Notes under the pieces: model-generated
What the model was told of the DNA's origin: nothing
Database searches by the model: none
Seen by the model: only the letters and a program-made list of their open reading frames with translations
Translations under genes and position numbers: made by a program
Shown: positions 1 through 64,000 of the stretch, in pieces
Position numbering within the stretch: position 1 is the first letter of the stretch
How the letters are laid out: each line of letters starts with the position of its first letter
Assembly: GCA_016342355.1 (NCBI GenBank)
Contig: JAEINP010000013.1
Span: forward strand, 1 to 64,000
DNA length: 64,000 nucleotides
Source: Desulfatibacillum sp.
Lineage (GTDB): Bacteria; Desulfobacterota; Desulfobacteria; Desulfobacterales; Desulfatibacillaceae
Direction of reading: 5' to 3'

Positions 1-151
1 ACAAGCAGCCGCCAGGGGGCGTTCCTCCAGGAAGGATGGGAAATCTCTATTTTCCCCTTGACATTACTTATCATGGATGTCCCCCCAATTCCAGCTGTTT
101 GGTATGCGTCAGAATCCATGGGGAAGGCAAACTGTCTTCGGAAAGTGATAC

Positions 152-1006
152 ATGGTTGAATTTGTAGAGAGATTGGCGGCCCATGGGTGGGATTCGCTAA
201 AGGTTACCGGTCTGACTTTATTCATGGTCATGGGGCCCGGGATGATCCTGGCTTTGTGTATGCACGGGGTCTCCACCCGGGTGAAGTCAGGCGCCTGGGC
301 CTTGTTGGGGCCGAAATTGTATCTGGGCCTGTTTGGCTGGCTTGGTATTTGCATCCACGAGTTGGGACACGCGATCATGTGCGTGATTTTCGGGCATCGG
401 GTGGAAACGTTGCGTTTGTTCGCCCCGGATGCCTCAACCCGGACCCTGGGCTATGTGAAGCACAGCTTCAACCCCCATAATCCTTATCAGGTCATAGGGA
501 ACTTTTTCATAGCCCTGGGACCGATTATCCTGGGGACCGCCGTTATTTGGTTGGCGGCCCGGTATCTGCTGCCAAGGGAACTAGTAGCCCACGACCTTTT
601 GTGGCACTGGAGCAATTTTCAATCTCCGGAGGCGGTCTGGAACCTGGTAATGTCTACATGGGACATGTGTCAGGCCATGTTTCAGGAAATATTTACTTTT
701 AAAAACGGAAACCGATGGCAGTCGTGGGTTTTTGCATACATCCTGGTAAGTGTTGGCAGCGGGATATCCCTTTCGTGGGAAGACATTTCAGGCGGGTTGG
801 AAGGATTTGGGGTATTCTTCATCCTGGCATATATTGTGGTGTTTGCAGCCGGGTATTTTGGCGGCATTCCCGCCCACTGGATCAACGCCAGCAGCCAGGC
901 CGTGGGATCGTTCTATCCATTACTGCTTTTCACCATGTTATTGAACGGGTTGCTCGCCATTTTCATTACCATCATGAATCTGGCTGCCGCCTCCTTAAAA
1001 AATTAA
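152..1006 (+). CDS. Membrane protein with HExxH zinc-peptidase-like motif
   Basis: A 284-residue polytopic membrane protein. A HELGH motif (H69, E70, H73) sits at the end of a hydrophobic segment, as in intramembrane M50-type metalloproteases. Further hydrophobic segments lie near residues 19-40, 113-135, 190-208, 218-240 and 255-280. The ATG at 152 has a GGAAAG ribosome site about 8 bases upstream. M50 proteases also carry a distal LDG/NPDG-type metal ligand motif; none is clear here, so protease activity is inference. It could instead be an M50-fold relative without catalysis. The gene stands alone on the plus strand, ahead of a small unknown gene. Confidence 0.7.
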   Translation: MVEFVERLAAHGWDSLKVTGLTLFMVMGPGMILALCMHGVSTRVKSGAWALLGPKLYLGLFGWLGICIHELGHAIMCVIFGHRVETLRLFAPDASTRTLGYVKHSFNPHNPYQVIGNFFIALGPIILGTAVIWLAARYLLPRELVAHDLLWHWSNFQSPEAVWNLVMSTWDMCQAMFQEIFTFKNGNRWQSWVFAYILVSVGSGISLSWEDISGGLEGFGVFFILAYIVVFAAGYFGGIPAHWINASSQAVGSFYPLLLFTMLLNGLLAIFITIMNLAAASLKN

Positions 1007-1094
1007 ACTTTTGTGACAAATGAGCCGATGACTATCCAAAGGCTTTTTGGTTTTTGTATGCGGCGCCATTCCTTTTCCGGACGGAGTGACTATC

Positions 1095-1556
1095 ATGTTT
1101 TCCATACAGGAAAATGTTGGCAAAAATCGTTTGTATATCACGATCGGAACCTTAATAATCCGTGATACCAACGATGTCGTCAATTCCATGGTGAAAAGAT
1201 CCTCCAAACTGCAAAAGGGTTTCACCGTGCTTATGGACCTCACCACGTTCAGGCCCACCTCGGACATTGTCACCCGGCAGATTTGCCTGGGGCTGGAGTT
1301 TATGGCGGAACAGGGTATGGGAAAAGTGGCGCTGATCTCTCTTGCCATGGAAGCCATCATGGGTCTGGATATTTTGTGCAAGCCCGGAAGCGCCGGTGTC
1401 CAAACTGTTTCCTCAGTCGTGGAGGGGGAAAAAGTTCTGGACTGGTGGGTGGCCGAACAAAGGGCCATGGATGATTCAAAAAGGAAAAGACCCCAAACCA
1501 TTCTGAGAAAAAACCGCCTGACCCGCGGGTTGTTTCAATCTATAGGCCTGCGATAA
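1095..1556 (+). CDS. Small soluble protein of unknown function
   Basis: A 153-residue protein with no membrane segment. I prefer the ATG at 1095 because GGAG lies 8 bases upstream; an in-frame ATG at 1047 would add 16 residues but lacks a ribosome site. The N-terminal strand pattern and the FTVLMDLTTF segment faintly recall STAS/SpoIIAA-like folds, but I see no defining motif. The C-terminus is strongly basic (residues 125-153). It converges on the MBL hydrolase, with one base between the stops. Function not recognised. Confidence 0.6.
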   Translation: MFSIQENVGKNRLYITIGTLIIRDTNDVVNSMVKRSSKLQKGFTVLMDLTTFRPTSDIVTRQICLGLEFMAEQGMGKVALISLAMEAIMGLDILCKPGSAGVQTVSSVVEGEKVLDWWVAEQRAMDDSKRKRPQTILRKNRLTRGLFQSIGLR

Positions 1557-1557
1557 G

Positions 1558-2382
1558 CTATCCTACTGTTACTGTATCCCCCACGCCAAAGCGTCGGATT
1601 TTAAAGGCCATATAGAACCTGCTCAGGGCAGGCAGGGCTGTGCAATGGTTGGGACATAAATATTCCACCTTTTGTTTCTTGAAATATTCAATGGTTTTTT
1701 CCACGACTTCCGAATCATCCAGCAAATGAAATCCCCCCAGGACCATATGGATATGCTCCTGGCCTGTGACGGTTTTAGCATACTCGCAAATATTGCAAAC
1801 CCCCGCGTGGGAGCAGCCGGTCACCACCACCAAGCCCTTGGGAGTGGTGATGGCCAGGGCCGAGTCGTCCGGGAGGAATTCGGGATATTTTTCACCGTGT
1901 TCCACGTAGTAAAAAGAGGTGGATTGGGATTCGAAATCGTTAATCCGTGGGATTTCGCCTAAAAACCACATGTTTTCACTAATGCGATATGGCCCGGGAC
2001 TTTCGATCAAATTAAATTTTTCCATGGCCTGATCCCGGGTCATGGCCATGCCGTTGAATTCTCCGGAGGGTTTTCTCCGATCCCGGAAAACCAGGGGATG
2101 GGCCAAGAGTTTGGTGGTTATACCGGCTTGCGACAAGGCCGCCAAGCCGTCTGTGTGGTCCCAGTGTCCGTGGCTGAGAACAATCATGTCTGCTTGGTTT
2201 AGGTCAATGCCCGCCAATTTGGCGTTATAGAGGATGACATCGGAGGGACCGGTATCGAATAGTAGGTTGCGTTCCTCTGCAATATAAATGGAAAAACCGT
2301 GCTGGCCCGAGAATTTTTTGTCCAGAAATCCCATGCGGGCCTGGTCCTCGCACAGGATATGCATCTTAATTTGGTGTTCCAT
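1558..2382 (-). CDS. MBL-fold metallo-hydrolase
   Basis: A 274-residue metallo-beta-lactamase-fold protein. The metal motif SHGHWDHTDGL (H71, H73, D75, H76) and an upstream FDTGPS turn are clear, and GCSHAGVCN later supplies the next histidine. This pattern resembles the subfamily annotated as 7,8-dihydropterin-6-yl-methyl-4-(beta-D-ribofuranosyl)aminobenzene 5'-phosphate synthase-like hydrolases. The ATG at 2382 has AGAGG about 6 bases upstream. A GTG at 2412 would overlap the stop of the ABC ATPase and add ten residues, so it may be coupled to that operon as its last gene. Substrate unknown. Confidence 0.8.
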   Translation of the reverse strand: MEHQIKMHILCEDQARMGFLDKKFSGQHGFSIYIAEERNLLFDTGPSDVILYNAKLAGIDLNQADMIVLSHGHWDHTDGLAALSQAGITTKLLAHPLVFRDRRKPSGEFNGMAMTRDQAMEKFNLIESPGPYRISENMWFLGEIPRINDFESQSTSFYYVEHGEKYPEFLPDDSALAITTPKGLVVVTGCSHAGVCNICEYAKTVTGQEHIHMVLGGFHLLDDSEVVEKTIEYFKKQKVEYLCPNHCTALPALSRFYMAFKIRRFGVGDTVTVG

Positions 2383-2408
2383 GCCTGACCTCTTTAATCC
2401 GGATTTGC

Positions 2409-3133
<725 letters not shown>

Positions 3134-3137
<4 letters not shown>

Positions 3138-3790
3138 GCCTTGGAAGCCTCTCTTTTTCTTTCCAGGTGGTCGGCAAACAGGGATCCCAGTGTGCAAATG
3201 ACAAAATAGACCACCGCCGCAAAACAATACAACTCCACGGACCGCACTTCCCGGGTGTCCACCAGGTTTACCCGCCTAAGGAATTCCCTCAGGCCCACCA
3301 CATAGGCCAGGGAGGTGTCCTGGAAAATGACGATGGCCCGGGTGATGAGGGCCGGGGCCATGTTCCCCAAGGCCTGGGGCAGGACAACATAGCGCTGTAT
3401 GGTAAAAAATCCCAATCCGGTCGCCTGGGCCGCCATGACCTGGCCCTTGGGCACAGACTGGATGCCGCCCCGGATGATTTCGGAAAAATAGGAGGCCTCG
3501 AAAAACACAAAGGCGATCATGGTGGAATAAAAGGCCCCCAGGGGCCTGCCCACAAAAACCGGCGCCAGAAAATAGAGCCAGAAGATCACCAGGATCAGGG
3601 GTTGGCTCCGGAAAAAATGCACATAGGCCGAGGCCGGATAATACACCCATTTTTTTGAAGATAACCGGCCCATGGCCAGGAAGCAGCCCAGGAACATCCC
3701 CCCGGAAAGGGCGATGAGGGTCATTTGAAAGGTCAGACCCAGGCCTCCGAGCATATAACCCATGTTGTCCGTTATGACTGCCCAGTCCAT
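3134..3790 (-). CDS. Polar amino-acid ABC transporter, permease 2
   Basis: A 218-residue inner-membrane permease of the HisM/GlnP family with a short periplasmic N-terminus and about five hydrophobic segments. The EAA-type coupling loop is readable as [17 protein letters not shown], followed by [13 protein letters not shown]. The ATG at 3790 is three bases after the stop of the first permease, and its own stop overlaps the ATPase start. Two different permease genes point to a heterodimeric channel. Confidence 0.92.
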
Positions 3791-3793
3791 GGG

Positions 3794-4516
3794 TTAATTG
3801 CTCCTTTCCATCAAACCAGGAATGCGCATCTTTTTTTCGACCCGGGCAAAAGCCGCCACCACGCACAAGGTGATGGCCAAATACACCAGGCTGGCGGCCG
3901 TGGTGGTTTCCAGACCATGGAAGGTAAAGGAGTCTATGAGGCCCGCCATACCTGTGGTTTCCATAACGCCAATGGTCATGGTGAGGGCTGAGTTTTTAAA
4001 ACAACTCAGGATTTCGTTGGACAGGAGGGGCATGGAAATGCGCAAGGCGTAAGGAATGGTCACATGACGGTATGTATTCCAGGGAGAAAGGCCTGTGGCC
4101 AGGGCCGCCATGGTCACCCCCTTGGGTACAGCCAGGAAGCCGGACCGGATTACCTCGGCCACCCTGGAGGCCGTGTAGGTCCCCAGGCACACCACTCCGC
4201 AATAATAACCCAGGTGGGGCACCTCGTGGTTCAGCCACCGCCCCATTTCACGGGGCAACAGGGCGGGCACGGCGAAATACCAAAAGAACATTTGCACCAG
4301 GAGCGGAATGTTCCTGAACACCTGCACATAAGCCCCTCCGGCAAAGCGCACCACACGGTATGGGGCCAAACGGGCAAGGGCGACCATCAACCCCAGCATG
4401 CTCCCAATCACCCAAGCCAGGAGGGAGAGGTGGATGGTCGTCCAGATGCCTTTCAGGAGCCAGGGGCCATACGTCTGGCTCCAGAGTATGCTCCATTCAA
4501 AATTGTAGTCGAGCAT
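3794..4516 (-). CDS. Polar amino-acid ABC transporter, permease 1
   Basis: A 240-residue HisQ/HisM-family inner-membrane permease. After a short N-terminal part it has the LLKGIWTTIHLSLLAWVIG segment typical of these proteins and the EAA loop VPKGVTMAALATGLSPWNTYRHVTIP. It lies 12 bases after the binding-protein gene and three bases before permease 2. Its partner is probably permease 2, with the downstream ATPase. Confidence 0.92.
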   Translation of the reverse strand: MLDYNFEWSILWSQTYGPWLLKGIWTTIHLSLLAWVIGSMLGLMVALARLAPYRVVRFAGGAYVQVFRNIPLLVQMFFWYFAVPALLPREMGRWLNHEVPHLGYYCGVVCLGTYTASRVAEVIRSGFLAVPKGVTMAALATGLSPWNTYRHVTIPYALRISMPLLSNEILSCFKNSALTMTIGVMETTGMAGLIDSFTFHGLETTTAASLVYLAITLCVVAAFARVEKKMRIPGLMERSN

Positions 4517-4528
4517 ATAATGGCACGG

Positions 4529-5419
4529 TTATTCGGGAAAGGTCAGGACGTTGAGCATGTTCTTATATTCCTCGGACATGGGATAAACCACCACTCCCCG
4601 GGGACCAAACCATTTTTCGTAGATTTTTTCAAACTCGCCGCTCCGGATGAGGCCGATGAGGGTGGCGTTTACAAAATCGCGCCAGTCACTGTCGTCCTTG
4701 GGCAGGATGAACCCGTAGGGCTCGTAGGTGACGAAACTGCCCACGATTTCCCAATCCTGGGGATTCCTGGCCTTGGCGACCATGCCCGCCAACATGCTTT
4801 CATCGGTAAAATAGGCATCCACCTTGCCCTGTTGGAGCCCCAAAAAACCCTTGAGATGATCCTCGAACAGGACGATTTCGCAGGCCGGGTCAATGCGCTT
4901 ATCCGCTATGGCATTGTTGAGGGCCTTGATATGAGGGGTGCATCCGTTGCCAGCCCCCACCCTTTTTCCGGCAAGATCCTTGAAAGAACGGATGGAAGAG
5001 CCCTTGGGAACCAGAACCTTGGTGCCGGTCAGGAAATATGGCAGGGAAAAGTCCACCACTTCCTCCCGGGCCATGGTGATGGTGGTAGCGCCCATGACAA
5101 TATCCACCGTCCGGTTGGCGACCAGCACGATTCGGGTTTTGGGGTTGATGGGGGTTTTATTATATTTTATCTTCTTACCCAGTTTTTCCTCCAGCTTTTG
5201 GACCAGGATGTCTCCCAGATCCATGTCAAAACCGCCCCACTCCCCTTTGTCGTTGATATAGCCAAAGGGCACGCCCCCTTCCCGGTATCCCATGGTGATG
5301 GACCCTGTACGGTCGATTTTTTCCAGAACGGTTTCCGCAAAAACAGGCGGTGCGGCCAGCAGGCAACAAATCAGCCCCCAAAAGCATACCAATCCCAGTC
5401 TTTTCATGTGTTTCATCAT
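4529..5419 (-). CDS. Polar amino-acid ABC transporter, substrate-binding protein
   Basis: A 296-residue periplasmic binding protein of family 3. It starts with a Sec signal peptide (basic MKRLG, a hydrophobic stretch, then a cleavage site after PPVFA near residue 28). The family's GSITMGYREG entry, the IVMGATTITMAREEVVDFSLPYF block and the GKRVGAGNG block are present, as expected for glutamine/glutamate/aspartate-type ligands; the exact ligand cannot be told. AAGGA precedes the ATG at 5419. It is the first and presumably most expressed gene of the operon. Confidence 0.92.
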   Translation of the reverse strand: MMKHMKRLGLVCFWGLICCLLAAPPVFAETVLEKIDRTGSITMGYREGGVPFGYINDKGEWGGFDMDLGDILVQKLEEKLGKKIKYNKTPINPKTRIVLVANRTVDIVMGATTITMAREEVVDFSLPYFLTGTKVLVPKGSSIRSFKDLAGKRVGAGNGCTPHIKALNNAIADKRIDPACEIVLFEDHLKGFLGLQQGKVDAYFTDESMLAGMVAKARNPQDWEIVGSFVTYEPYGFILPKDDSDWRDFVNATLIGLIRSGEFEKIYEKWFGPRGVVVYPMSEEYKNMLNVLTFPE

Positions 5420-5724
5420 GATTCCTTTCTTGTTGATTCATTTTTCTCTTGAAAAACCCAAGACCAAGGCTGCGCTGGATTACATAGCCAGAATAAATAT
5501 GTCAAATTGTAATTATCTATGGATTGGCGGCGTGTTATTCATAAATATATCAATATAAAATTTTTGCAAATCAAATCTGCATGTTATCCTTGAGATGCAA
5601 CGCGGAAACAGCAGGGCGTGGTGTTCGGAAATGGCTGAAGCGCAGGCGCATTCGGACCAGAAGGCGGTGATCTGGGGGGGGCTGGAGTAGGATCTCGCCA
5701 GGGTTGCCCCTCCGGGCTGGGGTT
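5420..5724. other. Intergenic region, 305 bases
   Basis: An AT-rich stretch at about 5480-5590 lies upstream of the minus-strand transporter operon and must hold its promoter. A TTGACA hexamer on the minus strand (5500-5505) is a candidate -35, but no good -10 sits at the right distance. The right part is also the 3' side of the phosphatase gene. I see no further gene or repeat. Confidence 0.5.
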
Positions 5725-6933
5725 TTAGTCCCTTTGGAGGGCAATAAAGCTGATATCGTCGGAAAAGGTGTGATCTCCCCGGAAGCGGTAGAGTTCTTCA
5801 GCGGTTTTTCGCATGACGCCTTCCAGGTCCGTGGCGCGATTTTTGTCCAGAAGGCGCATGAGCCGTTCCTGGGAGAACTCGGAGTCCTGGCAGTTACGGC
5901 ATTCGGTGATTCCGTCGGAGTACAGGAACAGGCGGTCGCCCGGGTTCATGGTGAACTCGTGACGGGAGTATGTGGCGTTTTCCAGGAGGCCTACGGGAAA
6001 GCCGCCGTTGCCGATGGTTTTCAGATCTCCGTTTGCAGGCGCCCATATGGGGTGGGGATGCCCTGCCTGGGTGAGGGTGGTATGGCCTGTGCGGCAGTCG
6101 ATAATTCCCAGGATCATGGTGAAGTAGGCCTGCAGGGTGTCGCTTGTCTGGAACAGCCTGTTGAGTTTCGCCACCATGTCTTCGGGAGAGAGGACTGTGC
6201 CGGACCCGTTTTTGGAAATACCATGGACCATGGCTTCTTCCCAGATAAGGGACGTAAGGGTCTTGCTGACTGTAACAGACAACATCGCGGCAGGAACGCC
6301 ATGGCCGGAGATATCCAGGATGAAAAAGGCTATGTGGTGATCTCCAATGCGAAAGAAGTTGAACATGTCGCCGCCTACAATGGCGCAGGGCATGAACAGG
6401 GAGCCGAACCGGAACCCGTTTACCTGTCCGGTTTGGGCGGGCAAAAGGCTTTGCTGGACCGACGCCGCCACCTGAAGATCCTGGGTGATGATGTCGTTGG
6501 AGCGGGACAGATTAATATTGGACTGGGATAGCTCCTGGTTTTTAACCTTGAGTTCCTTTTCCAGGGTCAGGATTCTTTCGGCGGCTTTGATTCTGGCTTT
6601 GAGTTCACCGGCGTTGAAAGGTTTGGAAATAAAATCGTCAGCCCCTGATTCCAGGCCCTCCATAAGTTCTGTTTTTCGGGATTTGGCTGTCAGGAGGATG
6701 AGATAGGTGTAGGACGCCAGGGAGCTTTTGCGGATGCGTTCGCACAGGGCCGGGCCTTCTATCCCGGGCATGATCCAGTCCAGGATAGCCAAACGGGGCG
6801 CCCCGGGTTCCTGGAGTGTTTCCCAGGCTTGGATTCCGTCCTCCACGGTTATGACTTCGTAGCCCCATTTGGTCAGAAGGGTTTTAAGAGCTATGCGAAC
6901 GGTTCTGTCATCGTCAGCGACAAGTACTTTCAT
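5725..6933 (-). CDS. Response regulator with SpoIIE/RsbU-type PP2C phosphatase output
   Basis: A 402-residue two-domain signalling protein. Residues 1-120 form a receiver with the acidic pair at D7-D9, phospho-acceptor D52 and K in the SKPF motif near 104. A short coiled-coil linker (about 125-160) leads to a SpoIIE-type PP2C Ser/Thr phosphatase with the GGDMF and DISGHGVPAAMLS metal motifs and a C-terminal SDGITE segment. Such proteins usually dephosphorylate an anti-sigma antagonist when phosphorylated. No STAS partner is adjacent, although an RsbW-like ATPase domain occurs in the gene at 59913-61208. The gene is monocistronic. Confidence 0.9.
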   Translation of the reverse strand: MKVLVADDDRTVRIALKTLLTKWGYEVITVEDGIQAWETLQEPGAPRLAILDWIMPGIEGPALCERIRKSSLASYTYLILLTAKSRKTELMEGLESGADDFISKPFNAGELKARIKAAERILTLEKELKVKNQELSQSNINLSRSNDIITQDLQVAASVQQSLLPAQTGQVNGFRFGSLFMPCAIVGGDMFNFFRIGDHHIAFFILDISGHGVPAAMLSVTVSKTLTSLIWEEAMVHGISKNGSGTVLSPEDMVAKLNRLFQTSDTLQAYFTMILGIIDCRTGHTTLTQAGHPHPIWAPANGDLKTIGNGGFPVGLLENATYSRHEFTMNPGDRLFLYSDGITECRNCQDSEFSQERLMRLLDKNRATDLEGVMRKTAEELYRFRGDHTFSDDISFIALQRD

Positions 6934-7242
6934 GGTTATGTTTTCACCAGATTCCCGCCCTCAGCGGCAATGGTTATATTTCTAAGGCCTATTTATAAAA
7001 TCGGCTATCCATGCATTATCCTTTAGGCAATTTTCGGGCCAGAATGGGATTCGCGAAAATAGGACTTTGCGAAGATTGTATGGAACTGGCAATTGGGTAC
7101 AAAAAATACCTTGATAGTTTTGGATGAAATTGCTATGCACCATAACTAATCATTGAAATCAGAATTCATGCAGTAAATTTTGAGATTGCATAAACGAAGT
7201 TGCTTGTTTACCACGATTTTCCAAAAGAAGCTCCGGTAAATT
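6934..7242. other. Divergent intergenic region, 309 bases
   Basis: AT-rich region between the minus-strand phosphatase gene and the plus-strand PATAN/cNMP gene, so it should hold promoters for both. I see no clear promoter pair, hairpin or repeat. Confidence 0.5.
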
Positions 7243-8445
7243 ATGAATCCTTCCATTGCACTCAGGGGTCGACTGGATTTTGTGAGCCTGGGTCAGATCA
7301 TCCAATTCCTGGCGTCAAACTCCAGCAACGGCACCATGGTCCTTAAGAGTCCTTTTGTTAACCAGCCGGGTCTTATCTGTTTTTCCAAGGGGATAATCGT
7401 CAATGCCTTCTGCGGGAATTTGCAGGGCATTGACGCAGCCTACTCCCTGTTCGGATGGACCGAGGGGGAGTTTGAATTTGACGTGGCAAGAGTGGAAAAG
7501 GAACGGCGCATCACCCAAAGCCTGATGGAAATCATCATGGAAGGGTCCCGGATGCTGGACGAGGGCCGCATCAAGGAAATGGGCGCGGAAAGCCGGGATA
7601 TCGCCAGGCCGTACAGGCCTCATTTGGAAGAAGGGGTGACCTTTGTGCCCAGCCCGGACGTGGACTATTCCTACGTCGTGGCGGAGGAGGTTTTCCCCCC
7701 GGGCAAAAATATTGTGGAGGAAGGTAATCACGGCAACTGGATTTGCGTGATCCTGGACGGATACGCCGACGTGGTGAAAGATACCCCAAGTGGTCCCCTG
7801 ACCCTGTGCCGCGTGGGGCCGGGCGCTCTCATCGGGGATATCGCCATAGTCCTGAAAAAGGAAAACGTCCGCAGGGCATCGGTTCTGGCCATAGAGGAAG
7901 TGACTCTGGGAGTCTTGGATCTGGAGCGCATCCACAGGGAACTGGCCCTCATGTCCCAGGGGCTCCAGGGGATTCTTCTGAGTCTAAATCGCCGATTAGC
8001 GGAGGTGAACTTCAACCTGTCCCGGCTCCATGTATCCGGAAACAAAACCGACTTGAAAAATCTGGAGGGGAAAGGCCGGTTTAACCTGGATCAGGGCAAG
8101 GACGCGTTGTATTCAATTACCCGGGGATGGGCCTCATTAGTGTGCAAGGCAGATAAGGGATACGTGCGCATTGCGGAACTGGAATCCGGGGATTTTGTGG
8201 GCAGGGCGCCTTTTTTGGATATCGGTCATGAACCGGGCCAGGCGGTTTTACTCCCTTCGGATGATTTTTCCGTAAATGAGCTTCCCCTGCAAGAGATTGT
8301 GGAGGAATATGAAAATTCATCCAACATGATCAAGTGCATTGCCAGTTATATTTCCAATTGTGTGGCCGCCACAACCATGCAGGTCCGGGGCATGAGCCTG
8401 CCAGCCCCAATACCCGCAGCAAAGAACGTCCGCTCCCTGAGGTAA
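7243..8445 (+). CDS. PATAN (DUF4388) and cyclic-nucleotide-binding-domain protein
   Basis: A 400-residue cytoplasmic protein. Residues 1-85 match the PATAN/DUF4388 domain (LRGRLDFVSLGQIIQFL and the ICFSKGIIVNA segment), found in bacterial signalling proteins. Residues 145-260 form a cNMP-binding fold (FPPGKNIVEEG, then GALIGDIAIVLK) and residues 270-380 resemble a second, degenerate one. The first copy lacks the RxA phosphate cassette of true cAMP binders, reading VRRAS instead, so ligand binding is uncertain. No DNA-binding domain is visible. It is probably an adaptor for a chemosensory or two-component system. Confidence 0.8.
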   Translation: MNPSIALRGRLDFVSLGQIIQFLASNSSNGTMVLKSPFVNQPGLICFSKGIIVNAFCGNLQGIDAAYSLFGWTEGEFEFDVARVEKERRITQSLMEIIMEGSRMLDEGRIKEMGAESRDIARPYRPHLEEGVTFVPSPDVDYSYVVAEEVFPPGKNIVEEGNHGNWICVILDGYADVVKDTPSGPLTLCRVGPGALIGDIAIVLKKENVRRASVLAIEEVTLGVLDLERIHRELALMSQGLQGILLSLNRRLAEVNFNLSRLHVSGNKTDLKNLEGKGRFNLDQGKDALYSITRGWASLVCKADKGYVRIAELESGDFVGRAPFLDIGHEPGQAVLLPSDDFSVNELPLQEIVEEYENSSNMIKCIASYISNCVAATTMQVRGMSLPAPIPAAKNVRSLR

Positions 8446-8699
8446 ATGGGAGACGCCTCTCTAAATACATTCGTGCCTAATTGTATTGGTATTTTTTTGC
8501 CAACCCACATTCCAGCCCCTGGACGGAAAAACCAGCTGCTTTAACTTTCAGCCTGTTTTTTCCGCAAACGGGTTTTTCTTTCGCCTTGCGCGGCCTTGTA
8601 AGCAAGGTCCGGTCATGCTAATAAAATGCAGACAGTTAGAGAAAATACTTAAGCAGGCTTACAATGTCTGTTTATTCCAGGAAACAGGGGAAACAGCCC

Positions 8700-9575
8700 A
8701 TGAAGGGGATTATCCTGGCCGGGGGTTCCGGCACCCGGCTCTATCCGATCACCCAGGTGGTATCCAAGCAGCTATTGCCGGTATACGACAAGCCCATGGT
8801 CTACTATCCCCTGTCCGTGCTCATGCTGGCGGGCATCCGGGAGATTTTGATCATTTCCACACCCCAGGACCTGCCCTTGTTCCAAATGCTGTTAGGGGAC
8901 GGCGGCAGGCTGGGCCTTTCCCTGTCCTACGCCGCCCAACACAAACCCGAAGGCCTGGCCCAGGCGTTTGTGATTGGGGATTCCTTTATCGGGGATGACA
9001 CGGTCTGCCTGATTTTGGGGGACAACCTGTTTTACGGCCAGACCCTGACGCCCCTGTTGCGGGAGTCGGTAAGCCTGAAGCAAGGGGGCATTGTTTTTGC
9101 CTATCCGGTGAAAAATCCCCGGGAATACGGGGTGGTGGAGTTTGACGCCCGGGGCATGGCCGTAAGCATCGAGGAAAAACCCCACCAGCCCAAAAGCCGG
9201 TACGCCATTCCCGGGCTTTATTTTTACGACAACCAGGTTGTGGAAATGACCCGGGGCCTGAAACCCTCGCCCCGGGGTGAGTTGGAAATCTCGGATATCA
9301 ACCGCCTTTACCTGAAACGGAACGAGTTGAAGGTAAAGGTCATGGGCCGGGGCATGGCCTGGCTGGATACGGGCACCCACGACACCCTGCAACAGGCCTC
9401 CAACTATGTGCGGATCATCCAGGAACGCCAGGGGCTTAAAATCTCCTGCGTGGAGGAAATCGCCTTTCGCATGGGGTTTATCACCGCCCGGCAGGTGGAG
9501 GAACTGGCCCGGCCCCTGGTTTCCAGCGGCTACGGACAATATCTTTTGGACATGCTGGCCCAGGACCAGGCCTGA
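8700..9575 (+). CDS. rfbA: Glucose-1-phosphate thymidylyltransferase
   Basis: A 291-residue RmlA/RfbA enzyme that makes dTDP-glucose from glucose-1-phosphate and dTTP, the first step to dTDP-rhamnose. The N-terminal [11 protein letters not shown] loop, [12 protein letters not shown] and the ILGDNLFYG metal site are all present, and the length is normal. I use the ATG at 8700, where the family begins; an upstream ATG at 8664 would add twelve unconserved residues. It lies 18 bases before rfbC. The other two rhamnose genes (rfbB, rfbD) are not in the window. Confidence 0.95.
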
Positions 9576-9593
9576 TATAGAAAAAGAAACCTT

Positions 9594-10154
9594 ATGAAAA
9601 TACTGGAAACATCCCTGCCAGGGGTTTTGATCCTCGAGCCCCGGGCCCACGACGACAACCGGGGTTTCTTTATGGAAACCTACCATGCACAACGCTATGC
9701 CAGCCATGGTCTGGACTGGAATTTTGTCCAGGACAACCTGTCCTGGTCCCGGGAAAGGGTGCTGCGGGGACTCCACTACCAGATAAACAATCCCCAGGCC
9801 AAGCTGGTACAGGCGGTTCAGGGAGCCGTGTACGACGTGGCCGTGGATGTACGACGGGATTCTCCGACTTTCGGACAATGGACAGCAGCGATTCTGGACG
9901 AAGAAAACCACAGGCAGATGTTTGTTCCCGGGGGATTCGCCCATGGGTTCTGCGTGCTGAGCAAGGAAGCCCGGGTGTATTATAAGTGCGACGCCCTGTA
10001 CACGCCCGGAGACGAGGGCAACCTGTTATGGTCCGACCCGGACCTGGCCATTGACTGGCCGATTTCCGATCCCATCTTGTCCGAAAAGGACCAATCCAAC
10101 CCTTGCCTGAAAGACATCCCCCCTGGCAAATTGCCGATGTGCATCAGACCGTAA
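9594..10154 (+). CDS. rfbC: dTDP-4-dehydrorhamnose 3,5-epimerase
   Basis: A 186-residue cupin-fold epimerase (RmlC) that converts dTDP-4-keto-6-deoxyglucose to the 4-keto-rhamnose form. The family marks DNRGFFMETY, QDNLSWSRERVLRGLHYQ (catalytic His in GLHYQ) and VPGGFAHGFCVLS are clear. It follows rfbA in an operon and converges on the glycosyltransferase gene, with 42 bases between. Confidence 0.95.
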   Translation: MKILETSLPGVLILEPRAHDDNRGFFMETYHAQRYASHGLDWNFVQDNLSWSRERVLRGLHYQINNPQAKLVQAVQGAVYDVAVDVRRDSPTFGQWTAAILDEENHRQMFVPGGFAHGFCVLSKEARVYYKCDALYTPGDEGNLLWSDPDLAIDWPISDPILSEKDQSNPCLKDIPPGKLPMCIRP

Positions 10155-10196
10155 CCCCGGACAATTTTTTCGTATAAAGTGGATTTGGGATTCCCC

Positions 10197-10943
10197 TTAA
10201 AGGCGAAACAACCTGCTGGACAGGACTCGGGCTTTGGCCAGACGGAAGCAAAGGGCCGTGTGGAGGCAGCCGAATCCATAGACCACGCTGCGGCGGAAGG
10301 TGATGGAAGAGGCCTGGGGGAAATATCGGGTGGGACAACTGATTTCCGCGATCTGCTCCCCTGTCCACAAAACCTGGGCCAGAATCTGGTTGTCGAACAC
10401 AAAATCATCGGAATTGGCTTCCAGGGGCAGCTTGTTCAGGAGTTCTGCGGAAAAGGCCCGGTACCCGGTATGGAACTCGGAGAGCTTGGCGCTAAGGAGG
10501 ATGTTCTCCACAAAGGTCAAAAAACGGTTGGCCGCGTAACGCCACAAGGGCATACCTCCCTTGAGGGCGTACCCTCCCAGGATGCGGGACCCCAAAACGC
10601 AATGATACAGGCCGTTGCCGATGAGCGCGGCCATGGCCGGGATAAGTTTGGGCGTGTATTGGTAGTCCGGGTGCACCATGATGATGATGTCGCCGCCTGC
10701 TTCCAGGGCCAGGCGGTAGCAGGTTTTCTGGTTGGCTCCGTACCCCCGGTTTTGGGCGTGCACATGGACCAGGGTATGGGGCAGGCCTTGGGCGATGCGT
10801 ACGGTCTCGTCCTGGCTGGCGTCGTCCACCACTACCACCAGATCCACGATTTCCTGTTCCATGACGGCCTGATAGGTTTTCACCAGGGTTTGGGAGGCGT
10901 TGTAGGCAGGCATGACCACCACCACTTTTCGGCCTTTATACAA
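10197..10943 (-). CDS. Family 2 glycosyltransferase, dolichol-phosphate-mannose-synthase-like
   Basis: A 248-residue GT-A fold glycosyltransferase. The N-terminal VVVVMPAYNASQTL, the VVVDDASQDET acidic site, and HPDYQYTPKL in place of the usual DxD are typical of the DPM1/polyprenyl-phosphate sugar transferase branch. No membrane anchor is visible. The YFPQASS segment near the C-terminus is also shared with that branch. It probably transfers a sugar from a nucleotide donor to polyprenyl phosphate or to a glycan. It is transcribed alone, opposite to its sugar-nucleotide neighbours. Confidence 0.85.
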   Translation of the reverse strand: MYKGRKVVVVMPAYNASQTLVKTYQAVMEQEIVDLVVVVDDASQDETVRIAQGLPHTLVHVHAQNRGYGANQKTCYRLALEAGGDIIIMVHPDYQYTPKLIPAMAALIGNGLYHCVLGSRILGGYALKGGMPLWRYAANRFLTFVENILLSAKLSEFHTGYRAFSAELLNKLPLEANSDDFVFDNQILAQVLWTGEQIAEISCPTRYFPQASSITFRRSVVYGFGCLHTALCFRLAKARVLSSRLFRL

Positions 10944-11201
10944 GGTTGTCCTCCGGGAATTGATTGGTTTTGGGTTGGTTTCTTTTTCAAGGCTTGGGCC
11001 TTCATACCAAAACCGTGTTGATTTTTCAAGAAATTCAACATCCTTTAAGGTTTGCCCCCCATCTGTCCCCGCGTTTCCTCCATGTGTTGAAAAACCGGGC
11101 TTTGATGCTCGAAATTCTATTGCATTCCCAATGCTTGATAGACTTTCTTCTCCGTGCTACATTGTCTTGTCCTGACTATTTGGTTCTCAACGGAGCACAT
11201 C

Positions 11202-12608
11202 ATGATATTACCAGTCATTTTAGCAGGCGGCTCAGGCACCCGGTTATGGCCTTTGTCCCGCTATGAATATCCCAAGCAACTGCTTGCCCTTTCCGGGCCG
11301 GATTCCCTGCTCCAGAGCACGGTCCTGCGCCTTCAAGGCCTGGAAGGAGCTGCCTCGCCCCTGGTGGTTTGCAATGAAAAGCACCGTTTTTTTGTGGCTG
11401 AGCAACTCCTGAGGATGGACATTGCCCCCTTTTCCATTGTTCTGGAGCCCATGGGCAAGAACACGGCTCCTGCCGTGGCCGTGGCGGCCATCCAGGCACT
11501 GGCGCAAGGGGAGGACCCTGTTTTACTGGTGCTTCCCGCGGATCACCACATACGGGATAAACAGGGGCTGCAGGACGCCGCCCGGTTCGGGGAAATCCTG
11601 GCGGAACAGGGGCGGCTGATCACTTTTGGATTGGTGCCTCATACTCCCGAAACAGGCTACGGGTATATTAAAAAGGGAAAGGCCTTCCGCGAGGGAGCCT
11701 TTATCCTGGAAGAATTCGTGGAAAAACCCGACCTGCCCACGGCGGAAAAATACCTGGCTTCCGGGAATTACCTGTGGAACTCGGGCATGTTCATGTTCAA
11801 GGCCTCGGTGGTTCTGGATCAGTTGGAAAAGCATGCCCCCGAGATCGTGAAGGCCTGCAAGGAAGCCGTGGAAAAGGGCCAGGAAGACCTGGACTTTTTT
11901 CGTCTGGAAGCCGGGGCGTTTTCCCGGTGCCCGTCCATATCCATAGATTATGCGGTGATGGAAAAAACCGGCCAGGGAGCGGTTTTTCCCCTGGATATCG
12001 GGTGGGACGACCTGGGTTCCTGGGAGTCTCTGTGGCAGACCGGCGAAAAGGACGCGGACAGCAACGTGCTGGTGGGGGACGTGACAACGGTGGAGACCAC
12101 CAACTCCTACCTCCATTCCACCAAACGCATGTTGGCTGCGGTAGGCGTTTCGGACCTGGTGGTGGTGGAAACCGCGGACGCGGTTCTGGTGGCCAACCGG
12201 AACAAGGTCCAGAATGTGAAGCATGTGGTGGAGCAATTAAAAAAACTCCAGAGGGAGGAAGCGGTCAGCCACAAGAAGGTGTACCGCCCCTGGGGATCGT
12301 ACGAAAGCATTGAGACCTCCAGGCGTTTCCAGGTCAAGCTCATCACGGTCAAGCCCGGAGCCAAACTCTCTTTGCAGCGGCATTTTCACCGAGCCGAGCA
12401 CTGGGTGGTCGTGAGCGGCACTGCCATCGCCACGCGGGACGGCGAGGAAATCACTCTCCATGAAGACCAGTCCACGTATATCCCTTTGGGTGTGGTGCAT
12501 AGGCTGGAGAATCCGGGACGGATTCCCCTGGAGTTGATTGAGGTCCAGTCAGGCGCATACCTGGGCGAAGACGATATAGTCCGTCTGGATGACGTTTATG
12601 GCCGGTGA
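11202..12608 (+). CDS. Mannose-1-phosphate guanylyltransferase / mannose-6-phosphate isomerase
   Basis: A 468-residue bifunctional type II enzyme (ManC/AlgA/CpsB class) that makes GDP-mannose. The N-terminal nucleotidyltransferase has GGSGTRLWPLSR, then FVEKPD and NSGMFMF. The C-terminal cupin (about 345-460) has RPWGSYE, KPGAKLSLQRHFHRAEHW and the YIPLGVVHRLENPG segment of the isomerase half. The ATG at 11202 has GGAG 6 bases upstream; an upstream in-frame ATG at 11154 lacks support. GDP-mannose would feed surface-glycan synthesis. Confidence 0.94.
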   Translation: MILPVILAGGSGTRLWPLSRYEYPKQLLALSGPDSLLQSTVLRLQGLEGAASPLVVCNEKHRFFVAEQLLRMDIAPFSIVLEPMGKNTAPAVAVAAIQALAQGEDPVLLVLPADHHIRDKQGLQDAARFGEILAEQGRLITFGLVPHTPETGYGYIKKGKAFREGAFILEEFVEKPDLPTAEKYLASGNYLWNSGMFMFKASVVLDQLEKHAPEIVKACKEAVEKGQEDLDFFRLEAGAFSRCPSISIDYAVMEKTGQGAVFPLDIGWDDLGSWESLWQTGEKDADSNVLVGDVTTVETTNSYLHSTKRMLAAVGVSDLVVVETADAVLVANRNKVQNVKHVVEQLKKLQREEAVSHKKVYRPWGSYESIETSRRFQVKLITVKPGAKLSLQRHFHRAEHWVVVSGTAIATRDGEEITLHEDQSTYIPLGVVHRLENPGRIPLELIEVQSGAYLGEDDIVRLDDVYGR

Positions 12609-12667
12609 TTGTTTGCAGCCGGTTCGCTTCCTTTGGGAGAAATCCATATAGAGGCAGTTGTTTCCCC

Positions 12668-13675
12668 ATGTTCAGGACTATCATCCGCATTCTAATCATA
12701 GGCCTTGTCGGAGCGGCAGCGGCGGCGGCGGCCTATGCCCTCTGGACTCCCGGCGCCAGGGAAACCCAAGGCATCCACGATGTGGGTTCCAACGGCATGT
12801 GGCTTGGGCACGGGTGGATCGGCGATGACGGCTGGTTTACCAGATACCGCAAAAAGCCTGCCCTGTTCAGGGACCCCATGCGCATACAGGCCTTGTCGAA
12901 TCAGTTAAAAAAATATCATATCACGGATATATACCCCCATTTGTGCCCCACGGATACTGACGGCAACATCCCTGCCGTAGACCCGGACCAGATCGAACTT
13001 TTCCTGGATCATTGCCAGGGAATCCGGGTCATGCCCTGGATCGGCGGCATCCTGGACACCCATTGTTTTTTGCAATCGCCCGAGTGGCGGAAGACTTTTT
13101 GTGCGTCGGCAGTATCCCTGCTGGAGGAGCATCCCCGTCTGGCCGGGGTTCACGTGAATATCGAGCCCATGCCTTCGGGCAACCAGGATTTTGTGGTTTT
13201 GCTCCAGGAATTGAAAAACCGGATGCCGCCGGGGAAAATCCTGTCTGTGGCTGCCTATCCCCCCACCACCTGGATCCTGCCGGTCATATCCATCCATTGG
13301 GGGGAGGAATACTACAAGGCCGTATCTGCGCCGGTGGATCAAATGGCTGTCATGACCTACGATTCCGCCGCGCCCATGCCCAAGATTTACGAGCACCTTA
13401 TGGCCGCGTGGACAAGGGACATCCTCACCTGGGCTCAGGATTCGGAAATTCTGTTGGGAGTGCCGGTTTATGACGATACCGGAGTCCTTTACCACAGCCC
13501 GCGGGTGGAGAATATCAGGACCGCCCTGTCAGGCATTCATGGCGGGCTGCATTCCTTTGACCGTCTTCCTGCCAACTACAAAGGGGTGGCCATTTATTGC
13601 GAATGGGAAATGGAGGACTGGGAATGGGAGTACTTGGGGGAGAACTTTCTATCCCGTCTGCACGTTGAACAGTAA
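12668..13675 (+). CDS. Membrane-anchored GH18-like TIM-barrel protein
   Basis: A 335-residue protein with one N-terminal hydrophobic anchor (residues 5-25, alanine-rich) and a secreted domain. The pieces GVHVNIEP (near 166), VDQMAVMTYD and LLGVPVYDD follow the strand order of GH18-type barrels. In GH18 the catalytic motif is DxDxE; here it reads HxNxE (H162, N164, E166), so only the acid/base glutamate is kept. Activity is therefore uncertain: it may be a divergent hydrolase acting on an envelope glycan or a sugar-binding relative. It follows the manC-type gene on the same strand. Confidence 0.6.
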   Translation: MFRTIIRILIIGLVGAAAAAAAYALWTPGARETQGIHDVGSNGMWLGHGWIGDDGWFTRYRKKPALFRDPMRIQALSNQLKKYHITDIYPHLCPTDTDGNIPAVDPDQIELFLDHCQGIRVMPWIGGILDTHCFLQSPEWRKTFCASAVSLLEEHPRLAGVHVNIEPMPSGNQDFVVLLQELKNRMPPGKILSVAAYPPTTWILPVISIHWGEEYYKAVSAPVDQMAVMTYDSAAPMPKIYEHLMAAWTRDILTWAQDSEILLGVPVYDDTGVLYHSPRVENIRTALSGIHGGLHSFDRLPANYKGVAIYCEWEMEDWEWEYLGENFLSRLHVEQ

Positions 13676-13879
13676 CCTTTCCACATAAGGCCTTGATGAA
13701 TCTTCTTCAACCCATAATGAAATGGTGATTGTATCCCTGAACGAGGGCGGACAGGCAAGTCCGTCCCCATGTCAAAAATTGCATTGGTTTATACCATCCG
13801 TGCTTTTGGAGGTATGGATGGTATATTTTTTCAGGTAGTTAAGGCAATCCATTCTGTGGTTGGTCGAAATGGGAAAAGA

Positions 13880-14560
13880 TTATTGTCCTCCCTCATTTTT
13901 CCGTTCATAGATTTTATGGCGGTGGATTTCCCCTTCAATAAGATAAATCACTTCCTCGGCAATGTTGGTGGAGTGGTCGGCAATGCGTTCCAGGTGACGG
14001 GACGCCAGCAGGGTATTAATCAAAACGCCTGCGTTCTCAGGCTGCTTTTGAATGGCGTTTTTGATCAAATCATAGATATGCCGTTTGATATCATCCACTT
14101 CATCGTCTGCGAGGCAGACCTGGTAGGCGAGGTCCACATCAAAAGCCACCAGGGCGTCCAGGCTGTTCTTTAGCATGGTCTGGGTTTTTTGGGACATTGT
14201 TCCAAAATCAACCCCCACGTTAAGGGGCGGGGCTTTCATGATGCTTTGAACCCGTTGGGCTATGTTGACGGCCTGATCCCCGATCCGTTCCAAATCATTG
14301 TTGATTTTCAGCACGGCAACCAAAAAACGCAGATCCACGGCCACCGGCTGATGGAGGGCGATGATTTTAAGGCATTCTTCCTCCACAGCCACTTCCGCTT
14401 CATCGATTTCCATGTCAGAGCTCATCACTATTTTCGCCAGATCAAGGTCCCTGTCTTTCAGGGCCTTGGTGGCGTCCCGGACTCTTTCTTCAACCGTGGC
14501 CCCCAGGCTGAGGATGAGTTTTTTAATATTATCCAATTCCGCATGTAGAGGTCTGCCCAT
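13880..14560 (-). CDS. phoU: Phosphate-transport regulator PhoU
   Basis: A 226-residue all-helical PhoU with the two repeated three-helix bundles and the metal-binding acidic patches (DMEIDEAEVAVEEECLKI in the first, DDEVDDIKRHIYDL in the second). PhoU links the Pst transporter to PhoR and keeps the regulon off when phosphate is ample. AAGGAG precedes the ATG. It is the last gene of the minus-strand pst operon, 19 bases after pstB. Confidence 0.95.
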   Translation of the reverse strand: MGRPLHAELDNIKKLILSLGATVEERVRDATKALKDRDLDLAKIVMSSDMEIDEAEVAVEEECLKIIALHQPVAVDLRFLVAVLKINNDLERIGDQAVNIAQRVQSIMKAPPLNVGVDFGTMSQKTQTMLKNSLDALVAFDVDLAYQVCLADDEVDDIKRHIYDLIKNAIQKQPENAGVLINTLLASRHLERIADHSTNIAEEVIYLIEGEIHRHKIYERKNEGGQ

Positions 14561-14579
14561 GTGGGAATCTCCTTATTGA

Positions 14580-15341
14580 TCAGCCAAAACGGCCGGTAAT
14601 GTAGTCAGAGGTTTGTTGCTTGCGGGGTTTTGTAAACAGCTTTTCCGTGGCGTCGGCCTCAATGAGTTTGCCCATGAAGAAAAAGGCCGTCACATCGGAA
14701 ACCCGGGCCGCCTGCTGCATGTTATGGGTCACGATGATGATGGTATAGGTGGTCTTGAGCTGCAAAATAAGCTCTTCGATTTTCTGGGTGGCCACAGGGT
14801 CCAGGGCTGATGCAGGCTCGTCCATGAGCAGGACTTCCGGCTCCACGGCCAGGGCGCGGGCTATACACAAGCGCTGCTGCTGGCCGCCCGAAAGCCCCAG
14901 GGCCGAATCATGGAGCCTGTCCTTTACTTCGTCAAAAAGCGCGGCGGATTTCAGGCTTTTTTCCACCTGGGCGGCAATATAAGCCCTGTTCCTGATTCCT
15001 TTGACGCGCAGCCCGTAAGCCACGTTCTCGAATATGGTTTTGGGAAAAGGATTGGGCTTTTGGAACACCATGCCCACCCGGCTTCTCAGGTCCACCACGT
15101 CCACTTCAGGACTGTAAATGTCTATGTCGTCAATGCGGAGATCCCCTTCCACCCTGGCGATGGGGATCAGGTCGTTCATTCTGTTGATGCACCGCAAAAA
15201 GGTGCTTTTCCCGCACCCGGAAGGGCCGATGAGGGCCGTGACTTTGTTGGTTTCGAACTCCAGGTTTACGTCGAACAGGGCCTGGGAGGGTCCGTAGTAA
15301 AAATTAAGGTGTTTTGCTGAAACTTTTATGGGCTCGGTCAT
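14580..15341 (-). CDS. pstB: Phosphate ABC transporter ATPase PstB
   Basis: A 253-residue PstB. Walker A is GPSGCGKS, the signature is [15 protein letters not shown] and Walker B is [13 protein letters not shown], with the PstB-typical start [11 protein letters not shown]. It powers high-affinity phosphate uptake through PstA and PstC. It is spaced 9 bases from pstA and 19 from phoU, so it is cotranscribed. Confidence 0.96.
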
Positions 15342-15350
15342 TGTATTCTC

Positions 15351-16283
15351 TCACGAAAGGCGATTTCTAAGCCGGGACCTGTATATGATAGCGGCGAGGT
15401 TCATTCCAAGAACAAGGGCAATCAGCACCAGGGCGGACCCGTATTGCAAAGGCCGTGTCGCCTCGATTTCCGTTCCCGCCGTAGCCAGCACGTATATGTG
15501 ATACGGAAGGGTCATGACCTCGCTGAAGATGGATGAGGGCAGATGGGGCGCAAAAAACACGGCGGCCGTAAACATGACAGGGGCAAGCTCCCCGGCGGCG
15601 CGGCTCAGGCCAAGGATGCCTCCCGTCAAAATGCCGGGCAAGGCCGCGGGCAGCACGACCCGGTATATGGTCTGCCACTTGGTGGCGCCTAATCCCAGGG
15701 AGGCTTCCCGGTAGGTGTCGGGGACTGATTTGAGGGCTTCCTCCGATGCTCCGATGATCACCGGAAGCGACATGGCCGCCAGGGTCAGAGCCCCGGCGAT
15801 CAGGCTGACGCCCATATCCAGCCAGATGACAAAAAACGCCAGGCCAAACAGGCCGAAAACCACAGAAGGAACTCCGGCCAGGTTATTGATGCCCAGGCGG
15901 ATGATCCTGAGCACCTTTCCTGACCGGGCGTATTCGTTCAGGAAAATGGCAGAGGCCACGCCAATGGGAAAGGCGATGATCATGGCCCCTATGCCCAAAG
16001 CCAGGGTTCCCACAATACAGGGCAGAATGCCTCCCTTGGTCATGGAGTCCGTGGGGGCTTGGGTCAGAAATTCCCAACTAATGGCTCTCCAACCCCTGGC
16101 GATCATAAACCAGAGGATGATGGCCAAGGCCAGGCCGTTTATGAGCGCGGCGATCCGCAACAACCCAAAAATAATGTTCTGGCGCAACCGGCGCGATTGT
16201 TTGGATCTTCCGGCAGGCATAGGGCTCCCTTCAAAGGGTTCGCCCTCGTTTTTTTGGATGGTGGATTCTGTTTCCAAATTCAA
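15351..16283 (-). CDS. pstA: Phosphate ABC transporter permease PstA
   Basis: A 310-residue inner-membrane permease with six hydrophobic segments and the coupling loop VPDTYREASLGLGATKWQTIYRV. The TTG at 16283 has AAGGA about 6 bases upstream and lies 21 bases after pstC. An ATG at 16220 with AGGGAG upstream would shorten the protein by 21 residues and is an equally good start. The N-terminal 35 residues are cytoplasmic and poorly conserved in any case. Confidence 0.92.
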   Translation of the reverse strand: MNLETESTIQKNEGEPFEGSPMPAGRSKQSRRLRQNIIFGLLRIAALINGLALAIILWFMIARGWRAISWEFLTQAPTDSMTKGGILPCIVGTLALGIGAMIIAFPIGVASAIFLNEYARSGKVLRIIRLGINNLAGVPSVVFGLFGLAFFVIWLDMGVSLIAGALTLAAMSLPVIIGASEEALKSVPDTYREASLGLGATKWQTIYRVVLPAALPGILTGGILGLSRAAGELAPVMFTAAVFFAPHLPSSIFSEVMTLPYHIYVLATAGTEIEATRPLQYGSALVLIALVLGMNLAAIIYRSRLRNRLS

Positions 16284-16304
16284 AACATCCTTCCCTGATG
16301 CCGT

Positions 16305-17201
16305 TTACAGCGTGGCATCTCCGGTTTGTTTGTATTTGTTGGCGATTATGTCCGCCACAATATTAAACACGAAAGTAAACAGGAAAAGCACCACGCCCGT
16401 GGCGAAGAGGGCGTGGTAATGATCGCCCCTGAACGGCGCCTCGGCCATTTCCGCTGCAATGCTGGCGGGCATGGGTCTTACCGGGTCGAAAATGGAGTGG
16501 GGGACCATGGCGGCCCCGCCCGCCACCATCAAAACAACCATGGTTTCTCCGATTGCCCGGGACATACCCAGGATCACGGCGGTGCTCACCCCTGAGATGG
16601 AGGCCGGTAAAACAACTTTCATAATGGTTTCCAATCGGGTGGCGCCCAGAGCGAGGGAGGCCTCCCGCAGGGCGTTAGGCACGCTGTATATGGCGTCTTC
16701 GGAAATACTGCATATGGTGGGGACGGACATAAAGGCCAGCATGAGCGCGGCGTTGAACAGGTTAAGGCCTGTGGGGATGTCAAAGGCATCCTGTAAAAAC
16801 GGCGCCACAATCACCATGCCGAAAAACCCGATAACCACGGAGGGCAGGGAGGCGATGAGTTCCACCATGGGTTTGACTATTTCACGCATTTTTGGCTTTG
16901 CGATTTCTGCAAGATATAGGGCGCTCATGACTCCCAGGGGAATGGAGAAGGCGGCCGAAAGGAGGGTGACAAAGATGGAGCCGGTGATAAGGGCGAAAAT
17001 CCCAAAATCCGGCGGTTCGGAGGTGGGATACCAATAGACGCCAAACACAAAATTCTTGATGGACACCTTGTCGAAGATGGGAATGCCTTCCATAAACAGA
17101 AACAAGGTGATTAGCCCCAACATGATGATACAAGCCAGGGCGACGCAAAAAAATATGTTCTTTATGATTTTTTCTCTTGTGCGGCTGTTTAATGTTGCCA
17201 T
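16305..17201 (-). CDS. pstC: Phosphate ABC transporter permease PstC
   Basis: A 298-residue inner-membrane permease. The N-terminal segment IIKNIFFCVALACIIMLGL is typical of PstC, and the coupling loop reads VPNALREASLALGATRLETIMKV. I use the ATG at 17201, which has AGGTG close upstream; an in-frame ATG at 17237 would begin inside the stem-loop at 17221-17292. The pstS-pstC gap is longer than the others and holds that hairpin. Confidence 0.94.
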   Translation of the reverse strand: MATLNSRTREKIIKNIFFCVALACIIMLGLITLFLFMEGIPIFDKVSIKNFVFGVYWYPTSEPPDFGIFALITGSIFVTLLSAAFSIPLGVMSALYLAEIAKPKMREIVKPMVELIASLPSVVIGFFGMVIVAPFLQDAFDIPTGLNLFNAALMLAFMSVPTICSISEDAIYSVPNALREASLALGATRLETIMKVVLPASISGVSTAVILGMSRAIGETMVVLMVAGGAAMVPHSIFDPVRPMPASIAAEMAEAPFRGDHYHALFATGVVLFLFTFVFNIVADIIANKYKQTGDATL

Positions 17202-17220
17202 GTTCACCTGGTGTTTAACA

Positions 17221-17292
17221 AGTCTGGCCCGCGCCAAGGATCGTGCGGATATGGGGGGCTGCAGCGACGCAATTGATGGCGCGGGCCAGACT
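17221..17292 (-). promoter_or_regulatory. Stem-loop between pstS and pstC
   Basis: A perfect 16-bp inverted repeat (17221-17236 and 17277-17292, arm AGTCTGGCCCGCGCCA) encloses a 40-base loop. It lies after the pstS stop and before the pstC ribosome site, with no T-run behind it. Such intercistronic hairpins often protect the upstream message or cut downstream expression, which fits the need for more PstS than PstC. The role is inference. Confidence 0.75.
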
Positions 17293-17327
17293 CTTTGTCA
17301 AGTTTTTTATTTCATAAAACCGGTCTG

Positions 17328-18146
17328 TTAGTACAGGGGCACGTAACCCGACTCCTTAACCAGCTTCTGTCCCTTTTCAGGATGCAGAAGGAAGTTCAGG
17401 AAATTGACCGTGTCGCCTTCAGGCCATCCGCGGGTGAACATGAACAGGGGGCGGCTGACAGCAAAGGTTCCGTTCAGGGTGGTTTCTGCAGAACCCACAA
17501 TGCCGTTTACGGAAACCGCTTTCACATCGTTGTTGAGATATCCCAGTCCAATGTAACCCACGGCGTATTTATTTTTGGCAACGGCCTGGGCCACGGCGCC
17601 GTTGGAGGCCTGGATCAGGGCTCCAGGCATGACGCGCTCCTTTTTCATGACTTTGCCTTCCCAGACTTCAAAGGTGCCGGAGGAGGTGTCGCGGGAGACC
17701 GCCACGATTTTGAGGTCCGGTCCGCCGACTTCCTTCCAGTTGGTGATTTCGCCCTTGTACATGCCTTTGAGTTGGTCCAGGGAGAGATCCGAGACAGGGT
17801 TGCTGGGATGGACAATAGGCACGATGCAGTCGTAGGCGACCCGGAAAGGCACAGGGTAGGCATCCTTTTCCACTGCCAGCTTGACCTCCTTGTCCTTGAT
17901 GAAACGCGAGGCGTTGCCAATGTCGGTGGTTCCATCAATGATGGCTTTCATGCCGTTCCCGGAACCGCCGCCTGAAATGGAGATTTCAACATCCGGGTTT
18001 TGCTTCATGTAGGCTTCGCCCACTTTTTGGGCGATGGGCAGAACTGTGGTGGAACCTTTGATCACCAGCTTGCCTGCAAAGGCGGATATGGGGGCGATGC
18101 ACATGAGTGCGGCAAGTACAATTGCGACCAGTTTAATCCTCTTCAT
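17328..18146 (-). CDS. pstS: Phosphate-binding protein PstS
   Basis: A 272-residue periplasmic binding protein. The signal peptide covers about residues 1-24 (KRIK, hydrophobic core, AFA). Phosphate-contact segments KGSTTVLPIAQ, ISGGGSGNGMKA and RDTSSGTFEVW are all present. AGGAGG precedes the ATG. It heads the pst operon behind a five-unit Pho-box array, so it should be strongly induced by phosphate starvation through PhoB. Confidence 0.96.
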   Translation of the reverse strand: MKRIKLVAIVLAALMCIAPISAFAGKLVIKGSTTVLPIAQKVGEAYMKQNPDVEISISGGGSGNGMKAIIDGTTDIGNASRFIKDKEVKLAVEKDAYPVPFRVAYDCIVPIVHPSNPVSDLSLDQLKGMYKGEITNWKEVGGPDLKIVAVSRDTSSGTFEVWEGKVMKKERVMPGALIQASNGAVAQAVAKNKYAVGYIGLGYLNNDVKAVSVNGIVGSAETTLNGTFAVSRPLFMFTRGWPEGDTVNFLNFLLHPEKGQKLVKESGYVPLY

Positions 18147-18242
18147 TTGTTTTCCTCCTTTTGGGTGTTGGGAAAATCCGTATGCAAACCAAGTGAGCTT
18201 GGTTCGTCACCGTTTCAAATCAAGTGGAATATACGGCCTGTT

Positions 18243-18292
18243 TGTTAGAGATCTGTTAGGATTGCATTAACATTGGGTTAATGTCAAATTAA
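18243..18292 (-). promoter_or_regulatory. Pho-box array upstream of pstS
   Basis: Five hexamers at exactly 11-bp spacing read on the minus strand TTAATT, TTAACC, TTAATG, CTAACA, CTAACA (plus-strand starts 18287, 18276, 18265, 18254, 18243). They match the TTAACA-type direct repeats bound by PhoB/PhoP regulators, about 97 bases upstream of the pstS start. A similar array precedes phoB. Confidence 0.8.
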
Positions 18293-18410
18293 TATATAAT
18301 CTTTTTATTTCAGTCGGTTGTATCCTGTTTTTAATATTATTTCAGCCTTGAAAAAAAGGGGGGGGGAAGATGGAAACGGCTAAGCATAACAGGTCAAGAA
18401 TATTTATGAA

Positions 18411-18430
18411 CCCCGGCAGGGCCGGGGTTT
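18411..18430. terminator. Hairpin downstream of phoR
   Basis: CCCCGGC and GCCGGGG arms with a 3-base loop lie about 40 bases after the phoR stop. The T-run (TTTT) follows on the plus strand, while on the minus strand the continuation is TTCATAAATATT. It probably ends or attenuates the phoBR transcript before pstS. Confidence 0.5.
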
Positions 18431-18464
18431 TGATGACGGAAAAAAGCAGGCGCAGGGTGGGTGT

Positions 18465-20234
18465 TCAGGGATTGAGGTGCAGGGTGAAAACAGAGCCCTT
18501 GCCGATTTGGCTTTCCACGGAAACATGGCCTCCATGGGCCGCCATGATGTGTTTGACAATGGCAAGCCCCAGCCCTGTTCCCCCCAGGCTGCGGCTTCGG
18601 GCCTTGTCGACTCTATAAAAACGTTCGAACAGGCGGGGAAGGTGGTCCTGGTCGATGCCGGAACCATCGTCCTCCACCATAATCACCACTTCCTGGTCCC
18701 GGGCTTTGGCCCTGATCCGCACACAGCCGTGTTCCTCGCTGTATTTGATGGCGTTATCCAGGAGGTTGGCGATAGCCTGTTCCAGCATAGTGGGTTCAAA
18801 GGTGGCGGTCAGGTCCTCGGCGCAATCCATTTCAATGGTGATGTTGCTTGTAACCGCCTTTGTTTCACACAATTGGATAGCAGTTTCCAGGGCCTCCTTG
18901 ACGCTGGCCTTTTCCAGGGAAAGCTCCTGCCCTCCCGCCTGTTCGATACGGGAGAGTTCCAGGAGATCCTCCACAATGGCTTTCAATCTGTCTGTGTGTC
19001 GGGATATGATTTCCAAAAAACGGATGGCGTTTTCCTTGTCGTCCAGGGCGCCGTCCAAAAGGGTTTCCACAAAGCCTTTGATGGCCGTGATGGGGGTTTT
19101 GATTTCATGGGACACGTTGGCGACAAAGTCCTTGCGCATGTTTTCCAGTTTGGCCACCTGGGTCATGTCATTGAGGACCACCAGGGCGCCCATGCGTTGG
19201 GCTTGTGCGTCCCGGAGGATCATTCCCCGGACCTTGAAATAGCGTTCCTGCCTGCCAGCCATTACAAATTCTTCTTCCACGGGGCTTTCGCTTTGGAGCG
19301 CGGCGAGGACAAAATCGTGAAAACTTGTGTTTCTGACCACTTCCTGAATGGTTTTCCCCGTAGCTGACTGGGGGTCGCAACGGAGCATTTTGCCTGCGGC
19401 CTGGTTCATGCTCAGGACCCGCTGGTCCGAGTCCAGGGCCACGACTCCTTCCACCATGCTGGCCAGGATGGCCTCCATTTGGTTGCGTTGCCGGGTTATG
19501 AAATCAATGCGTCCCTTGAGGTCTTTTCCCATTTGGTTCATGGAGGCGGATAAGGATTCTATTTCTTCGGAATTTGCTTCGGGAGGGTTATAATTAAAAT
19601 CCCCCCTGGCAATGGATTCCGACCATTTTTTCAATTGTTCGATGGGCCGGGTGATGCGTCTCGCCACCAGGAGGCTGACCAGGGCGGCGATCAGGGCGAT
19701 GACCAGCACCCCCATGGCGATTTTTGTCCGAATGTCCGCCACTGCTTTATCCAGGGCGGTCACGGACACGGCTGTGCGGATGATAGTGACCACTTTTCTG
19801 TCGTTCATGATGGGCACGGCCACATACATCATTTTTTGTTCCAGGGTGCGGCTAAACCGTATGGAGGAAGTCACCTTGCCAGCCGACGCCGCCATGATTT
19901 CGGGGCGGTCCACATGGTTGTCCATCTTGGCGGGGTCTTCGTTGGAGTCCCCCACAACCTTTCCGGAGGGCATGATGACGGAAATCCGGGTCATGGTATG
20001 CCTGCCCACCTCTTTGCACAACTTGTCAATGGCTTCCCCATTCAAGGGGTTCAGGAGCCGAACAGTCTGTGGTTCGAAAAACAAGGCCCGGGCCATGAGG
20101 TCCGTTTCCATGTGGGAGAGGTAAAACCGGCTCAAGGCGTTGGAGGAATACCAGGCTACAGCCGCCACAGATATGAGGGTCACCAAAAGATACGTGGGAT
20201 AAAGCTGCATGAGCAGCCTTCTTCTTTTTGCCAT
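18465..20234 (-). CDS. phoR: Phosphate-regulon sensor histidine kinase PhoR
   Basis: A 589-residue membrane kinase: a first membrane segment (about 10-30), a periplasmic sensor of about 130 residues, a second membrane segment (about 170-190), HAMP, PAS (about 250-350), HisKA with phospho-acceptor His in VSHEIKTPITAIKGF, and HATPase with the N-box LLDNAIKYS and G-box GGTGLGLAIVKHI. The E. coli protein lacks a large periplasmic domain, so this is the longer form seen in Gram-positives and many deltaproteobacteria. It starts 4 bases after phoB and sits directly upstream of pst. Confidence 0.93.
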   Translation of the reverse strand: MAKRRRLLMQLYPTYLLVTLISVAAVAWYSSNALSRFYLSHMETDLMARALFFEPQTVRLLNPLNGEAIDKLCKEVGRHTMTRISVIMPSGKVVGDSNEDPAKMDNHVDRPEIMAASAGKVTSSIRFSRTLEQKMMYVAVPIMNDRKVVTIIRTAVSVTALDKAVADIRTKIAMGVLVIALIAALVSLLVARRITRPIEQLKKWSESIARGDFNYNPPEANSEEIESLSASMNQMGKDLKGRIDFITRQRNQMEAILASMVEGVVALDSDQRVLSMNQAAGKMLRCDPQSATGKTIQEVVRNTSFHDFVLAALQSESPVEEEFVMAGRQERYFKVRGMILRDAQAQRMGALVVLNDMTQVAKLENMRKDFVANVSHEIKTPITAIKGFVETLLDGALDDKENAIRFLEIISRHTDRLKAIVEDLLELSRIEQAGGQELSLEKASVKEALETAIQLCETKAVTSNITIEMDCAEDLTATFEPTMLEQAIANLLDNAIKYSEEHGCVRIRAKARDQEVVIMVEDDGSGIDQDHLPRLFERFYRVDKARSRSLGGTGLGLAIVKHIMAAHGGHVSVESQIGKGSVFTLHLNP

Positions 20235-20238
20235 GGTA

Positions 20239-20925
20239 TTATTCTTTCAGGCGGTAGCCTACTCCACGTACGGTTTCAATAAACTTGCCGGCTGTTCCCA
20301 ACTTCTTCCTCAGGCCCACAATCTGGACGTCCACGGAACGGTCTGTCACGGCGAAACCCTCTCCGCGAACAGCCGATACAATCTGGGACCTGGTAAAGAC
20401 CCAACCAGGCCTTTGGGCCAGGTAATGCAAAATGTCGAATTCCGACATGGTCAGTTTGACCTCTTTGCCATTGACCGCCACTTCCCGGCGTCCGGGATGG
20501 ATGGTAATGCCGTGAATTTCCCGCGCCTGGAATCCGTCATCGGGCTCGGCGGTCTGTCGGCGCATCACAGCCCGGACCCTCGCCACGATGACCCGTGGAG
20601 AAAAGGGCTTGGTGACATAATCGTCTGCGCCGATTTCCAGGCCCCGGACCACGTCGGATTCATCCCCTTTAGCCGTAAGCATGATAACCGGTATGGAGGA
20701 GGTGTTAGGGTTTGATTTCAGGGCCCTGGCCACCTCAAGCCCGTTGATCCCGGGGAGCATGAGGTCCAATAGAACCAAGTCCGGAGGACTGTTCCGGACC
20801 GCTTGCAGGGCTTTTTCGCCGGTTTCGGAGCAAATGACTTTAAACCCCTCTCTTTCCAAATTGAATTTTAGGAGTTCCAAAATGTCTTCTTCGTCGTCAA
20901 CAACCAGAATACTTGTTTTAGGCAT
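20239..20925 (-). CDS. phoB: Phosphate-regulon response regulator PhoB
   Basis: A 228-residue OmpR/PhoB-family regulator. The receiver has D10/D11, phospho-acceptor D54 and K in TKPFSP. The C-terminal winged helix has the family's LTMSEFDILHYLAQRPGWVFTR and RSVDVQIVGLRKKLG recognition region. It is the first gene of phoBR-pst-phoU and is itself preceded by a Pho-box-like array, so it is probably autoregulated. Confidence 0.94.
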   Translation of the reverse strand: MPKTSILVVDDEEDILELLKFNLEREGFKVICSETGEKALQAVRNSPPDLVLLDLMLPGINGLEVARALKSNPNTSSIPVIMLTAKGDESDVVRGLEIGADDYVTKPFSPRVIVARVRAVMRRQTAEPDDGFQAREIHGITIHPGRREVAVNGKEVKLTMSEFDILHYLAQRPGWVFTRSQIVSAVRGEGFAVTDRSVDVQIVGLRKKLGTAGKFIETVRGVGYRLKE

Positions 20926-20969
20926 GGCATCTCACCGTTTTGTAGGTTAAATAAACAGCCTCCAACTTA

Positions 20970-21019
20970 TGTAACGCCAAAGTTAGACTTTTGTTAGGGT
21001 TGGATAAGGGTTCTGTTGG
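20970..21019 (-). promoter_or_regulatory. Pho-box-like array upstream of phoB
   Basis: Hexamers at 11-bp period read on the minus strand CCAACA, CTTATC, CTAACA, CTAACT, GTTACA (plus-strand starts 21014, 21003, 20992, 20981, 20970). The CTAACA/CTAACT pair is nearly the same as the pair upstream of pstS. It ends 45 bases before the phoB start and lies in the divergent region shared with the kinase at 21215. Confidence 0.65.
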
Positions 21020-21214
21020 GAGGAAAAAACTGCCTCCTATACAATATCAGCTTTCTTGATGAAGATCAAATAATGTGGTATGTTATGCATGAATACCCAA
21101 CTTCCCTCGTGTAGGTTTTTTTTAATGGTGATCCTCCCGGAGATCATGGCCTCCACGGGTTTGAGCATGCCAATCCGGACGGCATGACAATCCCCATCAA
21201 GTGAGTGTTGGTTA

Positions 21215-24200
21215 ATGTCCTCCTTGTCCATGCCCATTGCCATTGCCGCCACCCTGACCATGGGCGCAGGTATTTTTAACGCATTGGTCTACATGAGGCA
21301 AAGCGCCCGCCGGGAATACCTTTCTTTTTCCATAGCCTGTTTCCTGATGGTTTTCTACGACATTTTCTCCATTTATCTATACAGTTCCTCACATCCGGAA
21401 CAAGCCTTTTTCTGGTTGAAAGCCCGGATGCTGGTTCTGGCCCCCACAGCGGTGGCTTTGGTCTGGTTCCTCCACGACTATACTGGTCATCCCAACAAAA
21501 AGCCCGTCTATGCCTTCACCATCTATTTTGTAAGCGCCCTCTTATTGGGACTCATCGCTCCGGGGGGGATGGTTTGGGTCAACGATGCCCCTGTCTTAAG
21601 GCTTGTCGACTTGCCATTTGGTTTTCATGTCGCCTTTTACGAACTGGTTTTAAGTCCCCTCGGCTTTCTTCGCTTTATTGTCAGGCTTGTCTTACTTGTG
21701 TATTTTTCCTGGGTGATTTTGTGGTTCCTGAAACGCACCAGCCTTCGTAAAGGGTTGGCCATGGTATGCTCCTTTACGTTTTTTTTTGTGGGGCTCGCCA
21801 ATGACACTGCGGTAAGACTTGGCCTATACGACTTCATCTATGTCATGGAATTCGCGTTTTTGGGCGTGGTCCTGTTCATGACTTACGAGCTTGCCAATGA
21901 AATCGTGGAGGCTGCCGCAATCAGGGATCAACTGGCGGAGAGCGAAAAGCGCTATCGGTTGCTGGCTGAAAATATTTCTGACAATGTCTGGACGTTAGGG
22001 CTGGATTTGAGGTTCACCTATGTGAGCCCCTCCATCATGGGGTTGTTGGGCTATACTCCCAAGGAAATAGTGGGAACCGATGTGCTGGAAATTCTCAGTC
22101 CGGATTCCAGAGATATTGTCCGCCAGGCTCTGGCGGACGCTTTGGAGGAAAAACTCCGGTTTCCTGAAAAGGAGTTGCAAAGACGATTTCGGGTCCAGTC
22201 TGTCCGCAAGGACAAGTCTTTGGTGCACGTTGAGATCCAGGCCGGGTTTCTCTATGATGAATTTCAAACCCCTTTGGGAATAGTGGGGGTTTCCAGGGAC
22301 GTGGAGGCCCAGGTCAAAGCCGAAGCCGCTCTACGGGAGAGCGAGGAAAAATACCGGAGGATGTATGAAAGCATTCAGGACGTGTATTTTGAGGCGGATC
22401 TGGATGGAATAATCCAGGAGGTAAGCCCCTCCATCAGCACTGTTACCCAATACAGCCGGGAAGACCTTATCGGAAGAAATATGCGCGGTCTATCCCTTCA
22501 CCCGGAGGAACGGGCGGACAGGCTTGCATCCATTGCCGAAACCGGCAGGATCAACGACTACGAAGTGGCGTTCAGAGACAAGGACGGTTCTGTTATCCGG
22601 ACCGCCATCACCGCCGCCTTTCTTTTGGATGAGGAGGGAAAGCCCTTAGGGACTGTCGGCACCATCAGGAATATCGAAGCCCGGAAAAAGATGGAAGAGG
22701 CTCTGAGGGAGAGCGAAACACGGTTCCGCATCCTGGCTGAAAACTCCACAGATGTCATCTGGACCATGACTCTTGGGGGCGCCTTTACTTATGTCAGCCC
22801 ATCTGTGGAGAGACTCACCGGCTTCACCGTGGACCAATTACTCAAAATGACTCTGGAAGACTATGTCACCCCGGAATCCTTAACCCAAATCCATTCTCTG
22901 ATGGCCGAGGAGCTTGCCCGGGGTCCTGTGACAAGGGTTGATCCCGTAACCATGGAAGTCCAGCAATATGCAAAAGACGGAAGCATTATTGATATAGAGG
23001 TTTCCGCCAATTGGATCTTGAATGAAATTGGCCAGCCTGTGGGCATCAGGGGGGCCACCCGGGATATCCGGGCGCGGAAAATCGCTGAAAAAGAAAAACA
23101 AAAACTGGAAGCCCAGCTTCTCCAGGCAAGGAAAATGGAGGCCATCGGTACTCTCGCTGGCGGCATCGCCCATGATTTCAATAATATACTGCATCCTGTA
23201 ATGGGCTATGCCCAAATGCTTCTGGCGGAAGACGGTCATGGGGAATCCACTCGGGAAGCCCTGGAGGAAATCATGCAGGCTGCCAAACGGGCCAAGGACT
23301 TGGTTTCTCAAATCCTTACGTTTGGACGCCGTTCCGCAGAGATCCAGACCTGTGTCAGTCTTGACGCCATTGTGCAGGAGGCCCTTGGGCTCTTGAAGGC
23401 TTCCATACCTTCCACCATAGAAATCAGGCAGGAAATCAAAAAACCCGGAGCTTCTGTTTACGGGGATTTTTCCCAGCTTCACCAAGTGGTCATGAACCTG
23501 TGCACAAATGCCTATCAAGCTATGCGCAATAAAGGAGGCGTCCTTATCATTGGCCTGGAAGAGGTGAACCTCACGCATGAGGACAAAGAAACCTCCCTGG
23601 ATCTGCCCAAGGGGGCTTATCAAAAATTGTCCGTAACAGACTCGGGTCCGGGTATAGCCCCGGCTGTCATGGAAAGGCTATATGAGCCCTATTTTACCAC
23701 CAAGGAGGTGGGAGAAGGCACGGGAATGGGTCTGGCGGTGGTCCATGCCATTGTTAAGAAACACAGGGGAGAGATTCGTGTACGCAGTTCGATTGAAGGA
23801 GGTACGACCTTTGAAGTGTATCTCCCCGCCGTGGAAGGATTTCCGGAACCCGTCAGTATCGCCATTGTGGCTGATGCGCCAGGAGGCAAGGAACGCTTGC
23901 TAATTGTAGATGACGAAGGGCAGGTCCTACGCCTGACACAAAGAATGCTGGAAAAACTGGGATATCGGATCCAGGCAGAGCAGGACAGTAATAAGGCGCT
24001 GGAATTGTTCGCCTCCGATCCCCGGGCTTTCGATCTTGTTCTCACAGACATGACCATGCCGGGTCTTACCGGGGAGGACCTGGCGAAAAGAATTCTGGAA
24101 ATCAGGCCTGATATTCCAATAATTTTATGCACCGGGTATGCGGATATTTTTTCCCAAAAACAGGCAAGGGAACTTGGATTTGCCCAATGCCTTTACAAAC

Positions 24201-24259
24201 CCCTGGACAGACAACTGCTTGCCCAGACCCTAAGAACCGTGCTGAGCCGGAAAAATTAG
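21215..24259 (+). CDS. Membrane hybrid sensor kinase: multi-TM, three PAS, HisKA, HATPase, receiver
   Basis: A 1014-residue kinase. Residues 1-235 hold about seven hydrophobic segments, like the N-terminal 7TM sensor of many PAS kinases. Three PAS/PAC units follow (about 245-370, 375-495, 500-625), each ending in a DV/NIEARK-type linker. HisKA has GTLAGGIAHDFNNIL, HATPase has GTGMGLAVVHAIVKKHRG, and a C-terminal receiver has VDDEGQ and LTDMTMPG. Phosphoryl flow probably ends in this receiver or passes to another regulator. No strong ribosome site is seen at 21215, so the start is uncertain. No partner is adjacent, and it shares its upstream region with phoB. Confidence 0.9.
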   Translation: MSSLSMPIAIAATLTMGAGIFNALVYMRQSARREYLSFSIACFLMVFYDIFSIYLYSSSHPEQAFFWLKARMLVLAPTAVALVWFLHDYTGHPNKKPVYAFTIYFVSALLLGLIAPGGMVWVNDAPVLRLVDLPFGFHVAFYELVLSPLGFLRFIVRLVLLVYFSWVILWFLKRTSLRKGLAMVCSFTFFFVGLANDTAVRLGLYDFIYVMEFAFLGVVLFMTYELANEIVEAAAIRDQLAESEKRYRLLAENISDNVWTLGLDLRFTYVSPSIMGLLGYTPKEIVGTDVLEILSPDSRDIVRQALADALEEKLRFPEKELQRRFRVQSVRKDKSLVHVEIQAGFLYDEFQTPLGIVGVSRDVEAQVKAEAALRESEEKYRRMYESIQDVYFEADLDGIIQEVSPSISTVTQYSREDLIGRNMRGLSLHPEERADRLASIAETGRINDYEVAFRDKDGSVIRTAITAAFLLDEEGKPLGTVGTIRNIEARKKMEEALRESETRFRILAENSTDVIWTMTLGGAFTYVSPSVERLTGFTVDQLLKMTLEDYVTPESLTQIHSLMAEELARGPVTRVDPVTMEVQQYAKDGSIIDIEVSANWILNEIGQPVGIRGATRDIRARKIAEKEKQKLEAQLLQARKMEAIGTLAGGIAHDFNNILHPVMGYAQMLLAEDGHGESTREALEEIMQAAKRAKDLVSQILTFGRRSAEIQTCVSLDAIVQEALGLLKASIPSTIEIRQEIKKPGASVYGDFSQLHQVVMNLCTNAYQAMRNKGGVLIIGLEEVNLTHEDKETSLDLPKGAYQKLSVTDSGPGIAPAVMERLYEPYFTTKEVGEGTGMGLAVVHAIVKKHRGEIRVRSSIEGGTTFEVYLPAVEGFPEPVSIAIVADAPGGKERLLIVDDEGQVLRLTQRMLEKLGYRIQAEQDSNKALELFASDPRAFDLVLTDMTMPGLTGEDLAKRILEIRPDIPIILCTGYADIFSQKQARELGFAQCLYKPLDRQLLAQTLRTVLSRKN

Positions 24260-24407
24260 AAACAAGCCAAAACGGTTTCTTCCCCTCAAAAAATCCCCAG
24301 AGGCTATACATTCTTTTTATCATCTGTTTTATGAGATACTATACCGGGTACAAAACATACCATTAGATGTGATAATGCTTTTTATTTCAATTTCCACCCC
24401 TGAAGTC

Positions 24408-25715
24408 TTAACCGTTCACCCGGTTCCAGAAACAGGATCCGAAGGCAGGGTCAATAAACGGAATAAATGCATCAGTCCCGGGGAAGGATTGACGAAACAT
24501 TTCCTCGGACATCCGGGCGTCCTTGGCAGGGTACAAAGCTCCCCCGGCGTGGGAAACCACCTGATCCAGGCTGGACAGCAGATTTCGGGTTTTTTCGCCC
24601 AGGTTGGGAAAATCCAGGGCCAGGGTGACTCCGGGTCTGGGGAATGAAAGGAGCCCGGGAGAGGGGATGTTTCCAAATTTTTTTAACACCGCCAAAAAGG
24701 AACCCAGCCCCGACATGGCGATCCGTTCCAGGATTTCCCGGATGCCGTCCCGGCTGGTTTCGGGCGGTATCACACATTGGTATTGGTAAAATCCTCGTTT
24801 GCCATAGAGCCTGTTCCAATTGTCAATAGAGTCCAGGGGATAAAAGAAAGGCTCGTACCGGACTGTTTTTGCGGACTTTTTGGTGGCCTGTCTGCTGTAG
24901 TACAGGGCGTTGAAAATTTTCAGGCTCAGGCTGTTCACCAGGGAAAAAGGCGGATCAATGGGCATGGGAAGGGCTTTTCGTCCATATGCGGGATAGTGCG
25001 CCGGTTTATTGATAAAATTGCCCCGGATAAAATGCCCTCTACCCAAGGAACGGCCCCGGGCCAGGCAGTCCACCCACGCCACGGTGAATTCGTATTTCTG
25101 GTCCGATTCATCAGATAATGTGAAAAACTCCCCCAGGTTTGGGAATCTAATGGTTTCCTGGCCAATCAATGGGTTTTGGCAAGGGGCAAGCTGGATTTCC
25201 GCCCATGTAATGAGCCCGGTAATCCCCAGGCCCCCGATGGTGGCCCGGAACAGGTCCGTGTTTTCCTTGGGAGAGCAAATCAGGCTTTGGCCGTTGGAGC
25301 GTTTCAGCTCAAAACAGCGCACATGACAGCCAAATGCGCCGGCCCTGTGGTGGTTTTTTCCGTGTACGTCATTGGCGATGCAGCCTCCCACGGTGACAAA
25401 CCGGGTTCCCGGAGTCACCGGTAAAAACCATCCGTGGGGTATAGCCAGACGAAGGATTTGGGAGAGCAAGACCCCGGCTTCGCATTTTAGGACGCCGGTT
25501 TTCCGGTCAAAGGCCATAAGGTGGTTCAGACCCCGGCAATCCAGCAGGACCCCGCCGGTGTTCTGGCAGGAATCCCCGTAACTGCGCCCGTTGCCATAAG
25601 GGAGAAAAGGAGGGTGCGCGTCTATATTTGTTAGGGAAAAAAAACGGTTGGGGATTATTTTTCCTTGCTGTTGGCCAAAATTCAGGCCGCCCCATGCCGG
25701 GTAATTGGTCGCCAT
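24408..25715 (-). CDS. DprE1-like FAD-dependent polyprenylphosphoryl-ribose oxidase
   Basis: A 435-residue FAD-linked oxidase. The FAD motif GNGRSYGDSCQN (41-52) and GGCIANDVHGKNHH (110-123) match mycobacterial DprE1 closely. DprE1 oxidises decaprenylphosphoryl-ribose at C2, the first half of epimerisation to arabinose. The residue equal to the drug-reactive Cys387 of M. tuberculosis DprE1 is alanine here (PGVTLALDFP). The ATG at 25715 overlaps the stop of the UbiA gene (TAATG) with AGGA upstream, so the two are translationally coupled. No DprE2-type reductase is adjacent. Confidence 0.85.
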   Translation of the reverse strand: MATNYPAWGGLNFGQQQGKIIPNRFFSLTNIDAHPPFLPYGNGRSYGDSCQNTGGVLLDCRGLNHLMAFDRKTGVLKCEAGVLLSQILRLAIPHGWFLPVTPGTRFVTVGGCIANDVHGKNHHRAGAFGCHVRCFELKRSNGQSLICSPKENTDLFRATIGGLGITGLITWAEIQLAPCQNPLIGQETIRFPNLGEFFTLSDESDQKYEFTVAWVDCLARGRSLGRGHFIRGNFINKPAHYPAYGRKALPMPIDPPFSLVNSLSLKIFNALYYSRQATKKSAKTVRYEPFFYPLDSIDNWNRLYGKRGFYQYQCVIPPETSRDGIREILERIAMSGLGSFLAVLKKFGNIPSPGLLSFPRPGVTLALDFPNLGEKTRNLLSSLDQVVSHAGGALYPAKDARMSEEMFRQSFPGTDAFIPFIDPAFGSCFWNRVNG

Positions 25716-26677
25716 TACACCCATCCTGCAGCGATAAAGATTAGCCCGATCGCACCCAGTAAAAAGAGGGAGATTTTGTCTCTCAAAGCGAAAACAATGG
25801 GGTCGTCGGACAAAAGCCCCTTTTGGGCCTTGAACCAGACTCGGCTGATCCAGAAAAGGAGCAAAGGACAACTGAACCACAACAGGGCGGGGGAGAGGTA
25901 CATGTCAGCCGCTTTCATGCTGTTGACATACAGGGCCAGGGTGATGACCGCTCCCATGCCCGAGGATATCCCCAAAGACCTTAACATCTTTTCATTTCCT
26001 GCGGAATAGCCCCGACCCTTGGTTTTGGATCGGTTTCTTTCCCGCAATTCCACCACTTCCACATATCTTTTCGCCATTGCCAGGCTGGTGAAGAAAAACA
26101 TGGAAAAGGCCAAAAGCCACATGGATATGGGAATGGCGGTGGCTGCTCCTCCCGCGATGATCCTGAGGGTGTACATAAGCGCCAGCACCAGGGTGTCTAT
26201 GAACGCCAACCGCTTGAGCCACAGGGAATAATTGAGCCCCAGGAAAAGGTAAAACCCCAGAACCCCCATGAAAGGGAGCGGGAGTCCAATGGAACAGGCC
26301 AGCGCCGCCAGAAGGAGCAAGGGGGCGGCCAGGACGCCAAACTGGTGGGGTATGGTCCCGGAAGCAAAGGGCCGGAATTTTTTGACAGGGTGAATTTTGT
26401 CGGCCTCCCGATCCAGCACATCGTTGATAAGATACAGGGCCGAGGCGCATAAACTGAAGCAAAGGAACGCCGCCAGACCGGCCAGCATATAGGAGACTGT
26501 CACATGGTGGCCTGTGAATACCGGCGTAAAAATCAGAAAATTTTTCACCCACTGGTGGGGCCGCATGGCCCGGAGCATTTCCGTGGCGGGCTTTGCAGGC
26601 TGTTTCACAGTCCGGGAGATGTTGCCGCCGATTTCGGGCGCAAGGCGGTTTTCGGTGGGCTGGCCTGCTGGATTCAT
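25715..26677 (-). CDS. UbiA-family 5-phosphoribosyl-1-polyprenylphosphate synthase
   Basis: A 320-residue polytopic membrane prenyltransferase. RPHQWVKN and the metal motif NDVLDREADKIHPVKKFRPFASG region match the mycobacterial DPPR synthase (UbiA, Rv3806c) rather than quinone-pathway UbiA. It would transfer 5-phosphoribose from PRPP to polyprenyl phosphate. The ATG at 26677 has GGAA close upstream; longer in-frame starts run toward the divergent argJ. Together with the DprE1-like gene it predicts polyprenyl-phospho-arabinose for glycan or protein arabinosylation. Confidence 0.82.
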   Translation of the reverse strand: MNPAGQPTENRLAPEIGGNISRTVKQPAKPATEMLRAMRPHQWVKNFLIFTPVFTGHHVTVSYMLAGLAAFLCFSLCASALYLINDVLDREADKIHPVKKFRPFASGTIPHQFGVLAAPLLLLAALACSIGLPLPFMGVLGFYLFLGLNYSLWLKRLAFIDTLVLALMYTLRIIAGGAATAIPISMWLLAFSMFFFTSLAMAKRYVEVVELRERNRSKTKGRGYSAGNEKMLRSLGISSGMGAVITLALYVNSMKAADMYLSPALLWFSCPLLLFWISRVWFKAQKGLLSDDPIVFALRDKISLFLLGAIGLIFIAAGWV

Positions 26678-26805
26678 GATTTCCAGTTGCATTTTATTAA
26701 AGAATCTGTTCGAGTGGATAAACTTGCCAGATAATAATGGGCATGGTAAATGATTTTGCTTTTCATTGCAATGCCTGAAGGACAATCATAATAAAGGGTA
26801 TGATC

Positions 26806-27993
26806 ATGAAGACCTTGGAAAAAGTGTCTTGCCCGGGCTTTTCCGCTTCCGGAATCGCCAGTGGGCTCAAGAAAAGGGGAGGGCCGGACCTGGGGCTGAT
26901 TTTTTGTTCGGTTCCTGCTTCCGTAGCTGGCGTGTTCACAAAGAACAGGGTCCAGGCTGCCCCGGTGCTGTTGGATAAAAAGAATATCAGTTCCGGCACA
27001 TGCCGGGCTGTGGTGGCCAATAGCGGCTGCGCCAATTGCTGCACCGGCAAGCAAGGCGTGGACGACGCCGTGGAGACCACCTGCCTTGCGGGCGGGAACC
27101 TGGGGGTTGTGCCCGAGGACGTCCTGGTGGCTTCCACCGGGGTTATTGGCCAGCCTCTGAACGTGGAAAAAATCCGTGCGGCGTTTCCTGGCTTGGTGGA
27201 TTCCCTTTCCCCGGAAGGCTTTGGGGATTTTGCCGAAGCCATCATGACTACGGACACCGTGCCCAAGATTTCAGCCATCCAGGCGGAATTCGAAGGCCAG
27301 ACCTTTAATGTGGTGGGCGTGGCCAAGGGCGCGGGCATGATCCGGCCGGACATGGCCACCATGCTGTGTTTTGTGTGTACGGACATCCAGGCCAATCCCA
27401 ATACCCTCAAGAGGGTGTTGCGGCCTGCCGTGGACGCCTCGTTCAACCGCATCACCATAGACGGGGATACCAGCACCAACGACACGGTTTTGCTTATGGC
27501 CAGCGGCATGTCCCGGGTGGCGGCCAACCGGTGCATGGATCTTTTCCAGTCGGTTGTGGACAAGGTTCTCCTGGAACTGGCCCACATGCTGGTGCGGGAC
27601 GGCGAAGGCGTGAACAAAGTGGTGACCATTGACATACAGGGCGCTGACTCGGACCAGGACGCCCGCCTGATTGCCGACACCATCGCCCATTCGCCCCTGG
27701 TCAAGACCGCTTTTTTTGGGGAAGACGCCAACTGGGGAAGGCTTCTGGCAGCAGCAGGCCGTGCGGGCGCGCCCATGGACCCTTATACCGTGGATGTTTT
27801 TTTTGACTCCGTGCAAATGGTCAAGGACGGTATGGGCCAGAACAAGGAAGTGGAGGCCCGGGCTACAGAGGTCCTTAAGAAGCCTGAATTCACGGTCCGT
27901 ATGGACCTCAAACAGGGCAAGGGGCAGGCCAGCGTACTCACCTGCGACCTTTCCTATGACTATATAAAAATCAACGCGGACTATCGGTCCTGA
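26806..27993 (+). CDS. argJ: Glutamate N-acetyltransferase / amino-acid N-acetyltransferase ArgJ
   Basis: A 395-residue ArgJ that moves acetyl groups from acetylornithine to glutamate in arginine synthesis. The self-cleavage region KGAGMIRPDMATMLCF gives the alpha/beta split at the A-T bond, and NRITIDGDTSTNDTV is the beta-chain signature. I prefer the ATG at 26806 because AAAGGG is 7 bases upstream; the ATG at 26800 is too near it. argJ is followed after 3 bases by an rluB-type gene. Confidence 0.95.
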   Translation: MKTLEKVSCPGFSASGIASGLKKRGGPDLGLIFCSVPASVAGVFTKNRVQAAPVLLDKKNISSGTCRAVVANSGCANCCTGKQGVDDAVETTCLAGGNLGVVPEDVLVASTGVIGQPLNVEKIRAAFPGLVDSLSPEGFGDFAEAIMTTDTVPKISAIQAEFEGQTFNVVGVAKGAGMIRPDMATMLCFVCTDIQANPNTLKRVLRPAVDASFNRITIDGDTSTNDTVLLMASGMSRVAANRCMDLFQSVVDKVLLELAHMLVRDGEGVNKVVTIDIQGADSDQDARLIADTIAHSPLVKTAFFGEDANWGRLLAAAGRAGAPMDPYTVDVFFDSVQMVKDGMGQNKEVEARATEVLKKPEFTVRMDLKQGKGQASVLTCDLSYDYIKINADYRS

Positions 27994-27996
27994 ACC

Positions 27997-28701
27997 ATGG
28001 CCCTTGTAAGACTCCAAAAATACCTGGCCCATGCGGGCGTATGTTCCCGGCGTCATGCCGAAGAACTTATTACCAAGGGCAAGGTGGTTGTCAACGGTGA
28101 AACCGTCACCCAAATGGGGGTGAAGATTGATCCGGAAACGGACGAGGTTTCGGTCCGTGGCAAAAAGGTGGAGCCGGAGGACAACAGGACTTACATTATG
28201 CTCAACAAACCGGCCGGGTATGTGACCACATGCCACCAGCCCGGCCGGAAAATTGTCCTGGACCTTATTGACCTGCCCCAGCGCCTATACCCCATTGGCA
28301 GGCTGGACAATAGTTCCACCGGGCTTTTGCTCCTTACGGATGACGGCAGGTTGCACCACCATCTTTCCCACCCCTCTTTTGACCATGAAAAGGAATATCA
28401 GGTGGAGGTCGCCTGGGATATTCCGGACGCGGCCCTGGAATCCATGCGCCAAGGCATGGTCCTGGAAGGCCGGAAAACCCGCCCTGCCCGGGTCACTCGT
28501 ACAGGTCCCCGTTCTTTTACGATGGTATTGAAGGAAGGCCGCAACCGGCAGATTCGCAAAATGGTGGAACTGGCAAAAAACAGGGTCCACAGGCTTCACC
28601 GGATTCGCATGTCCCAAATCCGTTTGGACAACCTTGCACCCGGAAAATGGCGCCGTCTGAACGAGAAAGAAATCCAAATCCTGACCCAAGGCCTGGAATA
28701 G
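27997..28701 (+). CDS. 23S/16S rRNA pseudouridine synthase, RsuA/RluB family
   Basis: A 234-residue pseudouridine synthase. An S4 domain (VRLQKYLAHAGVCSRRHAEELI, residues 4-60) precedes the catalytic domain with GRLDNSSTGLLLLTDDG, whose Asp is the nucleophile, and the KEGRNRQIRKM basic motif. Length and the HQPGR insertion suit RluB more than RsuA. It starts 3 bases after argJ and is cotranscribed; the pairing is not functionally obvious. Confidence 0.9.
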   Translation: MALVRLQKYLAHAGVCSRRHAEELITKGKVVVNGETVTQMGVKIDPETDEVSVRGKKVEPEDNRTYIMLNKPAGYVTTCHQPGRKIVLDLIDLPQRLYPIGRLDNSSTGLLLLTDDGRLHHHLSHPSFDHEKEYQVEVAWDIPDAALESMRQGMVLEGRKTRPARVTRTGPRSFTMVLKEGRNRQIRKMVELAKNRVHRLHRIRMSQIRLDNLAPGKWRRLNEKEIQILTQGLE

Positions 28702-28712
28702 CCCCCTTACCT

Positions 28713-28739
28713 AACAGCCATTGTTTTAGGCTGTTTTAT
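28713..28739 (+). terminator. Terminator of argJ-rluB
   Basis: AACAGCC (28713-28719) and GGCTGTT (28729-28735) form a 7-bp stem followed by TTTTATA on the plus strand. It overlaps the stop codon of the convergent regulator gene. Confidence 0.7.
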
Positions 28740-30135
28740 AATCCCGTTTATCCAATCCGTATTTTTTCATCTTATTGTAAAGGGACCGGGATGTTATCCC
28801 GGCCAGATCCGCTGCCTGCCCAATCCTGCCCGCGGCTTCCTGTAGCACGGACTCCAGGTACAGCTTTTCCACCTGTAGCAGTGCCTGCTCCGTAACCTCT
28901 TTCAGGGTTTTGCCCTTCCATGAATCCGGGGCCGTATCCTGGCGCAGGGTGTCATCCTGAATGCTGCTCTTGAAGATATGGGGCAGGTCCCGGATGGTGA
29001 TTTCCCTGTCCGGGCAAAGAATAATGGCCCGCTCCAGCACGTTAAAAAGCTCCCGCACGTTGCCGGGCCAGTCATAGCGCGTAAGGGCTTCCATGGCTTG
29101 ATGAGAGATGCTTTCCACGTCCTTTCCATGGCGTGTATGCTGTTGGGCAATAAACTCCTGGGCCAGGTGGGCTATGTCTTCCCTTCGGTCTTTCAGGGGC
29201 GGGATGGTGATGGTGATGACGCTCAGGCGGTAGAAGAGGTCTCCCCGGAATTCCTTGTTGCGTACTTCTTCCTCCAAATCCCGGTTGGTGGCTGCAATTA
29301 CCCGCACGTCCACCCAGGTGGATTTGTCGCCTCCCAGGGGTTTGACTTCAAAATCCTGTAGCACGCGTAGCAGCTTGGCCTGGAGATGGATGGGCATCTC
29401 GCCGATTTCGTCCAGGAAAATAGTGCCCTTGTGGGCCATTTCAAAGGCCCCCCGCCTGGACCGTACCGCTCCGGTAAAGGCTCCCTGAATGTGGCCGAAC
29501 AGTTCGCTTTCCAGCAATGTTTCAGGCAGGGCCGCCATATTCACGGCCACAAAAGGTCCGGCGGACCGGGCGCTTTCAAAATGGATGGCCCGGGCAAGGC
29601 GCTCCTTGCCCACCCCTGTCTCTCCGGCGATAAGCAACTGGGCGTTGCTGGAAATAACCTGCCGGACCTCCTGGAGCATGACCTGCATGGATTGGCTGCT
29701 GGACCTGAAATCCTCCATCCTCGGACGGCTGCCGGCCTTGGGGGTAGGCGCGGTCCGCAGAATATATTGCGTCCGTGATTCGATGACCGCCTCAATGGCC
29801 TGGACAATGCTTTTGGTCGGGATGCCCGAGTGGAGCACCACGTCCGCCCCGGCAGCCACCAGTCCGGCCTGATCCTCGGAGGATTCGTGGGTGTGCAAGA
29901 TGATGGTGGCCGGGTTTTCCGGCAGATCATTGAGGGCGGCAATGCTGGATTCTGCAGGCAGGGGAAGCAGGCTTTGGTTGATGACCACAATGTCGGCGCA
30001 ACTGCGGATGACGCTTTGCCAGGAAAAGCGTCCCGGCCCATAGGCTTCCAGGCTGATATCCAGGTCTTCCAGGGCCTTTTTCATTTTTTGGAGCAGGTTT
30101 TTATTGTCGATGCATAGGGCGATTTTCAGGAGCAT
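28726..30135 (-). CDS. Sigma-54-dependent transcriptional activator with degenerate receiver
   Basis: A 469-residue enhancer-binding protein. The N-terminal 120 residues have a receiver-like fold but the phospho-acceptor position reads VVIN rather than D, so it is probably not phosphorylated normally. The AAA+ domain (about 140-375) has Walker A GETGVGKE, the sigma-54 loop GAFTGA and FRGDLFYRL. A Fis-type HTH closes the protein (GQAADLAGITSRSLYNKM). The ATG at 30135 has GGAGA upstream. It is divergent to an operon with a -24/-12 promoter, its likely target. Confidence 0.9.
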   Translation of the reverse strand: MLLKIALCIDNKNLLQKMKKALEDLDISLEAYGPGRFSWQSVIRSCADIVVINQSLLPLPAESSIAALNDLPENPATIILHTHESSEDQAGLVAAGADVVLHSGIPTKSIVQAIEAVIESRTQYILRTAPTPKAGSRPRMEDFRSSSQSMQVMLQEVRQVISSNAQLLIAGETGVGKERLARAIHFESARSAGPFVAVNMAALPETLLESELFGHIQGAFTGAVRSRRGAFEMAHKGTIFLDEIGEMPIHLQAKLLRVLQDFEVKPLGGDKSTWVDVRVIAATNRDLEEEVRNKEFRGDLFYRLSVITITIPPLKDRREDIAHLAQEFIAQQHTRHGKDVESISHQAMEALTRYDWPGNVRELFNVLERAIILCPDREITIRDLPHIFKSSIQDDTLRQDTAPDSWKGKTLKEVTEQALLQVEKLYLESVLQEAAGRIGQAADLAGITSRSLYNKMKKYGLDKRDYKTA

Positions 30136-30569
30136 GAGCTTCTCCAAAAGGGTTGGGGAGGTAAGAAAGGATGTTAACCGGCAAGGAAAATTTACCGGTT
30201 TTGGGTGTCCTCAGGTATTTGGGGGGAGTGTATCGGAAATTCAATTCCGAAGTCAATGAATGAATGCCTGAAACATAAAGATATACTTGGGATTTTTTAA
30301 AGTAAGAAATTAAATTCCTTTATTTTTGAAAAAATAAGCAATCTATTTCCTTTTTGTCCGGGGCTTCCGCCCCGGGGGCCTTCCGGCCTCCCTCACTCAC
30401 TCGCACGCAACCGCTGATTTCTCCTCCCGCCTTCTGGTTTGGTCATTATCTATAACTATCTAATGTCATTTATTTTTTTGTAATTTGTTCCCATTTCTTG
30501 CTGGCAGTGAAAAATTATTTCAGAGAATGGCCCCGCAAATGACGCTGTTTTTGGAAATACGGTTTTTTT
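30136..30569. other. Intergenic region with inverted repeats upstream of the sigma-54 promoter
   Basis: Two inverted repeats could bind the activator: AACCGG/CCGGTT (30176-30200) and TCGGAA/TTCCGA with a 6-base centre (30233-30250). Two adjacent GC hairpins with TTCC loops lie at 30360-30388. The rest is AT-rich. No gene is visible. Confidence 0.45.
30360..30388. repeat. Tandem TTCC-loop hairpins
   Basis: GGGGC-TTCC-GCCCC (30360-30373) and GGCC-TTCC-GGCC (30377-30388) stand side by side in AT-rich DNA. They look like a small palindromic intergenic repeat. Confidence 0.5.
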
Positions 30570-30585
30570 TGGCACACCACTTGCC
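30570..30585 (+). promoter_or_regulatory. Sigma-54 promoter (-24/-12)
   Basis: TGGCAC-ACCAC-TTGCC has the GG and GC dinucleotides 10 bases apart, matching the sigma-54 consensus. Transcription should start near 30596, 55 bases before the SpeD-like gene. The divergent gene encodes a sigma-54 activator. Confidence 0.85.
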
Positions 30586-30650
30586 TTAGGGCAGTTTGTT
30601 CGGAAACATTCATGTGTTTTCGCCTATACAATTTAATTGGGGATACTCAA

Positions 30651-31289
30651 ATGATGACGAAAAAGAAGAAACGCATCTCAGGCGCCAAGGGAATGGGAAA
30701 CCGTGAAGTCTTTCCTGTGGTGGAAATGGATTTCGATGCTGAGAGAATGAGCCGCAAACAGCGCTCTCTCAAGTTTTCCAAGGAAGTGCATAAAAAGGGC
30801 AACCCTGAGGATGAGTTGGATTTTGCCGACGACTATACCGGGGATGGCGAAACCCAATATCGTGAAGGTCCGGCAGGACCCTTTGCAGTTAATTCGTTGT
30901 TTGAAGGAGAAGCCATCAAGGAACAGATGGAAAATGAAGCATGCTGGGGCCTGGCTTCGGCTGTTGACATTTACGGATGCGATCCGGACCTTATCCGGAA
31001 CGCGGAAGCCATCAAGCGCTTTGTGGTGGAGTTGTGCGACCTCATTGATATGAAACGCTTCGGGGAAACCCAGGTGGTCCATTTTGGAGAAGACGAGAAG
31101 GTGGCGGGTTACTCCATGGTCCAGTTGATCGAAACTTCGCTCATTTCGGCTCATTTCGCCAATTTGACAAAAACCGTGTACCTGGATGTGTTCAGTTGCA
31201 AGTCGTATAACCCTCAACTGGTTCGCCAGTTTGCCGAGAATTTTTTCAAGGGGTCTGAAAGCAACCTCCAAGTGTCCATGAGGAGATAG
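30651..31289 (+). CDS. SpeD-family (AdoMet decarboxylase-like) pyruvoyl protein with altered active site
   Basis: A 212-residue protein. Residues 1-90 are a charged extension not found in SpeD. Residues 98-205 align without gaps to prokaryotic AdoMet decarboxylase around the processing site: S163 matches the pyruvoyl-forming Ser, H168 and C183 match the catalytic His and Cys. But the Glu before the Ser is T162, the next His is Leu (L164) and the WPE substrate motif is ANL (170-172). A pyruvoyl enzyme with another substrate, or a non-processed homologue, is likely. The ATG at 30651 has GGGG 8 bases upstream. First gene of the sigma-54 operon. Confidence 0.75.
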   Translation: MMTKKKKRISGAKGMGNREVFPVVEMDFDAERMSRKQRSLKFSKEVHKKGNPEDELDFADDYTGDGETQYREGPAGPFAVNSLFEGEAIKEQMENEACWGLASAVDIYGCDPDLIRNAEAIKRFVVELCDLIDMKRFGETQVVHFGEDEKVAGYSMVQLIETSLISAHFANLTKTVYLDVFSCKSYNPQLVRQFAENFFKGSESNLQVSMRR

Positions 31290-31292
31290 GGA

Positions 31293-32267
31293 ATGACAAG
31301 GATATCCCTGGTTAACGACCAGGACCTGGTCGCCCGACTTTGGGCGACTCACATGCCCGAGCCTGGAAACGTGTTTGACCTGTGGGAAACCCGGATGTGT
31401 TTTGACCGGTCTTTTAGGCGGCCTGTACTCGCTGTGGTGGCCTCGGACGGACTTGGCCAAACCACAGGGTTTTTGCCCCTCTCCTGGGTGGAGGAAACCG
31501 CCAAGTGGGTGTATTTTCCAGGGGAAACCTGGAAAGGCAAAACTTGGCTGGAGGGAAACCTGATCCCGGCCAGGGACCCGGAAACCATGGAGGCCCTTTT
31601 GGAGGCCATTCCCGGGGACGCTTATCTGAGGTATCTGGACCCGATGGCGCAGGCGTTTCCTTATCCGGGCGCGGACCAGGATGAAGTGGGATATTTGTTT
31701 TTTCCCGAAAGGTATTCCAATAATTATCAGGAATATCTTCAGAGTTTTCCCCGGAAGACCATCAAGAAACTCCTGGGGGAAATGGCCCGGCTGGAAAGCC
31801 GGGGCGTGACATACCGGTTTGACAGCATGGAAGACGCCCAGCGCCTTTTGCAGATGAACCTGGAAGCCTTTGGTCCGGAATCGTACTTTTTTGACTCCCG
31901 TTTTTCCACGGGTTTTGAGAATCTTCTTGCCTGGCTCAAGCAAAACAATCTCCTTCGGATCACCACGGTCCTTATTGAAGGCCGCGTTGCGGCCGTGGAT
32001 GTGGGCGCCTTGTGGCGGGGGCATTATTCCATCCTGGCCGGTGGTGTGGACCAAGAATTCCCGGGAGTGGCCAAGGTCATCAATTTTCATCATTTGGAAA
32101 GGGCTTGCGCTGAAAAGCTGAATTGTGTGGACTTCTTGTGCGGGAATTTTAATTGGAAAGAGCGCCTGCGCCTCATCCCCCGGCCCCTTATGGAGATCCG
32201 TCTGGAGGAGCAACCTGGCATGGTCTATTCTCCGGTCAAGGAAGAGGAGCACGCAGTCAGTGTATGA
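31293..32267 (+). CDS. BioF2/FemAB-like GNAT-fold acyl- or aminoacyl-transferase
   Basis: A 324-residue soluble protein. The second half (about 150-310) resembles the Acetyltransf_6/BioF2-like GNAT domain used by FemAB-type peptidyl transferases: RKTIKKLLGEMARLE, then VLIEGRVAAVDVGALWRGHYSIL and VINFHHLERACAE. The first half is a second, more divergent GNAT-like unit. It starts 3 bases after the SpeD-like gene with GGAG upstream and overlaps the ATP-grasp gene by 8 bases. It probably acylates an amine made or used by its neighbours. Confidence 0.7.
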   Translation: MTRISLVNDQDLVARLWATHMPEPGNVFDLWETRMCFDRSFRRPVLAVVASDGLGQTTGFLPLSWVEETAKWVYFPGETWKGKTWLEGNLIPARDPETMEALLEAIPGDAYLRYLDPMAQAFPYPGADQDEVGYLFFPERYSNNYQEYLQSFPRKTIKKLLGEMARLESRGVTYRFDSMEDAQRLLQMNLEAFGPESYFFDSRFSTGFENLLAWLKQNNLLRITTVLIEGRVAAVDVGALWRGHYSILAGGVDQEFPGVAKVINFHHLERACAEKLNCVDFLCGNFNWKERLRLIPRPLMEIRLEEQPGMVYSPVKEEEHAVSV

Positions 32268-33507
32268 GACATCCAGGGTGTTGGTGGTTGGTACAACTCC
32301 CGATTATGTGGACAGGATAAGGACAATCCGGCCCGGTAAAGCCTTGTTCCTTACCAGCCCGCAACTCAGGGAAAAGGCCTTGGAAACTCCTCCTGCCCGG
32401 GAAGAGGAAATTTTGTGCCCCCTCAAACCCAAGGAGGCGTTACAGGCTGTGGAAAGGCATCTTGCCGCCCATGACCTGACTTTGGGGGGGATTGCCTGTT
32501 TTGATTGTGAAACCATGATCCTGACGGCCACCTTGGCCAAGGAACTGGAACTGGACTATCCGGCCCTGGATGCGGTAATGAATTGCCGCAATAAGTACAG
32601 GGCCAAAAATCTGTGGCAGGCTGCCCATCTCCCCACTCCCCGTTTTGGATTGGTGAATGATTCGGGCAAGGCCTGGTCCTTCATGGAAAAAACCCGGCCG
32701 CCCTGGGTGGCCAAACCTTTGGACGGATCAGGCAGTTCCCTGGTGTTTAAATTGGAAAAGCCAGGGGACTTGGAGGGCGCCGCGGCAAAAGCCAAGGCGT
32801 TTTATGTCAAGCAGGGGCAGGATGCCCAAAAAGCGTGGCCCATGCTCCTGGAGGAAATGGCCCCGGGCCCGGAATACAGCGCGGATTTTCTTTTTGTGGG
32901 AGGCCAGGCCCGGATATTGCGGCTCACCGCCAAGCATCGTCTGGCTTCGGAGCTTTTTGGCATCACCCAGGCTTATGAATTGCGGGAGAACCTGCTTTCC
33001 GAAAAAGATCGGCGCGAATTGGAAAACCTGTTCGCCCGGGCCGCCAGGGCATTGGGTCTGGCGGCTTGTATTTGCATGGTGGATTTTATCCTTAATGAAC
33101 AGGGGCCGTGGCTTTTGGAAATAGCCCCACGGCCCGGTGGGGATTGTCTGCCTCTGTTACTCAGGAAAGCAGGCGGACCGGACACCATGGGATTTGCCCT
33201 GGATTTTGCAGGCAAAGCCCCCTTGCCCCAGGATGGAAAAACCCTCAGCCCCCATGTAGGCCTGCGGATTTTCGCTCCCTGCAATGGTGTGTTGGAAAAA
33301 TTGGAGACCGAGGCCTTACTCAGGGATAAACGCGTGGTTTGTTTCGAATCCATTAGGCAACCCGGTGACAGGGTGGAACTGCCGCCTAAGGATTACGATT
33401 CCTGGATATTGGCAAATATAATTTACAAACCAAGGACCGGCGAGGACATCGCCCTGCAGAACCGGGAATTGTCCAGCCTGGTATCCGTTAGGATAAAGCG
33501 CCCATGA
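32260..33507 (+). CDS. ATP-grasp carboxylate-amine ligase
   Basis: A 415-residue ATP-grasp ligase. An N-terminal Rossmann-like part (VLVVGTTPDYVDRI) precedes the ATP-grasp fold: VAKPLDGSGSSLVFK, LLEEMAPGPEYSADF and the metal-binding LLEIAPRPGGDCLPLL. Such enzymes join a carboxylate to an amine through an acyl phosphate. The GTG at 32260 has GAGGAG about 10 bases upstream and keeps the N-terminal Rossmann strand; any longer start lies deep in the GNAT gene. Its stop overlaps the next ATG by 4 bases (ATGA). Confidence 0.82.
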   Translation: MYETSRVLVVGTTPDYVDRIRTIRPGKALFLTSPQLREKALETPPAREEEILCPLKPKEALQAVERHLAAHDLTLGGIACFDCETMILTATLAKELELDYPALDAVMNCRNKYRAKNLWQAAHLPTPRFGLVNDSGKAWSFMEKTRPPWVAKPLDGSGSSLVFKLEKPGDLEGAAAKAKAFYVKQGQDAQKAWPMLLEEMAPGPEYSADFLFVGGQARILRLTAKHRLASELFGITQAYELRENLLSEKDRRELENLFARAARALGLAACICMVDFILNEQGPWLLEIAPRPGGDCLPLLLRKAGGPDTMGFALDFAGKAPLPQDGKTLSPHVGLRIFAPCNGVLEKLETEALLRDKRVVCFESIRQPGDRVELPPKDYDSWILANIIYKPRTGEDIALQNRELSSLVSVRIKRP

Positions 33508-34829
33508 CATTTGACTACACTCCACATCAGGCTAGTACGCGGGATGCTCTTTCCCGCCTGGAATCCATGCTCCGGCACCGGGAAAAGACCCTGCCAGGGA
33601 CTAAACTCCGGGCTTATGTGGAGCGTTTTTTCAACATGAAGGATGTCTTTCTGGACTTGGCGGCCGTCCACCAGGAACCCCTTTATGTGCTGGATCATGA
33701 AAATCTCCGCAAGCAGGCAGGCATATTTAAAGAGACTTTCGCCGCCTGTTTTACGGATTTCTCCTGTTACTACGCCATGAAAAGCAACAGCCATCCAGAT
33801 GTCTCCAAGACTCTCCTGGAACAGGGTTTTGGCCTGGATGTGTCTAGCGGGGTGGAGGTGGAAACCGCCCTGTCCCTGGGTGCTTCCAATATCATTTTCA
33901 GCGGTCCGGGAAAAACCGCCAAGGAACTTTCCCTGGCCGTGGCAAACAGTTCACGGGTGACTGTCCTTATGGACAGCCCCGGCGAACTGGAGCGCCTGAA
34001 CCTCCTGGCGTGTCAGGCCGGGAAGAAAATCAGGGTGGGCCTGCGGATCACCCCCCCGCTCAGCCCCTGGAAAAAATTCGGGGTTCCCATGGCAAGGCTG
34101 GGGGCCGTGTGGAAAAGGGCGCAGGAATGCGAAGGCCTGGATATTCGGGGCCTCCAGTTTCATACAAGCTGGAACCTGGACCCTTCCCAGCAGACCAAAA
34201 CCATTGCGGCCATAGGCAAGGAGATCAGCCAGTGGTCGTCCTCCATGCTCCATTCCCTGGAGTTTTTGGATATTGGCGGAGGATACTGGCCCCAGGCAGG
34301 GGAGTGGCAGGTGTATCCGGCCACTCAGGCTGGGCAGGTGCAAAAATTGGCGGGGCTGGACATCCAAAAACCCCTGGAGCATTTTTACGCCCCGGCCAGC
34401 CCCCTGGAGATTTTCGCCCAGTCTCTGCACCAGGCCCTGGAACGGCATATTTTCCCGGTCGCGCCTTGCCGGGTTTGTCTGGAACCGGGACGTTGGCTAA
34501 GCAACGGGGCCATGCACCTGCTCCTGAACGTAGTGGACAAAAAAGATCCCGGCCTGGTCATTACCGATGCGGGAACCAACGCCATCGGCTGGGAGCGTTT
34601 TGAAATGGATTATGCCCCCGTGCTGAACCTGACCCGCCCTTCCATGGAGGAAAAGGCCTGTGAAATCATGGGGTCCCTGTGCACGCCGCACGACCTGTGG
34701 GGGCTTTCCTACTGGGGGGAGGATATTCAACCCGGAGACGTCCTCCTGATTCCGGATCAGGGCGCCTATACATACAGCCTGAGGCAGAATTTTATCAAAT
34801 CCATTCCCCGCGTTGTTCCCATGCCTTAG
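33504..34829 (+). CDS. Fold-type III PLP-dependent amino-acid decarboxylase
   Basis: A 441-residue alanine-racemase-fold decarboxylase, related to diaminopimelate, ornithine and carboxynorspermidine decarboxylases. PLP lysine is K93 (YYAMKSNSHPDV). H220, the GGG phosphate loop (258-260), EPGR (327-330) and the dimer-active-site C393 (GSLCTPHDLWG) are kept, as is the C-terminal GAYTYSL. The substrate-specificity helix is not decisive. It is close to the class used in natural-product pathways, where a carrier- or peptide-linked amino acid is decarboxylated. Coupled to the ATP-grasp gene. Confidence 0.85.
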   Translation: MTFDYTPHQASTRDALSRLESMLRHREKTLPGTKLRAYVERFFNMKDVFLDLAAVHQEPLYVLDHENLRKQAGIFKETFAACFTDFSCYYAMKSNSHPDVSKTLLEQGFGLDVSSGVEVETALSLGASNIIFSGPGKTAKELSLAVANSSRVTVLMDSPGELERLNLLACQAGKKIRVGLRITPPLSPWKKFGVPMARLGAVWKRAQECEGLDIRGLQFHTSWNLDPSQQTKTIAAIGKEISQWSSSMLHSLEFLDIGGGYWPQAGEWQVYPATQAGQVQKLAGLDIQKPLEHFYAPASPLEIFAQSLHQALERHIFPVAPCRVCLEPGRWLSNGAMHLLLNVVDKKDPGLVITDAGTNAIGWERFEMDYAPVLNLTRPSMEEKACEIMGSLCTPHDLWGLSYWGEDIQPGDVLLIPDQGAYTYSLRQNFIKSIPRVVPMP

Positions 34830-34839
34830 CAAGTCTCAT

Positions 34840-34902
34840 CCCGGTATTGGCGCATGGGCGAAAAGCCTTTTGCCCTGCGCCAGCCGGGCCTTTCTCATTT
34901 TT
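34840..34902 (+). terminator. Terminator of the SpeD-like operon
   Basis: A long interrupted hairpin: CCCGG, TGGCGCA and GGGC on the left pair with GCCC, TGCGCCA and CCGGG on the right (34840-34888), followed by a T-rich tail (34891-34902). It separates the four-gene operon from the downstream hydrolase gene. Confidence 0.75.
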
Positions 34903-34984
34903 GAAAAATTTCATCGCACGGTTTTCTTCCCGAAGAAATTGGAGTATGATATCCGGCAACCAGAAACCGGAGGGGGGAAGATGT

Positions 34985-35986
34985 ATGCGAAAAAATAGAA
35001 GCAAGTTTTGGGTTAGCGCACTGTTTGTCGTTGTACTGGTTGTTTTTGCCTATGTCGCCGTCAACACCACTTTATTCAAACCTTCCGTGGGTAGCCGCCT
35101 TGCCCGTTTGGTCGTAGTCCATTATCTGGCGCCCAGGTTTACAGCGGACACCCCCTATCAGAAAACCCGGGACACCCTGGAGTTTATGGCCAAGCTGGGC
35201 CGCCTTCCCCTGGGAACCCGGGTGGAAGAAACTCATGTTGCCGGGCTTCGGGCGGAATGGGTCCGGGCCAGAACTGTTCCGGAAGACTCCTCCAAAGTAC
35301 TTTTGTATTTTCACGGGGGAGGCTTTTTTTGCGGCTCCGCCAATACCCATAAGAGTCTGGCGGCCATGCTTTCCAAGGCATCCAAAATGCCTGTTCTGCT
35401 GCCCGAATACCGTCTGGCCCCGGAGCATAAATATCCGGCGGCCAACCTGGATTGCCTGGATTCCTACCTTTGGCTTCTGGAACAGGGATATAAACCGGAA
35501 AACATCGCCATAGGGGGAGACTCCGCCGGGGGATGCCTGACACTCATGACCCTGCTGACCCTTAAGGAAAAGGGCCTTCCCATGCCGGGGGCGGCCATTC
35601 TCATTTCTCCCGTGACCGACGCCATCCATTTCGATGGGGAGTCCATAAAAACCCGTGACAAGGCAGATCCCTTGTTTGCCGCCAGGGACATTGGCAAACA
35701 CATGACCTGGTACGGGGGAGAGAAGGACCAACGGCCCGCTCTCATGGCCCCCCTGAATATGGATCTGTCCGGGTTGCCACCCCTATTCATCCAGGCGGGC
35801 GACGACGAGATTCTTTTGAGCGATTCCACCCGATTGGCTGAAAAGGCTAAAAAGGCGGGGGTGGACGTGACCCTGGAAGTCTGGGAGAACATGTGGCACG
35901 TGTTCCAGTCTTTTGGGGTGATCGTGCCCGAAGCCAGACAGGCGATCGCCAACCTGGGGGCTTTTTTGCAGGAAAAATTGTCGTGA
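34985..35986 (+). CDS. Alpha/beta hydrolase, hormone-sensitive-lipase family
   Basis: A 333-residue esterase/lipase. A hydrophobic N-terminal segment (about 10-27) anchors or exports it. The oxyanion motif HGGGFFCG, nucleophile GDSAGG, acid in AGDDEILL and a histidine in MWHVFQSF make the full HSL set. GGAGGGGGGAAG is just upstream of the ATG at 34985. It lies beyond the operon terminator but may be read through. Followed by an acyl-CoA dehydrogenase; it may handle lipids or acyl esters. Confidence 0.87.
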   Translation: MRKNRSKFWVSALFVVVLVVFAYVAVNTTLFKPSVGSRLARLVVVHYLAPRFTADTPYQKTRDTLEFMAKLGRLPLGTRVEETHVAGLRAEWVRARTVPEDSSKVLLYFHGGGFFCGSANTHKSLAAMLSKASKMPVLLPEYRLAPEHKYPAANLDCLDSYLWLLEQGYKPENIAIGGDSAGGCLTLMTLLTLKEKGLPMPGAAILISPVTDAIHFDGESIKTRDKADPLFAARDIGKHMTWYGGEKDQRPALMAPLNMDLSGLPPLFIQAGDDEILLSDSTRLAEKAKKAGVDVTLEVWENMWHVFQSFGVIVPEARQAIANLGAFLQEKLS

Positions 35987-36035
35987 TGAAGTTGTTTGCA
36001 CCGTCAGCTTTTAAGAATTAAAAGACAGGATTTAA

Positions 36036-37178
36036 ATGGAAATATTGCACTATACCGACGCGCACAAGGCGTTTCGTCAAAGGCTCCGGGAGTTTTGCCA
36101 ACAGGAAATCACACCTTTCACAGATCAATGGGAACAGGACGGAGTCACCCCCCGGGAGATCTGGAAAAAAATGGGCGCCCAGGGCTTTTTGTGCACCTGG
36201 GTGGGGAAGGAATACGGCGGTATGGGCGGGGATTTTCTCTACTCGGTCATCGCCCTGGAAGAGGTCTCCCGCACCAACCACTACGGCCTGGACGCCTTTT
36301 TACATAGCGATATTGTAACGCCCTACGTCAACTCCTTTGGCTCCCCCGAGCAAAAGAAAAAATACCTCCCCGGCTGCGTGTCCGGCGATTGCATCACCGC
36401 CGTGGCCATGAGCGAGCCCGATGCAGGCAGCGACCTGGCCTCCATGACCATGTCCGCCATTGAAGACGGGGACCACATCATCCTGAACGGAACCAAGACA
36501 TTCATTTCCAACGGGCTGTTGTGCGACCTGGCTGTGGTGGCCGCCATTGACCCGGAGGAAAGCAACCGGCACAGGGCGGTTTCGCTGTTTTTGGTGGAAG
36601 AGGGGACTCCCGGCTTTGAAAAAGGCCGGGGCATGAAAAAAATGGGGGTCAACAGCCAGGATACGGCGGAACTGTTTTTCCGGGATTGCCGTGTTCCCCG
36701 GTCAAACCGTCTGGGCGATAAAGGCACAGGTTTTCCCAAACTCATGGAAAAACTTCAGCAGGAACGCCTTTTGGTGGCCCTGCTTGCCGTGACCAAGGCG
36801 GAATTCGTCCTGGAATGGACCACCAATCATTGCAAGGAAACCAGGTCCGAGGGAAAACCCCGGTCCAAATTCCAGGCCGTTCAGTTCGCTTTAGTGGAAA
36901 TGGCCACGGAAGCCAAAATTGGCAGGACTTTTTTGGACAAGCTCATTGTGGAACACATGGCTGGTCAGGACATCACCGCCCAAACCTGCATGGCCAAGTA
37001 CTGGGCCACGGACATGGCCAAACGGGTTGCGGGCCAATGCCTGGATCTTGTGGGGCTGGACGCCGTGGCCGAGTCCTGCCCCATTGTGCGGACCTTCCGG
37101 GATATCCGGGTGTTTCCCATTTTTGCGGGAACCAACGAGGTCATGAAAATTGTGGTGAGCCGGAGTCTGGGATTGTAA
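36036..37178 (+). CDS. Acyl-CoA dehydrogenase
   Basis: A 380-residue flavoprotein of the acyl-CoA dehydrogenase family. FAD and substrate motifs are AVAMSEPDAGSDLASM, KTFISNG and the C-terminal FAGTNEVMKIVVSRSLGL. It would oxidise a CoA thioester and pass electrons to ETF. No beta-oxidation partner is adjacent; the crotonase at 43418 is 6 kb away. The chain length it prefers cannot be told. Confidence 0.92.
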   Translation: MEILHYTDAHKAFRQRLREFCQQEITPFTDQWEQDGVTPREIWKKMGAQGFLCTWVGKEYGGMGGDFLYSVIALEEVSRTNHYGLDAFLHSDIVTPYVNSFGSPEQKKKYLPGCVSGDCITAVAMSEPDAGSDLASMTMSAIEDGDHIILNGTKTFISNGLLCDLAVVAAIDPEESNRHRAVSLFLVEEGTPGFEKGRGMKKMGVNSQDTAELFFRDCRVPRSNRLGDKGTGFPKLMEKLQQERLLVALLAVTKAEFVLEWTTNHCKETRSEGKPRSKFQAVQFALVEMATEAKIGRTFLDKLIVEHMAGQDITAQTCMAKYWATDMAKRVAGQCLDLVGLDAVAESCPIVRTFRDIRVFPIFAGTNEVMKIVVSRSLGL

Positions 37179-37627
37179 ATTTTTTGAGGTGGGCAAGCGT
37201 TTGGGGCTTTAACTGAGCCATGCCGGATTTTGCACGGCTTAACCAAGCCTACGAAATGCTATCGTGGCAGGGCTTGCCCGGCATGGCGGTTGCGTGGTCC
37301 CCGCGCTCGGATACCCCCGGGCAGGGTTGAATTCGCCGTGTAGGGAACACTGGTATGTATTCCCACGCAGGAGCATTGGAATGAGGAATGTCAAATGAAT
37401 CCGGTATGTTTAATATGCCATGTAGCCGCAGGGCTTGCCCTGCCAAGGCGCGCCAGCGCTATAGCGGCCCGAATGATTTTCAAGGCCGGGAATGGATGGC
37501 GGCCCATTGGGATTGTTTGAATCCTGGCTTCAGGGGCGAAAACAGGTTCATCGCAGACCTTGGAATTTACAAACGCTTCGGTCGACTTACTGTCCATCGG
37601 AGTTGGCTTCCGCGTGGCAAGTTCAAT
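37179..37627. other. Intergenic region with palindromic repeats, 449 bases
   Basis: No gene is visible. It holds at least two CTTG-centred palindromes (37264-37282, 37422-37443) and a GTAGGGAA/TTCCC-armed palindrome (37340-37366), relatives of the repeats in 46.6-48.4 kb. Confidence 0.6.
37422..37443 (+). repeat. CTTG-centred palindromic repeat
   Basis: GTAGCC leader, then arms GCAGGGC/GCCCTGC around TT. The same core occurs at 46881-46904 and 48369-48390. Confidence 0.75.
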
Positions 37628-40474
37628 TCACTTTTTGGATTCTTCCAAAACCCGTTTCACCGTTTCAGAAAACTGGGTCAGGGATAAGGGCTTGATGCAA
37701 AAGGCCTGAATTCCCAATTCCAGGGCCTTGGCCCTGTCGAAGAAATCGCTGTGGCCTGTGCAGGCGATGACGGGGATATCCTTGCGTATCTCCCTGATTT
37801 GGCGGATCAATGCTTCTCCAGTCATTTGGGGCATGGTCTGGTCCGTCACCAAAAGGTCAATGGAGGCGCTTTCCGCAGCGAAAAAATCCAAGGCGTTAAC
37901 CGGGTTTTCAAAGGTGGTGACCTTATAATTCAAGCGCGTGAGAATATTCTCCCCCAGCATGGTGATGGATGGCTCATCGTCCACAAACAGTACATGTTCC
38001 CCGTTTCCCATGGTAATGGCGGGTCTTTGGACAGGAGATACATTTTGAGTTTCTATCCGTGGAAAAAGCACGGTAAAGGATGACCCCTTGCCCGGGGTGC
38101 TCCGCACGGAAACAGATCCTCCATGAGCCTTCACAATCCCGTGGACCACCGAAAGACCCAGGCCCGTGCCCTGGCCTGGCTCCATGGTGGTGAAATAGGG
38201 ATCGAAAATCTGGCCCAAAGTCTTTGGGTCCATGCCCCGGCCCGTATCCGTGACCATCAGCCGGACCGCTGGAATTAACAGGCCCTGAGTTTCCATTTCC
38301 AACTCCCATGCCTCGGCTTCCACGTTATCCAGAACAATGGACAAGGTTCCTCCAGGCCCGTTCATGGCATGGACTGCATTGGAACCCAGGTTCATGAGAA
38401 GCTGTTTGATTTGTGTGTCGTTTCCTTTGACAGGGCAGGGGCCGCCCTGCATGATGTGGGGCGCAACCTTCACCGTTGCAGGGAGGGTGGCCTGGAGAAG
38501 CCTCACTGTGTCCGTGACCAAGGGCACAAGATCCATGGGGGTTTTTTCCATGGAGTCCTGCCGGGAAAAAGTCAAAATCTGGCTCACCAGATCCTTGGCC
38601 CGGTCGGAGGCATTCAGCACCTGTTTCAGATTTGCCTGGGACTGGGAGCCCTGGGGCTGATCCGACATGGTAAGCTCCGTAAATCCCATGATGATATTCA
38701 GCAGGTTATTGAAGTTGTGGGCAATGCCACCGGCAAGCGTGCCTATGGCCTCCATCTTTTGGGCTTGGCGCAATTTGACTTCCAGGAGTTTTTCATTGGT
38801 GACATCCCGAATAATCGTCAGAACAGCCGGTTTGTTCTCCCAATCAATCCGCACCACATTGGCTGTCAGCCAACGGGTAGCTCCTGAACTGGTAAGGACA
38901 CGCAGGCTCAGGGAGCCGTCTTTCCGGACGCCTGAAATCAAGTCGTAGTATAGGTCTTTGGTCTTTTCCCTGTCCAGGGCATGGATGTGGGCTAACAGAT
39001 CAATATGGCGTGTATGGGCATTCTCATACCCTAAAAGTTCACGGGTGGCCCTGTTGGGGAATTTCATGGCGCCATCCTGCACAATCCCTATGGCCTCATT
39101 GGCGTTTTCCACCAATAACCGGTACTTTTCCTCGCTTTGCTCCAATTCTTTTTTGGAGTCCAAAAGACGCTGTTCCGCCTCCACGCGATCCGTCACATCC
39201 AGTAGAATCCCGTTGGAAAATTCCGGTTTGCCATCCCCATCGCGTGTGATGCTGAAAATGACCTTTATCCATCGATATTGTTTTTTTTCAGGATGAAAAA
39301 ATCGGGCTGTTTTTTGAAAATCCAATTGAGAAAGGGCCTTTGTCGTAGCCAGGATAAAGGGCTTTTTGTCCTCGGGATGCAGAATTCGCCACCAGGTTTC
39401 AAAGCGCAAGGGATCGGTAATCCCGAAAATAGTCGTTATGGAGGGGCTAACGAACACCACGGAAACGTCCGAAGGATTGTCCTTGGAAAATTTCAGGCGA
39501 TACACTGCAAAGTTGGCCGGGGTCTCCATGAGGGAGCTTAAGTGTCTTTCCCTATCCTCCAAGGCATGTTCGGCCTCCTTGCGTTTTGTGATGTCACGCA
39601 TCACCGCGTTGAGGGTCTTTACCTTCCCGTTTTGAAATTGGCGGGTGGTGACCACTTCCACGGGAAAGGACTCCCTGTTTTTGGCGATAAAAAGAAATTC
39701 CACTGTCTGAGTATCGCGCTTCTGAGCCTGTTCAGGAGTATAATTTGCAAGGAGTTTTTTGTCCTTTTCTTCCAGAACGAAATCCAAAAAATCCCTGCCT
39801 TTCATATCAAGGGGGTCGTAACCGCCAAAGTCCTTGATGGCCGGACTGCAATAGAGGATTTTCCGGTCCAATCCCAGAGAAAACACCACATCCTTTTGGT
39901 TTTCGGCCAGAAAACGGAATTTTTCCTCGCTTTCCTTTAAAGCCTCCTGGGCACGGATACGGGCAATGGCATTGCCTACGGTGGCCGCCACCAGTTCCAA
40001 AGCAGCTCTGGCCTCTTGGGGAATAGTCTTGTGCTTGCGCGAAGCCAGGTTAAAGCTGGCAATTACGGCTTTTCCATGGAGAACGGGAATGATTCCCAGG
40101 CTTAACAATTTTTCTGTTTCCAGATTTTTTGTGCCTTTCCATGGATGGGTGTCTGTGGAGGCATAAATGGGACTCCCCATCATGATCGCCTGTGCTTGCT
40201 CAGAATCCGGCGAAACCCAGGCTGTGTCCTTTAAAAAAGTCTCGGATAAACCCCTGTGCGCTACCAGGCGCAGTCCTTCTATTGGGTGAACAAGATGAAT
40301 ACTCCCCGCTTCCAAACCCGACATTCTCAGGGCGTTGTCCAGACATATGGCGGCGGCCTCGTCAATATTGACGATGCTGGCCAGGGCAAGGCTCAGGTCA
40401 CGCTGGGCTTTTAGTATCTCCCCGCTTTCCAGAGCGTTACATTCCATGTTTGAAAAAGAATTAATTTTGCTCAT
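37628..40474 (-). CDS. Cytosolic hybrid sensor kinase: GAF, PAS repeats, HisKA, HATPase, receiver
   Basis: A 948-residue kinase with no membrane segment. A GAF domain (about 20-175) comes first, then three PAS/PAC units (about 185-300, 305-435, 440-560), HisKA with GTLAGGIAHNFNNLL, HATPase with GTGLGLSVVHGIVKAHGG and a receiver with VDDEPS and VTDQTMPQ. AAGGAAAT precedes the ATG. Architecture matches the kinase at 21215 apart from the sensor, so both are probably paralogues feeding unlinked regulators. Confidence 0.9.
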   Translation of the reverse strand: MSKINSFSNMECNALESGEILKAQRDLSLALASIVNIDEAAAICLDNALRMSGLEAGSIHLVHPIEGLRLVAHRGLSETFLKDTAWVSPDSEQAQAIMMGSPIYASTDTHPWKGTKNLETEKLLSLGIIPVLHGKAVIASFNLASRKHKTIPQEARAALELVAATVGNAIARIRAQEALKESEEKFRFLAENQKDVVFSLGLDRKILYCSPAIKDFGGYDPLDMKGRDFLDFVLEEKDKKLLANYTPEQAQKRDTQTVEFLFIAKNRESFPVEVVTTRQFQNGKVKTLNAVMRDITKRKEAEHALEDRERHLSSLMETPANFAVYRLKFSKDNPSDVSVVFVSPSITTIFGITDPLRFETWWRILHPEDKKPFILATTKALSQLDFQKTARFFHPEKKQYRWIKVIFSITRDGDGKPEFSNGILLDVTDRVEAEQRLLDSKKELEQSEEKYRLLVENANEAIGIVQDGAMKFPNRATRELLGYENAHTRHIDLLAHIHALDREKTKDLYYDLISGVRKDGSLSLRVLTSSGATRWLTANVVRIDWENKPAVLTIIRDVTNEKLLEVKLRQAQKMEAIGTLAGGIAHNFNNLLNIIMGFTELTMSDQPQGSQSQANLKQVLNASDRAKDLVSQILTFSRQDSMEKTPMDLVPLVTDTVRLLQATLPATVKVAPHIMQGGPCPVKGNDTQIKQLLMNLGSNAVHAMNGPGGTLSIVLDNVEAEAWELEMETQGLLIPAVRLMVTDTGRGMDPKTLGQIFDPYFTTMEPGQGTGLGLSVVHGIVKAHGGSVSVRSTPGKGSSFTVLFPRIETQNVSPVQRPAITMGNGEHVLFVDDEPSITMLGENILTRLNYKVTTFENPVNALDFFAAESASIDLLVTDQTMPQMTGEALIRQIREIRKDIPVIACTGHSDFFDRAKALELGIQAFCIKPLSLTQFSETVKRVLEESKK

Positions 40475-40656
40475 ATTTCCTTTGTCTTATGGCAAATCGG
40501 CCTGCCTTCCCCAAAAAATTTCACCTTGACGAGAAAGAGCAAGTGCAATAAATGCTTAAGTATAGTCTTGATCACTACAAGATCGCAGTAAATGAGGATG
40601 CAAAGCCTATACCACTATACTTGCGCATGAGCACAGTTTTTATACGGGGGTGTATT

Positions 40657-41490
40657 ATGAAACATTTGGAAGGTATTATTCAACGGGGACCGGGGCAAGA
40701 TCTATACTACCAGCGCTGGCGCCCGGAACAGGATGCCAAAGCCGTGGTTGCCATTGTCCATGGATTTGGCGAACACAGTGGCCGCTATGCCAATGTGGTC
40801 AACAGCCTGGTTCCCGCAGGCTACGCCGTGTACAGCTTTGATAACCGGGGCCATGGCAAATCCTTCGGCAAACGGGGCCATATAGACGGATGGGAAGACT
40901 TTCGCACCGATGTCTTTGCCTTTCTCGAAATGGTTCGGGAAAAAGAGCCGGAAAGACCCCTCTATCTCATGGGACACAGCCTGGGAGGCCTTATCGCCCT
41001 GGAATTCGTACTTCGCCTGCCCGACGGCCTTGATGGCGCAATTATTTCAGGCCCGGCCCTTACTCAGGGCGCGGTGAGCCCTGTTCTGCTCATAGCTAGC
41101 AGGCTCATTTCCATGGTTTGGCCCGGGTTCGCCCTGGATACCAAACTGGAATCCAACGATATCTCAAAGGACCCCCAGGTGGTTATGGCCTACCAGAAAG
41201 ATCCCCTGGTCCACAGCATGGCCTCCGCACGGTTCGGTACGGAAATGGGCTCCGCCATCAAATGGGTCCGCAAACACGCCGAAGACCTTCAGGCGCCCAT
41301 ACTGATTATTCACGGCGGGGACGATCGCCTTGTGGACCCCAAATGCAGCCGGGAGTTTTTCGAGAACATCACCCTGGAAGATAAAACCCGGATTGAATAT
41401 GAAGGCTACTTCCACGAAACCCATAATGACCTGAATTGGGAAAAACCCGTGGGCGATATCCTGGATTGGCTGGAAAAAAGAGTGAAATAG
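40657..41490 (+). CDS. Alpha/beta hydrolase, monoacylglycerol-lipase-like
   Basis: A 277-residue hydrolase (Hydrolase_4 family). VHGFGEHSGRY, the nucleophile elbow GHSLGG, the acid in HGGDDRLVDP and the late His in YFHETHNDLN fit monoglyceride lipases and lysophospholipases. The ATG at 40657 has GGGGG about 8 bases upstream; in-frame upstream codons are unconserved. No signal peptide. Transcribed alone, divergent from the hybrid kinase. Confidence 0.88.
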   Translation: MKHLEGIIQRGPGQDLYYQRWRPEQDAKAVVAIVHGFGEHSGRYANVVNSLVPAGYAVYSFDNRGHGKSFGKRGHIDGWEDFRTDVFAFLEMVREKEPERPLYLMGHSLGGLIALEFVLRLPDGLDGAIISGPALTQGAVSPVLLIASRLISMVWPGFALDTKLESNDISKDPQVVMAYQKDPLVHSMASARFGTEMGSAIKWVRKHAEDLQAPILIIHGGDDRLVDPKCSREFFENITLEDKTRIEYEGYFHETHNDLNWEKPVGDILDWLEKRVK

Positions 41491-41575
41491 AGCCTTTTCA
41501 ATCCAATGGACAGAATCAACGGCAACCTGCCTGCTTTGTCCGGCTTTGGTCCTGGCCGCAAATCGTTAAAAACAA

Positions 41576-42781
41576 TCAATCCGGGAGGCCAGCCTTTGGC
41601 TTTCCGGACTTTTGTATTTCCAAGGCAAAATACCACAACACAAACCAGATGGCTGTATCCGTGAGGGTAAAGGTCCAGGCAGTTGGATAACCGCCTGATT
41701 CTTTGCCTAAAACAATCAGAAGCCCCAGCAAAAGAAGTGCCACCCCGTCAAAATGCCTCCTGGCTATGACAAGGATTTTTTTTCCTTGAATAACAGGCCA
41801 CAATGTTTCTGTTGCCCGGCCTAGGATCACCAGAATCACCATGGAAACCACCCCACCAAGCACGATGGCGGGAGCATTCAGCCAGGGATGCTGGCGGATT
41901 AGCCCCAGGATGTCAAAAAGACCCAAGGATAAACCCGCCGGAAGATAAGCCACAAAATGTAGCGCCACAAATGTCAGCAGGTTTTTTGAAATATATCCCG
42001 ATCCCCGGGCAAGACCGGGCGCCGAAAAATATATGCTCTGCCAATGGCGGACCGCACTTATCAGAAAAATAACCATTCCTGTCCCAAACAGGAAATAGGG
42101 ACCCGACATGGGCCATCGCACCAGGATAAAATTATTCCATACCCCTAAAGATCCTGCCAAACCAAAACCCAGACCTAAAACCATGAGCAGGATGGATATC
42201 CCCATGTCCCTCCCGGTAGAGCCTCCCACCCTGGAAAACACAATGCCTGCCAAAACAAATCCGCCCCAGGGCAGTAAGGGGAAAGAACCGGGCAATCCCA
42301 GGCCAAACACGTTACTCATGTCCGTAAACGGAAAAAGGAACAGGCCTCCGGCAATTCCGGCGGCAATGATTGCCCATAGCACTGTTAAGGGCCGGAAAAA
42401 TCCTTCAATCAAAGCTACCGCCGCCTGCCAGAACCACAAAAACCAAAAAAAGTCCGAAGCCAGCAACCTCTTGTGGAACAATAAATTGACACACAACGCC
42501 AGATAAAAAAAACGCCTGCTCCGCTCCCACATGAAGCCAGCACCCTTGGCGAAAAACCGGTCAAAGGTCATGCCGAAAGAGAAAAAAAACAGCGGTGCGC
42601 TCGTTTCAAACACAAACTGCAATACCCTGGCAGACAGGGTTAATTGGGGCAAATGGTAGGAATAGTGGCTGACGGTCATACACACTATTGAAAGAGCCCG
42701 TAAAAAGTCCAGGCCAGGGTCCCGGTCCTTGTCCCAGGAGTGGGAACCCCCTGGGGATGTCTGACTGACGTGGCTTATCAA
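41576..42781 (-). CDS. Polytopic membrane protein, acyltransferase-3/DUF418-like
   Basis: A 401-residue protein with about ten hydrophobic segments. The N-terminal LDFLRALSIVCMTVSHYSYH resembles the first helix of acyltransferase-3/OpgC or DUF1624 proteins, which acylate envelope glycans. No definite catalytic motif is seen. The start is TTG at 42781: AGGAGG lies 5 bases upstream and TTGA overlaps the stop of the HxlR gene. It is therefore coupled to, and probably controlled by, that regulator. Confidence 0.7.
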   Translation of the reverse strand: MISHVSQTSPGGSHSWDKDRDPGLDFLRALSIVCMTVSHYSYHLPQLTLSARVLQFVFETSAPLFFFSFGMTFDRFFAKGAGFMWERSRRFFYLALCVNLLFHKRLLASDFFWFLWFWQAAVALIEGFFRPLTVLWAIIAAGIAGGLFLFPFTDMSNVFGLGLPGSFPLLPWGGFVLAGIVFSRVGGSTGRDMGISILLMVLGLGFGLAGSLGVWNNFILVRWPMSGPYFLFGTGMVIFLISAVRHWQSIYFSAPGLARGSGYISKNLLTFVALHFVAYLPAGLSLGLFDILGLIRQHPWLNAPAIVLGGVVSMVILVILGRATETLWPVIQGKKILVIARRHFDGVALLLLGLLIVLGKESGGYPTAWTFTLTDTAIWFVLWYFALEIQKSGKPKAGLPD

Positions 42782-43266
42782 TCGCCCTCCTGGTTTCCGG
42801 CCATTTTCAAAGCCGCCTTCACAATGGCCGGGCCTTCTTCATAGGTCACGTCAAAGGCATGCACCTCTTCCCTGCAATGGGCGCAGCACATCATGGGCTC
42901 CAACCGATGCCCGCAGGTTTTGTGGTGTAATATCAAAGGCGGGCCGTCTTCGTCCGAAAGCCACTTGTCCCCCCATTGCATGAGCGCCAAGGTTACGGAA
43001 AACAGTTCCATACCCTTTTGACTGAGCCGATAAACCATCCTCCGGGCATCCTGGGTATCCCGCTTTTTTTCCATGATTCCGTTTTCCACCAAGGCCTTCA
43101 ACCTGTCAGACAAAATATTGGAGGCGATACCCAGGTTGGCCTGAAACTGGTCATAATACCGCACACCAAAAAATGCTTCCCGTATTATCATGAAAATCCA
43201 CCGGTCCCCCAATACCTCCAGGGTCCTGCCCACCGAGCAGATGCGATGATCCTTAGTTGTTTTCAA
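42778..43266 (-). CDS. HxlR-family transcriptional regulator
   Basis: A 162-residue winged-helix regulator. CSVGRTLEVLGDRWIFMIIREAF and ILSDRLKALVENGIMEK are the HxlR signature, with the N-terminal Cys often used for redox or aldehyde sensing. An additional C-terminal CGHR...CCAHC cluster may bind zinc. The start is TTG at 43266 with a weak GGAAA upstream. It overlaps the membrane-protein gene by 4 bases and is divergent from the crotonase gene, a likely target. Confidence 0.85.
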   Translation of the reverse strand: MKTTKDHRICSVGRTLEVLGDRWIFMIIREAFFGVRYYDQFQANLGIASNILSDRLKALVENGIMEKKRDTQDARRMVYRLSQKGMELFSVTLALMQWGDKWLSDEDGPPLILHHKTCGHRLEPMMCCAHCREEVHAFDVTYEEGPAIVKAALKMAGNQEGD

Positions 43267-43417
43267 TGTGTTTCCAGCCCTTTCTAAAGAATTTTAAAAA
43301 GTATAAAAAAAATGCTTGCAAAAAGCAAGGGGAATGGGGCATGGTTATTTTACTTGTTATTTGCAAGTGAAATGAGCGGCCTTAGCATCCCTTAATCCAA
43401 ACCAAGGAGGAAAACCC

Positions 43418-44278
43418 ATGAGCCAAGATGTATTGATTCTGGAAATGGACGGAGATACCGCCCGGATTACCCTCAATCGCCCACAGGTCCGTAACGCCCT
43501 CAGTATTGAGTTGTCCGAAAGGCTGGTGGACGCCATCACTACGGTAAAACGGTCCACCCGGGTAAAATTTGTGGTGTTCAAGGGCGCCGGAGACACTTTT
43601 TGCGCCGGGGACGATATTACCGAAATGCTCCGGTGGGCTGAGGATGAAAACGGCGAGTACACCCAAGGCGCCAACGGGGTCATGCGAAAGGTGCGCATGT
43701 ATCAGGACATGGCCAACGCCATAGAGGATCTGGACAAACTCACCATCAGCGCCGTGGATGGGTATGCAGTGGGCGGGGGGCTGGAGATCACCATGGCCTG
43801 TGATTTTGTTATTGCTACGGAAAGAGCCAAATGGGGTATGCCCGAGGTGGACAGCGGCATCACGCCTGGGTGGGGCGGGACCACCCGCATGGCCCGGTAT
43901 ATCGGCAAGCGCCGCACCAAGGAGATCAACATCATAGGCGCGATCATGAGCGCCCAGCGGGCCGTGGACTGGAACCTCTGGAATCGCGTGGTGCCCGATG
44001 ATCAGCTTGACAACGAAGTGGAAGCCCTGTTGGATGTGTTGCGTTCCAAAAATCAACAGGCATGCCGCCAGTTGAAATACATCATCAATCGGGGCTGCGA
44101 AACCGAGTTGTACACGGCCCAGGGCTTTGAAATGCTGTCGGCCGGGTTGAGCGGGGCCGTCAACGGCCTGTGGGAGGTTAAGGACGCGGACAAGGGCGCG
44201 GGAGTTGTTGGCTTTTCGTCCAAGGATAGTCTGTGGCACAAGCGCCGGGGGCTTTCCAAACACTTCTGGGCGGAATAG
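43418..44278 (+). CDS. Enoyl-CoA hydratase/isomerase (crotonase family)
   Basis: A 286-residue crotonase. The oxyanion segment FKGAGDTFCAGDDIT and both hydratase glutamates are present (E123 in GGGLEIT, E143 in GMPEV), followed by GWGGTTRM. AAGGAGG sits 7 bases before the ATG. It has its own terminator downstream. The insertion of about ten residues after the oxyanion loop (ITEMLRWAEDENGEY) is longer than in classical hydratases, so the substrate may be unusual. Confidence 0.9.
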   Translation: MSQDVLILEMDGDTARITLNRPQVRNALSIELSERLVDAITTVKRSTRVKFVVFKGAGDTFCAGDDITEMLRWAEDENGEYTQGANGVMRKVRMYQDMANAIEDLDKLTISAVDGYAVGGGLEITMACDFVIATERAKWGMPEVDSGITPGWGGTTRMARYIGKRRTKEINIIGAIMSAQRAVDWNLWNRVVPDDQLDNEVEALLDVLRSKNQQACRQLKYIINRGCETELYTAQGFEMLSAGLSGAVNGLWEVKDADKGAGVVGFSSKDSLWHKRRGLSKHFWAE

Positions 44279-44301
44279 ATTGTACTCAAGCATGACTTGC
44301 C

Positions 44302-44340
44302 GGTGGGGCAGGGCGCATGTCTGTCCCCACCGCTCTTTTT
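44302..44340 (+). terminator. Rho-independent terminator after the crotonase gene
   Basis: CGGTGGGG-CAG pairs with CTGTCCCCACCG (one bulge) around a GGCGCATGT loop, followed by CTCTTTTT. Confidence 0.85.
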
Positions 44341-44435
44341 CCATAACCGCACTTCCGTTTGCCACATCCATGATCCTGGGATATAAGAAGCAGGCCAAAA
44401 CAGTCGATCTTACTAACCAAAAAGAGCGAAACATC

Positions 44436-45179
44436 ATGATGGAATTGATCGACAGCTCCTTGCTGATCCTGGGCGGAATCGTCCTGCTATCCTACACAGT
44501 GCAGACCTTGTCCGGCTTCGGCTCCACCATCATTGCCGTCACCCTGGGCTCTCATCTCTACCCCATTTCCTTTTTGCTGCCCGTGCTGGTGCCCCTAGAC
44601 CTCTTTCTCAACACCTATCTCATGGTTCGTCACAGGCGGCATATCAAAAAACCTGTTTTGTTTCGACAAATACTTCCGGCCATGGGTCTGGGGCTTTTGG
44701 TGGGCATGGCCCTGTTCAGTGTACTGGAAGGGGATATCCTGAAAAAGGTTCTCGGAATTTTTGTCGTTCTTTTATCATCCCGGGAATTGTGGATCCGGCT
44801 TAGGAGAAAAGGCGGCCCCAAACCCATAAGCACCCTGCGCTTTAACGGGTTTACGGCGGCCGCAGGCGTGGTGCACGGAATCTATGCTTCCGGCGGCCCC
44901 CTGCTTATTTACGCCCTCAGCCGCCTGAATTTGTCCAAGGCTTCGTTCCGCAGCACCCTGGCAGCCTTGTGGACTATCCTCAATTTGGTGCTGACCGTGT
45001 ATTATGTCGCCTCGGGCAAGGCCACATCCACATCCTTTTCATATATCATGCTGCTTTTTCCGTTGATTTTAGCGGGCATCGTCATCGGCGAAAAACTTCA
45101 TACCCTCATTGACGAGTACACCTTCACCATCCTGGTTTTTGTTCTGCTTTTGGGCGCGGGAATTTCTATAATTATATAG
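44436..45179 (+). CDS. TauE/SafE-family anion exporter
   Basis: A 247-residue membrane protein with about eight hydrophobic segments in two repeats. SGFGSTIIAVTLGSHLYP and the second-half HGIYASGGPLLIYAL are the TauE/SafE marks; family members export sulfite, sulfoacetate or related organic anions. The ATG at 44436 has AGAG upstream; the long in-frame upstream extension overlaps the crotonase gene and its terminator. Converges on the ESS symporter gene. Confidence 0.87.
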   Translation: MMELIDSSLLILGGIVLLSYTVQTLSGFGSTIIAVTLGSHLYPISFLLPVLVPLDLFLNTYLMVRHRRHIKKPVLFRQILPAMGLGLLVGMALFSVLEGDILKKVLGIFVVLLSSRELWIRLRRKGGPKPISTLRFNGFTAAAGVVHGIYASGGPLLIYALSRLNLSKASFRSTLAALWTILNLVLTVYYVASGKATSTSFSYIMLLFPLILAGIVIGEKLHTLIDEYTFTILVFVLLLGAGISIII

Positions 45180-45191
45180 AATCATGGATTA

Positions 45192-46553
45192 TCAGGCTGC
45201 TTTCTTGCCCACCAGCCCCAGCATTTTAAGCATAACCAGGGAGACCGCCATAATCCCTACAAAAACCAGCACCGTCAATCCTACGCTCCAGCCCCACCAC
45301 AAAGGAGCATTGACCAGCACCGCGCCCCCTCCCACAATGGGTAGGGCGAATGCGTTCATCACGGCGATTTCATACGCCACGGGAGTACGGAATTCCGGGT
45401 CCACGATCCTCAACAGCAACAGTCCGCACGAAACCGTGCCCGTGACCGTCCCGAATATGGCGGCCGTGCGTTCCAAAGAGTACTGGGGAAGCCGCCTGCC
45501 GAACCAGATGACCAGCAAGGTGGTGCAAACCCCCACCGCCAGGGAGATCACCCCGATAGGCAGGATGTACTCCCACACCACTTTTAGCTGGATGGCCATG
45601 ACCGTGGCTACAATCAGGAAATCCACAGACCATCCCGTGATTCTGCGTTGGACTCCCGGGTCTGGCAGATGGCCCAATCCCAGCAAATCCATGGCCTTCT
45701 TAAGCCCCAACGCCACGCCCAGGCCCATGAAAAAGAAAAATCCCCACAAAATAATGCCCACGTCCGGCGGTAAAAAAGACCCCAACACTCCGATGATGGC
45801 GTAGGTGACGCCGTAAACAATGCCGATGAGGGCGGCCTGAAAAGCCAGGGTCTCGGCGTTGCCCGAGTGGATGGTCAGCTTGCCTGCCGATTCGCATTCC
45901 GCGTCTTTGGAATAGACGCCCGTGATGCAGTCCCGGGTAAGGTTTTCCTGCCCATGGAAAGCCCACCCCTTGCGCATTCCATAATTCACCAGGGGCACGC
46001 CCACGAAAAAGGAAAAGAAATAACCCACTGCTGCAAAGGTAAGCCCGATAGTCGCCCCATTGGCAAAGCCCACGGCTTCCCACGCCTTGCCTATGGATAG
46101 GGCCTGGCCCGGGCCTTCGTTAAAACCCAGGGGAACCAAAAACCCGAAAGTGCTAAACAACTCCATGCCCAAAGCACCGAACACCAAAACCACAAGCCCG
46201 CCGATCACGGCTTGCATGGGAAAGGTCAAACCTTGTATGAGGGCCATCCAGGCGGGACCTTTCATGCCATGGAATTTGGAGGTTGGTACGTTCGCATCCT
46301 CGCTTCGTGTCAGGCCCACGGAAATAAAGGATATATTGAAAAAATGATATCCGAAATTTTCCAGGGCGCTGGTTTCCACGTCAATCAGCCTGGTTTGCAT
46401 GAGGATTAATCCGGCAAAACCTCCCACAAGGCAACTGGGGAACAAAAATTTCTGGATGAATCCCACCCTGGCCCGGAGATAAATACCCACCAGAAAAAAG
46501 AAGGATAACCAGGCGAAAACCAGCATGGAGTCAAAGGCAAAGGGGACGTTCAT
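45192..46553 (-). CDS. ESS/GltS-like sodium:carboxylate symporter
   Basis: A 453-residue membrane protein with about eleven hydrophobic segments. FGFLVPLGFNEGPGQALSIGKAW and TVTGTVSCGLLLLRIVDPEFRTPVAYE are typical of the ESS (glutamate:Na+) superfamily, with the FNEGPGQA and GTVTGT loops forming the substrate site. The substrate may be glutamate or another dicarboxylate. A diverged partial copy of its 5' end, including 20 bases upstream of the start, lies 1.7 kb away at 47899-48267. Confidence 0.82.
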   Translation of the reverse strand: MNVPFAFDSMLVFAWLSFFFLVGIYLRARVGFIQKFLFPSCLVGGFAGLILMQTRLIDVETSALENFGYHFFNISFISVGLTRSEDANVPTSKFHGMKGPAWMALIQGLTFPMQAVIGGLVVLVFGALGMELFSTFGFLVPLGFNEGPGQALSIGKAWEAVGFANGATIGLTFAAVGYFFSFFVGVPLVNYGMRKGWAFHGQENLTRDCITGVYSKDAECESAGKLTIHSGNAETLAFQAALIGIVYGVTYAIIGVLGSFLPPDVGIILWGFFFFMGLGVALGLKKAMDLLGLGHLPDPGVQRRITGWSVDFLIVATVMAIQLKVVWEYILPIGVISLAVGVCTTLLVIWFGRRLPQYSLERTAAIFGTVTGTVSCGLLLLRIVDPEFRTPVAYEIAVMNAFALPIVGGGAVLVNAPLWWGWSVGLTVLVFVGIMAVSLVMLKMLGLVGKKAA

Positions 46554-46707
46554 AGGCGTCTTGTGCTCCGTTTTGAAGGGTTCTTATGCAAAGGGCTTGA
46601 GGGCATCACAATGATAATCCGTCATGGGCATTACTACTGTTAATAGATTGGGTTGAGGGGCGTTGATATTATGGTTAATATTCTATATGTGGTTGCCCCG
46701 CCCCGCC

Positions 46708-46740
46708 GTCATTCCCGAGCGTATCTGTCGGGAATCCAGT
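46708..46740 (+). repeat. dRS3-like palindrome, copy A
   Basis: Arms ATTCCCGA and TCGGGAAT with a GTCATTCCC lead and GAATCCAGT end. Three relatives lie at 47332, 47426 (inverted) and 47598. Confidence 0.8.
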
Positions 46741-46755
46741 CCTTGTCTTTTTGCC

Positions 46756-46779
46756 GTAGGGGCGCCGCTTGCTGCGCCC
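46756..46779 (+). repeat. CTTG-centred palindrome
   Basis: GTAG leader, arms GGGCGC/GCGCCC around a CGCTTGCT centre. Near-identical to 46967-46990. Confidence 0.75.
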
Positions 46780-46791
46780 TGTGGCTTTGCC

Positions 46792-46819
46792 GTAGGGGCA
46801 ATTCCCCTGTGGTTGCCCC
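46792..46819 (+). repeat. GTAGGGGC palindrome without CTTG centre
   Basis: GTAG leader, arms GGGGCAA/TTGCCCC with an 13-base centre. A relative of the CTTG family. Confidence 0.6.
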
Positions 46820-46844
46820 AAAAAAAAATCAATGAATCCCATAT

Positions 46845-46871
46845 GGGCAGGCACGGGGGCCTGCTCCCTAC
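46845..46871 (-). repeat. GTAGGG palindrome without CTTG centre
   Basis: On the minus strand GTAGGGAGCAGGC pairs with GCCTGC over a CCCCGT centre. Confidence 0.55.
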
Positions 46872-46880
46872 GTACAACAG

Positions 46881-46904
46881 GCAGGGCAAGCCCTGCGGCT
46901 ACAT
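46881..46904 (-). repeat. CTTG-centred palindrome
   Basis: Minus strand: TGTAGCC leader, arms GCAGGGC/GCCCTGC around TT; same core as 37422-37443. Confidence 0.75.
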
Positions 46905-46966
46905 AGCAAAATAAAAGGCAGACCAATGGTTGAAATTCTCGGCGGCATGAAACGCCTTGTGGTCAC

Positions 46967-46990
46967 GTAGGGGCGCTGCTTGCTGCGCCC
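46967..46990 (+). repeat. CTTG-centred palindrome
   Basis: GTAG leader, arms GGGCGC/GCGCCC around TGCTTGCT. Confidence 0.75.
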
Positions 46991-47029
46991 ATTTAAAATC
47001 ATCGCAGCAACGCGGCCACATAAAAAAGG

Positions 47030-47057
47030 GTAGCCCGGGCAACTTGTTGCCCGGGGC
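47030..47057 (+). repeat. CTTG-centred palindrome
   Basis: GTAG leader, arms CCGGGCAA/TTGCCCGG around CTTG. Confidence 0.75.
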
Positions 47058-47228
47058 CGAAGGCCAATAGATCGACCCATGAGGACACAAGACGCCAGGG
47101 CATTATGGCGAAAGAAAACCAGTTTAATGCCAAAGGATAAACAAAACGTAGCCTCTGGACAGAACGTTCGTCCGCCCATCTTTCCAGGCCTCGGTAAACA
47201 TTCCGGGCCGCGCCTAATGCGCTTCGCG

Positions 47229-47254
47229 CCCCGGCAACAAGTTGCCACGGCTAG
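47229..47254 (-). repeat. CTTG-centred palindrome
   Basis: Minus strand: TAGCC leader, arms GGCAA/TTGCC around CTTG; related to 47030-47057. Confidence 0.7.
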
Positions 47255-47308
47255 CCAAACCAGGGAACGGCTCCCGAGGATTTAACCTTTGCGGTTAAAT
47301 GAAGCTAT

Positions 47309-47330
47309 GTAGCCGCACAGCTTGCTGTGC
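47309..47330 (+). repeat. CTTG-centred palindrome
   Basis: GTAGCC leader, arms GCACAGC/GCTGTGC around TT; compared with GCAGGGC/GCCCTGC copies both arms changed together. Confidence 0.8.
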
Positions 47331-47331
47331 T

Positions 47332-47364
47332 GTCATTCCCGAATGTTTCTGTCGGGAATCCAGT
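47332..47364 (+). repeat. dRS3-like palindrome, copy B
   Basis: Same arms as copy A; directly follows the CTTG palindrome at 47309-47330, so the two form a composite. Confidence 0.8.
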
Positions 47365-47425
47365 CTTTGTTCCATGGATTAAAAAGGGAATCATTGCCGC
47401 AATAAAACACAAAACTGCAAAGACG

Positions 47426-47456
47426 CTGGATCCCCGACTACTACCTCGGGGATGAC
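47426..47456 (-). repeat. dRS3-like palindrome, copy C (inverted, diverged)
   Basis: Reads on the minus strand GTCATCCCCGAGG to CGGGGATCCAG, with CCCC arms in place of CCC. Confidence 0.7.
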
Positions 47457-47554
47457 AGACTTGGGGCGCCCTACTGTTGTCTTATGGCGTCAGCGCCACC
47501 CGCCCAAACCCTTGAATTACGCCAACCGAACGCCTTCTCCCTCCAGTCTTCGTC

Positions 47555-47577
47555 CCTTCCCCCCTTGCGGGGGAAGG
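47555..47577. repeat. GC hairpin with CTTGC loop
   Basis: Arms CCTTCCCCC and GGGGGAAGG around CTTGC; no GTAG leader. Confidence 0.6.
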
Positions 47578-47597
47578 ACAGGATGGGGGGAAAATCT

Positions 47598-47630
47598 GTC
47601 ATTCCCGAATGTCCCTGTCGGGAATCCAGT
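47598..47630 (+). repeat. dRS3-like palindrome, copy D
   Basis: Same arms as copies A and B with a different 9-base loop. A CTTG-centred hairpin lies 20 bases upstream (47555-47577). Confidence 0.8.
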
Positions 47631-47872
47631 GTCCCTTGCCTTTGTCCTTTTTTTGGGTGGCACAGGCAGATCCGTATCCTGCCTGTGTGCAACGCACAGT
47701 AGGTTCGGCCCTGACTCCATGTTAACACCGGTGATACCCACGGGACCATTACCAACCCTATGTGTTATCCTTCCTTTGCCGGGCATTTCATTATCCAGGT
47801 TGCAAACAAAACCCTGCCTGGAAAAACTGTCCTAAGGACCCAGGTAGCAAAGGACGCTCCCTGGGCCACCCA

Positions 47873-48244
47873 CTACTTTTTACTGCCTGGGCCACCCGCG
47901 GCTTGCATGGGAAAGGTCAAACCTTGTATGAGGGCCATCCAGACGGGACCTTTCATGCCATGGAATTTGGAGGTTGGTTCGTTCGCATCCTCGCTTCGGG
48001 TCAGGCCCACGGAAATAAACGAGATATTAAAAAGATGGTACCCGAAATTTTCCAGGGCGCTGGTTTCCACATCGATCAGGCCGGACTGCATGAAGAGCAA
48101 CCCGGTAAAACCTCCCACAAGGCAACTGGGAAACAGAAACTTTTGGATGAATCCCACCCTGGCCCGGAGATAAATACCCACCAGAAAAAAGAAGGATAGC
48201 CAGGCGAAAACCAGCATGGAGTCAAAGGCAAAGGGCGCGTTCAT
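47873..48244 (-). pseudogene. Truncated duplicate of the ESS symporter 5' end
   Basis: The first about 114 codons align without gaps to the symporter at 45192-46553, with about nine residue changes, then the homology stops at 47899 and the frame runs into unrelated DNA to a stop. The matching block is 369 bases in both places (46208-46576 and 47899-48267) and includes about 20 bases upstream of the start. About three membrane segments remain, so it cannot be a working transporter. It is a duplication remnant, or the scar of a partly deleted second symporter gene. Confidence 0.85.
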
Positions 48245-48368
48245 AGGCGTCTTGTGCTCCGTTTTGAGATAGGTAAATAATTATTGGCGAAAGGAATAGA
48301 GTAAATGCGCTTGAACAGAAACTCAACAAGCATACTTGCGTCTTCGGAAATAACCTGTCCAACGCTGT

Positions 48369-48390
48369 GTAGGTGCAGGGCTTGCCCTGC
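48369..48390 (+). repeat. CTTG-centred palindrome
   Basis: GTAGGT leader, arms GCAGGGC/GCCCTGC around TT, then another GTAG. Confidence 0.75.
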
Positions 48391-48543
48391 GTAGTTATTT
48401 CCAGACGGGGAGACATATCGGCGCTATCAGCAAGTCAGACCCCGTTTATAGACGGTGGTATTATAAATTTCAAGTATCCAGAGATCATAGCCTCACATCA
48501 ATATCCTGTTTGGGAATGGAGGCGGCCCCCCCAAAAAAACAAT

Positions 48544-49980
48544 CTACTGCACAAACAAATCATTCACAAAGCTGACCAATATTGCTTTTCGGGCGGAGGC
48601 TGGCAATTCGTTCAAGACCCCGTTGATCTCGGCCATGCGTTCGGGCAATCCCTGGCCCTCCAGGCCAGCCATGGCCAAAAGCCCGTTGATTTCCTCGTCC
48701 GTGGCGTTGGTCAAATCCAGGTCCTTGAGCATGGGCCGCAGGGAGGTCAGCAATTCCCCCTCGGGCATAGCGGCTGCAATGCTGGTGCATTTTTCCAGGT
48801 CTTCAATCAATTTGTCTTCCCACCCCACGTTGGAGGCCGACACGGACAAATGGACGTGGGCCGGGCTGTTGTCGTAAGACAGGGCAGGCTGGATATACCA
48901 GCCCAGGGAGTTCATTTCGTCGATGATCTGGAAGACGTTGATGGTGTCCGAGGTAAAGGCGATGAGGGTCATTTGGGGTGGAGCCAACAGACGCAAGCCC
49001 GGGATTTTTTCGATTCCGGCACTGATTTTTTTGACCGCCTCCAGCTTTTTCCGGGCGATTTCCAGATACCCCTGATCCCCGATGTGGTTCAGCACCGCCC
49101 AGGCCGCGGCCATGGGGCCGCCCGACTTGGAGCTTTGCACGGCGTTGTTGATGATGGTGTACCCAATCCAGTTGGCGCAGGCGAAAATCTGGTGTTTGCG
49201 CAGGCTTTTATTCTTATACAAAACAAGGGAAGCGCCCTTGGGACAATAGGCGTATTTGTGCAGATCCATGGACATGGACGAAACTCCGGGCACGGAAAAG
49301 TCAAAATCCGGCGCCGGCTCGCCCAGGCGTTTGAAATAAGGCAGCAGAAATCCGCCCATGCAGGCGTCCGTATGGAGCCACAGATTTTTTTCCAGGGCCA
49401 ACTTGCCCAGGTCTGCAATGGGGTCGATCACTCCCTGGGAATAGGTGGGCGCCGAGCCCACCAGCATGATGGTGTCGGGCGTGATGGCCTGACGCACGGT
49501 TTCGGCGCTGACCTTAAAACTCACCGGGTCCACCGAAACCTGAACCACTTTCAAAGCCAGGTAGTGGGCGGCCTTGTAAAAAGCGGCGTGGGCCGTGGTG
49601 GGCAGGATGATTTCCGGGGTTACAATGTCGGGGCGTTTTACCCGGTAATAGTCCCTGGCCGCCTTGACCGCCAGAATAATGCTTTCCGTGCCGCCGCTGG
49701 TGAAATTGCCCACCGCGTCCTTGCCGCCCCGCAGGTGTTGGGCGCCGAATGCCGCCAGTTCCTTTTCCAGTATTTGCAGGCTTTGGAACACGGTAAAGTC
49801 CAGGCCGTTTTCCGACAAAAAGGAAGTGTAGGCCTTTTGGGCGACCTCGCGGACTTTTTCGCCAGGATCAAAAACATACCCGAAAACCCGGCCTTCCTTC
49901 CATTTCACATCGTTCTTGCGAAAGTCTTCCAAGGCCGCAAATACTTTGTCCGCAGGCATTCCGTGTTCCGGCAGCTTCAT
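48544..49980 (-). CDS. PLP-dependent decarboxylase / sphingosine-phosphate-lyase-like
   Basis: A 478-residue fold-type I PLP enzyme of the group II decarboxylase/S1P-lyase family. FTSGGTESI (93-101) binds the cofactor phosphate, HTDAC (203-207) holds the ring-pairing Asp and K242 in SMDLHKYAYCPKGAS is the Schiff-base lysine. The DLHKYAYCPKG form and the sequence around H204 resemble bacterial S1P lyases more than glutamate decarboxylases. GGAGGGG is just upstream of the ATG. Single gene; the 300-base region beyond its stop carries a repeat. Confidence 0.85.
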   Translation of the reverse strand: MKLPEHGMPADKVFAALEDFRKNDVKWKEGRVFGYVFDPGEKVREVAQKAYTSFLSENGLDFTVFQSLQILEKELAAFGAQHLRGGKDAVGNFTSGGTESIILAVKAARDYYRVKRPDIVTPEIILPTTAHAAFYKAAHYLALKVVQVSVDPVSFKVSAETVRQAITPDTIMLVGSAPTYSQGVIDPIADLGKLALEKNLWLHTDACMGGFLLPYFKRLGEPAPDFDFSVPGVSSMSMDLHKYAYCPKGASLVLYKNKSLRKHQIFACANWIGYTIINNAVQSSKSGGPMAAAWAVLNHIGDQGYLEIARKKLEAVKKISAGIEKIPGLRLLAPPQMTLIAFTSDTINVFQIIDEMNSLGWYIQPALSYDNSPAHVHLSVSASNVGWEDKLIEDLEKCTSIAAAMPEGELLTSLRPMLKDLDLTNATDEEINGLLAMAGLEGQGLPERMAEINGVLNELPASARKAILVSFVNDLFVQ

Positions 49981-50197
49981 GAATTCCCCTCCATATTTCG
50001 GGTCAGTTGTCAGGCTTTATTGGGATTAAAATATCACAAGCAGGGTTTTGCTGCAAACATTTCCGGCGGGATACTGAGGGGCGGCATATTGCAATTCCTT
50101 AGGTCCGGCGGCTCGAACCGCAACACAAAAACCTAAATATCGCACAACCGAAAACCCTAAAAATGGCCGGGCTGAAGAATAAGAAGCATTTTGCAGG

Positions 50198-50235
50198 ACG
50201 CCCTCCCGGATATTCTTTCCGGGAGGGCGTTTTTT
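50198..50235 (+). terminator. Strong hairpin with plus-strand T-run
   Basis: A perfect 12-bp stem, ACGCCCTCCCGG (50198-50209) and CCGGGAGGGCGT (50219-50230), with a 9-base loop and a TTTTTT tail on the plus strand. The neighbouring genes are on the minus strand, where the stem is preceded, not followed, by the T/A run. Confidence 0.65.
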
Positions 50236-50256
50236 ATTAGAACGGGGATTGGCTGG

Positions 50257-50784
50257 CTATTCCGCCATCCTGAAAATCTTAAACGCCATGCCAGCGGCAA
50301 TCATGCCCAGGCCGTGCTGGACCGCCTCGAAAATATCCGAATCGCTCCAGCCCATGTCCTTCAGGGCCTTGATGTCGTCCGCGTTGGAGAGCGCCGGATC
50401 TCCGGTCACTTTCAGCACATACAGGAGCAGGGCCTTGTCCTTGTCGTCCAGCTTGGCGTTTGCCGGGTTTGCCTTGGCGGCGTCAATGTCTTCCTGGCTC
50501 AGTTTGGCAAGCATCATGAGCATGCCCTGGTTCAGATTGATGCAGTACTCATAGCCCTCGTTGTAGGACACCAAAAGGCGGATATGGGCCAGAAGCTGAA
50601 ACTTGAGGTTGGGGTGGCTCATAAAGAATTGCAAGCCATTGCTCTGCATTTCCAGGAAATAGGGGCTGATGCTCATCATCTGCATGGGCAGGGGCACGGG
50701 AGCGCCCATCTTCTCGAAAAAGGAATAGGCTTCCTTTGCTTTTCCTGTTGCCTCTTCGGGGGTGATGGTCTTAAGTAACGGCAT
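50257..50784 (-). CDS. AhpD-like / carboxymuconolactone-decarboxylase-family protein
   Basis: A 175-residue all-helical protein like AhpD/CMD-fold proteins: QLLAHIRLLVSYNEGYEYCINLNQGML matches their core. Classical AhpD has a CxxC redox pair; only one Cys (near 89) is present, so disulfide chemistry is doubtful. GAGGAG precedes the ATG. It lies 21 bases after the FmdE-MoeA gene and is probably cotranscribed with it. Confidence 0.75.
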   Translation of the reverse strand: MPLLKTITPEEATGKAKEAYSFFEKMGAPVPLPMQMMSISPYFLEMQSNGLQFFMSHPNLKFQLLAHIRLLVSYNEGYEYCINLNQGMLMMLAKLSQEDIDAAKANPANAKLDDKDKALLLYVLKVTGDPALSNADDIKALKDMGWSDSDIFEAVQHGLGMIAAGMAFKIFRMAE

Positions 50785-50805
50785 GTTTTGTCTCCTCTTT
50801 GGGGG

Positions 50806-52443
50806 TTATTTGCCGAATCCGCACCTGGGGTAGATGCAGGTCTTGCAGTCCAGGCAAAATGAACCATGGCCCATTTTTGCAAGATCCCTCCGGGTGATGT
50901 CCAGGCCTGCCAAAAGCCTTGGCAGCAATAGATCAAAACTGGTTCGTTCGTGGAAAAGGGCGCAGGCGGGCACGCCGATCACCTGTACGTCGCCCATGTC
51001 CGCCAATAAGGTCATGTTGCCGGGCAGGATCGGGGACCCGTACAGGAGGTTTTCCGCCCCGGCGTCCACCAGACCCAGTCGGGTGACGTCGTCCGGGTCT
51101 ACGGAAAGCCCGGCCGTGGTCACCAATAGATCCACCCCGGCGTCCACGAATTTTTTGGCGCAATCAGCAATGGCAAGCCTGTCGTCCGCTACGATTTCCG
51201 AGCATACTACCTGGCTTCCGTAAGCCTCCACCTTTTTTTGGATAATGGGTGAAAATTTGTCCTGCACCAGACCCTGAAAAACCTCCGTGCCGGTCACCAG
51301 CACTCCCACCTTGGCCTTGCGCATGGAATGGACCGTGTACACGGGCCTGTGCGCCAGGCCGTCCAGGGCCTGGTTAAAATACTGCCTGTGGAGGTACAGG
51401 GGCAGAGCCCTTGTTCCGGCCAGCTTGTCTCCCTTGTTGACCACCGTGTAAGAATGGCGTCCGGCGCAGGCGACGCCCAGCACCGAGTTGAAAGCCTCCA
51501 GGCTTAATGTATCCACGGTGAGCAAACCGTCCTGGTCCGCCACGATTTCCGCCTTGCCCTCCCTGGGCGCTCCGGAATGAGTCACCCCATCTCCGGCAAG
51601 CGCCTTGGCGAAGGCCAGGGCCGCCTCGTCCTCATGAATCCATTCCGATCCGGGAGCGTTTTTCTCCGCCACATACACCCTGGTCCGTCCCATTTTTTGC
51701 AAACGGCATACATCCGCGCCCTTGAGTTGCTGGCCCTTTTGGTACAAGGGGCCTTTTTCCACGCCGGGAATGATTCGGGTCATGTCGTGGAGGGCGTGCA
51801 GGCCTTCGGTTTCCTCCACGTTCAAGGCCACCAGATCCGGCGTCTGCCAAAGCTCCCGGGCCGGAGCCTTTTGGGTGCTGGCATAGGGATTTTGACCCTG
51901 GCATGAAAGGCACAGGCTGCCGTCCTCCCAGGGATAGGCTTCCCCGCATCCCTTGCAAATATCAAAACCCTTGCGGCGCTTGTGCTCCACAAAGGAGTCA
52001 TGCACCTGCACTTGGGCCAGGGAGCAGAACCCGGCGCCGGCGTCGTATATCTGCTCACAAAGCAGGTCAAAGTCCTGTTCCTTTTTGGGTTTCAGCTTGA
52101 AAAACCAGGATTTCACTTCAGGCCAGGCATCCAGTTTTTCGGGGTTCACATAAACCCGGATTCCTTCGCCCTCAAATTTTTCGAACAGGGTAAGGGCGAA
52201 TAATCCCATGTTGATGACCCGCAGCCAGCCGTTGCCTATGGTGCAAGGCGTTAATAGCTGGATGGCGTCCGGCAGGCAGGCCCGGGTTTCGCAAATAGCG
52301 TCAAAAAATTCCCCCTTGGGTAGGTTCCGGGTGGCGGCGTCCACCATAAAACCGCCGATCAACATGCCCGGCGCCAAATGGCCGTGAAAATTCCGCACCA
52401 TCTCCAAATAGTGTTCATATGTGTGACTGCAAATTGTTTTCAT
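50806..52443 (-). CDS. FmdE-MoeA fusion, molybdenum-cofactor protein
   Basis: A 545-residue fusion. Residues 1-165 are FmdE-like (HGHLAPGMLIGGFMVD, then a conserved ACLPDAIQLLTPCTIGN), as found beside formylmethanofuran dehydrogenase and other molybdo/tungsto enzymes. Residues 168-191 form a zinc-ribbon (CKGCGEAYPWEDGSLCLSC). Residues about 340-520 are a MoCF/MoeA-type molybdopterin-binding domain with GVLVTGTEVF and DLLVTTAGLSVDPDDVT. A C-terminal CLDCKTCIYPRC tail may bind a metal. It probably inserts or modifies the cofactor of the oxidoreductase encoded just upstream. Confidence 0.88.
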   Translation of the reverse strand: MKTICSHTYEHYLEMVRNFHGHLAPGMLIGGFMVDAATRNLPKGEFFDAICETRACLPDAIQLLTPCTIGNGWLRVINMGLFALTLFEKFEGEGIRVYVNPEKLDAWPEVKSWFFKLKPKKEQDFDLLCEQIYDAGAGFCSLAQVQVHDSFVEHKRRKGFDICKGCGEAYPWEDGSLCLSCQGQNPYASTQKAPARELWQTPDLVALNVEETEGLHALHDMTRIIPGVEKGPLYQKGQQLKGADVCRLQKMGRTRVYVAEKNAPGSEWIHEDEAALAFAKALAGDGVTHSGAPREGKAEIVADQDGLLTVDTLSLEAFNSVLGVACAGRHSYTVVNKGDKLAGTRALPLYLHRQYFNQALDGLAHRPVYTVHSMRKAKVGVLVTGTEVFQGLVQDKFSPIIQKKVEAYGSQVVCSEIVADDRLAIADCAKKFVDAGVDLLVTTAGLSVDPDDVTRLGLVDAGAENLLYGSPILPGNMTLLADMGDVQVIGVPACALFHERTSFDLLLPRLLAGLDITRRDLAKMGHGSFCLDCKTCIYPRCGFGK

Positions 52444-52517
52444 CGATGTTCCTGAGCTATGAGCGGGATTTCCCGCTTGAATTCATATTTAGGGCTGGCA
52501 TTCGGGAAAAGAAGTCA

Positions 52518-52547
52518 AAGGGAGAAGGATCACATCCCTCTCCCCTT
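52518..52547 (-). terminator. Hairpin after the molybdopterin oxidoreductase gene
   Basis: GGGAGAAGG and CCCTCTCCC arms around a 7-base loop, 35 bases after the oxidoreductase stop. The minus-strand tail TTTGACTTCTTTTC is only partly T-rich, so termination is probably partial. Confidence 0.45.
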
Positions 52548-52581
52548 GTTTTATGTCTTATCCCAAAAGAACAACGGCTGA

Positions 52582-54819
52582 TTATACTGCCTCCACCCTG
52601 CACGGCACAAACCGGTGAATGGGTGTGCCCATGCTACTGCGATGGGTGTTCTTAGTCAAATGGTTTACATTCAAACCGTACACGTCATCCCCGTATTGCA
52701 GACCAAAACCATGGGGAATGAGCACCGTACCCCTGCGCACCTGGTCGGTTGTCTGCAATTCTCCCCGGGCGGACCCGGCCTCCGTGGTTACTTCCACCTG
52801 TTGACCGTCTTCCAGGCCCAGGGCTTTGGCCTGCTCAGTATGCATCGCCACGGTGCAGGCGCGTTTTCCCTTGTTCCATTCGGGATTGCGCATGAGGGTG
52901 TTGGCGTTGTAGTCCATGTGCCGTCCTGCGTTGAGGATCAAAGGAAAGCTCTTGGGCATGACCATGGCCGCAGACTCGGAATCCGCGTCCAAAGCCTTGA
53001 TGTCCTCTTCCAATTCGGGAATAAAAACCTCCACCTTCCCCGAAGGCGTCTTGATCAGGCAAAAGTTTTCGTCCGGGTCCACAATTCCGGCCCAAAGTCC
53101 CTGGGGTTTGTCCAGCAAAGCCTGGAAAATCCGGTCCCCCTGGTCCATGCCCGGTTCAAACCCGGCCCGGGCCGCATTTTTCCGGAACGCCTTGGGCGCG
53201 GTCATCAATAATCCCCAGATGGCCGCCAAAGCCGCTGAATCCCACTCCTTGCCCAGGGTTTTGGCCAGCACCAGGGGCATGACCTTCAGGGCGTTGGGTT
53301 GCGCCCCCGCATACTCCATGAGCTTCATTCCAAAGGTCAGCCGGTCTCCCTTGGCAGCCTCGTAAAGCTCCTCGGGGATTTCCGGGATCAGGCCCATTTT
53401 ATCGGCCAGCAGGGTGGTGATCTGGCAAGACTCCAGGCAAAGCGGGGGGGGCTCCACCACCGGTCTGCGAATCTGGAAAAACACCTCGGGAAAATTATTG
53501 GGGAAAAAAGTGGTGTCGCAGGATTCGTAAAAGGTCCGGCAGGGCAGCACATAATGGGCCAGCCGGGCCGTTTCGCTCAGGACGATGTCGTTAACCACAA
53601 GCAAATCCAGCTTGGCGAAAGCCTCCTCGTAAGCCTGGGTGTCGGGATAGGCCCGCAAGGGGTTGACCGCGCTCACATACACGGCCCGCAAATGGTCGGG
53701 ATGGCTGGACAGGATTTCCTCGGGCATGACCGCCGGAGGGAAGGAGCCCGCCGCCACAGGCGGCATGTTGGTTTCCACCGTGCGCCATGTTTTGGGGTCT
53801 CTTTCATCCGCATGAAATCCCATAGGCACCACAAAGCCGGGGATGACATTGCCGCCCCGGACTCCGAACCGTCCGCAAACAGCAGCCAGGGTCTTGAGCA
53901 GGTACAGGCTCAACATGCCTTTCCGGCCCATGTAAAGCCCCAGGTCCGGGTGCATGCACCATTTTTTGGTGGTCATAAGGCGGCACAATTCGGTTACCTG
54001 ATCCAGTTCCAATTCACAGGTGGCGATGGCGGCCTTGTAATCAAACCCTTCAAACCAAGGCCTTATCCGGTCCCAGCCCTGCACATGGGCCTGGATGTAT
54101 TCGGAATTCTCCCAACCTTCCTTCACGATAATGGCGATGATGGCTTTGATCAGCAGGGCGTCCGCGCCCGGTTTTACCGCAAGATGGATATTGGCGATGG
54201 CTGCGGTTTCGCTCACCCGGGGGTCCACCACCACAAGCAGCTTGTCCGGGTCCTTGGAAATGGCCCGCAGGGTCTTACGGGCCTGTGGCATCTGGTGGCT
54301 CATCATGCCGTTCCAACCCCAGGCCACCATCATTTCCGTGGCGTGCTCGTCCGGGACCGCCAGGTTATATTGCTTGCCCAGCATGCGCCCGAACAGCCAC
54401 CAGGAATCGGAGAACTCCTGCCCGCCCGAGGAATAATAATAACTGGAGCCCATGCTCCGTAGCCAGGTCAGGCCAAAGGCGGCTTCCATATGCCCGCCTT
54501 GGGCGCTGCCCCCCATATACGCCAGACTTCTGGGGCCGTGTTCTTTGGCGATGGCCTGCATTTTCTCGGCGATTTCGGTGATGGCCTGATCCCAGGAAAT
54601 GGGCTCGAATTTACCGTTCACTTTTTTCAAGGGCTCGGTCAAACGGTCCTTGGGATATTGGTGATAGACCACGTTCAGACCTTTCCGGCAGGCATAGCCT
54701 TCGCTCCGGAGATTGTCCTTGTCAGGCCTGGATTTTATTATGCGGCCGTCCTCCACCAGCAATTCCAGCCCGCAGTTTTGCGCACACAACACACATCCCG
54801 TCTTATGCCATTCGCCCAT
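52582..54819 (-). CDS. Molybdopterin oxidoreductase, DMSO-reductase family
   Basis: A 745-residue MopB-family catalytic subunit. A 4Fe-4S motif at the N-terminus (C9, C12, C16 and C43 in GYACRKG) precedes the bis-MGD domains; the C-terminal part has LILNAGRHMDYNANT and HGFGLQYGDDVYGLNVNHLT. No twin-arginine signal is present, so it is cytoplasmic. No ferredoxin-type or membrane subunit gene is adjacent, which fits a single-subunit acetylene-hydratase- or DH-like enzyme of this family. The ATG at 54819 has AGGAAGG upstream. Next to a MoeA-FmdE fusion gene. Confidence 0.9.
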   Translation of the reverse strand: MGEWHKTGCVLCAQNCGLELLVEDGRIIKSRPDKDNLRSEGYACRKGLNVVYHQYPKDRLTEPLKKVNGKFEPISWDQAITEIAEKMQAIAKEHGPRSLAYMGGSAQGGHMEAAFGLTWLRSMGSSYYYSSGGQEFSDSWWLFGRMLGKQYNLAVPDEHATEMMVAWGWNGMMSHQMPQARKTLRAISKDPDKLLVVVDPRVSETAAIANIHLAVKPGADALLIKAIIAIIVKEGWENSEYIQAHVQGWDRIRPWFEGFDYKAAIATCELELDQVTELCRLMTTKKWCMHPDLGLYMGRKGMLSLYLLKTLAAVCGRFGVRGGNVIPGFVVPMGFHADERDPKTWRTVETNMPPVAAGSFPPAVMPEEILSSHPDHLRAVYVSAVNPLRAYPDTQAYEEAFAKLDLLVVNDIVLSETARLAHYVLPCRTFYESCDTTFFPNNFPEVFFQIRRPVVEPPPLCLESCQITTLLADKMGLIPEIPEELYEAAKGDRLTFGMKLMEYAGAQPNALKVMPLVLAKTLGKEWDSAALAAIWGLLMTAPKAFRKNAARAGFEPGMDQGDRIFQALLDKPQGLWAGIVDPDENFCLIKTPSGKVEVFIPELEEDIKALDADSESAAMVMPKSFPLILNAGRHMDYNANTLMRNPEWNKGKRACTVAMHTEQAKALGLEDGQQVEVTTEAGSARGELQTTDQVRRGTVLIPHGFGLQYGDDVYGLNVNHLTKNTHRSSMGTPIHRFVPCRVEAV

Positions 54820-54849
54820 GATTGCCTTCCTTGTCTGCAAGGTTAGTAT

Positions 54850-55443
54850 TTATTGCGGTTGCCGGTTTTTCAATATTTGCTCGAACACCATGCGGTTGAA
54901 TACCGCCATGGATTCCCCGTTCTTCATAACCTTGGTCTGGAGCAGGGTCCCCTGCCACGCGCTGATGATAAAATGGGCCGTGGCTTCCACGGACAGATCT
55001 TTGGGGACCTCTCCTGCCTGGATTGCTTCTTTCAATACCTTGGCGATTCCGTTTCGCATCTGCTCCAGAATGCTTTCCAGTTTCTCCCGGAACGGTGCGC
55101 TCTGGTCGCTCATTTCCAGGCAGAGATTGCCCACCGGGCACCCCCCCTGATACCCATAGCGCTCGAAATTGTCGCCATAGGCCTTGAAAAAGTTTTTCAG
55201 CCGGGTGAGGGGAGAAGCCTCCTTGTCGTACAAGGCGGCAATGCCCACGGACGCGGCCCACATGGCCATGTAGTCCAGGAGTTCCAGGCCAAAGTCTTCC
55301 TTGCTTGGGAAATAATGGTAAAAAGAGCCTTTGGGGACCTTGGCGGCCTTGAGAATTTCTCCGATGCCGGTGTGGTTGAAGCCTTTTTGGTAGACCAGCC
55401 TGGCGCCCTGTTCCAGGATTTTTTCTTTGGTTGAGTTTTTCAT
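54850..55443 (-). CDS. TetR/AcrR-family regulator
   Basis: A 197-residue TetR. The N-terminal HTH (KEKILEQGARLVYQKGFNHTGIGEILKAAKVPKGSFYHYFPSKEDFG region, residues 5-50) is typical, and a C-terminal ligand domain follows. Its stop is 30 bases before the oxidoreductase start, so it leads that operon. No ribosome site is seen at the ATG at 55443, and the promoter is so close that the message may be leaderless. It probably represses its own operon through the palindrome at 55458-55472. Confidence 0.9.
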   Translation of the reverse strand: MKNSTKEKILEQGARLVYQKGFNHTGIGEILKAAKVPKGSFYHYFPSKEDFGLELLDYMAMWAASVGIAALYDKEASPLTRLKNFFKAYGDNFERYGYQGGCPVGNLCLEMSDQSAPFREKLESILEQMRNGIAKVLKEAIQAGEVPKDLSVEATAHFIISAWQGTLLQTKVMKNGESMAVFNRMVFEQILKNRQPQ

Positions 55444-55450
55444 AGTGATA

Positions 55451-55479
55451 TTTTTAGTAGACCGGTCGTCTATTGTCAA
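55451..55479 (-). promoter_or_regulatory. tetR promoter with overlapping operator
   Basis: On the minus strand TTGACA (55474-55479) and TAAAAA (55451-55456) are 17 bases apart. The spacer holds an inverted repeat TAGAC/GTCTA (55458-55472) with a GACCGGTC core, a typical TetR operator. The -10 ends 7 bases before the ATG. Confidence 0.7.
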
Positions 55480-55574
55480 GAAAATATATTTTTGGCTCCC
55501 TGCGTGAGGAGAGACCTCCCTTGCTCCTCCCAATCCTCCCCTCCCCACAAGGGAAAAGACGCCATTGAAAGGGC

Positions 55575-56585
55575 CTAAACCGTGGTCTTCCAGTCCTCCC
55601 GCGCGATGTCCAGAAAGCGCTTGGCGCGGTCCGAGTAAAGATTGAGGCCCTCCCAATTGGGCGGATTCAGGATTTTTTGCATGAGCAGGCCGTCATCGTC
55701 AAACCAGCGGGGCAGCAGGCCGCCCAAAAAATACCCCTGGGCCCTCAGGGCGTCCACGGCGGCCGAGCACCAGGGACAGGACAATTTTACCCATGCCTGG
55801 CACACCAGGATTTTGTTTTGATCGCGGATTTCTTTTTCCGTTGCCCGGAAATCCCTGGAAAAATCCGGGCCGATGGACTGGACGGCAAAACGCGCCACCC
55901 GGGCGAAATCATACATGGTGGGGACTATTTCTGTGGCGCCATCAGCCGGAACATTGGCATGGGCGTTTTCCAGGGTGCGGGAATCGTCCATATCCTCGTA
56001 AAAAAACCGGAATTCCTCATCATAGCACTTTGGCAGGTAAACTGTATGGGGCTTGGGCGCAATGGTCATAAAGCCAACCACGGCGCCCACCCGGCCCATT
56101 GCGCTTTTTTCCTGGGTATAGGCTTCCGCGGGCATAAGGTCCACTTCCAGGGCCGTTTCACGGAATCCCATGTTTGCGCATATTTTTTGCATGAAAAAAT
56201 GGTTGGCGACCGCCTCTCCCCACAGCCCCTCGACCTTCAGGTTTTTCAGGGTTTTTCGGCTCAAGACCAGCTCGTGCAACCGGGAGGCGATCCCGAACCC
56301 GCGGTACTGGGGCAGCACAATGCCGGAACCTATTTCATACAGGCCTTCAAAGGGGGAAGACCGGTAAATGGCGAGGACGCCGATCATGGCGCCATCCTTG
56401 TCCTTTGCAATGAAAGGCAGCACTTCCTTTTTCCGGAAGGCTTCCCGGAGTTTCTCCGGGTTGTAGTAAAGTTTGACGGGATAGCCTTCTCCATACACCG
56501 CCCTGAACAGAGTGGCCACTCTGGGGGCGTCCTCCGGCTGGAACAGGCCGACAGTGAACGAAAAGTCCGGGGGTTTGTTTTTCAT
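55575..56585 (-). CDS. GNAT-family N-acetyltransferase with C-terminal extension
   Basis: A 336-residue protein. Residues 8-165 form a GNAT domain; the acetyl-CoA loop is IVLPQYRGFGIASRLHELV. The C-terminal 170 residues form another domain, which may be a second, degenerate GNAT or a partner-binding domain, and hold a CPWC pair near 268-271. It starts 3 bases after the MFS gene and ends the five-gene operon that begins at 61208. Confidence 0.78.
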   Translation of the reverse strand: MKNKPPDFSFTVGLFQPEDAPRVATLFRAVYGEGYPVKLYYNPEKLREAFRKKEVLPFIAKDKDGAMIGVLAIYRSSPFEGLYEIGSGIVLPQYRGFGIASRLHELVLSRKTLKNLKVEGLWGEAVANHFFMQKICANMGFRETALEVDLMPAEAYTQEKSAMGRVGAVVGFMTIAPKPHTVYLPKCYDEEFRFFYEDMDDSRTLENAHANVPADGATEIVPTMYDFARVARFAVQSIGPDFSRDFRATEKEIRDQNKILVCQAWVKLSCPWCSAAVDALRAQGYFLGGLLPRWFDDDGLLMQKILNPPNWEGLNLYSDRAKRFLDIAREDWKTTV

Positions 56586-56588
56586 GGT

Positions 56589-57788
56589 TTATACCTTTCC
56601 GGCAAGCCGCAGGGCTAAAAGCCCGAATATGATGGAAACCGCCGACATAAAGAAAAAAAGAACAGGATAACCGTACCTGGCAATTATAAGGCCGCCCAAA
56701 ACCGGCCCCAGAAAATAGCCCAGGTCCACCATTTCAATCAGCATGTTGGTGTTAAAGGCGCGGAGCCTGGGAGCCGACATATTGAAGACAATGGCCATGA
56801 CAACCGGCATGGCTATTCCCCACCCCAGTCCCAGCAAGCCGCCGGAGACGTAAAAGCTCCAGGGGCTGCGCACGGATTCCAGCAATACAAACATCAGGCC
56901 CACAAAAACCAAGGCTCCGGCACACATCCAGGCTTTGTTCCACCGATCAAACAGGGAGGAGGCCGCAAGGCGGACGCTTATCATGGCAAAGGTGGAAAAA
57001 ACGAAAAATGGGCCGACCCGCTCTATGCCGATGGTTGGCCCGTAGCTTTTCAGAAAAAAGAACACTATGGAAAAACAAAAATAGGAAACCGCCGCCAGGG
57101 ACAGGGCAAGGAGTATGGCCGGGTTCCTGAAACTGCCCATGATTTCCCGGCGGCTTAAAACCGCCTTTGCTTTGCCCTCGTCATGCAAGACGTTTGACGG
57201 CGATTTGCCGATCAGCCATAGCACGGGAAAAACCATTGCCGTGGAAACCATTGCCGATAAGTATACGGAGGCCTGGCTGAAACCCCGGGAAAGCCCGAAT
57301 TCCACCAGGACCGGGACCACCGCAAAGGGCAGGAGGTTGATGATGGACATGATTCCAAAGGCCATGCCGCTTTTTTCGGGATGGATGACGCTGACAGTCC
57401 GGGCTATAACGGCGGTAATCATGAGCACAAAGGCCAGTCCGTGCAAAGCCCGCAACAAACCAAAGAAGGCCGCTCCGCTGGCCACTGCATAACCACCCAG
57501 GCAAAGGATCATGCCACCGGTTCCACAGGCAATCCACGGCAGGGCGTTTTGCGGATGTATAAACGGACTGATAAATGGGCGAACAATAAGAGCCGTCAGG
57601 GGAAAAAGACCCAAAAGAAGCCCCGCCGTCTTCGCTTCCACGCCGCCCCTGATGAGGCAATCGTAAAAATTGAAGAATACGGCCATGTTGCAAAGGCCTA
57701 AAAAAAAGACCAGAAGGAGGAGCATGAACGATCCCGTGAATAAGGGCCCGGCCTGGGGACTTTCCTGAAAGGAAGGGTTTTCAGGCAT
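56589..57788 (-). CDS. Major facilitator superfamily transporter
   Basis: A 399-residue, twelve-segment MFS protein. FFNFYDCLIRGGVEAKTAG and the paired second-half segment LGLGWGIAMPVV are MFS features. The ATG at 57788 has AAGGAG upstream and overlaps the end of the ADA-like gene by 8 bases. In this operon it may export the pathway product or take up a precursor. Substrate unknown. Confidence 0.87.
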   Translation of the reverse strand: MPENPSFQESPQAGPLFTGSFMLLLLVFFLGLCNMAVFFNFYDCLIRGGVEAKTAGLLLGLFPLTALIVRPFISPFIHPQNALPWIACGTGGMILCLGGYAVASGAAFFGLLRALHGLAFVLMITAVIARTVSVIHPEKSGMAFGIMSIINLLPFAVVPVLVEFGLSRGFSQASVYLSAMVSTAMVFPVLWLIGKSPSNVLHDEGKAKAVLSRREIMGSFRNPAILLALSLAAVSYFCFSIVFFFLKSYGPTIGIERVGPFFVFSTFAMISVRLAASSLFDRWNKAWMCAGALVFVGLMFVLLESVRSPWSFYVSGGLLGLGWGIAMPVVMAIVFNMSAPRLRAFNTNMLIEMVDLGYFLGPVLGGLIIARYGYPVLFFFMSAVSIIFGLLALRLAGKV

Positions 57789-58782
57789 GATGCGGCTCCT
57801 TTTTTTCATGAACCATCCAACGCGTCTTTTCCTCTGGTTCCAAAAAGCTGTACCGGAAGCCGTTGGCCAGGATGTCCGCGAGACAAGCCATATCAATGCC
57901 CATACGCTGGTGCGCCAGGGAATATTCCTTGCTTAAGGAAGTACTGAAGAATACGGGATCATCGGTGTTCAGGGTCACGGGAACTCCTATTTCCGCCAGT
58001 TTGGCAAGCGGATGATCTTCGTACGAAGCCGCAGCCCCAAGCAGCACATTGCTGGAAGGCGATATTTCCAGGGCAATGTCCTTTTCCGTCAGCAGGCGGC
58101 AAACCCGGTCGTCCAGGGCGGCTCCCAGGCCGTGCCCTATGCGTTTTGGTTGCAGAATCTCAATGGTTTGCTTCACATGATCCGGCCCGGCGAACTCTCC
58201 GGCATGGGCCACGGTTTCCAGTCCCATGGCCCTTGCCTTCTCGAAATAGGGGGCGAAAGGAAGAATGCTATCCGCCACCTCCATGCCTGCCAGGTCTATG
58301 CCCAGGATCAGATTGTCGGGAAATTGGCGGATATAGGCAAAGGTTTCCTCGGCAGCTTCGGCCCCAAACATGCGGGACATGGAAAACAAAAGCCGCACCT
58401 TAACATTGTGTTGCCACATGCCCTCCCGCAGTCCGGCGTACAGGCCCCGGAACATGGCTTCCGGAGCCACGCCCCTCTTGACATGAAAGGCTGGCATGAA
58501 AGAACACTCCGTATAAACGATGTTTTCCGCTGCCTGCATTTGCATAAATGCCCGGGCGGCCTGATAAAAGTCCTCCTCATCTTCCAGCAGGCCGGTTGTC
58601 GCAAAAAAACACAGGGCGAATTCTTCAAAACCTTTGAACGCGAAGATATCCGGCATAATGGGTTCGCGTCCTTTGGCCGCGGCCAGAAGGTTCAGGAATT
58701 CAAGGGGCAGGGCGCCTTCCAGGTGCACATGCAACTCTGCCTTGGGCCGGGTCCTGAAGCGTTTTTCCACATCAGATATCAT
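57781..58782 (-). CDS. Adenosine-deaminase-family protein
   Basis: A 333-residue TIM-barrel metal deaminase. HVHLEG (H18, H20), HAGE, RIGHG and LNTDDP provide the Zn ligands and catalytic residues of ADA-like enzymes. Small bacterial members may act on adenine, aminodeoxyfutalosine or N6-alkyladenine rather than adenosine. Its start overlaps the end of the hisC-like gene by 11 bases, so it belongs to the same operon. GGGAG precedes the ATG. Confidence 0.86.
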   Translation of the reverse strand: MISDVEKRFRTRPKAELHVHLEGALPLEFLNLLAAAKGREPIMPDIFAFKGFEEFALCFFATTGLLEDEEDFYQAARAFMQMQAAENIVYTECSFMPAFHVKRGVAPEAMFRGLYAGLREGMWQHNVKVRLLFSMSRMFGAEAAEETFAYIRQFPDNLILGIDLAGMEVADSILPFAPYFEKARAMGLETVAHAGEFAGPDHVKQTIEILQPKRIGHGLGAALDDRVCRLLTEKDIALEISPSSNVLLGAAASYEDHPLAKLAEIGVPVTLNTDDPVFFSTSLSKEYSLAHQRMGIDMACLADILANGFRYSFLEPEEKTRWMVHEKKEPHHA

Positions 58783-59902
58783 GGCCGCACTCCCTTAGTA
58801 TATTCTTGAGGCAGGTCACAAAAGTATGCATGGCGGGCATGTCCCCCACGGAAACCCGGATGAAATTGGGAAAGCGGAATCCGGTCATGGTGCGTATCAT
58901 GACCCCCTGCTGCATGAGCTTGCGGTATGCCAGGCTATCGCTCATGGGAAGGCGCACCATGAGATAGCACCCCTCCCCGCCCACGGTGGACAGGCCGAGG
59001 GCGTTCATTTCATAATCCAAATACGCCTTGGCTTCCCTCACAAGCGCCCGGGTGTTTTCCACATGGTCCCGGGACTCCAGGGCTGCCAGGGCCGCGACCT
59101 GGGCCATGGCGTTGACCGAATACACAACGCAGGTGCGGCGGATGATGTCCACCACCTCCAGGGAACCGGCCAGGTATCCGATTCGCAGGCTGGCCAGCCC
59201 GAACATCTTTGAAAAGGTGCGGAAAGTCACCAGATTGGGGTATTGGGACAACAGCTTCATGGCGTCGGGATAATCCGGTTTTTCCACAAACTCGCAATAG
59301 GCCTCATCCACCACAACAATGCTCCTGTTTCCCACCTGATTCAGGAAATTCAGGAGCTTGTCCCGGTTCCAGTAGGTTCCGGTTGGGTTATTGGGATTGC
59401 AGATAAAAAAGATTTTTGTCCGTTCATCTGCCGCGGCCAGCATGGCTTCATCATCAAAGCCATAATCCTTCAGGGGAACGGTCCTGGCCTCATATCCGGA
59501 AAACCTGGCCACCCATTCATACACGGCAAAGGTTTTGTCCGCAGTGACGATGTTGTCGCCCTCCTGGCAAAAAGCCTTGATGGCGAAGGCAATCACCTCG
59601 TTGGCGCCGTTGCCCACCAGGAACTGGTCCGGCTCCATGCCAAAGCGTTCAGCCAGTCTCTGGCGCAGGTGGTAGGCATCACCGCTGGGATAGACAGAAG
59701 CCCGTTTTGGAGGGAAATCCCGGATTGCCTTTTGGGACTCCCGGGGCGGTCCCAAGGGATTCTCATTGTTGTTTAATCGCAACAGGGAAGAGCATCCATA
59801 GTACTCCATGAGCATGTCATCGGGCTTGGAAGGTATGTAAGCCTCAAAGCACTTGATATGGGAAGGCGCCAGACATTGCAAATCAGGCATTGTGACAGTC
59901 AT
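58772..59902 (-). CDS. HisC-family aminotransferase
   Basis: A 376-residue fold-type I PLP aminotransferase. NENPLGPP (arginine-anchoring end), NPNNPTG, DEAYCEF and the Schiff-base lysine in RTFSKMFGLASLRIGY are diagnostic of the histidinol-phosphate aminotransferase subfamily. No other his genes are here; in this operon it may act on another amino acid or keto acid. The ATG at 59902 has GAGG upstream and lies 10 bases after the ATPase/GNAT-like gene. Confidence 0.87.
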   Translation of the reverse strand: MTVTMPDLQCLAPSHIKCFEAYIPSKPDDMLMEYYGCSSLLRLNNNENPLGPPRESQKAIRDFPPKRASVYPSGDAYHLRQRLAERFGMEPDQFLVGNGANEVIAFAIKAFCQEGDNIVTADKTFAVYEWVARFSGYEARTVPLKDYGFDDEAMLAAADERTKIFFICNPNNPTGTYWNRDKLLNFLNQVGNRSIVVVDEAYCEFVEKPDYPDAMKLLSQYPNLVTFRTFSKMFGLASLRIGYLAGSLEVVDIIRRTCVVYSVNAMAQVAALAALESRDHVENTRALVREAKAYLDYEMNALGLSTVGGEGCYLMVRLPMSDSLAYRKLMQQGVMIRTMTGFRFPNFIRVSVGDMPAMHTFVTCLKNILRECGHDI

Positions 59903-59912
59903 GTCAAAAACC

Positions 59913-61208
59913 TCATCGGCTGAAAAAGGCCATATCCCCGCACCCGGCATAGGGGAGTATGTATCGGGGAGAAAAATCCGCGTCCAAAAGCGCTGGCGTG
60001 AAATCCGCCTGCCACGGGCTGCCTAAGTCCAGGGCGAACAACACGTTGGCGACTCGCTCCTTTTTTGTCATTTCCAGGTGTGCCGCAATATTTTGGGGGA
60101 TGTCCCGGCCCGGGGAAACCGGCCAAAAAGTGGCGGCTCCACCTCTCCGGTCAAATTCCGTGAACAGGACGGAGCGGCTTTTGGGCGCCAAAGGGCGCCC
60201 GGAAGGGCGCAATATTTTCCGGGGCAGGCACAAACGGGCGTATTGTTTTTCCAGGAAAGGTTCCAGGGCCTCATGGGCCCACACAATGCACCCGGGATCT
60301 TCCTGCATTTGCCGGAAATAGGCAGGGGCCTGAAACCTTGCACCGTCATCTGATGTAACGGGCAGGCTGCCCACGGTTTCGAAATAATGCACGGGAATGT
60401 CCGGGTTGTGGCGGCGATTCACAAGGCCCATTATCGGAAGTTTGGCGATGTCTCCGATGCAGAAGTCCAGCAGGGCCTCGGCAATCGCAGGATTGCGGTC
60501 TTCGGTAAACACGAACGGGCCGTGGCATTCCACCATGTTGCCGTCCGGGGGGCGGTCCCAGGCAATGATTCCCCCCACCTCGCCAGCGGGACCCTGAGCC
60601 ATGGCTGCGCGGACTCGGCCGAAATCAAGCATGTCCGCCAGCATCTGAGGATAAAAAAATTCCCGGGGCAAAGCGTGGGCAGGATAAAGCCCCAAGGCCT
60701 GGGTGGCTGCGTAGGCGGCCTCCTCGGGAGAAGATTCCCTGACGGAAAAGTCTTTCAGAGGCGCCAGGGACGTCACGGCGCCGCCCGAGTGTTGTGGATA
60801 GCTCTTTTCCTTGACCAGTTTAAGCACAAAACGGCTGCCATCATCCCGAATCACGGAAAATCCGTCCACTATGCGCGAGGCCACCAACAAGCCTAGGTTC
60901 TCCAAATCCTCTTCATTATCCGCAGCCACAGAGGACGTCATGTTGAAGTATTCCAATGGAAAGTTCAGGTCGTGAAAGACAAATTCGATGGTGACGCAAT
61001 GTCCGCCAGGCAGGCAGCGGACTGCCAACTGTTTACCCGGCGCCGACTTGCACAGGGACATAAAGATTTCTTCCGTCGCCATGGCAACGCGGCGTACTTC
61101 CGCCGTTCCCAGGCCCATGGCCTGGGAAGCCTTTTCAGCCACGGCCCGGGCCACGGGAAAGAATTCGGGAGCGGCGGCAAGTTCCAGGGATACTTGGGTA
61201 GCAATCAT
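59913..61208 (-). CDS. RsbW-like ATPase and GNAT-like fusion protein
   Basis: A 431-residue protein. The N-terminal 140 residues resemble HATPase_c_2 of anti-sigma factors (VRRVAMATEEIFMSLCKSA as the helix carrying the N-box, then a GLLVASRIVD G-box-like segment). The C-terminal part (about 160-340) has GNAT-like spacing: SSPEEAAYAA, EVGGIIAWD, NPAIAEALLDFCI. The fusion is unusual. The ATG at 61208 has AAGGA upstream; a TTG at 61244 would add 12 residues. It heads the hisC-ADA-MFS-GNAT operon. Confidence 0.65.
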   Translation of the reverse strand: MIATQVSLELAAAPEFFPVARAVAEKASQAMGLGTAEVRRVAMATEEIFMSLCKSAPGKQLAVRCLPGGHCVTIEFVFHDLNFPLEYFNMTSSVAADNEEDLENLGLLVASRIVDGFSVIRDDGSRFVLKLVKEKSYPQHSGGAVTSLAPLKDFSVRESSPEEAAYAATQALGLYPAHALPREFFYPQMLADMLDFGRVRAAMAQGPAGEVGGIIAWDRPPDGNMVECHGPFVFTEDRNPAIAEALLDFCIGDIAKLPIMGLVNRRHNPDIPVHYFETVGSLPVTSDDGARFQAPAYFRQMQEDPGCIVWAHEALEPFLEKQYARLCLPRKILRPSGRPLAPKSRSVLFTEFDRRGGAATFWPVSPGRDIPQNIAAHLEMTKKERVANVLFALDLGSPWQADFTPALLDADFSPRYILPYAGCGDMAFFSR

Positions 61209-61244
61209 GAGGGCGTCCTTCCCAAAATCAGCCAGGCAATTCAA

Positions 61245-61591
61245 CTTGAAAACAATGGGCGGCAGGCCGGTGCAAGGGGGAAAGCAGAAAATTGCAGAAC
61301 CAATTGTTGCATGTCAACAAAGGCCAGCTTGCCGCGAAAATGTGAAGGCATTTGTCGTATAAAAAACAGCGATTGTCAATAATGCCGGATCAAAAATCCT
61401 TTCCCGCTTCTGGGAAATGTGCAGCCGTTTTGACGGGCGGCTTGCAGCGTGGCCTTGCTCCATGACATGGAATGCCGATTCAAATAACGGATTCAGAGGC
61501 CCGCAACAGTCCCCCCCAAAAAAAAGGCAGGGAGAGGCATTTTGCCCTTTCCCGGGCCGGGCATTCTTTTGTTCACCGGGCATTCTTTTGT
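61245..61591. other. Intergenic region, 347 bases
   Basis: It must hold the promoter of the minus-strand operon on the right-hand side. A 19-base tandem duplication lies at its end (61557-61594). I see no other hairpin or gene. Confidence 0.5.
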
Positions 61592-61594
61592 TCA
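61557..61594. repeat. 19-base tandem duplication
   Basis: CCGGGCATTCTTTTGTTCA occurs twice without a gap (61557-61575 and 61576-61594). The second copy includes the nitroreductase stop codon. Confidence 0.9.
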
Positions 61595-62446
61595 GTCCAT
61601 GGAATCCTTCACGCTCCACCTGACAGGCGCCTCCTTGCGCTTGGGCAGACGATGGTATTTGAACTTGGGATAGCCCAGCATGAGGACCCCGTTCAAGCGA
61701 TGATCCTTGGGCAGGTTCAGGGCTTTTCGCAGGGGCTCACAGGACAAGGCCGCAGCCATGAACATGCCGTTCCAGTAGGTCCCAAGTCCCAGGGTGGGGG
61801 CGGCCAGTTCCAAGTAGGCCAGGGCCGAGGCGCAATCCACGGGATAGTAATGGGAAAAGGGGGATTTTCCGTGCTCGGTATGGGCCAGCACCATGTGGGG
61901 CGCGCTCCGGCATAATGCGTCAAAGCCCATGTCCCAGGCTCCCACGAACATGTGGAAGAACATCTTTTCGCCAAGGGCTTTATCCGCCTTGAGTGTGGCC
62001 CGCATCCAGTCAATGACCATGCCGGTCAGCATTTTGACTTCTTCCTTGTCTTCGATGACCGTGAAGTGGACTTCCTGGTCGTTGTGGGCCGTGGGGGCGT
62101 AGTGGGCCATGTCCACCAGTTGTTGCAGAACCTCCCGGGGCGCGGATTTATCCTTGTACACCCGGATCGAACGGCGGGACCGCAAAAATTGTTCAGCCTG
62201 GTCCTGGTTGATCACCAAATCCTTCCGGATTTCCGGACAATCCTCCAGGGGAACGTCCCGGTGCGTCAAGGCCCCCGTGGGACAGACCGCCACGCAATGG
62301 CCGCAGCCCAGGCAGGTTTGTTCCAGGCCAGGCCCGGGCGCGGGCACGGCGTCCCGGTCGGGAAAGCTGATTCCGGCCACAGGGCATTCGGTCACACAGA
62401 TTCCGTCCCGGTTGCATTTCTCAGGGTCCACTGCAATGATGTCCAT
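61592..62446 (-). CDS. Ferredoxin-domain nitroreductase
   Basis: A 284-residue fusion of a two-cluster ferredoxin domain (residues 1-65) and a nitroreductase (about 85-270). The second cluster is canonical, CLGCGHCVAVCP. The first is CNRDGICVTECP, with Asp in the second Cys position. The nitroreductase part has RRSIRVYKDK and the late LGTYWNG and GVLMLGYPKFKYHRLP segments that bind FMN. It probably takes low-potential electrons through the ferredoxin clusters to reduce an unknown substrate. AAGGAG precedes the ATG. Confidence 0.9.
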   Translation of the reverse strand: MDIIAVDPEKCNRDGICVTECPVAGISFPDRDAVPAPGPGLEQTCLGCGHCVAVCPTGALTHRDVPLEDCPEIRKDLVINQDQAEQFLRSRRSIRVYKDKSAPREVLQQLVDMAHYAPTAHNDQEVHFTVIEDKEEVKMLTGMVIDWMRATLKADKALGEKMFFHMFVGAWDMGFDALCRSAPHMVLAHTEHGKSPFSHYYPVDCASALAYLELAAPTLGLGTYWNGMFMAAALSCEPLRKALNLPKDHRLNGVLMLGYPKFKYHRLPKRKEAPVRWSVKDSMD

Positions 62447-62570
62447 GTTCCACTCCTTTGATTGTTAGAAGGACTGCGGCGCAATTTCCGGTATCCTGCA
62501 CAAGGATGCCGTTTGCAGCATCAGGAAGGTGGTTATTGATGCCTGGGTTCAGGCGGAAGAAGCAAATATT

Positions 62571-62600
62571 TTGACCTTTAACGGTTTCACCGATTACAAT
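62571..62600 (+). promoter_or_regulatory. Sigma-70 promoter for the PAS kinase
   Basis: TTGACC (62571-62576) and TACAAT (62595-62600) are 18 bases apart. It faces the kinase starting at 62709. Confidence 0.6.
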
Positions 62601-62708
62601 AGAGGAGAATTGCAATTCGCGTCAATGTTAATCCATTCAAAAAGCATTTGGGGAAAAGGGAAGGTACGCTGCCAACACCAACAATCGTCTGATTGCGGAG
62701 GTCCCGTT

Positions 62709-64000
62709 TTGATCAAAAAAGCCCCATACGAAGAATTGGAAAAACGCGTTGCCGATCTTGAAAATCAAGTCGATCAATACAAGTCCCAGGCCATAAAGTA
62801 CCGCACCCTGTTTGCCGCTTTTCCCCACGGGATTACTGTGTCGGATGAAAAAGGCGCCATTTTGGAAACCAATGCCAGCGCCGAAACGCTGCTTGGCATC
62901 AGCAAGGAGGAGCATGAAAAGCGCATCCTTGACGGCGAGGAATGGCGGATTGTCCGCCCTGACGGCACCCCTATGCCCCCGGAAGAATGGGCCAGCGTCA
63001 TTGCCCTTAAGGAGAATCGGGTAGTCGCCAATTCCGAAATAGGCATAGTCAAATCCAATGGCGAGACAACCTGGTTAAACGTCACGGCCGCCCCTTTGCC
63101 TATTGAAGGGCACGGAGTGGTGGTCACCTATGGCGATATTTCGGAAAAACGCCAAATGGAGGAAGTGCTTCGGGAAAGTGAAGACCGATTCCGCCAGTTT
63201 TTCGAAAGCGCGGGGGTTTGTTGCTACCTGGTGACCCCTGAGGGCGCTATCCTGGAAGCCAATCAGGCGGCCTATGACACTCTGGGGTATTCCCGGGAGG
63301 AGCTTATTGGTAAGCCATTGACCTTTCTTTATGCCGAAGAAAGCGTGGAACAGGCAAAGGCCATTTTCCAGGATTGGAAAGCAACCGGGCGCATACGCAA
63401 TGCAGAGTTGGCCATCAGGTCCAAAGCCGGGGATAAACGGTGGATGCTTTTGAACGCAGATGCGGTTCGGGATGCCAAGGGGCAAATCATTCATTCAACC
63501 TCCGTTCAGGTGGACATTACGGAACGCAAACAGGCGGAGGAGGCCCTTACACGCAGCGAATCCCTGCAACGTAAAATGGTCGCCAACATAGGGGATGTGA
63601 TTGTTATCGTGGACCGGAACGGGGTCAACAGATTCAAAAGCGCAAATGTGGAAAAACTGTTTGGCTGGAAACCCGGGGAGTTGGTCGGCCTTTGCACTTT
63701 TGACAATATTCATCCCGAGGACTTGGAATTCACACAAAAATTTTTCAGGAAGATCCTTGAAGAGCCGGATGCTGTCGGCGCCATGGAATGCAGGTACAGG
63801 CATAAAGATGGTAGTTACCGTTGGATCGAACTTACCGGGACCAATTTGCTCCATGACCCTGATATCCAGGGGGTTTTGGGGAATTTCCATGATATCACCG
63901 GGCGTAAGCAGGCGGAAAGGGAACTGCGGGAAAGCGAGGCCCGCTTTAAGGCCCTTCACAATGCTTCTTTTGGCGGCATCGCCATTCATGACCAGGGCCT
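62709..64000 (+). CDS. PAS-domain sensor kinase, N-terminal part (runs off the window)
   Basis: An open frame of 430 codons with no stop before the window end. TTG at 62709 is the start, with GGAGG 7 bases upstream. A short coiled coil (YEELEKRVADLENQV) is followed by four PAS units: the first ends near 155 (YGDISEKRQMEE), the second near 280 (VDITERKQAEE), the third near 410 (FHDITGRKQAE), the fourth is cut. No membrane segment is visible. By analogy with the two hybrid kinases in the window it should continue into HisKA and HATPase. Confidence 0.85.
   Translation, partial: MIKKAPYEELEKRVADLENQVDQYKSQAIKYRTLFAAFPHGITVSDEKGAILETNASAETLLGISKEEHEKRILDGEEWRIVRPDGTPMPPEEWASVIALKENRVVANSEIGIVKSNGETTWLNVTAAPLPIEGHGVVVTYGDISEKRQMEEVLRESEDRFRQFFESAGVCCYLVTPEGAILEANQAAYDTLGYSREELIGKPLTFLYAEESVEQAKAIFQDWKATGRIRNAELAIRSKAGDKRWMLLNADAVRDAKGQIIHSTSVQVDITERKQAEEALTRSESLQRKMVANIGDVIVIVDRNGVNRFKSANVEKLFGWKPGELVGLCTFDNIHPEDLEFTQKFFRKILEEPDAVGAMECRYRHKDGSYRWIELTGTNLLHDPDIQGVLGNFHDITGRKQAERELRESEARFKALHNASFGGIAIHDQG

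Follow-up and report, generated by a model that had tools for sequence, protein, structure and literature searches.

RESULTS

Organization of the operon

We analyzed a window of 64 000 nt from Desulfatibacillum sp. (contig JAEINP010000013.1), which between positions 30570 and 34889 carries a promoter, four tightly coupled genes on the + strand and a terminator, with the gene of a sigma-54 activator running divergently. The features are:

28726..30147, - strand: sigma-54-dependent activator (Pfam Sigma54_activat, AAA_lid_14, HTH_8)
30570..30584, + strand: -24/-12 sigma-54 promoter core TGGCAC-N5-TTGC (10/10 specified bases)
30651..31289, + strand: gene 1, SpeDC, a predicted SpeD-derived pyruvoyl L-ornithine decarboxylase (PF02675, catalytic and diagnostic residues)
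31293..32267, + strand: gene 2, FemABX-like double-GNAT transferase, Acetyltransf_6 (Pfam, AF2 fold)
32260..33507, + strand: gene 3, predicted ATP-grasp ligase of the L-amino-acid-ligase type (Pfam ATP-grasp_4/_3, AF2 fold)
33504..34829, + strand: gene 4, fold-III PLP decarboxylase of the LysA/SbnH/FslC/BtrK group (Pfam, profile scores)
34840..34888, + strand: intrinsic terminator hairpin, then a T-rich tail (-37.2 kcal/mol, z -5.8)

An earlier note on this DNA had described four tightly joined genes of these families, and our analysis agrees with it exactly: genes 1 and 2 are separated by 3 bases, genes 2 and 3 overlap by 8 bases and genes 3 and 4 by 4 bases, while a Pfam search of the window confirmed each of the four families and the activator. 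Gene 3 starts with GTG. Gene 1 was first called as a SpeD-like ORF at 30612-31289 (225 aa); the likelier start is the ATG at 30651 with GGGGA upstream, and the 212 aa version that results agrees with an ORF of equal length in D. alkenivorans.

The single promoter, the single terminator and the divergent activator of the earlier note were likewise recovered. The sequence TGGCACACCACTTGC at 30570-30584 (+) matches all 10 specified bases of the -24/-12 core, a score that 300 shuffles of the upstream sequence never equalled; among 19 operon loci, 11 have a promoter score of at least 8/10. The activator consists of a pseudo-receiver N-terminus, an AAA+ domain and a Fis-type HTH. Its receiver domain gives a Pfam match of only E 0.14, and by eye an Asn stands at the expected phospho-Asp site. 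Orthologues of the activator (52-83% identity) adjoin the operon in several loci. Both hallmarks of a sigma-54-dependent operon, the promoter and the activator, are present. Family assignments, operon unity and intact catalytic residues are strongly supported by the sequence.

Conservation of the gene set

Across distant families, 16 complete loci hold the four genes side by side in identical order, often with the same 8-base overlap. This arrangement is far beyond chance, and it is the outcome of a neighborhood search that the earlier note had proposed. The operon occurs in sulfate-reducing bacteria and some relatives. Conservation across Desulfobacterota, also proposed, was observed in part: the operon is present but patchy, occurring in 14 of the 395 sampled genomes (~3%). 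An apparent second copy of gene 2 in one genome (G373) was rejected: the operon is split between contigs there, and the copy belongs to its far part (98% overlap).

Pairwise distances among genes 2-4 are closely correlated (r 0.87-0.92). Those of SpeDC against the other genes are less so (r 0.56-0.74), which would be expected for a short protein and equally for a looser partner. One complete genome (G018) lacks SpeDC but has kept genes 2-4 together with the activator and a site resembling the promoter; the pathway can therefore exist in the absence of this decarboxylase. No flanking gene is common to the operon loci, and no cell-wall gene, exporter or receptor recurs in them. A phage search returned only a remote relative, of gene 1.

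Two Streptomyces plasmids (NZ_CP098484.1 and NZ_CP108443.1) carry a distantly related set in one run, namely relatives of gene 4 (a fold-III decarboxylase), gene 3 (an ATP-grasp protein) and gene 2 (a GNAT). Unlike the operon, these clusters have no annotated SpeD homologue and contain in addition a 2OG-Fe dioxygenase, a methyltransferase and an MFS transporter.

Gene 1 resembles SpeD-derived ornithine decarboxylases

Gene 1 scores 79.8 bits against PF02675, whereas its 26 bits against the AdoMet decarboxylase model TIGR03330 lie below the curated cut-off of 75.65. In the numbering of the 225 aa ORF, the pyruvoyl serine is S176 (codon 31137-31139); together with H181 and C196 it corresponds to Ser63, His68 and Cys83 of T. 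maritima SpeD, and all three are invariant in the 16 operon loci. SpeDC proteins are SpeD-derived L-ornithine decarboxylases, for which Li et al. 2023 (PMC10407285) give Gln, Thr, Phe and Tyr as diagnostic residues. We assigned these positions by residue identity and order in the central region and found Q171, T175, F182 and Y190, invariant in 16/16 complete loci, so that gene 1 has the catalytic Ser/His/Cys and the diagnostic residues in common with the published SpeDCs. In a tree from which the biochemically proven SpeDC sequences are absent, the SpeDCs of the operon cluster together (94/82) and adjoin the related C-terminal domains of SpeD-SpeDC fusions. One such fusion, from locus L018, is 278 aa long counted from Met6 and has two serines at positions 79 and 229; both the length and the positions equal those of a fusion proven as ornithine decarboxylase in the same study (PMC10407285).

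On strong sequence evidence, gene 1 is thus probably an L-ornithine decarboxylase that produces putrescine. Of the two functions that the earlier note had offered for the SpeD family, the supply of aminopropyl groups by an AdoMet decarboxylase was rejected because the TIGR03330 cut-off is not reached and the SpeDC residues are present; decarboxylation of another amino acid fits these residues. The published SpeDCs stand in spermidine/homospermidine clusters (PMC10407285), while gene 1 stands with a GNAT, an ATP-grasp protein and a LysA-like decarboxylase.

Of the 16 operon genomes that we tested for other sources of putrescine, at least 14 have a second route: SpeA in 6/16, PvlArgDC in 6/16 and, in two further genomes, a second SpeDC-like gene beside SpeD/SpeE. 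Additional SpeD homologues of no assigned specificity occur in G120 and G186. For at least 14 of the 16 genomes the operon SpeDC is therefore excluded as the sole putrescine source, and it looks like an enzyme dedicated to its own pathway.

Genes 2 to 4

The AF2 model of gene 2 (pLDDT 90) shows a double GNAT fold that spans the whole chain, as in FemABX proteins. Its best PDB fold matches are the streptothricin-type, aminoacyl-tRNA-dependent peptide synthases Sba18/Sbb17 and FemX (Z 17-18 over ~260-280 residues), followed by MprF (Z 15) and acyl-CoA GNATs (Z 14 or less). Between acyl and aminoacyl transfer, which the earlier note had left side by side, the fold scores favor the latter: gene 2 resembles FemX-type aminoacyl-tRNA-dependent transferases more than acyl-CoA enzymes, although identity to FemX and Sba18/Sbb17 is 10-16% and tRNA dependence of gene 2 is putative. 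K289, near the C-terminus, is invariant; the catalytic lysine of FemX is Lys305 (PMC12945691). A PDB sequence search with gene 2 gave chance matches only, and a plasmid search no relative.

For gene 3 (AF2 model, pLDDT 91) the best PDB match is the L-amino acid ligase BL00235 (3vot; Z 35.5, 381 residues aligned) and the second RizA (Z 31.8). The fold of BL00235, RizA and BacD extends over its whole length, which at ~20% identity makes gene 3 a predicted ligase like the L-amino acid ligases, for peptide or other ligation; the identities of genes 2 and 3 to the families likened to them span 10-20%.

Gene 4 scores 140.8 bits against SbnH, 140.6 against FslC, 128 against LysA and 125.6 against BtrK. 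It stays under every NCBIfam cut-off, including those for diaminopimelate decarboxylase (TIGR01048; 150.4 bits, cut-off 297.9) and FslC (76.1 bits, cut-off 500). Invariant residues are K93, EPGR, C393, D397 and Y422, which comprise the fold-III catalytic set and loop, and gene 4 has the LCTPxD motif in common with SbnH and BtrK. The genome's separate LysA has CESTD where gene 4 has CTPHD; since LysA and a carboxyspermidine decarboxylase are both encoded elsewhere in the genome, both roles were rejected for gene 4. Gene 4 is best described as a predicted LysA-related decarboxylase for which SbnH and FslC, decarboxylases of conjugated amino acids (PMC7857480), rank first and LysA nearly as high. 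Pfam, folds and profiles agree with the earlier note that gene 3 is of an amide-forming kind and gene 4 of a kind that acts as amino acid decarboxylase. Like gene 4, the enzymes SbnH (staphyloferrin B), FslC/FigC (rhizoferrin) and BtrK (butirosin) are LysA-derived and of fold III, but the operon contains neither an NIS synthetase nor a carrier protein.

DISCUSSION

We somewhat favor the reading that the operon encodes a sigma-54-controlled, NRPS-independent pathway turning putrescine and an amino acid into a decarboxylated, capped small amide. This rests on the invariant SpeDC residues, the fixed order in 16 loci and the co-variation of genes 2-4; on housekeeping putrescine from elsewhere and the retention of genes 2-4 without SpeDC in G018; and on the profile ranking of gene 4, the Streptomyces triad and an analogy to E-64. 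Gene 1 would cleave itself at Thr175-Ser176 to form its pyruvoyl cofactor and convert L-ornithine into the putrescine that this pathway uses. Gene 3 would use ATP to activate an amino-acid carboxylate and form an amide with an amine, most simply putrescine, and gene 4 would then strip the attached amino acid of its alpha-carboxylate; with a side-chain linkage such as gamma-glutamyl, the result would be a 4-aminobutanamide of putrescine. Gene 2 may add to a free amine a further aminoacyl group, from aminoacyl-tRNA, or an acyl group. The sequence of steps, the choice of amino acid, its linkage and the end product are our inferences. The fungal E-64 pathway follows a similar logic, with a dedicated decarboxylase for its polyamine block and an ATP-grasp amide ligase, and there too the decarboxylase is dispensable; it belongs to an unrelated class, however, an ANL amide synthetase replaces the GNAT, and the warhead is made by an oxygenase (PMC12568646). 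The amide-linked conjugate of a decarboxylated amino acid or polyamine suggested by the earlier note is thus favored by the families, the conserved unit and its own activator, without its aminopropyl option.

An unlikely alternative, though the best of the others, is a modification of the cell envelope, in which the FemAB-like enzyme and the ATP-grasp protein place putrescine or a decarboxylated amino acid on a peptidoglycan precursor or lipid. FemX/FemA and MprF, modifiers of such precursors and lipids, are among the closest folds of gene 2, and the peptidoglycan of Veillonella and Selenomonas contains bound putrescine and cadaverine. However, the flanks differ between loci and hold no recurrent cell-wall gene, the small-molecule transferases Sba18/Sbb17 tie for the best gene 2 folds, and L-amino-acid ligases use free amino acids.

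We consider it less probable still that SpeDC merely provides extra putrescine for spermidine and that genes 2-4 are a linked, separate function. SpeDC does co-vary least, and in G000 spermidine is made by a CASDH/CASDC route that requires putrescine; yet the constant gene order and the other putrescine routes speak against it, and in L018 and L019 an entire SpeD-SpeDC/SpeE locus lies within a few kb of the operon as well. Least probable is a chelator resembling carboxylate siderophores such as rhizoferrin, staphyloferrin B or vibrioferrin. The closeness of gene 4 to SbnH and FslC, a citrate synthase immediately downstream in two loci and the putrescine core of rhizoferrin speak for it, but Pfam finds no IucA/IucC-type NIS synthetase among the four operon proteins, no exporter or receptor recurs, and the operon is under sigma-54 control.

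Returning to the amide pathway, we found no description or named pathway for the four-gene set in the open-licence literature, as the earlier note had supposed. More tentatively, the product may represent a new class of NRPS-independent compounds, either natural products or solutes of the cell interior. It would be an amide of putrescine that bears a decarboxylated amino acid and is capped with an aminoacyl group, and a SpeD-derived ornithine decarboxylase would have been recruited for it from primary polyamine metabolism. If this reading is true, it would to our knowledge be the first known case of a neofunctionalized SpeD outside spermidine/homospermidine synthesis. It would also add a compact four-enzyme route, leading to a new polyamine conjugate, to the little-known specialized metabolism of sulfate reducers, and genomes could be searched for the FemAB-like/ATP-grasp/LysA-like triad, present in Streptomyces too, as a mark of other pathways not yet seen.

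Conservation and layout of the operon

We found in the window sequence all four genes of the earlier note, with their 3-base gap and 8- and 4-base overlaps. The -24/-12 promoter and the terminator that it had placed at the operon are present too, as is the divergent sigma-54 activator.

28726-30147 (-): divergent sigma-54-dependent activator gene
30570-30584: -24/-12 promoter
30570-34889: operon of SpeD-like gene 1, FemABX-like GNAT gene 2, ATP-grasp ligase gene 3 and fold-III PLP decarboxylase gene 4

Searches with genes 1 and 2, combined with gene mapping, gave 16 complete loci that hold these four genes in unchanged order; they come from many Desulfobacterota families and, in one case (L020), from a MAG that carries the label Planctomycetota. 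In several loci genes 2 and 3 again overlap by 8 bases, and in 11 of 19 loci a promoter scan found a -24/-12 match of at least 8/10 upstream of the operon. No flanking gene other than the sigma-54 activator was common to the operon loci compared. Gene 2 was carried by 14 of 395 sampled Desulfobacterota genomes (full-length matches at about 1e-130), several of the compared genomes being draft MAGs; no other match was observed in the 395 genomes down to 1e-20, except for a piece of gene 2 at a contig end in G373. The SpeD-like gene was present in 13 of the 14 carriers. From the few carriers and the fixed gene set it follows that the operon is a real unit, yet rare and patchy; of the conservation across Desulfobacterota raised earlier, the joint occurrence of the four families held, but not a general distribution. 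Pairwise distances correlated strongly among genes 2, 3 and 4 (r 0.87-0.92) and more weakly between gene 1 and the others (r 0.56-0.74).

The Planctomycetota-labelled MAG holds the entire operon and activator, by horizontal transfer or mis-binning, and may be mis-binned.

Gene 1 and a probable supply of putrescine

For gene 1, ATG 30651 is the more likely start compared to 30612, because GGGGA lies upstream and the 212 aa product equals the ORF length in D. alkenivorans (L016). An acidic N-terminal extension of ~90 aa (window 30651-30950) is found in both Desulfatibacillum species and is absent from other relatives.

As Li et al. (PMC10407285) showed, SpeD homologues that bear the diagnostic residues Gln, Thr, Phe and Tyr are pyruvoyl L-ornithine decarboxylases (ODCs). 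We observed all four residues in gene 1 and in 15/15 complete orthologues. In the ungapped alignment to SpeD, AESHISIHT of SpeD reads ETSLISAHF in gene 1, which thus also retains the serine that forms the pyruvoyl group, a histidine five positions further on and a cysteine downstream. Its closest relatives beyond the operon group are C-terminal domains of SpeD-SpeDC fusions adjoining SpeE. Read from its Met6, the L018 fusion has a length of 278 aa and serines at positions 79 and 229. In length and in both serine positions it exactly equals the fusion of Desulfotignum phosphitoxidans, in which the C-terminal domain has been demonstrated to be an ODC (PMC10407285). Judged by its sequence, gene 1 is SpeDC, an ODC derived from SpeD that probably forms putrescine, and we infer that the published assay result carries over to it. 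As an AdoMet decarboxylase gene 1 scored 26 bits, far below the 75.65 cut-off.

The fusion genes (L027, L028, L018, L019) are followed by SpeE, a small GNAT and a protein of ~310-330 aa, DUF2156-like by eye in three of the four loci. Standalone SpeDC-like genes occur in L065, L068, L070 and L071 without operon genes 2-4 nearby; their conserved neighbours, named by eye, are 2-oxoacid:ferredoxin oxidoreductase-like and acyl-CoA ligase-like.

We consider the operon SpeDC to be a dedicated putrescine supply. Biosynthetic arginine decarboxylase (SpeA) was found in 6 of the 16 operon genomes and a pyruvoyl arginine decarboxylase in 6 of 16, including that of the window. Spermidine synthesis is located elsewhere in the operon genomes, through CASDH/CASDC or SpeD/SpeE. 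Two genomes (G035, G089) hold a second SpeDC-like gene adjoining SpeD and SpeE, and two (G120, G186) further SpeD homologues whose specificity was not assigned. On the complete chromosome of G018, genes 2-4 persist together with their divergent activator and an 8/10 promoter-like site (L098 5879-9975); SpeDC was not found there, and the sole SpeD homologue adjoins SpeE. This three-gene set represents either natural loss or the ancestral state, and is expected if the gene 1 metabolite can also be obtained from primary metabolism. The same pattern is known from fungal E-64 clusters, in which the decarboxylase is dispensable once polyamines are already present (PMC12568646).

Genes 2-4 and the proposed chemistry

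None of the curated NCBIfam models claims any of genes 2-4. The AlphaFold model of gene 2 (pLDDT 90) matched best the Sba18/Sbb17 aminoacyl-tRNA-dependent peptide synthases and FemX (Z 17-18), followed by MprF (about 15) and acyl-CoA GNATs (<=14); by this fold ranking alone, gene 2 may use aminoacyl-tRNA. For gene 3 (pLDDT 91) the top matches were the L-amino acid ligases BL00235 (Z 35.5) and, second, RizA (Z 31.8). Scored with the gene 4 family profile, SbnH and FslC ranked highest (141 bits), ahead of LysA (128) and BtrK (126). Gene 4 shares its G-x-LCTPxD loop with SbnH (structure 6knh; PMC7139808) and BtrK, unlike LysA of the window's genome with its CESTD. SbnH, FslC/FigC and BtrK decarboxylate amino acids that are already bound to citrate or a carrier (PMC7857480).

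Citrate synthase, named by eye, lies immediately downstream of gene 4 in L061 and L062. A second cluster, also named by eye, adjoins the operon in L061/L074, L062/L075 and L063/L076, with a lysine 2,3-aminomutase-like radical SAM protein, a GNAT-HDAC fusion, two D-Ala-D-Ala-ligase-like ATP-grasps and, in two of the three, an additional GNAT.

By established PLP chemistry, fold-III decarboxylases require a free alpha-amino and alpha-carboxyl group, so that, if gene 4 acts later than gene 3, the amino acid would have to be side-chain-linked. In the simplest scheme that fits the enzyme families, gene 3 would join an amino acid through its side chain (e.g. gamma-glutamyl-putrescine), gene 4 would convert this to 4-amino-N-(4-aminobutyl)butanamide, and gene 2 would finally cap a free amine. 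Since no transporter recurs at the operon loci, an intracellular product is weakly suggested.

All four enzymes are members of known superfamilies, and the literature searched held no description of the four-gene combination. A distantly related decarboxylase/ATP-grasp/GNAT run was observed on two Streptomyces plasmids, in clusters of a 2OG-Fe dioxygenase, methyltransferase, LysA-like decarboxylase, MFS transporter, ATP-grasp and GNAT.

L101 6953-12069: Streptomyces plasmid cluster, distant relatives of genes 2-4
L103 7890-13049: Streptomyces plasmid cluster, distant relatives of genes 2-4

Because of this related run, the decarboxylase/ATP-grasp/GNAT triad is possibly the older module, and SpeDC a later addition in Desulfobacterota.

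Follow-up and report, generated by a model that had tools for sequence, protein, structure and literature searches.

GTAG-tagged REPs (repetitive extragenic palindromes) and their RAYTs (REP-associated tyrosine transposases) have already been described (Di Nocera 2013, PMC3733652). According to the main text and table of that study, these REPs have an unpaired GTAG at one end, a stem of 5-13 bp and a loop of 2-20, with many loops fitting the format TY, and they occur as dimers, in clusters and with RAYT genes. In the REPtrons of TnpA_REP subclass 2.4, as set out in the text of Quentin 2018 (PMC6006769), GT[AG]G REPs both flank the transposase gene and lie in frame within it. Assays described in PMC8266576 show that such enzymes read GTAG in combination with the loop or with irregularities of the stem.

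Here we analyse hairpins in a 64,000-nucleotide stretch of a Desulfatibacillum sp. genome (the window, on contig C35), and find that they are a GTAG-tagged REP family, a kind already known. As GTAG REPs and in-gene REPs have both been published, neither the kind of repeat nor the oddity of its presence within genes is novel. The Desulfatibacillum family itself is new, and we identify its probable enzyme: the main text of PMC3733652, figures aside, makes no mention of the family, and literature searches combining Desulfatibacillum with repetitive extragenic, and REPIN/RAYT with Deltaproteobacteria, found no paper. We propose, with a probability of about 0.82, that these REPs are spread by a subclass-2.4-type Y1 HUH transposase whose gene lies at C5:18255-18968 in this genome, which places a REP/RAYT system and its likely enzyme in Desulfatibacillum.

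The repeat family and its array in the window

Our search pattern, GTAGNNGCNNNGCTTGCNNNGC, leaves three inner stem pairs free and itself requires GTAG. It matches the window exactly six times (at 37422, 46756, 46881 on the reverse strand, 46967, 47309 and 48369), and eight times with up to two mismatches, against 0.41 expected from shuffles. The additional matches are a decayed copy without GTAG at 37261 and one at 50830 that looks fortuitous. The genome-wide copy search proposed in the initial annotation returned 45 exact copies (19 forward, 26 reverse), against 0 for the reversed pattern, so that the suspected palindrome family is real and the worry that copies might prove few and at chance level does not apply. 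These copies fall into 21 islands, and the window array is one of three five-copy islands. A narrower form of the pattern gave 21 matches against 0 in the control and a looser form 87 against 44, and D. alkenivorans (G001) has 27 matches to GTAGNNGCNNNGCTTGCNNNGC against 1 for the reversed pattern. At least one match occurs in 34 of 395 genomes drawn from the phylum, where many matches that occur singly lack pairing and seem fortuitous.

Members of the family have an unpaired GTAG head, a 6-9 bp stem and a CTTG (or TT) centre, and thus fall inside the stem and loop ranges given in the table of PMC3733652. DNA folds of four hairpin forms leave GTAG unpaired. One could just as well take the CTTG 'loop' for a TT loop with a closing C-G pair, which fits the TY format. 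The unpaired GTAG, the short stem and centre, the dimers and clusters and the RAYT genes with REPs are all shared with the published superfamily, whereas the presence of several arm classes around one centre sets Desulfatibacillum apart. The earlier suggestion of a REP-like family is borne out by these features of GTAG-tagged REPs: unpaired GTAG, stem and loop size, multiple copies (45 exact, in 21 islands) and association with RAYTs, the last at C5 in this genome, C49 in D. alkenivorans and contig C1 of genome G025.

In the window, exact AGG/CCT-class REPs lie at 37422-37443 (+), 46881-46902 (-) and 48369-48390 (+), GCY-class REPs at 46756-46779 (+) and 46967-46990 (+), and an ACA/TGT-class REP at 47309-47330 (+). 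The first GCY copy has its pyrimidine mismatch beside GCTTGC, and its 24-b extent was taken from the sequence. Nine copies had originally been listed, and these six account for most of them. The other three are not exact matches: the one listed at 37264 is the decayed AGG-class copy at 37261-37282 (+), with two mismatches and no GTAG head; 47030-47055 (+) is GTAG-headed with a different stem, a perfect 9 bp (CCCGGGCAA/TTGCCCGGG) around CTTG, a single match in the window with which the fold agrees; and the one listed at 47229 is a decayed copy at 47233-47254 (-), recognised by eye, with stem GGCAA/TTGCC around CTTG (about 47233-47246), CTAG in place of GTAG and a relative in C90. Two further GTAG-headed palindromes were found by eye, one with a long centre (GTAGGGGCAATTCCCCTGTGGTTGCCCC) at 46792-46819 (+), of which related copies were found, and one (GTAGGGAGCAGGCCCCCGTGCCTGCCC) at 46845-46871 (-), of which a near form lies in-gene at other RAYT loci.

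Other repeats share this array. A second repeat, GTGGCMCAGGNAG...CTNCCTG, lies at 47657-47685 (+) and 47841-47869 (-); strict copies number 10 genome-wide and 6 in D. alkenivorans. As it also flanks the RAYT on contig C46, one array holds repeats that belong with two different RAYTs. The palindrome GTCATTCCCGA...TCGGGAATCCAG, a third kind, occurs at 46708-46739, 47330-47364 and 47597-47630 as well as in other parts of the genome. The stretch 47504-47649 is a longer dispersed repeat with CTTCCCCCCTTGCGGGGGAAG; it is 91-93% alike in C78 and C90, and has shorter matches on several other contigs.

Comparison with one sister species, as had been suggested, shows a difference at the level of the locus. 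The decarboxylase that adjoins the array is 84% identical in D. alkenivorans, and the spacer from there to a membrane-protein gene measures about 208 b without a CTTG REP in the sequence read (G001:C24), against about 1,964 b (46577-48543) of REP-rich DNA in the window. The 5' part of the membrane-protein gene is duplicated over 369 b (46208-46576 versus 47899-48267, 92.7%), and the duplicate ends the REP-rich insert. A nucleotide-level empty site was sought in D. alkenivorans; the spacers fail to align, and our claim is therefore limited to the locus. The array was thus either gained here or lost there.

The stretches read contain 40 copies, and 20 of them lie inside some open frame of at least 100 aa, most such frames being short and unsupported. 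One copy is within the RAYT gene and one within a long frame that starts with ACPS. At L033:40-1608 (-), a 523-aa open frame has an ACPS domain at residues 2-95, followed by repeat DNA with a REP.

Arm pairing and paired units

Four arm classes are prominent in the genome: AGG/CCT (16 copies), GCT or GCC with TGC or CGC (11), ACA/TGT (4) and GTG/CGC (4). In the GCY class two pyrimidines oppose each other beside GCTTGC, and the stem folds as 6 bp plus one pair above this mismatch. Inner pairs are Watson-Crick at 108 of 135 positions in the genome, against a mean of 59.1 when right arms were re-dealt (0 of 10,000 deals reached 108), and at 76 of 120 in 40 forms picked from other genomes, against 39.0 re-dealt with no deal as high, a signal that arises from a few arm classes.

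It had been proposed that both arms change together. This holds between arm classes, but within the commonest class departures are one-sided: across the genus we found AGG/CAT, AGG/CTT, AGG/CCC, AGA/CCT, CGG/CCT and GGG/CCT, as well as TGG/CCT, which sits in a tandem array, and AGG/CTG, whose two changes are both on one side. No compensated single-pair form of the AGG class occurs among 72 genus copies. As these changes are one-sided, pairing was probably set in the copied source, with copies decaying afterwards, rather than maintained at each site. The result is a natural set of hairpins in which head and centre are constant while stems vary, usable to test what the enzymes read.

Unlike REPs are also joined in pairs. 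AGG- and GCY-class REPs of the window genome stand head to head across a 64-65-b spacer whose sequence is itself homologous from copy to copy. This 110-b unit is complete in the window (46881-46990, 64-b spacer), in C90 and twice in C19 (as a 149-b tandem), and its left part is also found in C78 and C129. Inverted pairs of unlike REPs and a stem mismatch in one class are likewise features of E. coli REP/BIME, although here the mismatch is confined to the GCY class. D. alkenivorans also has a 24-b tandem array of single REPs.

In genomes G025, G155 and G127, the two classes instead stand tail to tail with about 9 b between them. Pairs within the gene and dispersed pairs agree in these genomes from GTAG to CTAC, and flanks outside are unrelated; between the in-gene pair of G025 and one dispersed pair, 1 of 53 bases differs from GTAG to CTAC (by eye). 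The ten pairs read in the three genomes fall into three unrelated flanking contexts. Seven of the ten, all dispersed, have longer common flanks and are therefore part of a larger repeat; the GTAG boundaries in the remaining contexts fit insertion of a GTAG-bounded unit. Spacer and flank homology thus indicate that the duplication of larger segments produced some of the copies.

We consider it improbable that the hairpins are kept for a role as RNA, either in ending transcripts or in stabilising mRNA, with G(CUUG)C as tetraloop, and have spread by segmental duplication only. The G(CUUG)C tetraloop is extra-stable in RNA. Many of the hairpins are intergenic and their centre could make a stable RNA loop, but they are present in both orientations (19 and 26) and no Rfam family was matched. 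Carriage of REPs in larger duplicated segments would suit such an origin, whereas the one-sided changes of the AGG class, lacking a compensated single-pair form, the GTAG head, constant among copies of the pattern although unpaired, and the REPs inside transposase-type genes would not.

A candidate transposase gene at C5

The initial annotation noted no transposase nearby and guessed at a RAYT elsewhere, and both statements agree with our search for RAYT and Y1 genes. No Y1 or RAYT match was found on C35, the window's contig; the 8 PF01797 matches in the genome are all on other contigs. An NF047646 search of 17 REP-bearing genomes recovered a divergent group whose matches are split in two by an insert, and the member of this group in the window genome is the RAYT-type gene at C5:18255-18968. 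The same REP surrounds this gene, at 17289, 17339, 17918 and 18165, and lies inside it at 18636, in frame and translated as VDAGLAL. About 0.8% of placements of a gene of this size would come as close as 500 b to a REP. Two REPs enclose a truncated copy of the gene at C5:17435-17704.

Similar arrangements occur in relatives. The D. alkenivorans gene on C49 carries an in-frame REP translated as VGAGLAL and that on C25 an altered form, VGSGLAL, while the G025:C1 gene contains a whole unlike REP pair in frame, translated as VGAGLALPNRGAASSAPT. For a similar gene on C103 of the window genome, the 2.2 kb examined contained no CTTG REP, and the GCY class was absent inside the own-genome RAYTs that were read. 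The text of PMC6006769 gives canonical subclass 2.4 REPs three G-C pairs at the foot; the GCY class has these, whereas the AGG-class REPs linked to C5 do not.

The HUH motif MPNHxHG and the Tyr of REYI are conserved across alignments. Against PF01797 (cut-off 23 bits) the C5 protein reaches 25.1 and the C49 protein 22.9, and the 80-bit equivalog cut-off of NF047646 is not reached by C5 (61), C49 (53) or C103 (50), which places them outside this equivalog. The predicted structure of the D. alkenivorans protein has a core mostly above pLDDT 85 and a linker at about residues 93-157 mostly below 50, and the REP-coded stretch would fall in this disordered linker. Its best solved match in Foldseek is 4er8, the E. 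coli RAYT with a REP hairpin, indicating a TnpA_REP fold; IS608 and ISDra2 transposases were also matched. The stretch WQ....EH..R, which according to the text of PMC6006769 touches GTAG in E. coli, is retained in aligned C5-type proteins. Thus, the GTAG foot, this stretch and the best structural match are shared with the E. coli system, from which the proteins here differ in their identity (about 15%) and additional disordered linker. The variable linker between HUH and Y parts, together with in-frame REPs, is a feature of TnpA_REP subclass 2.4, to which we assign the gene by anatomy and not by published tree or profiles. C5:18255-18968 therefore appears, judged from its sequence and predicted fold, to be of subclass-2.4 type and the likely enzyme for these REPs.

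We infer mobilisation from anatomy, and likewise that the C5 enzyme cuts and moves these REPs. Such an enzyme would bind the single-stranded hairpin through the GTAG foot and the loop or unpaired stem bases, so that the stem would need pairing while its sequence could vary. It would cut and join single strands, pasting single REPs or inverted pairs as GTAG-bounded units, and dispersed copies would then decay one base at a time. Under this proposal, the joint change of the arms follows from the copying of entire hairpins. Against it count the modest copy number, the C103 gene with its lack of a CTTG REP and the absence of the GCY class from the RAYTs read.

We doubt that the RAYT at C46:13392-13820 moves these REPs in place of the C5 gene. 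It scores 101 bits, above the NF047646 cut-off, and has an AGG-class REP about 0.55 kb away, but its direct flanks are the other repeat, GTGGCMCAGGNAG...CTNCCTG, at C46:13279 and 13908 in opposite orientation. As a different repeat flanks it, we place it second to the C5 gene as partner. Chance palindromes in GC-rich spacer DNA, which the density of several palindrome kinds in the array region might suggest, are refuted by the counts (45 versus 0 in the genome, 8 versus 0.41 expected in the window), and copies also have flanks in common.

In-gene hairpins across relatives

Relatives were collected by comparing 14 aligned proteins with named genomes, and we analysed the best 80 of at least 588 pattern-matching stretches, which come from many phyla. 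In a GT[AG]G scan of these best 80, hairpin density fell from 3.23 per kb inside genes to 1.5 per kb in the nearest 0.5 kb, 0.43 between 0.5 and 1 kb, 0.25 between 1 and 2 kb and 0.24 between 2 and 4 kb. An in-gene GTAG hairpin was present in 67 of the same 80; after shuffling, 2 of 80 genes had one, and among other RAYTs 1 of 22 did (those of 30 NF047646 loci having full flanks). A forward hairpin preceded a reverse one in 48 of these best 80 genes, and GCTTGC-centred REPs occurred at only 2 of the 80 loci.

A subclass-2.4-type protein (E 1e-20) was found in 12 of 16 genomes with at least two REP matches, against 19 of 60 hand-picked genomes without (Fisher one-sided p 0.002; G006, with two REP matches, was left out), weak support because the profile was built from REP-bearing genomes. 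The REP-bearing genomes without a match at this threshold were G105, G127, G155 and G368 (4 of 16); these, like the 19 genomes that have the protein but no REP matches, speak against the C5-type enzyme as the source.

REP-bearing transposase genes across many phyla make it testable whether a REP within the gene acts as passenger or as source copy. We think it unlikely that the in-gene REP or pair is at once protein code and template for dispersed copies. Were it such a master copy, selection would act on the linker to stay paired and in frame, holding the arms complementary, and new arms in the gene would found a new dispersed class. The one test made of the in-gene REP as a source did not favour this idea. 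Using GTAGGGGCAGGCCCCNGTGCCTGCCC, we compared in-gene and dispersed types in the genomes of 50 of the best 80 relatives: it was exact in the gene at 6 of 50 loci, with 1, 57, 1, 3, 1 and 1 genome matches (in-gene copies included), while 6 of the other 44 genomes had 1, 11, 9, 1, 3 and 1. The in-gene REP type thus predicts the dispersed type poorly.

Many subclass-2.4 matches end at about profile position 92-104, in the REP-bearing linker, as though the genes were broken at that point, for example at G000:C5:17435, G028:C19, G109:C99 and G320:C59. In genome G379, a 429-aa open frame (L111:891-2177, reverse strand) contains the RAYT N-terminal part twice, with REPs between.
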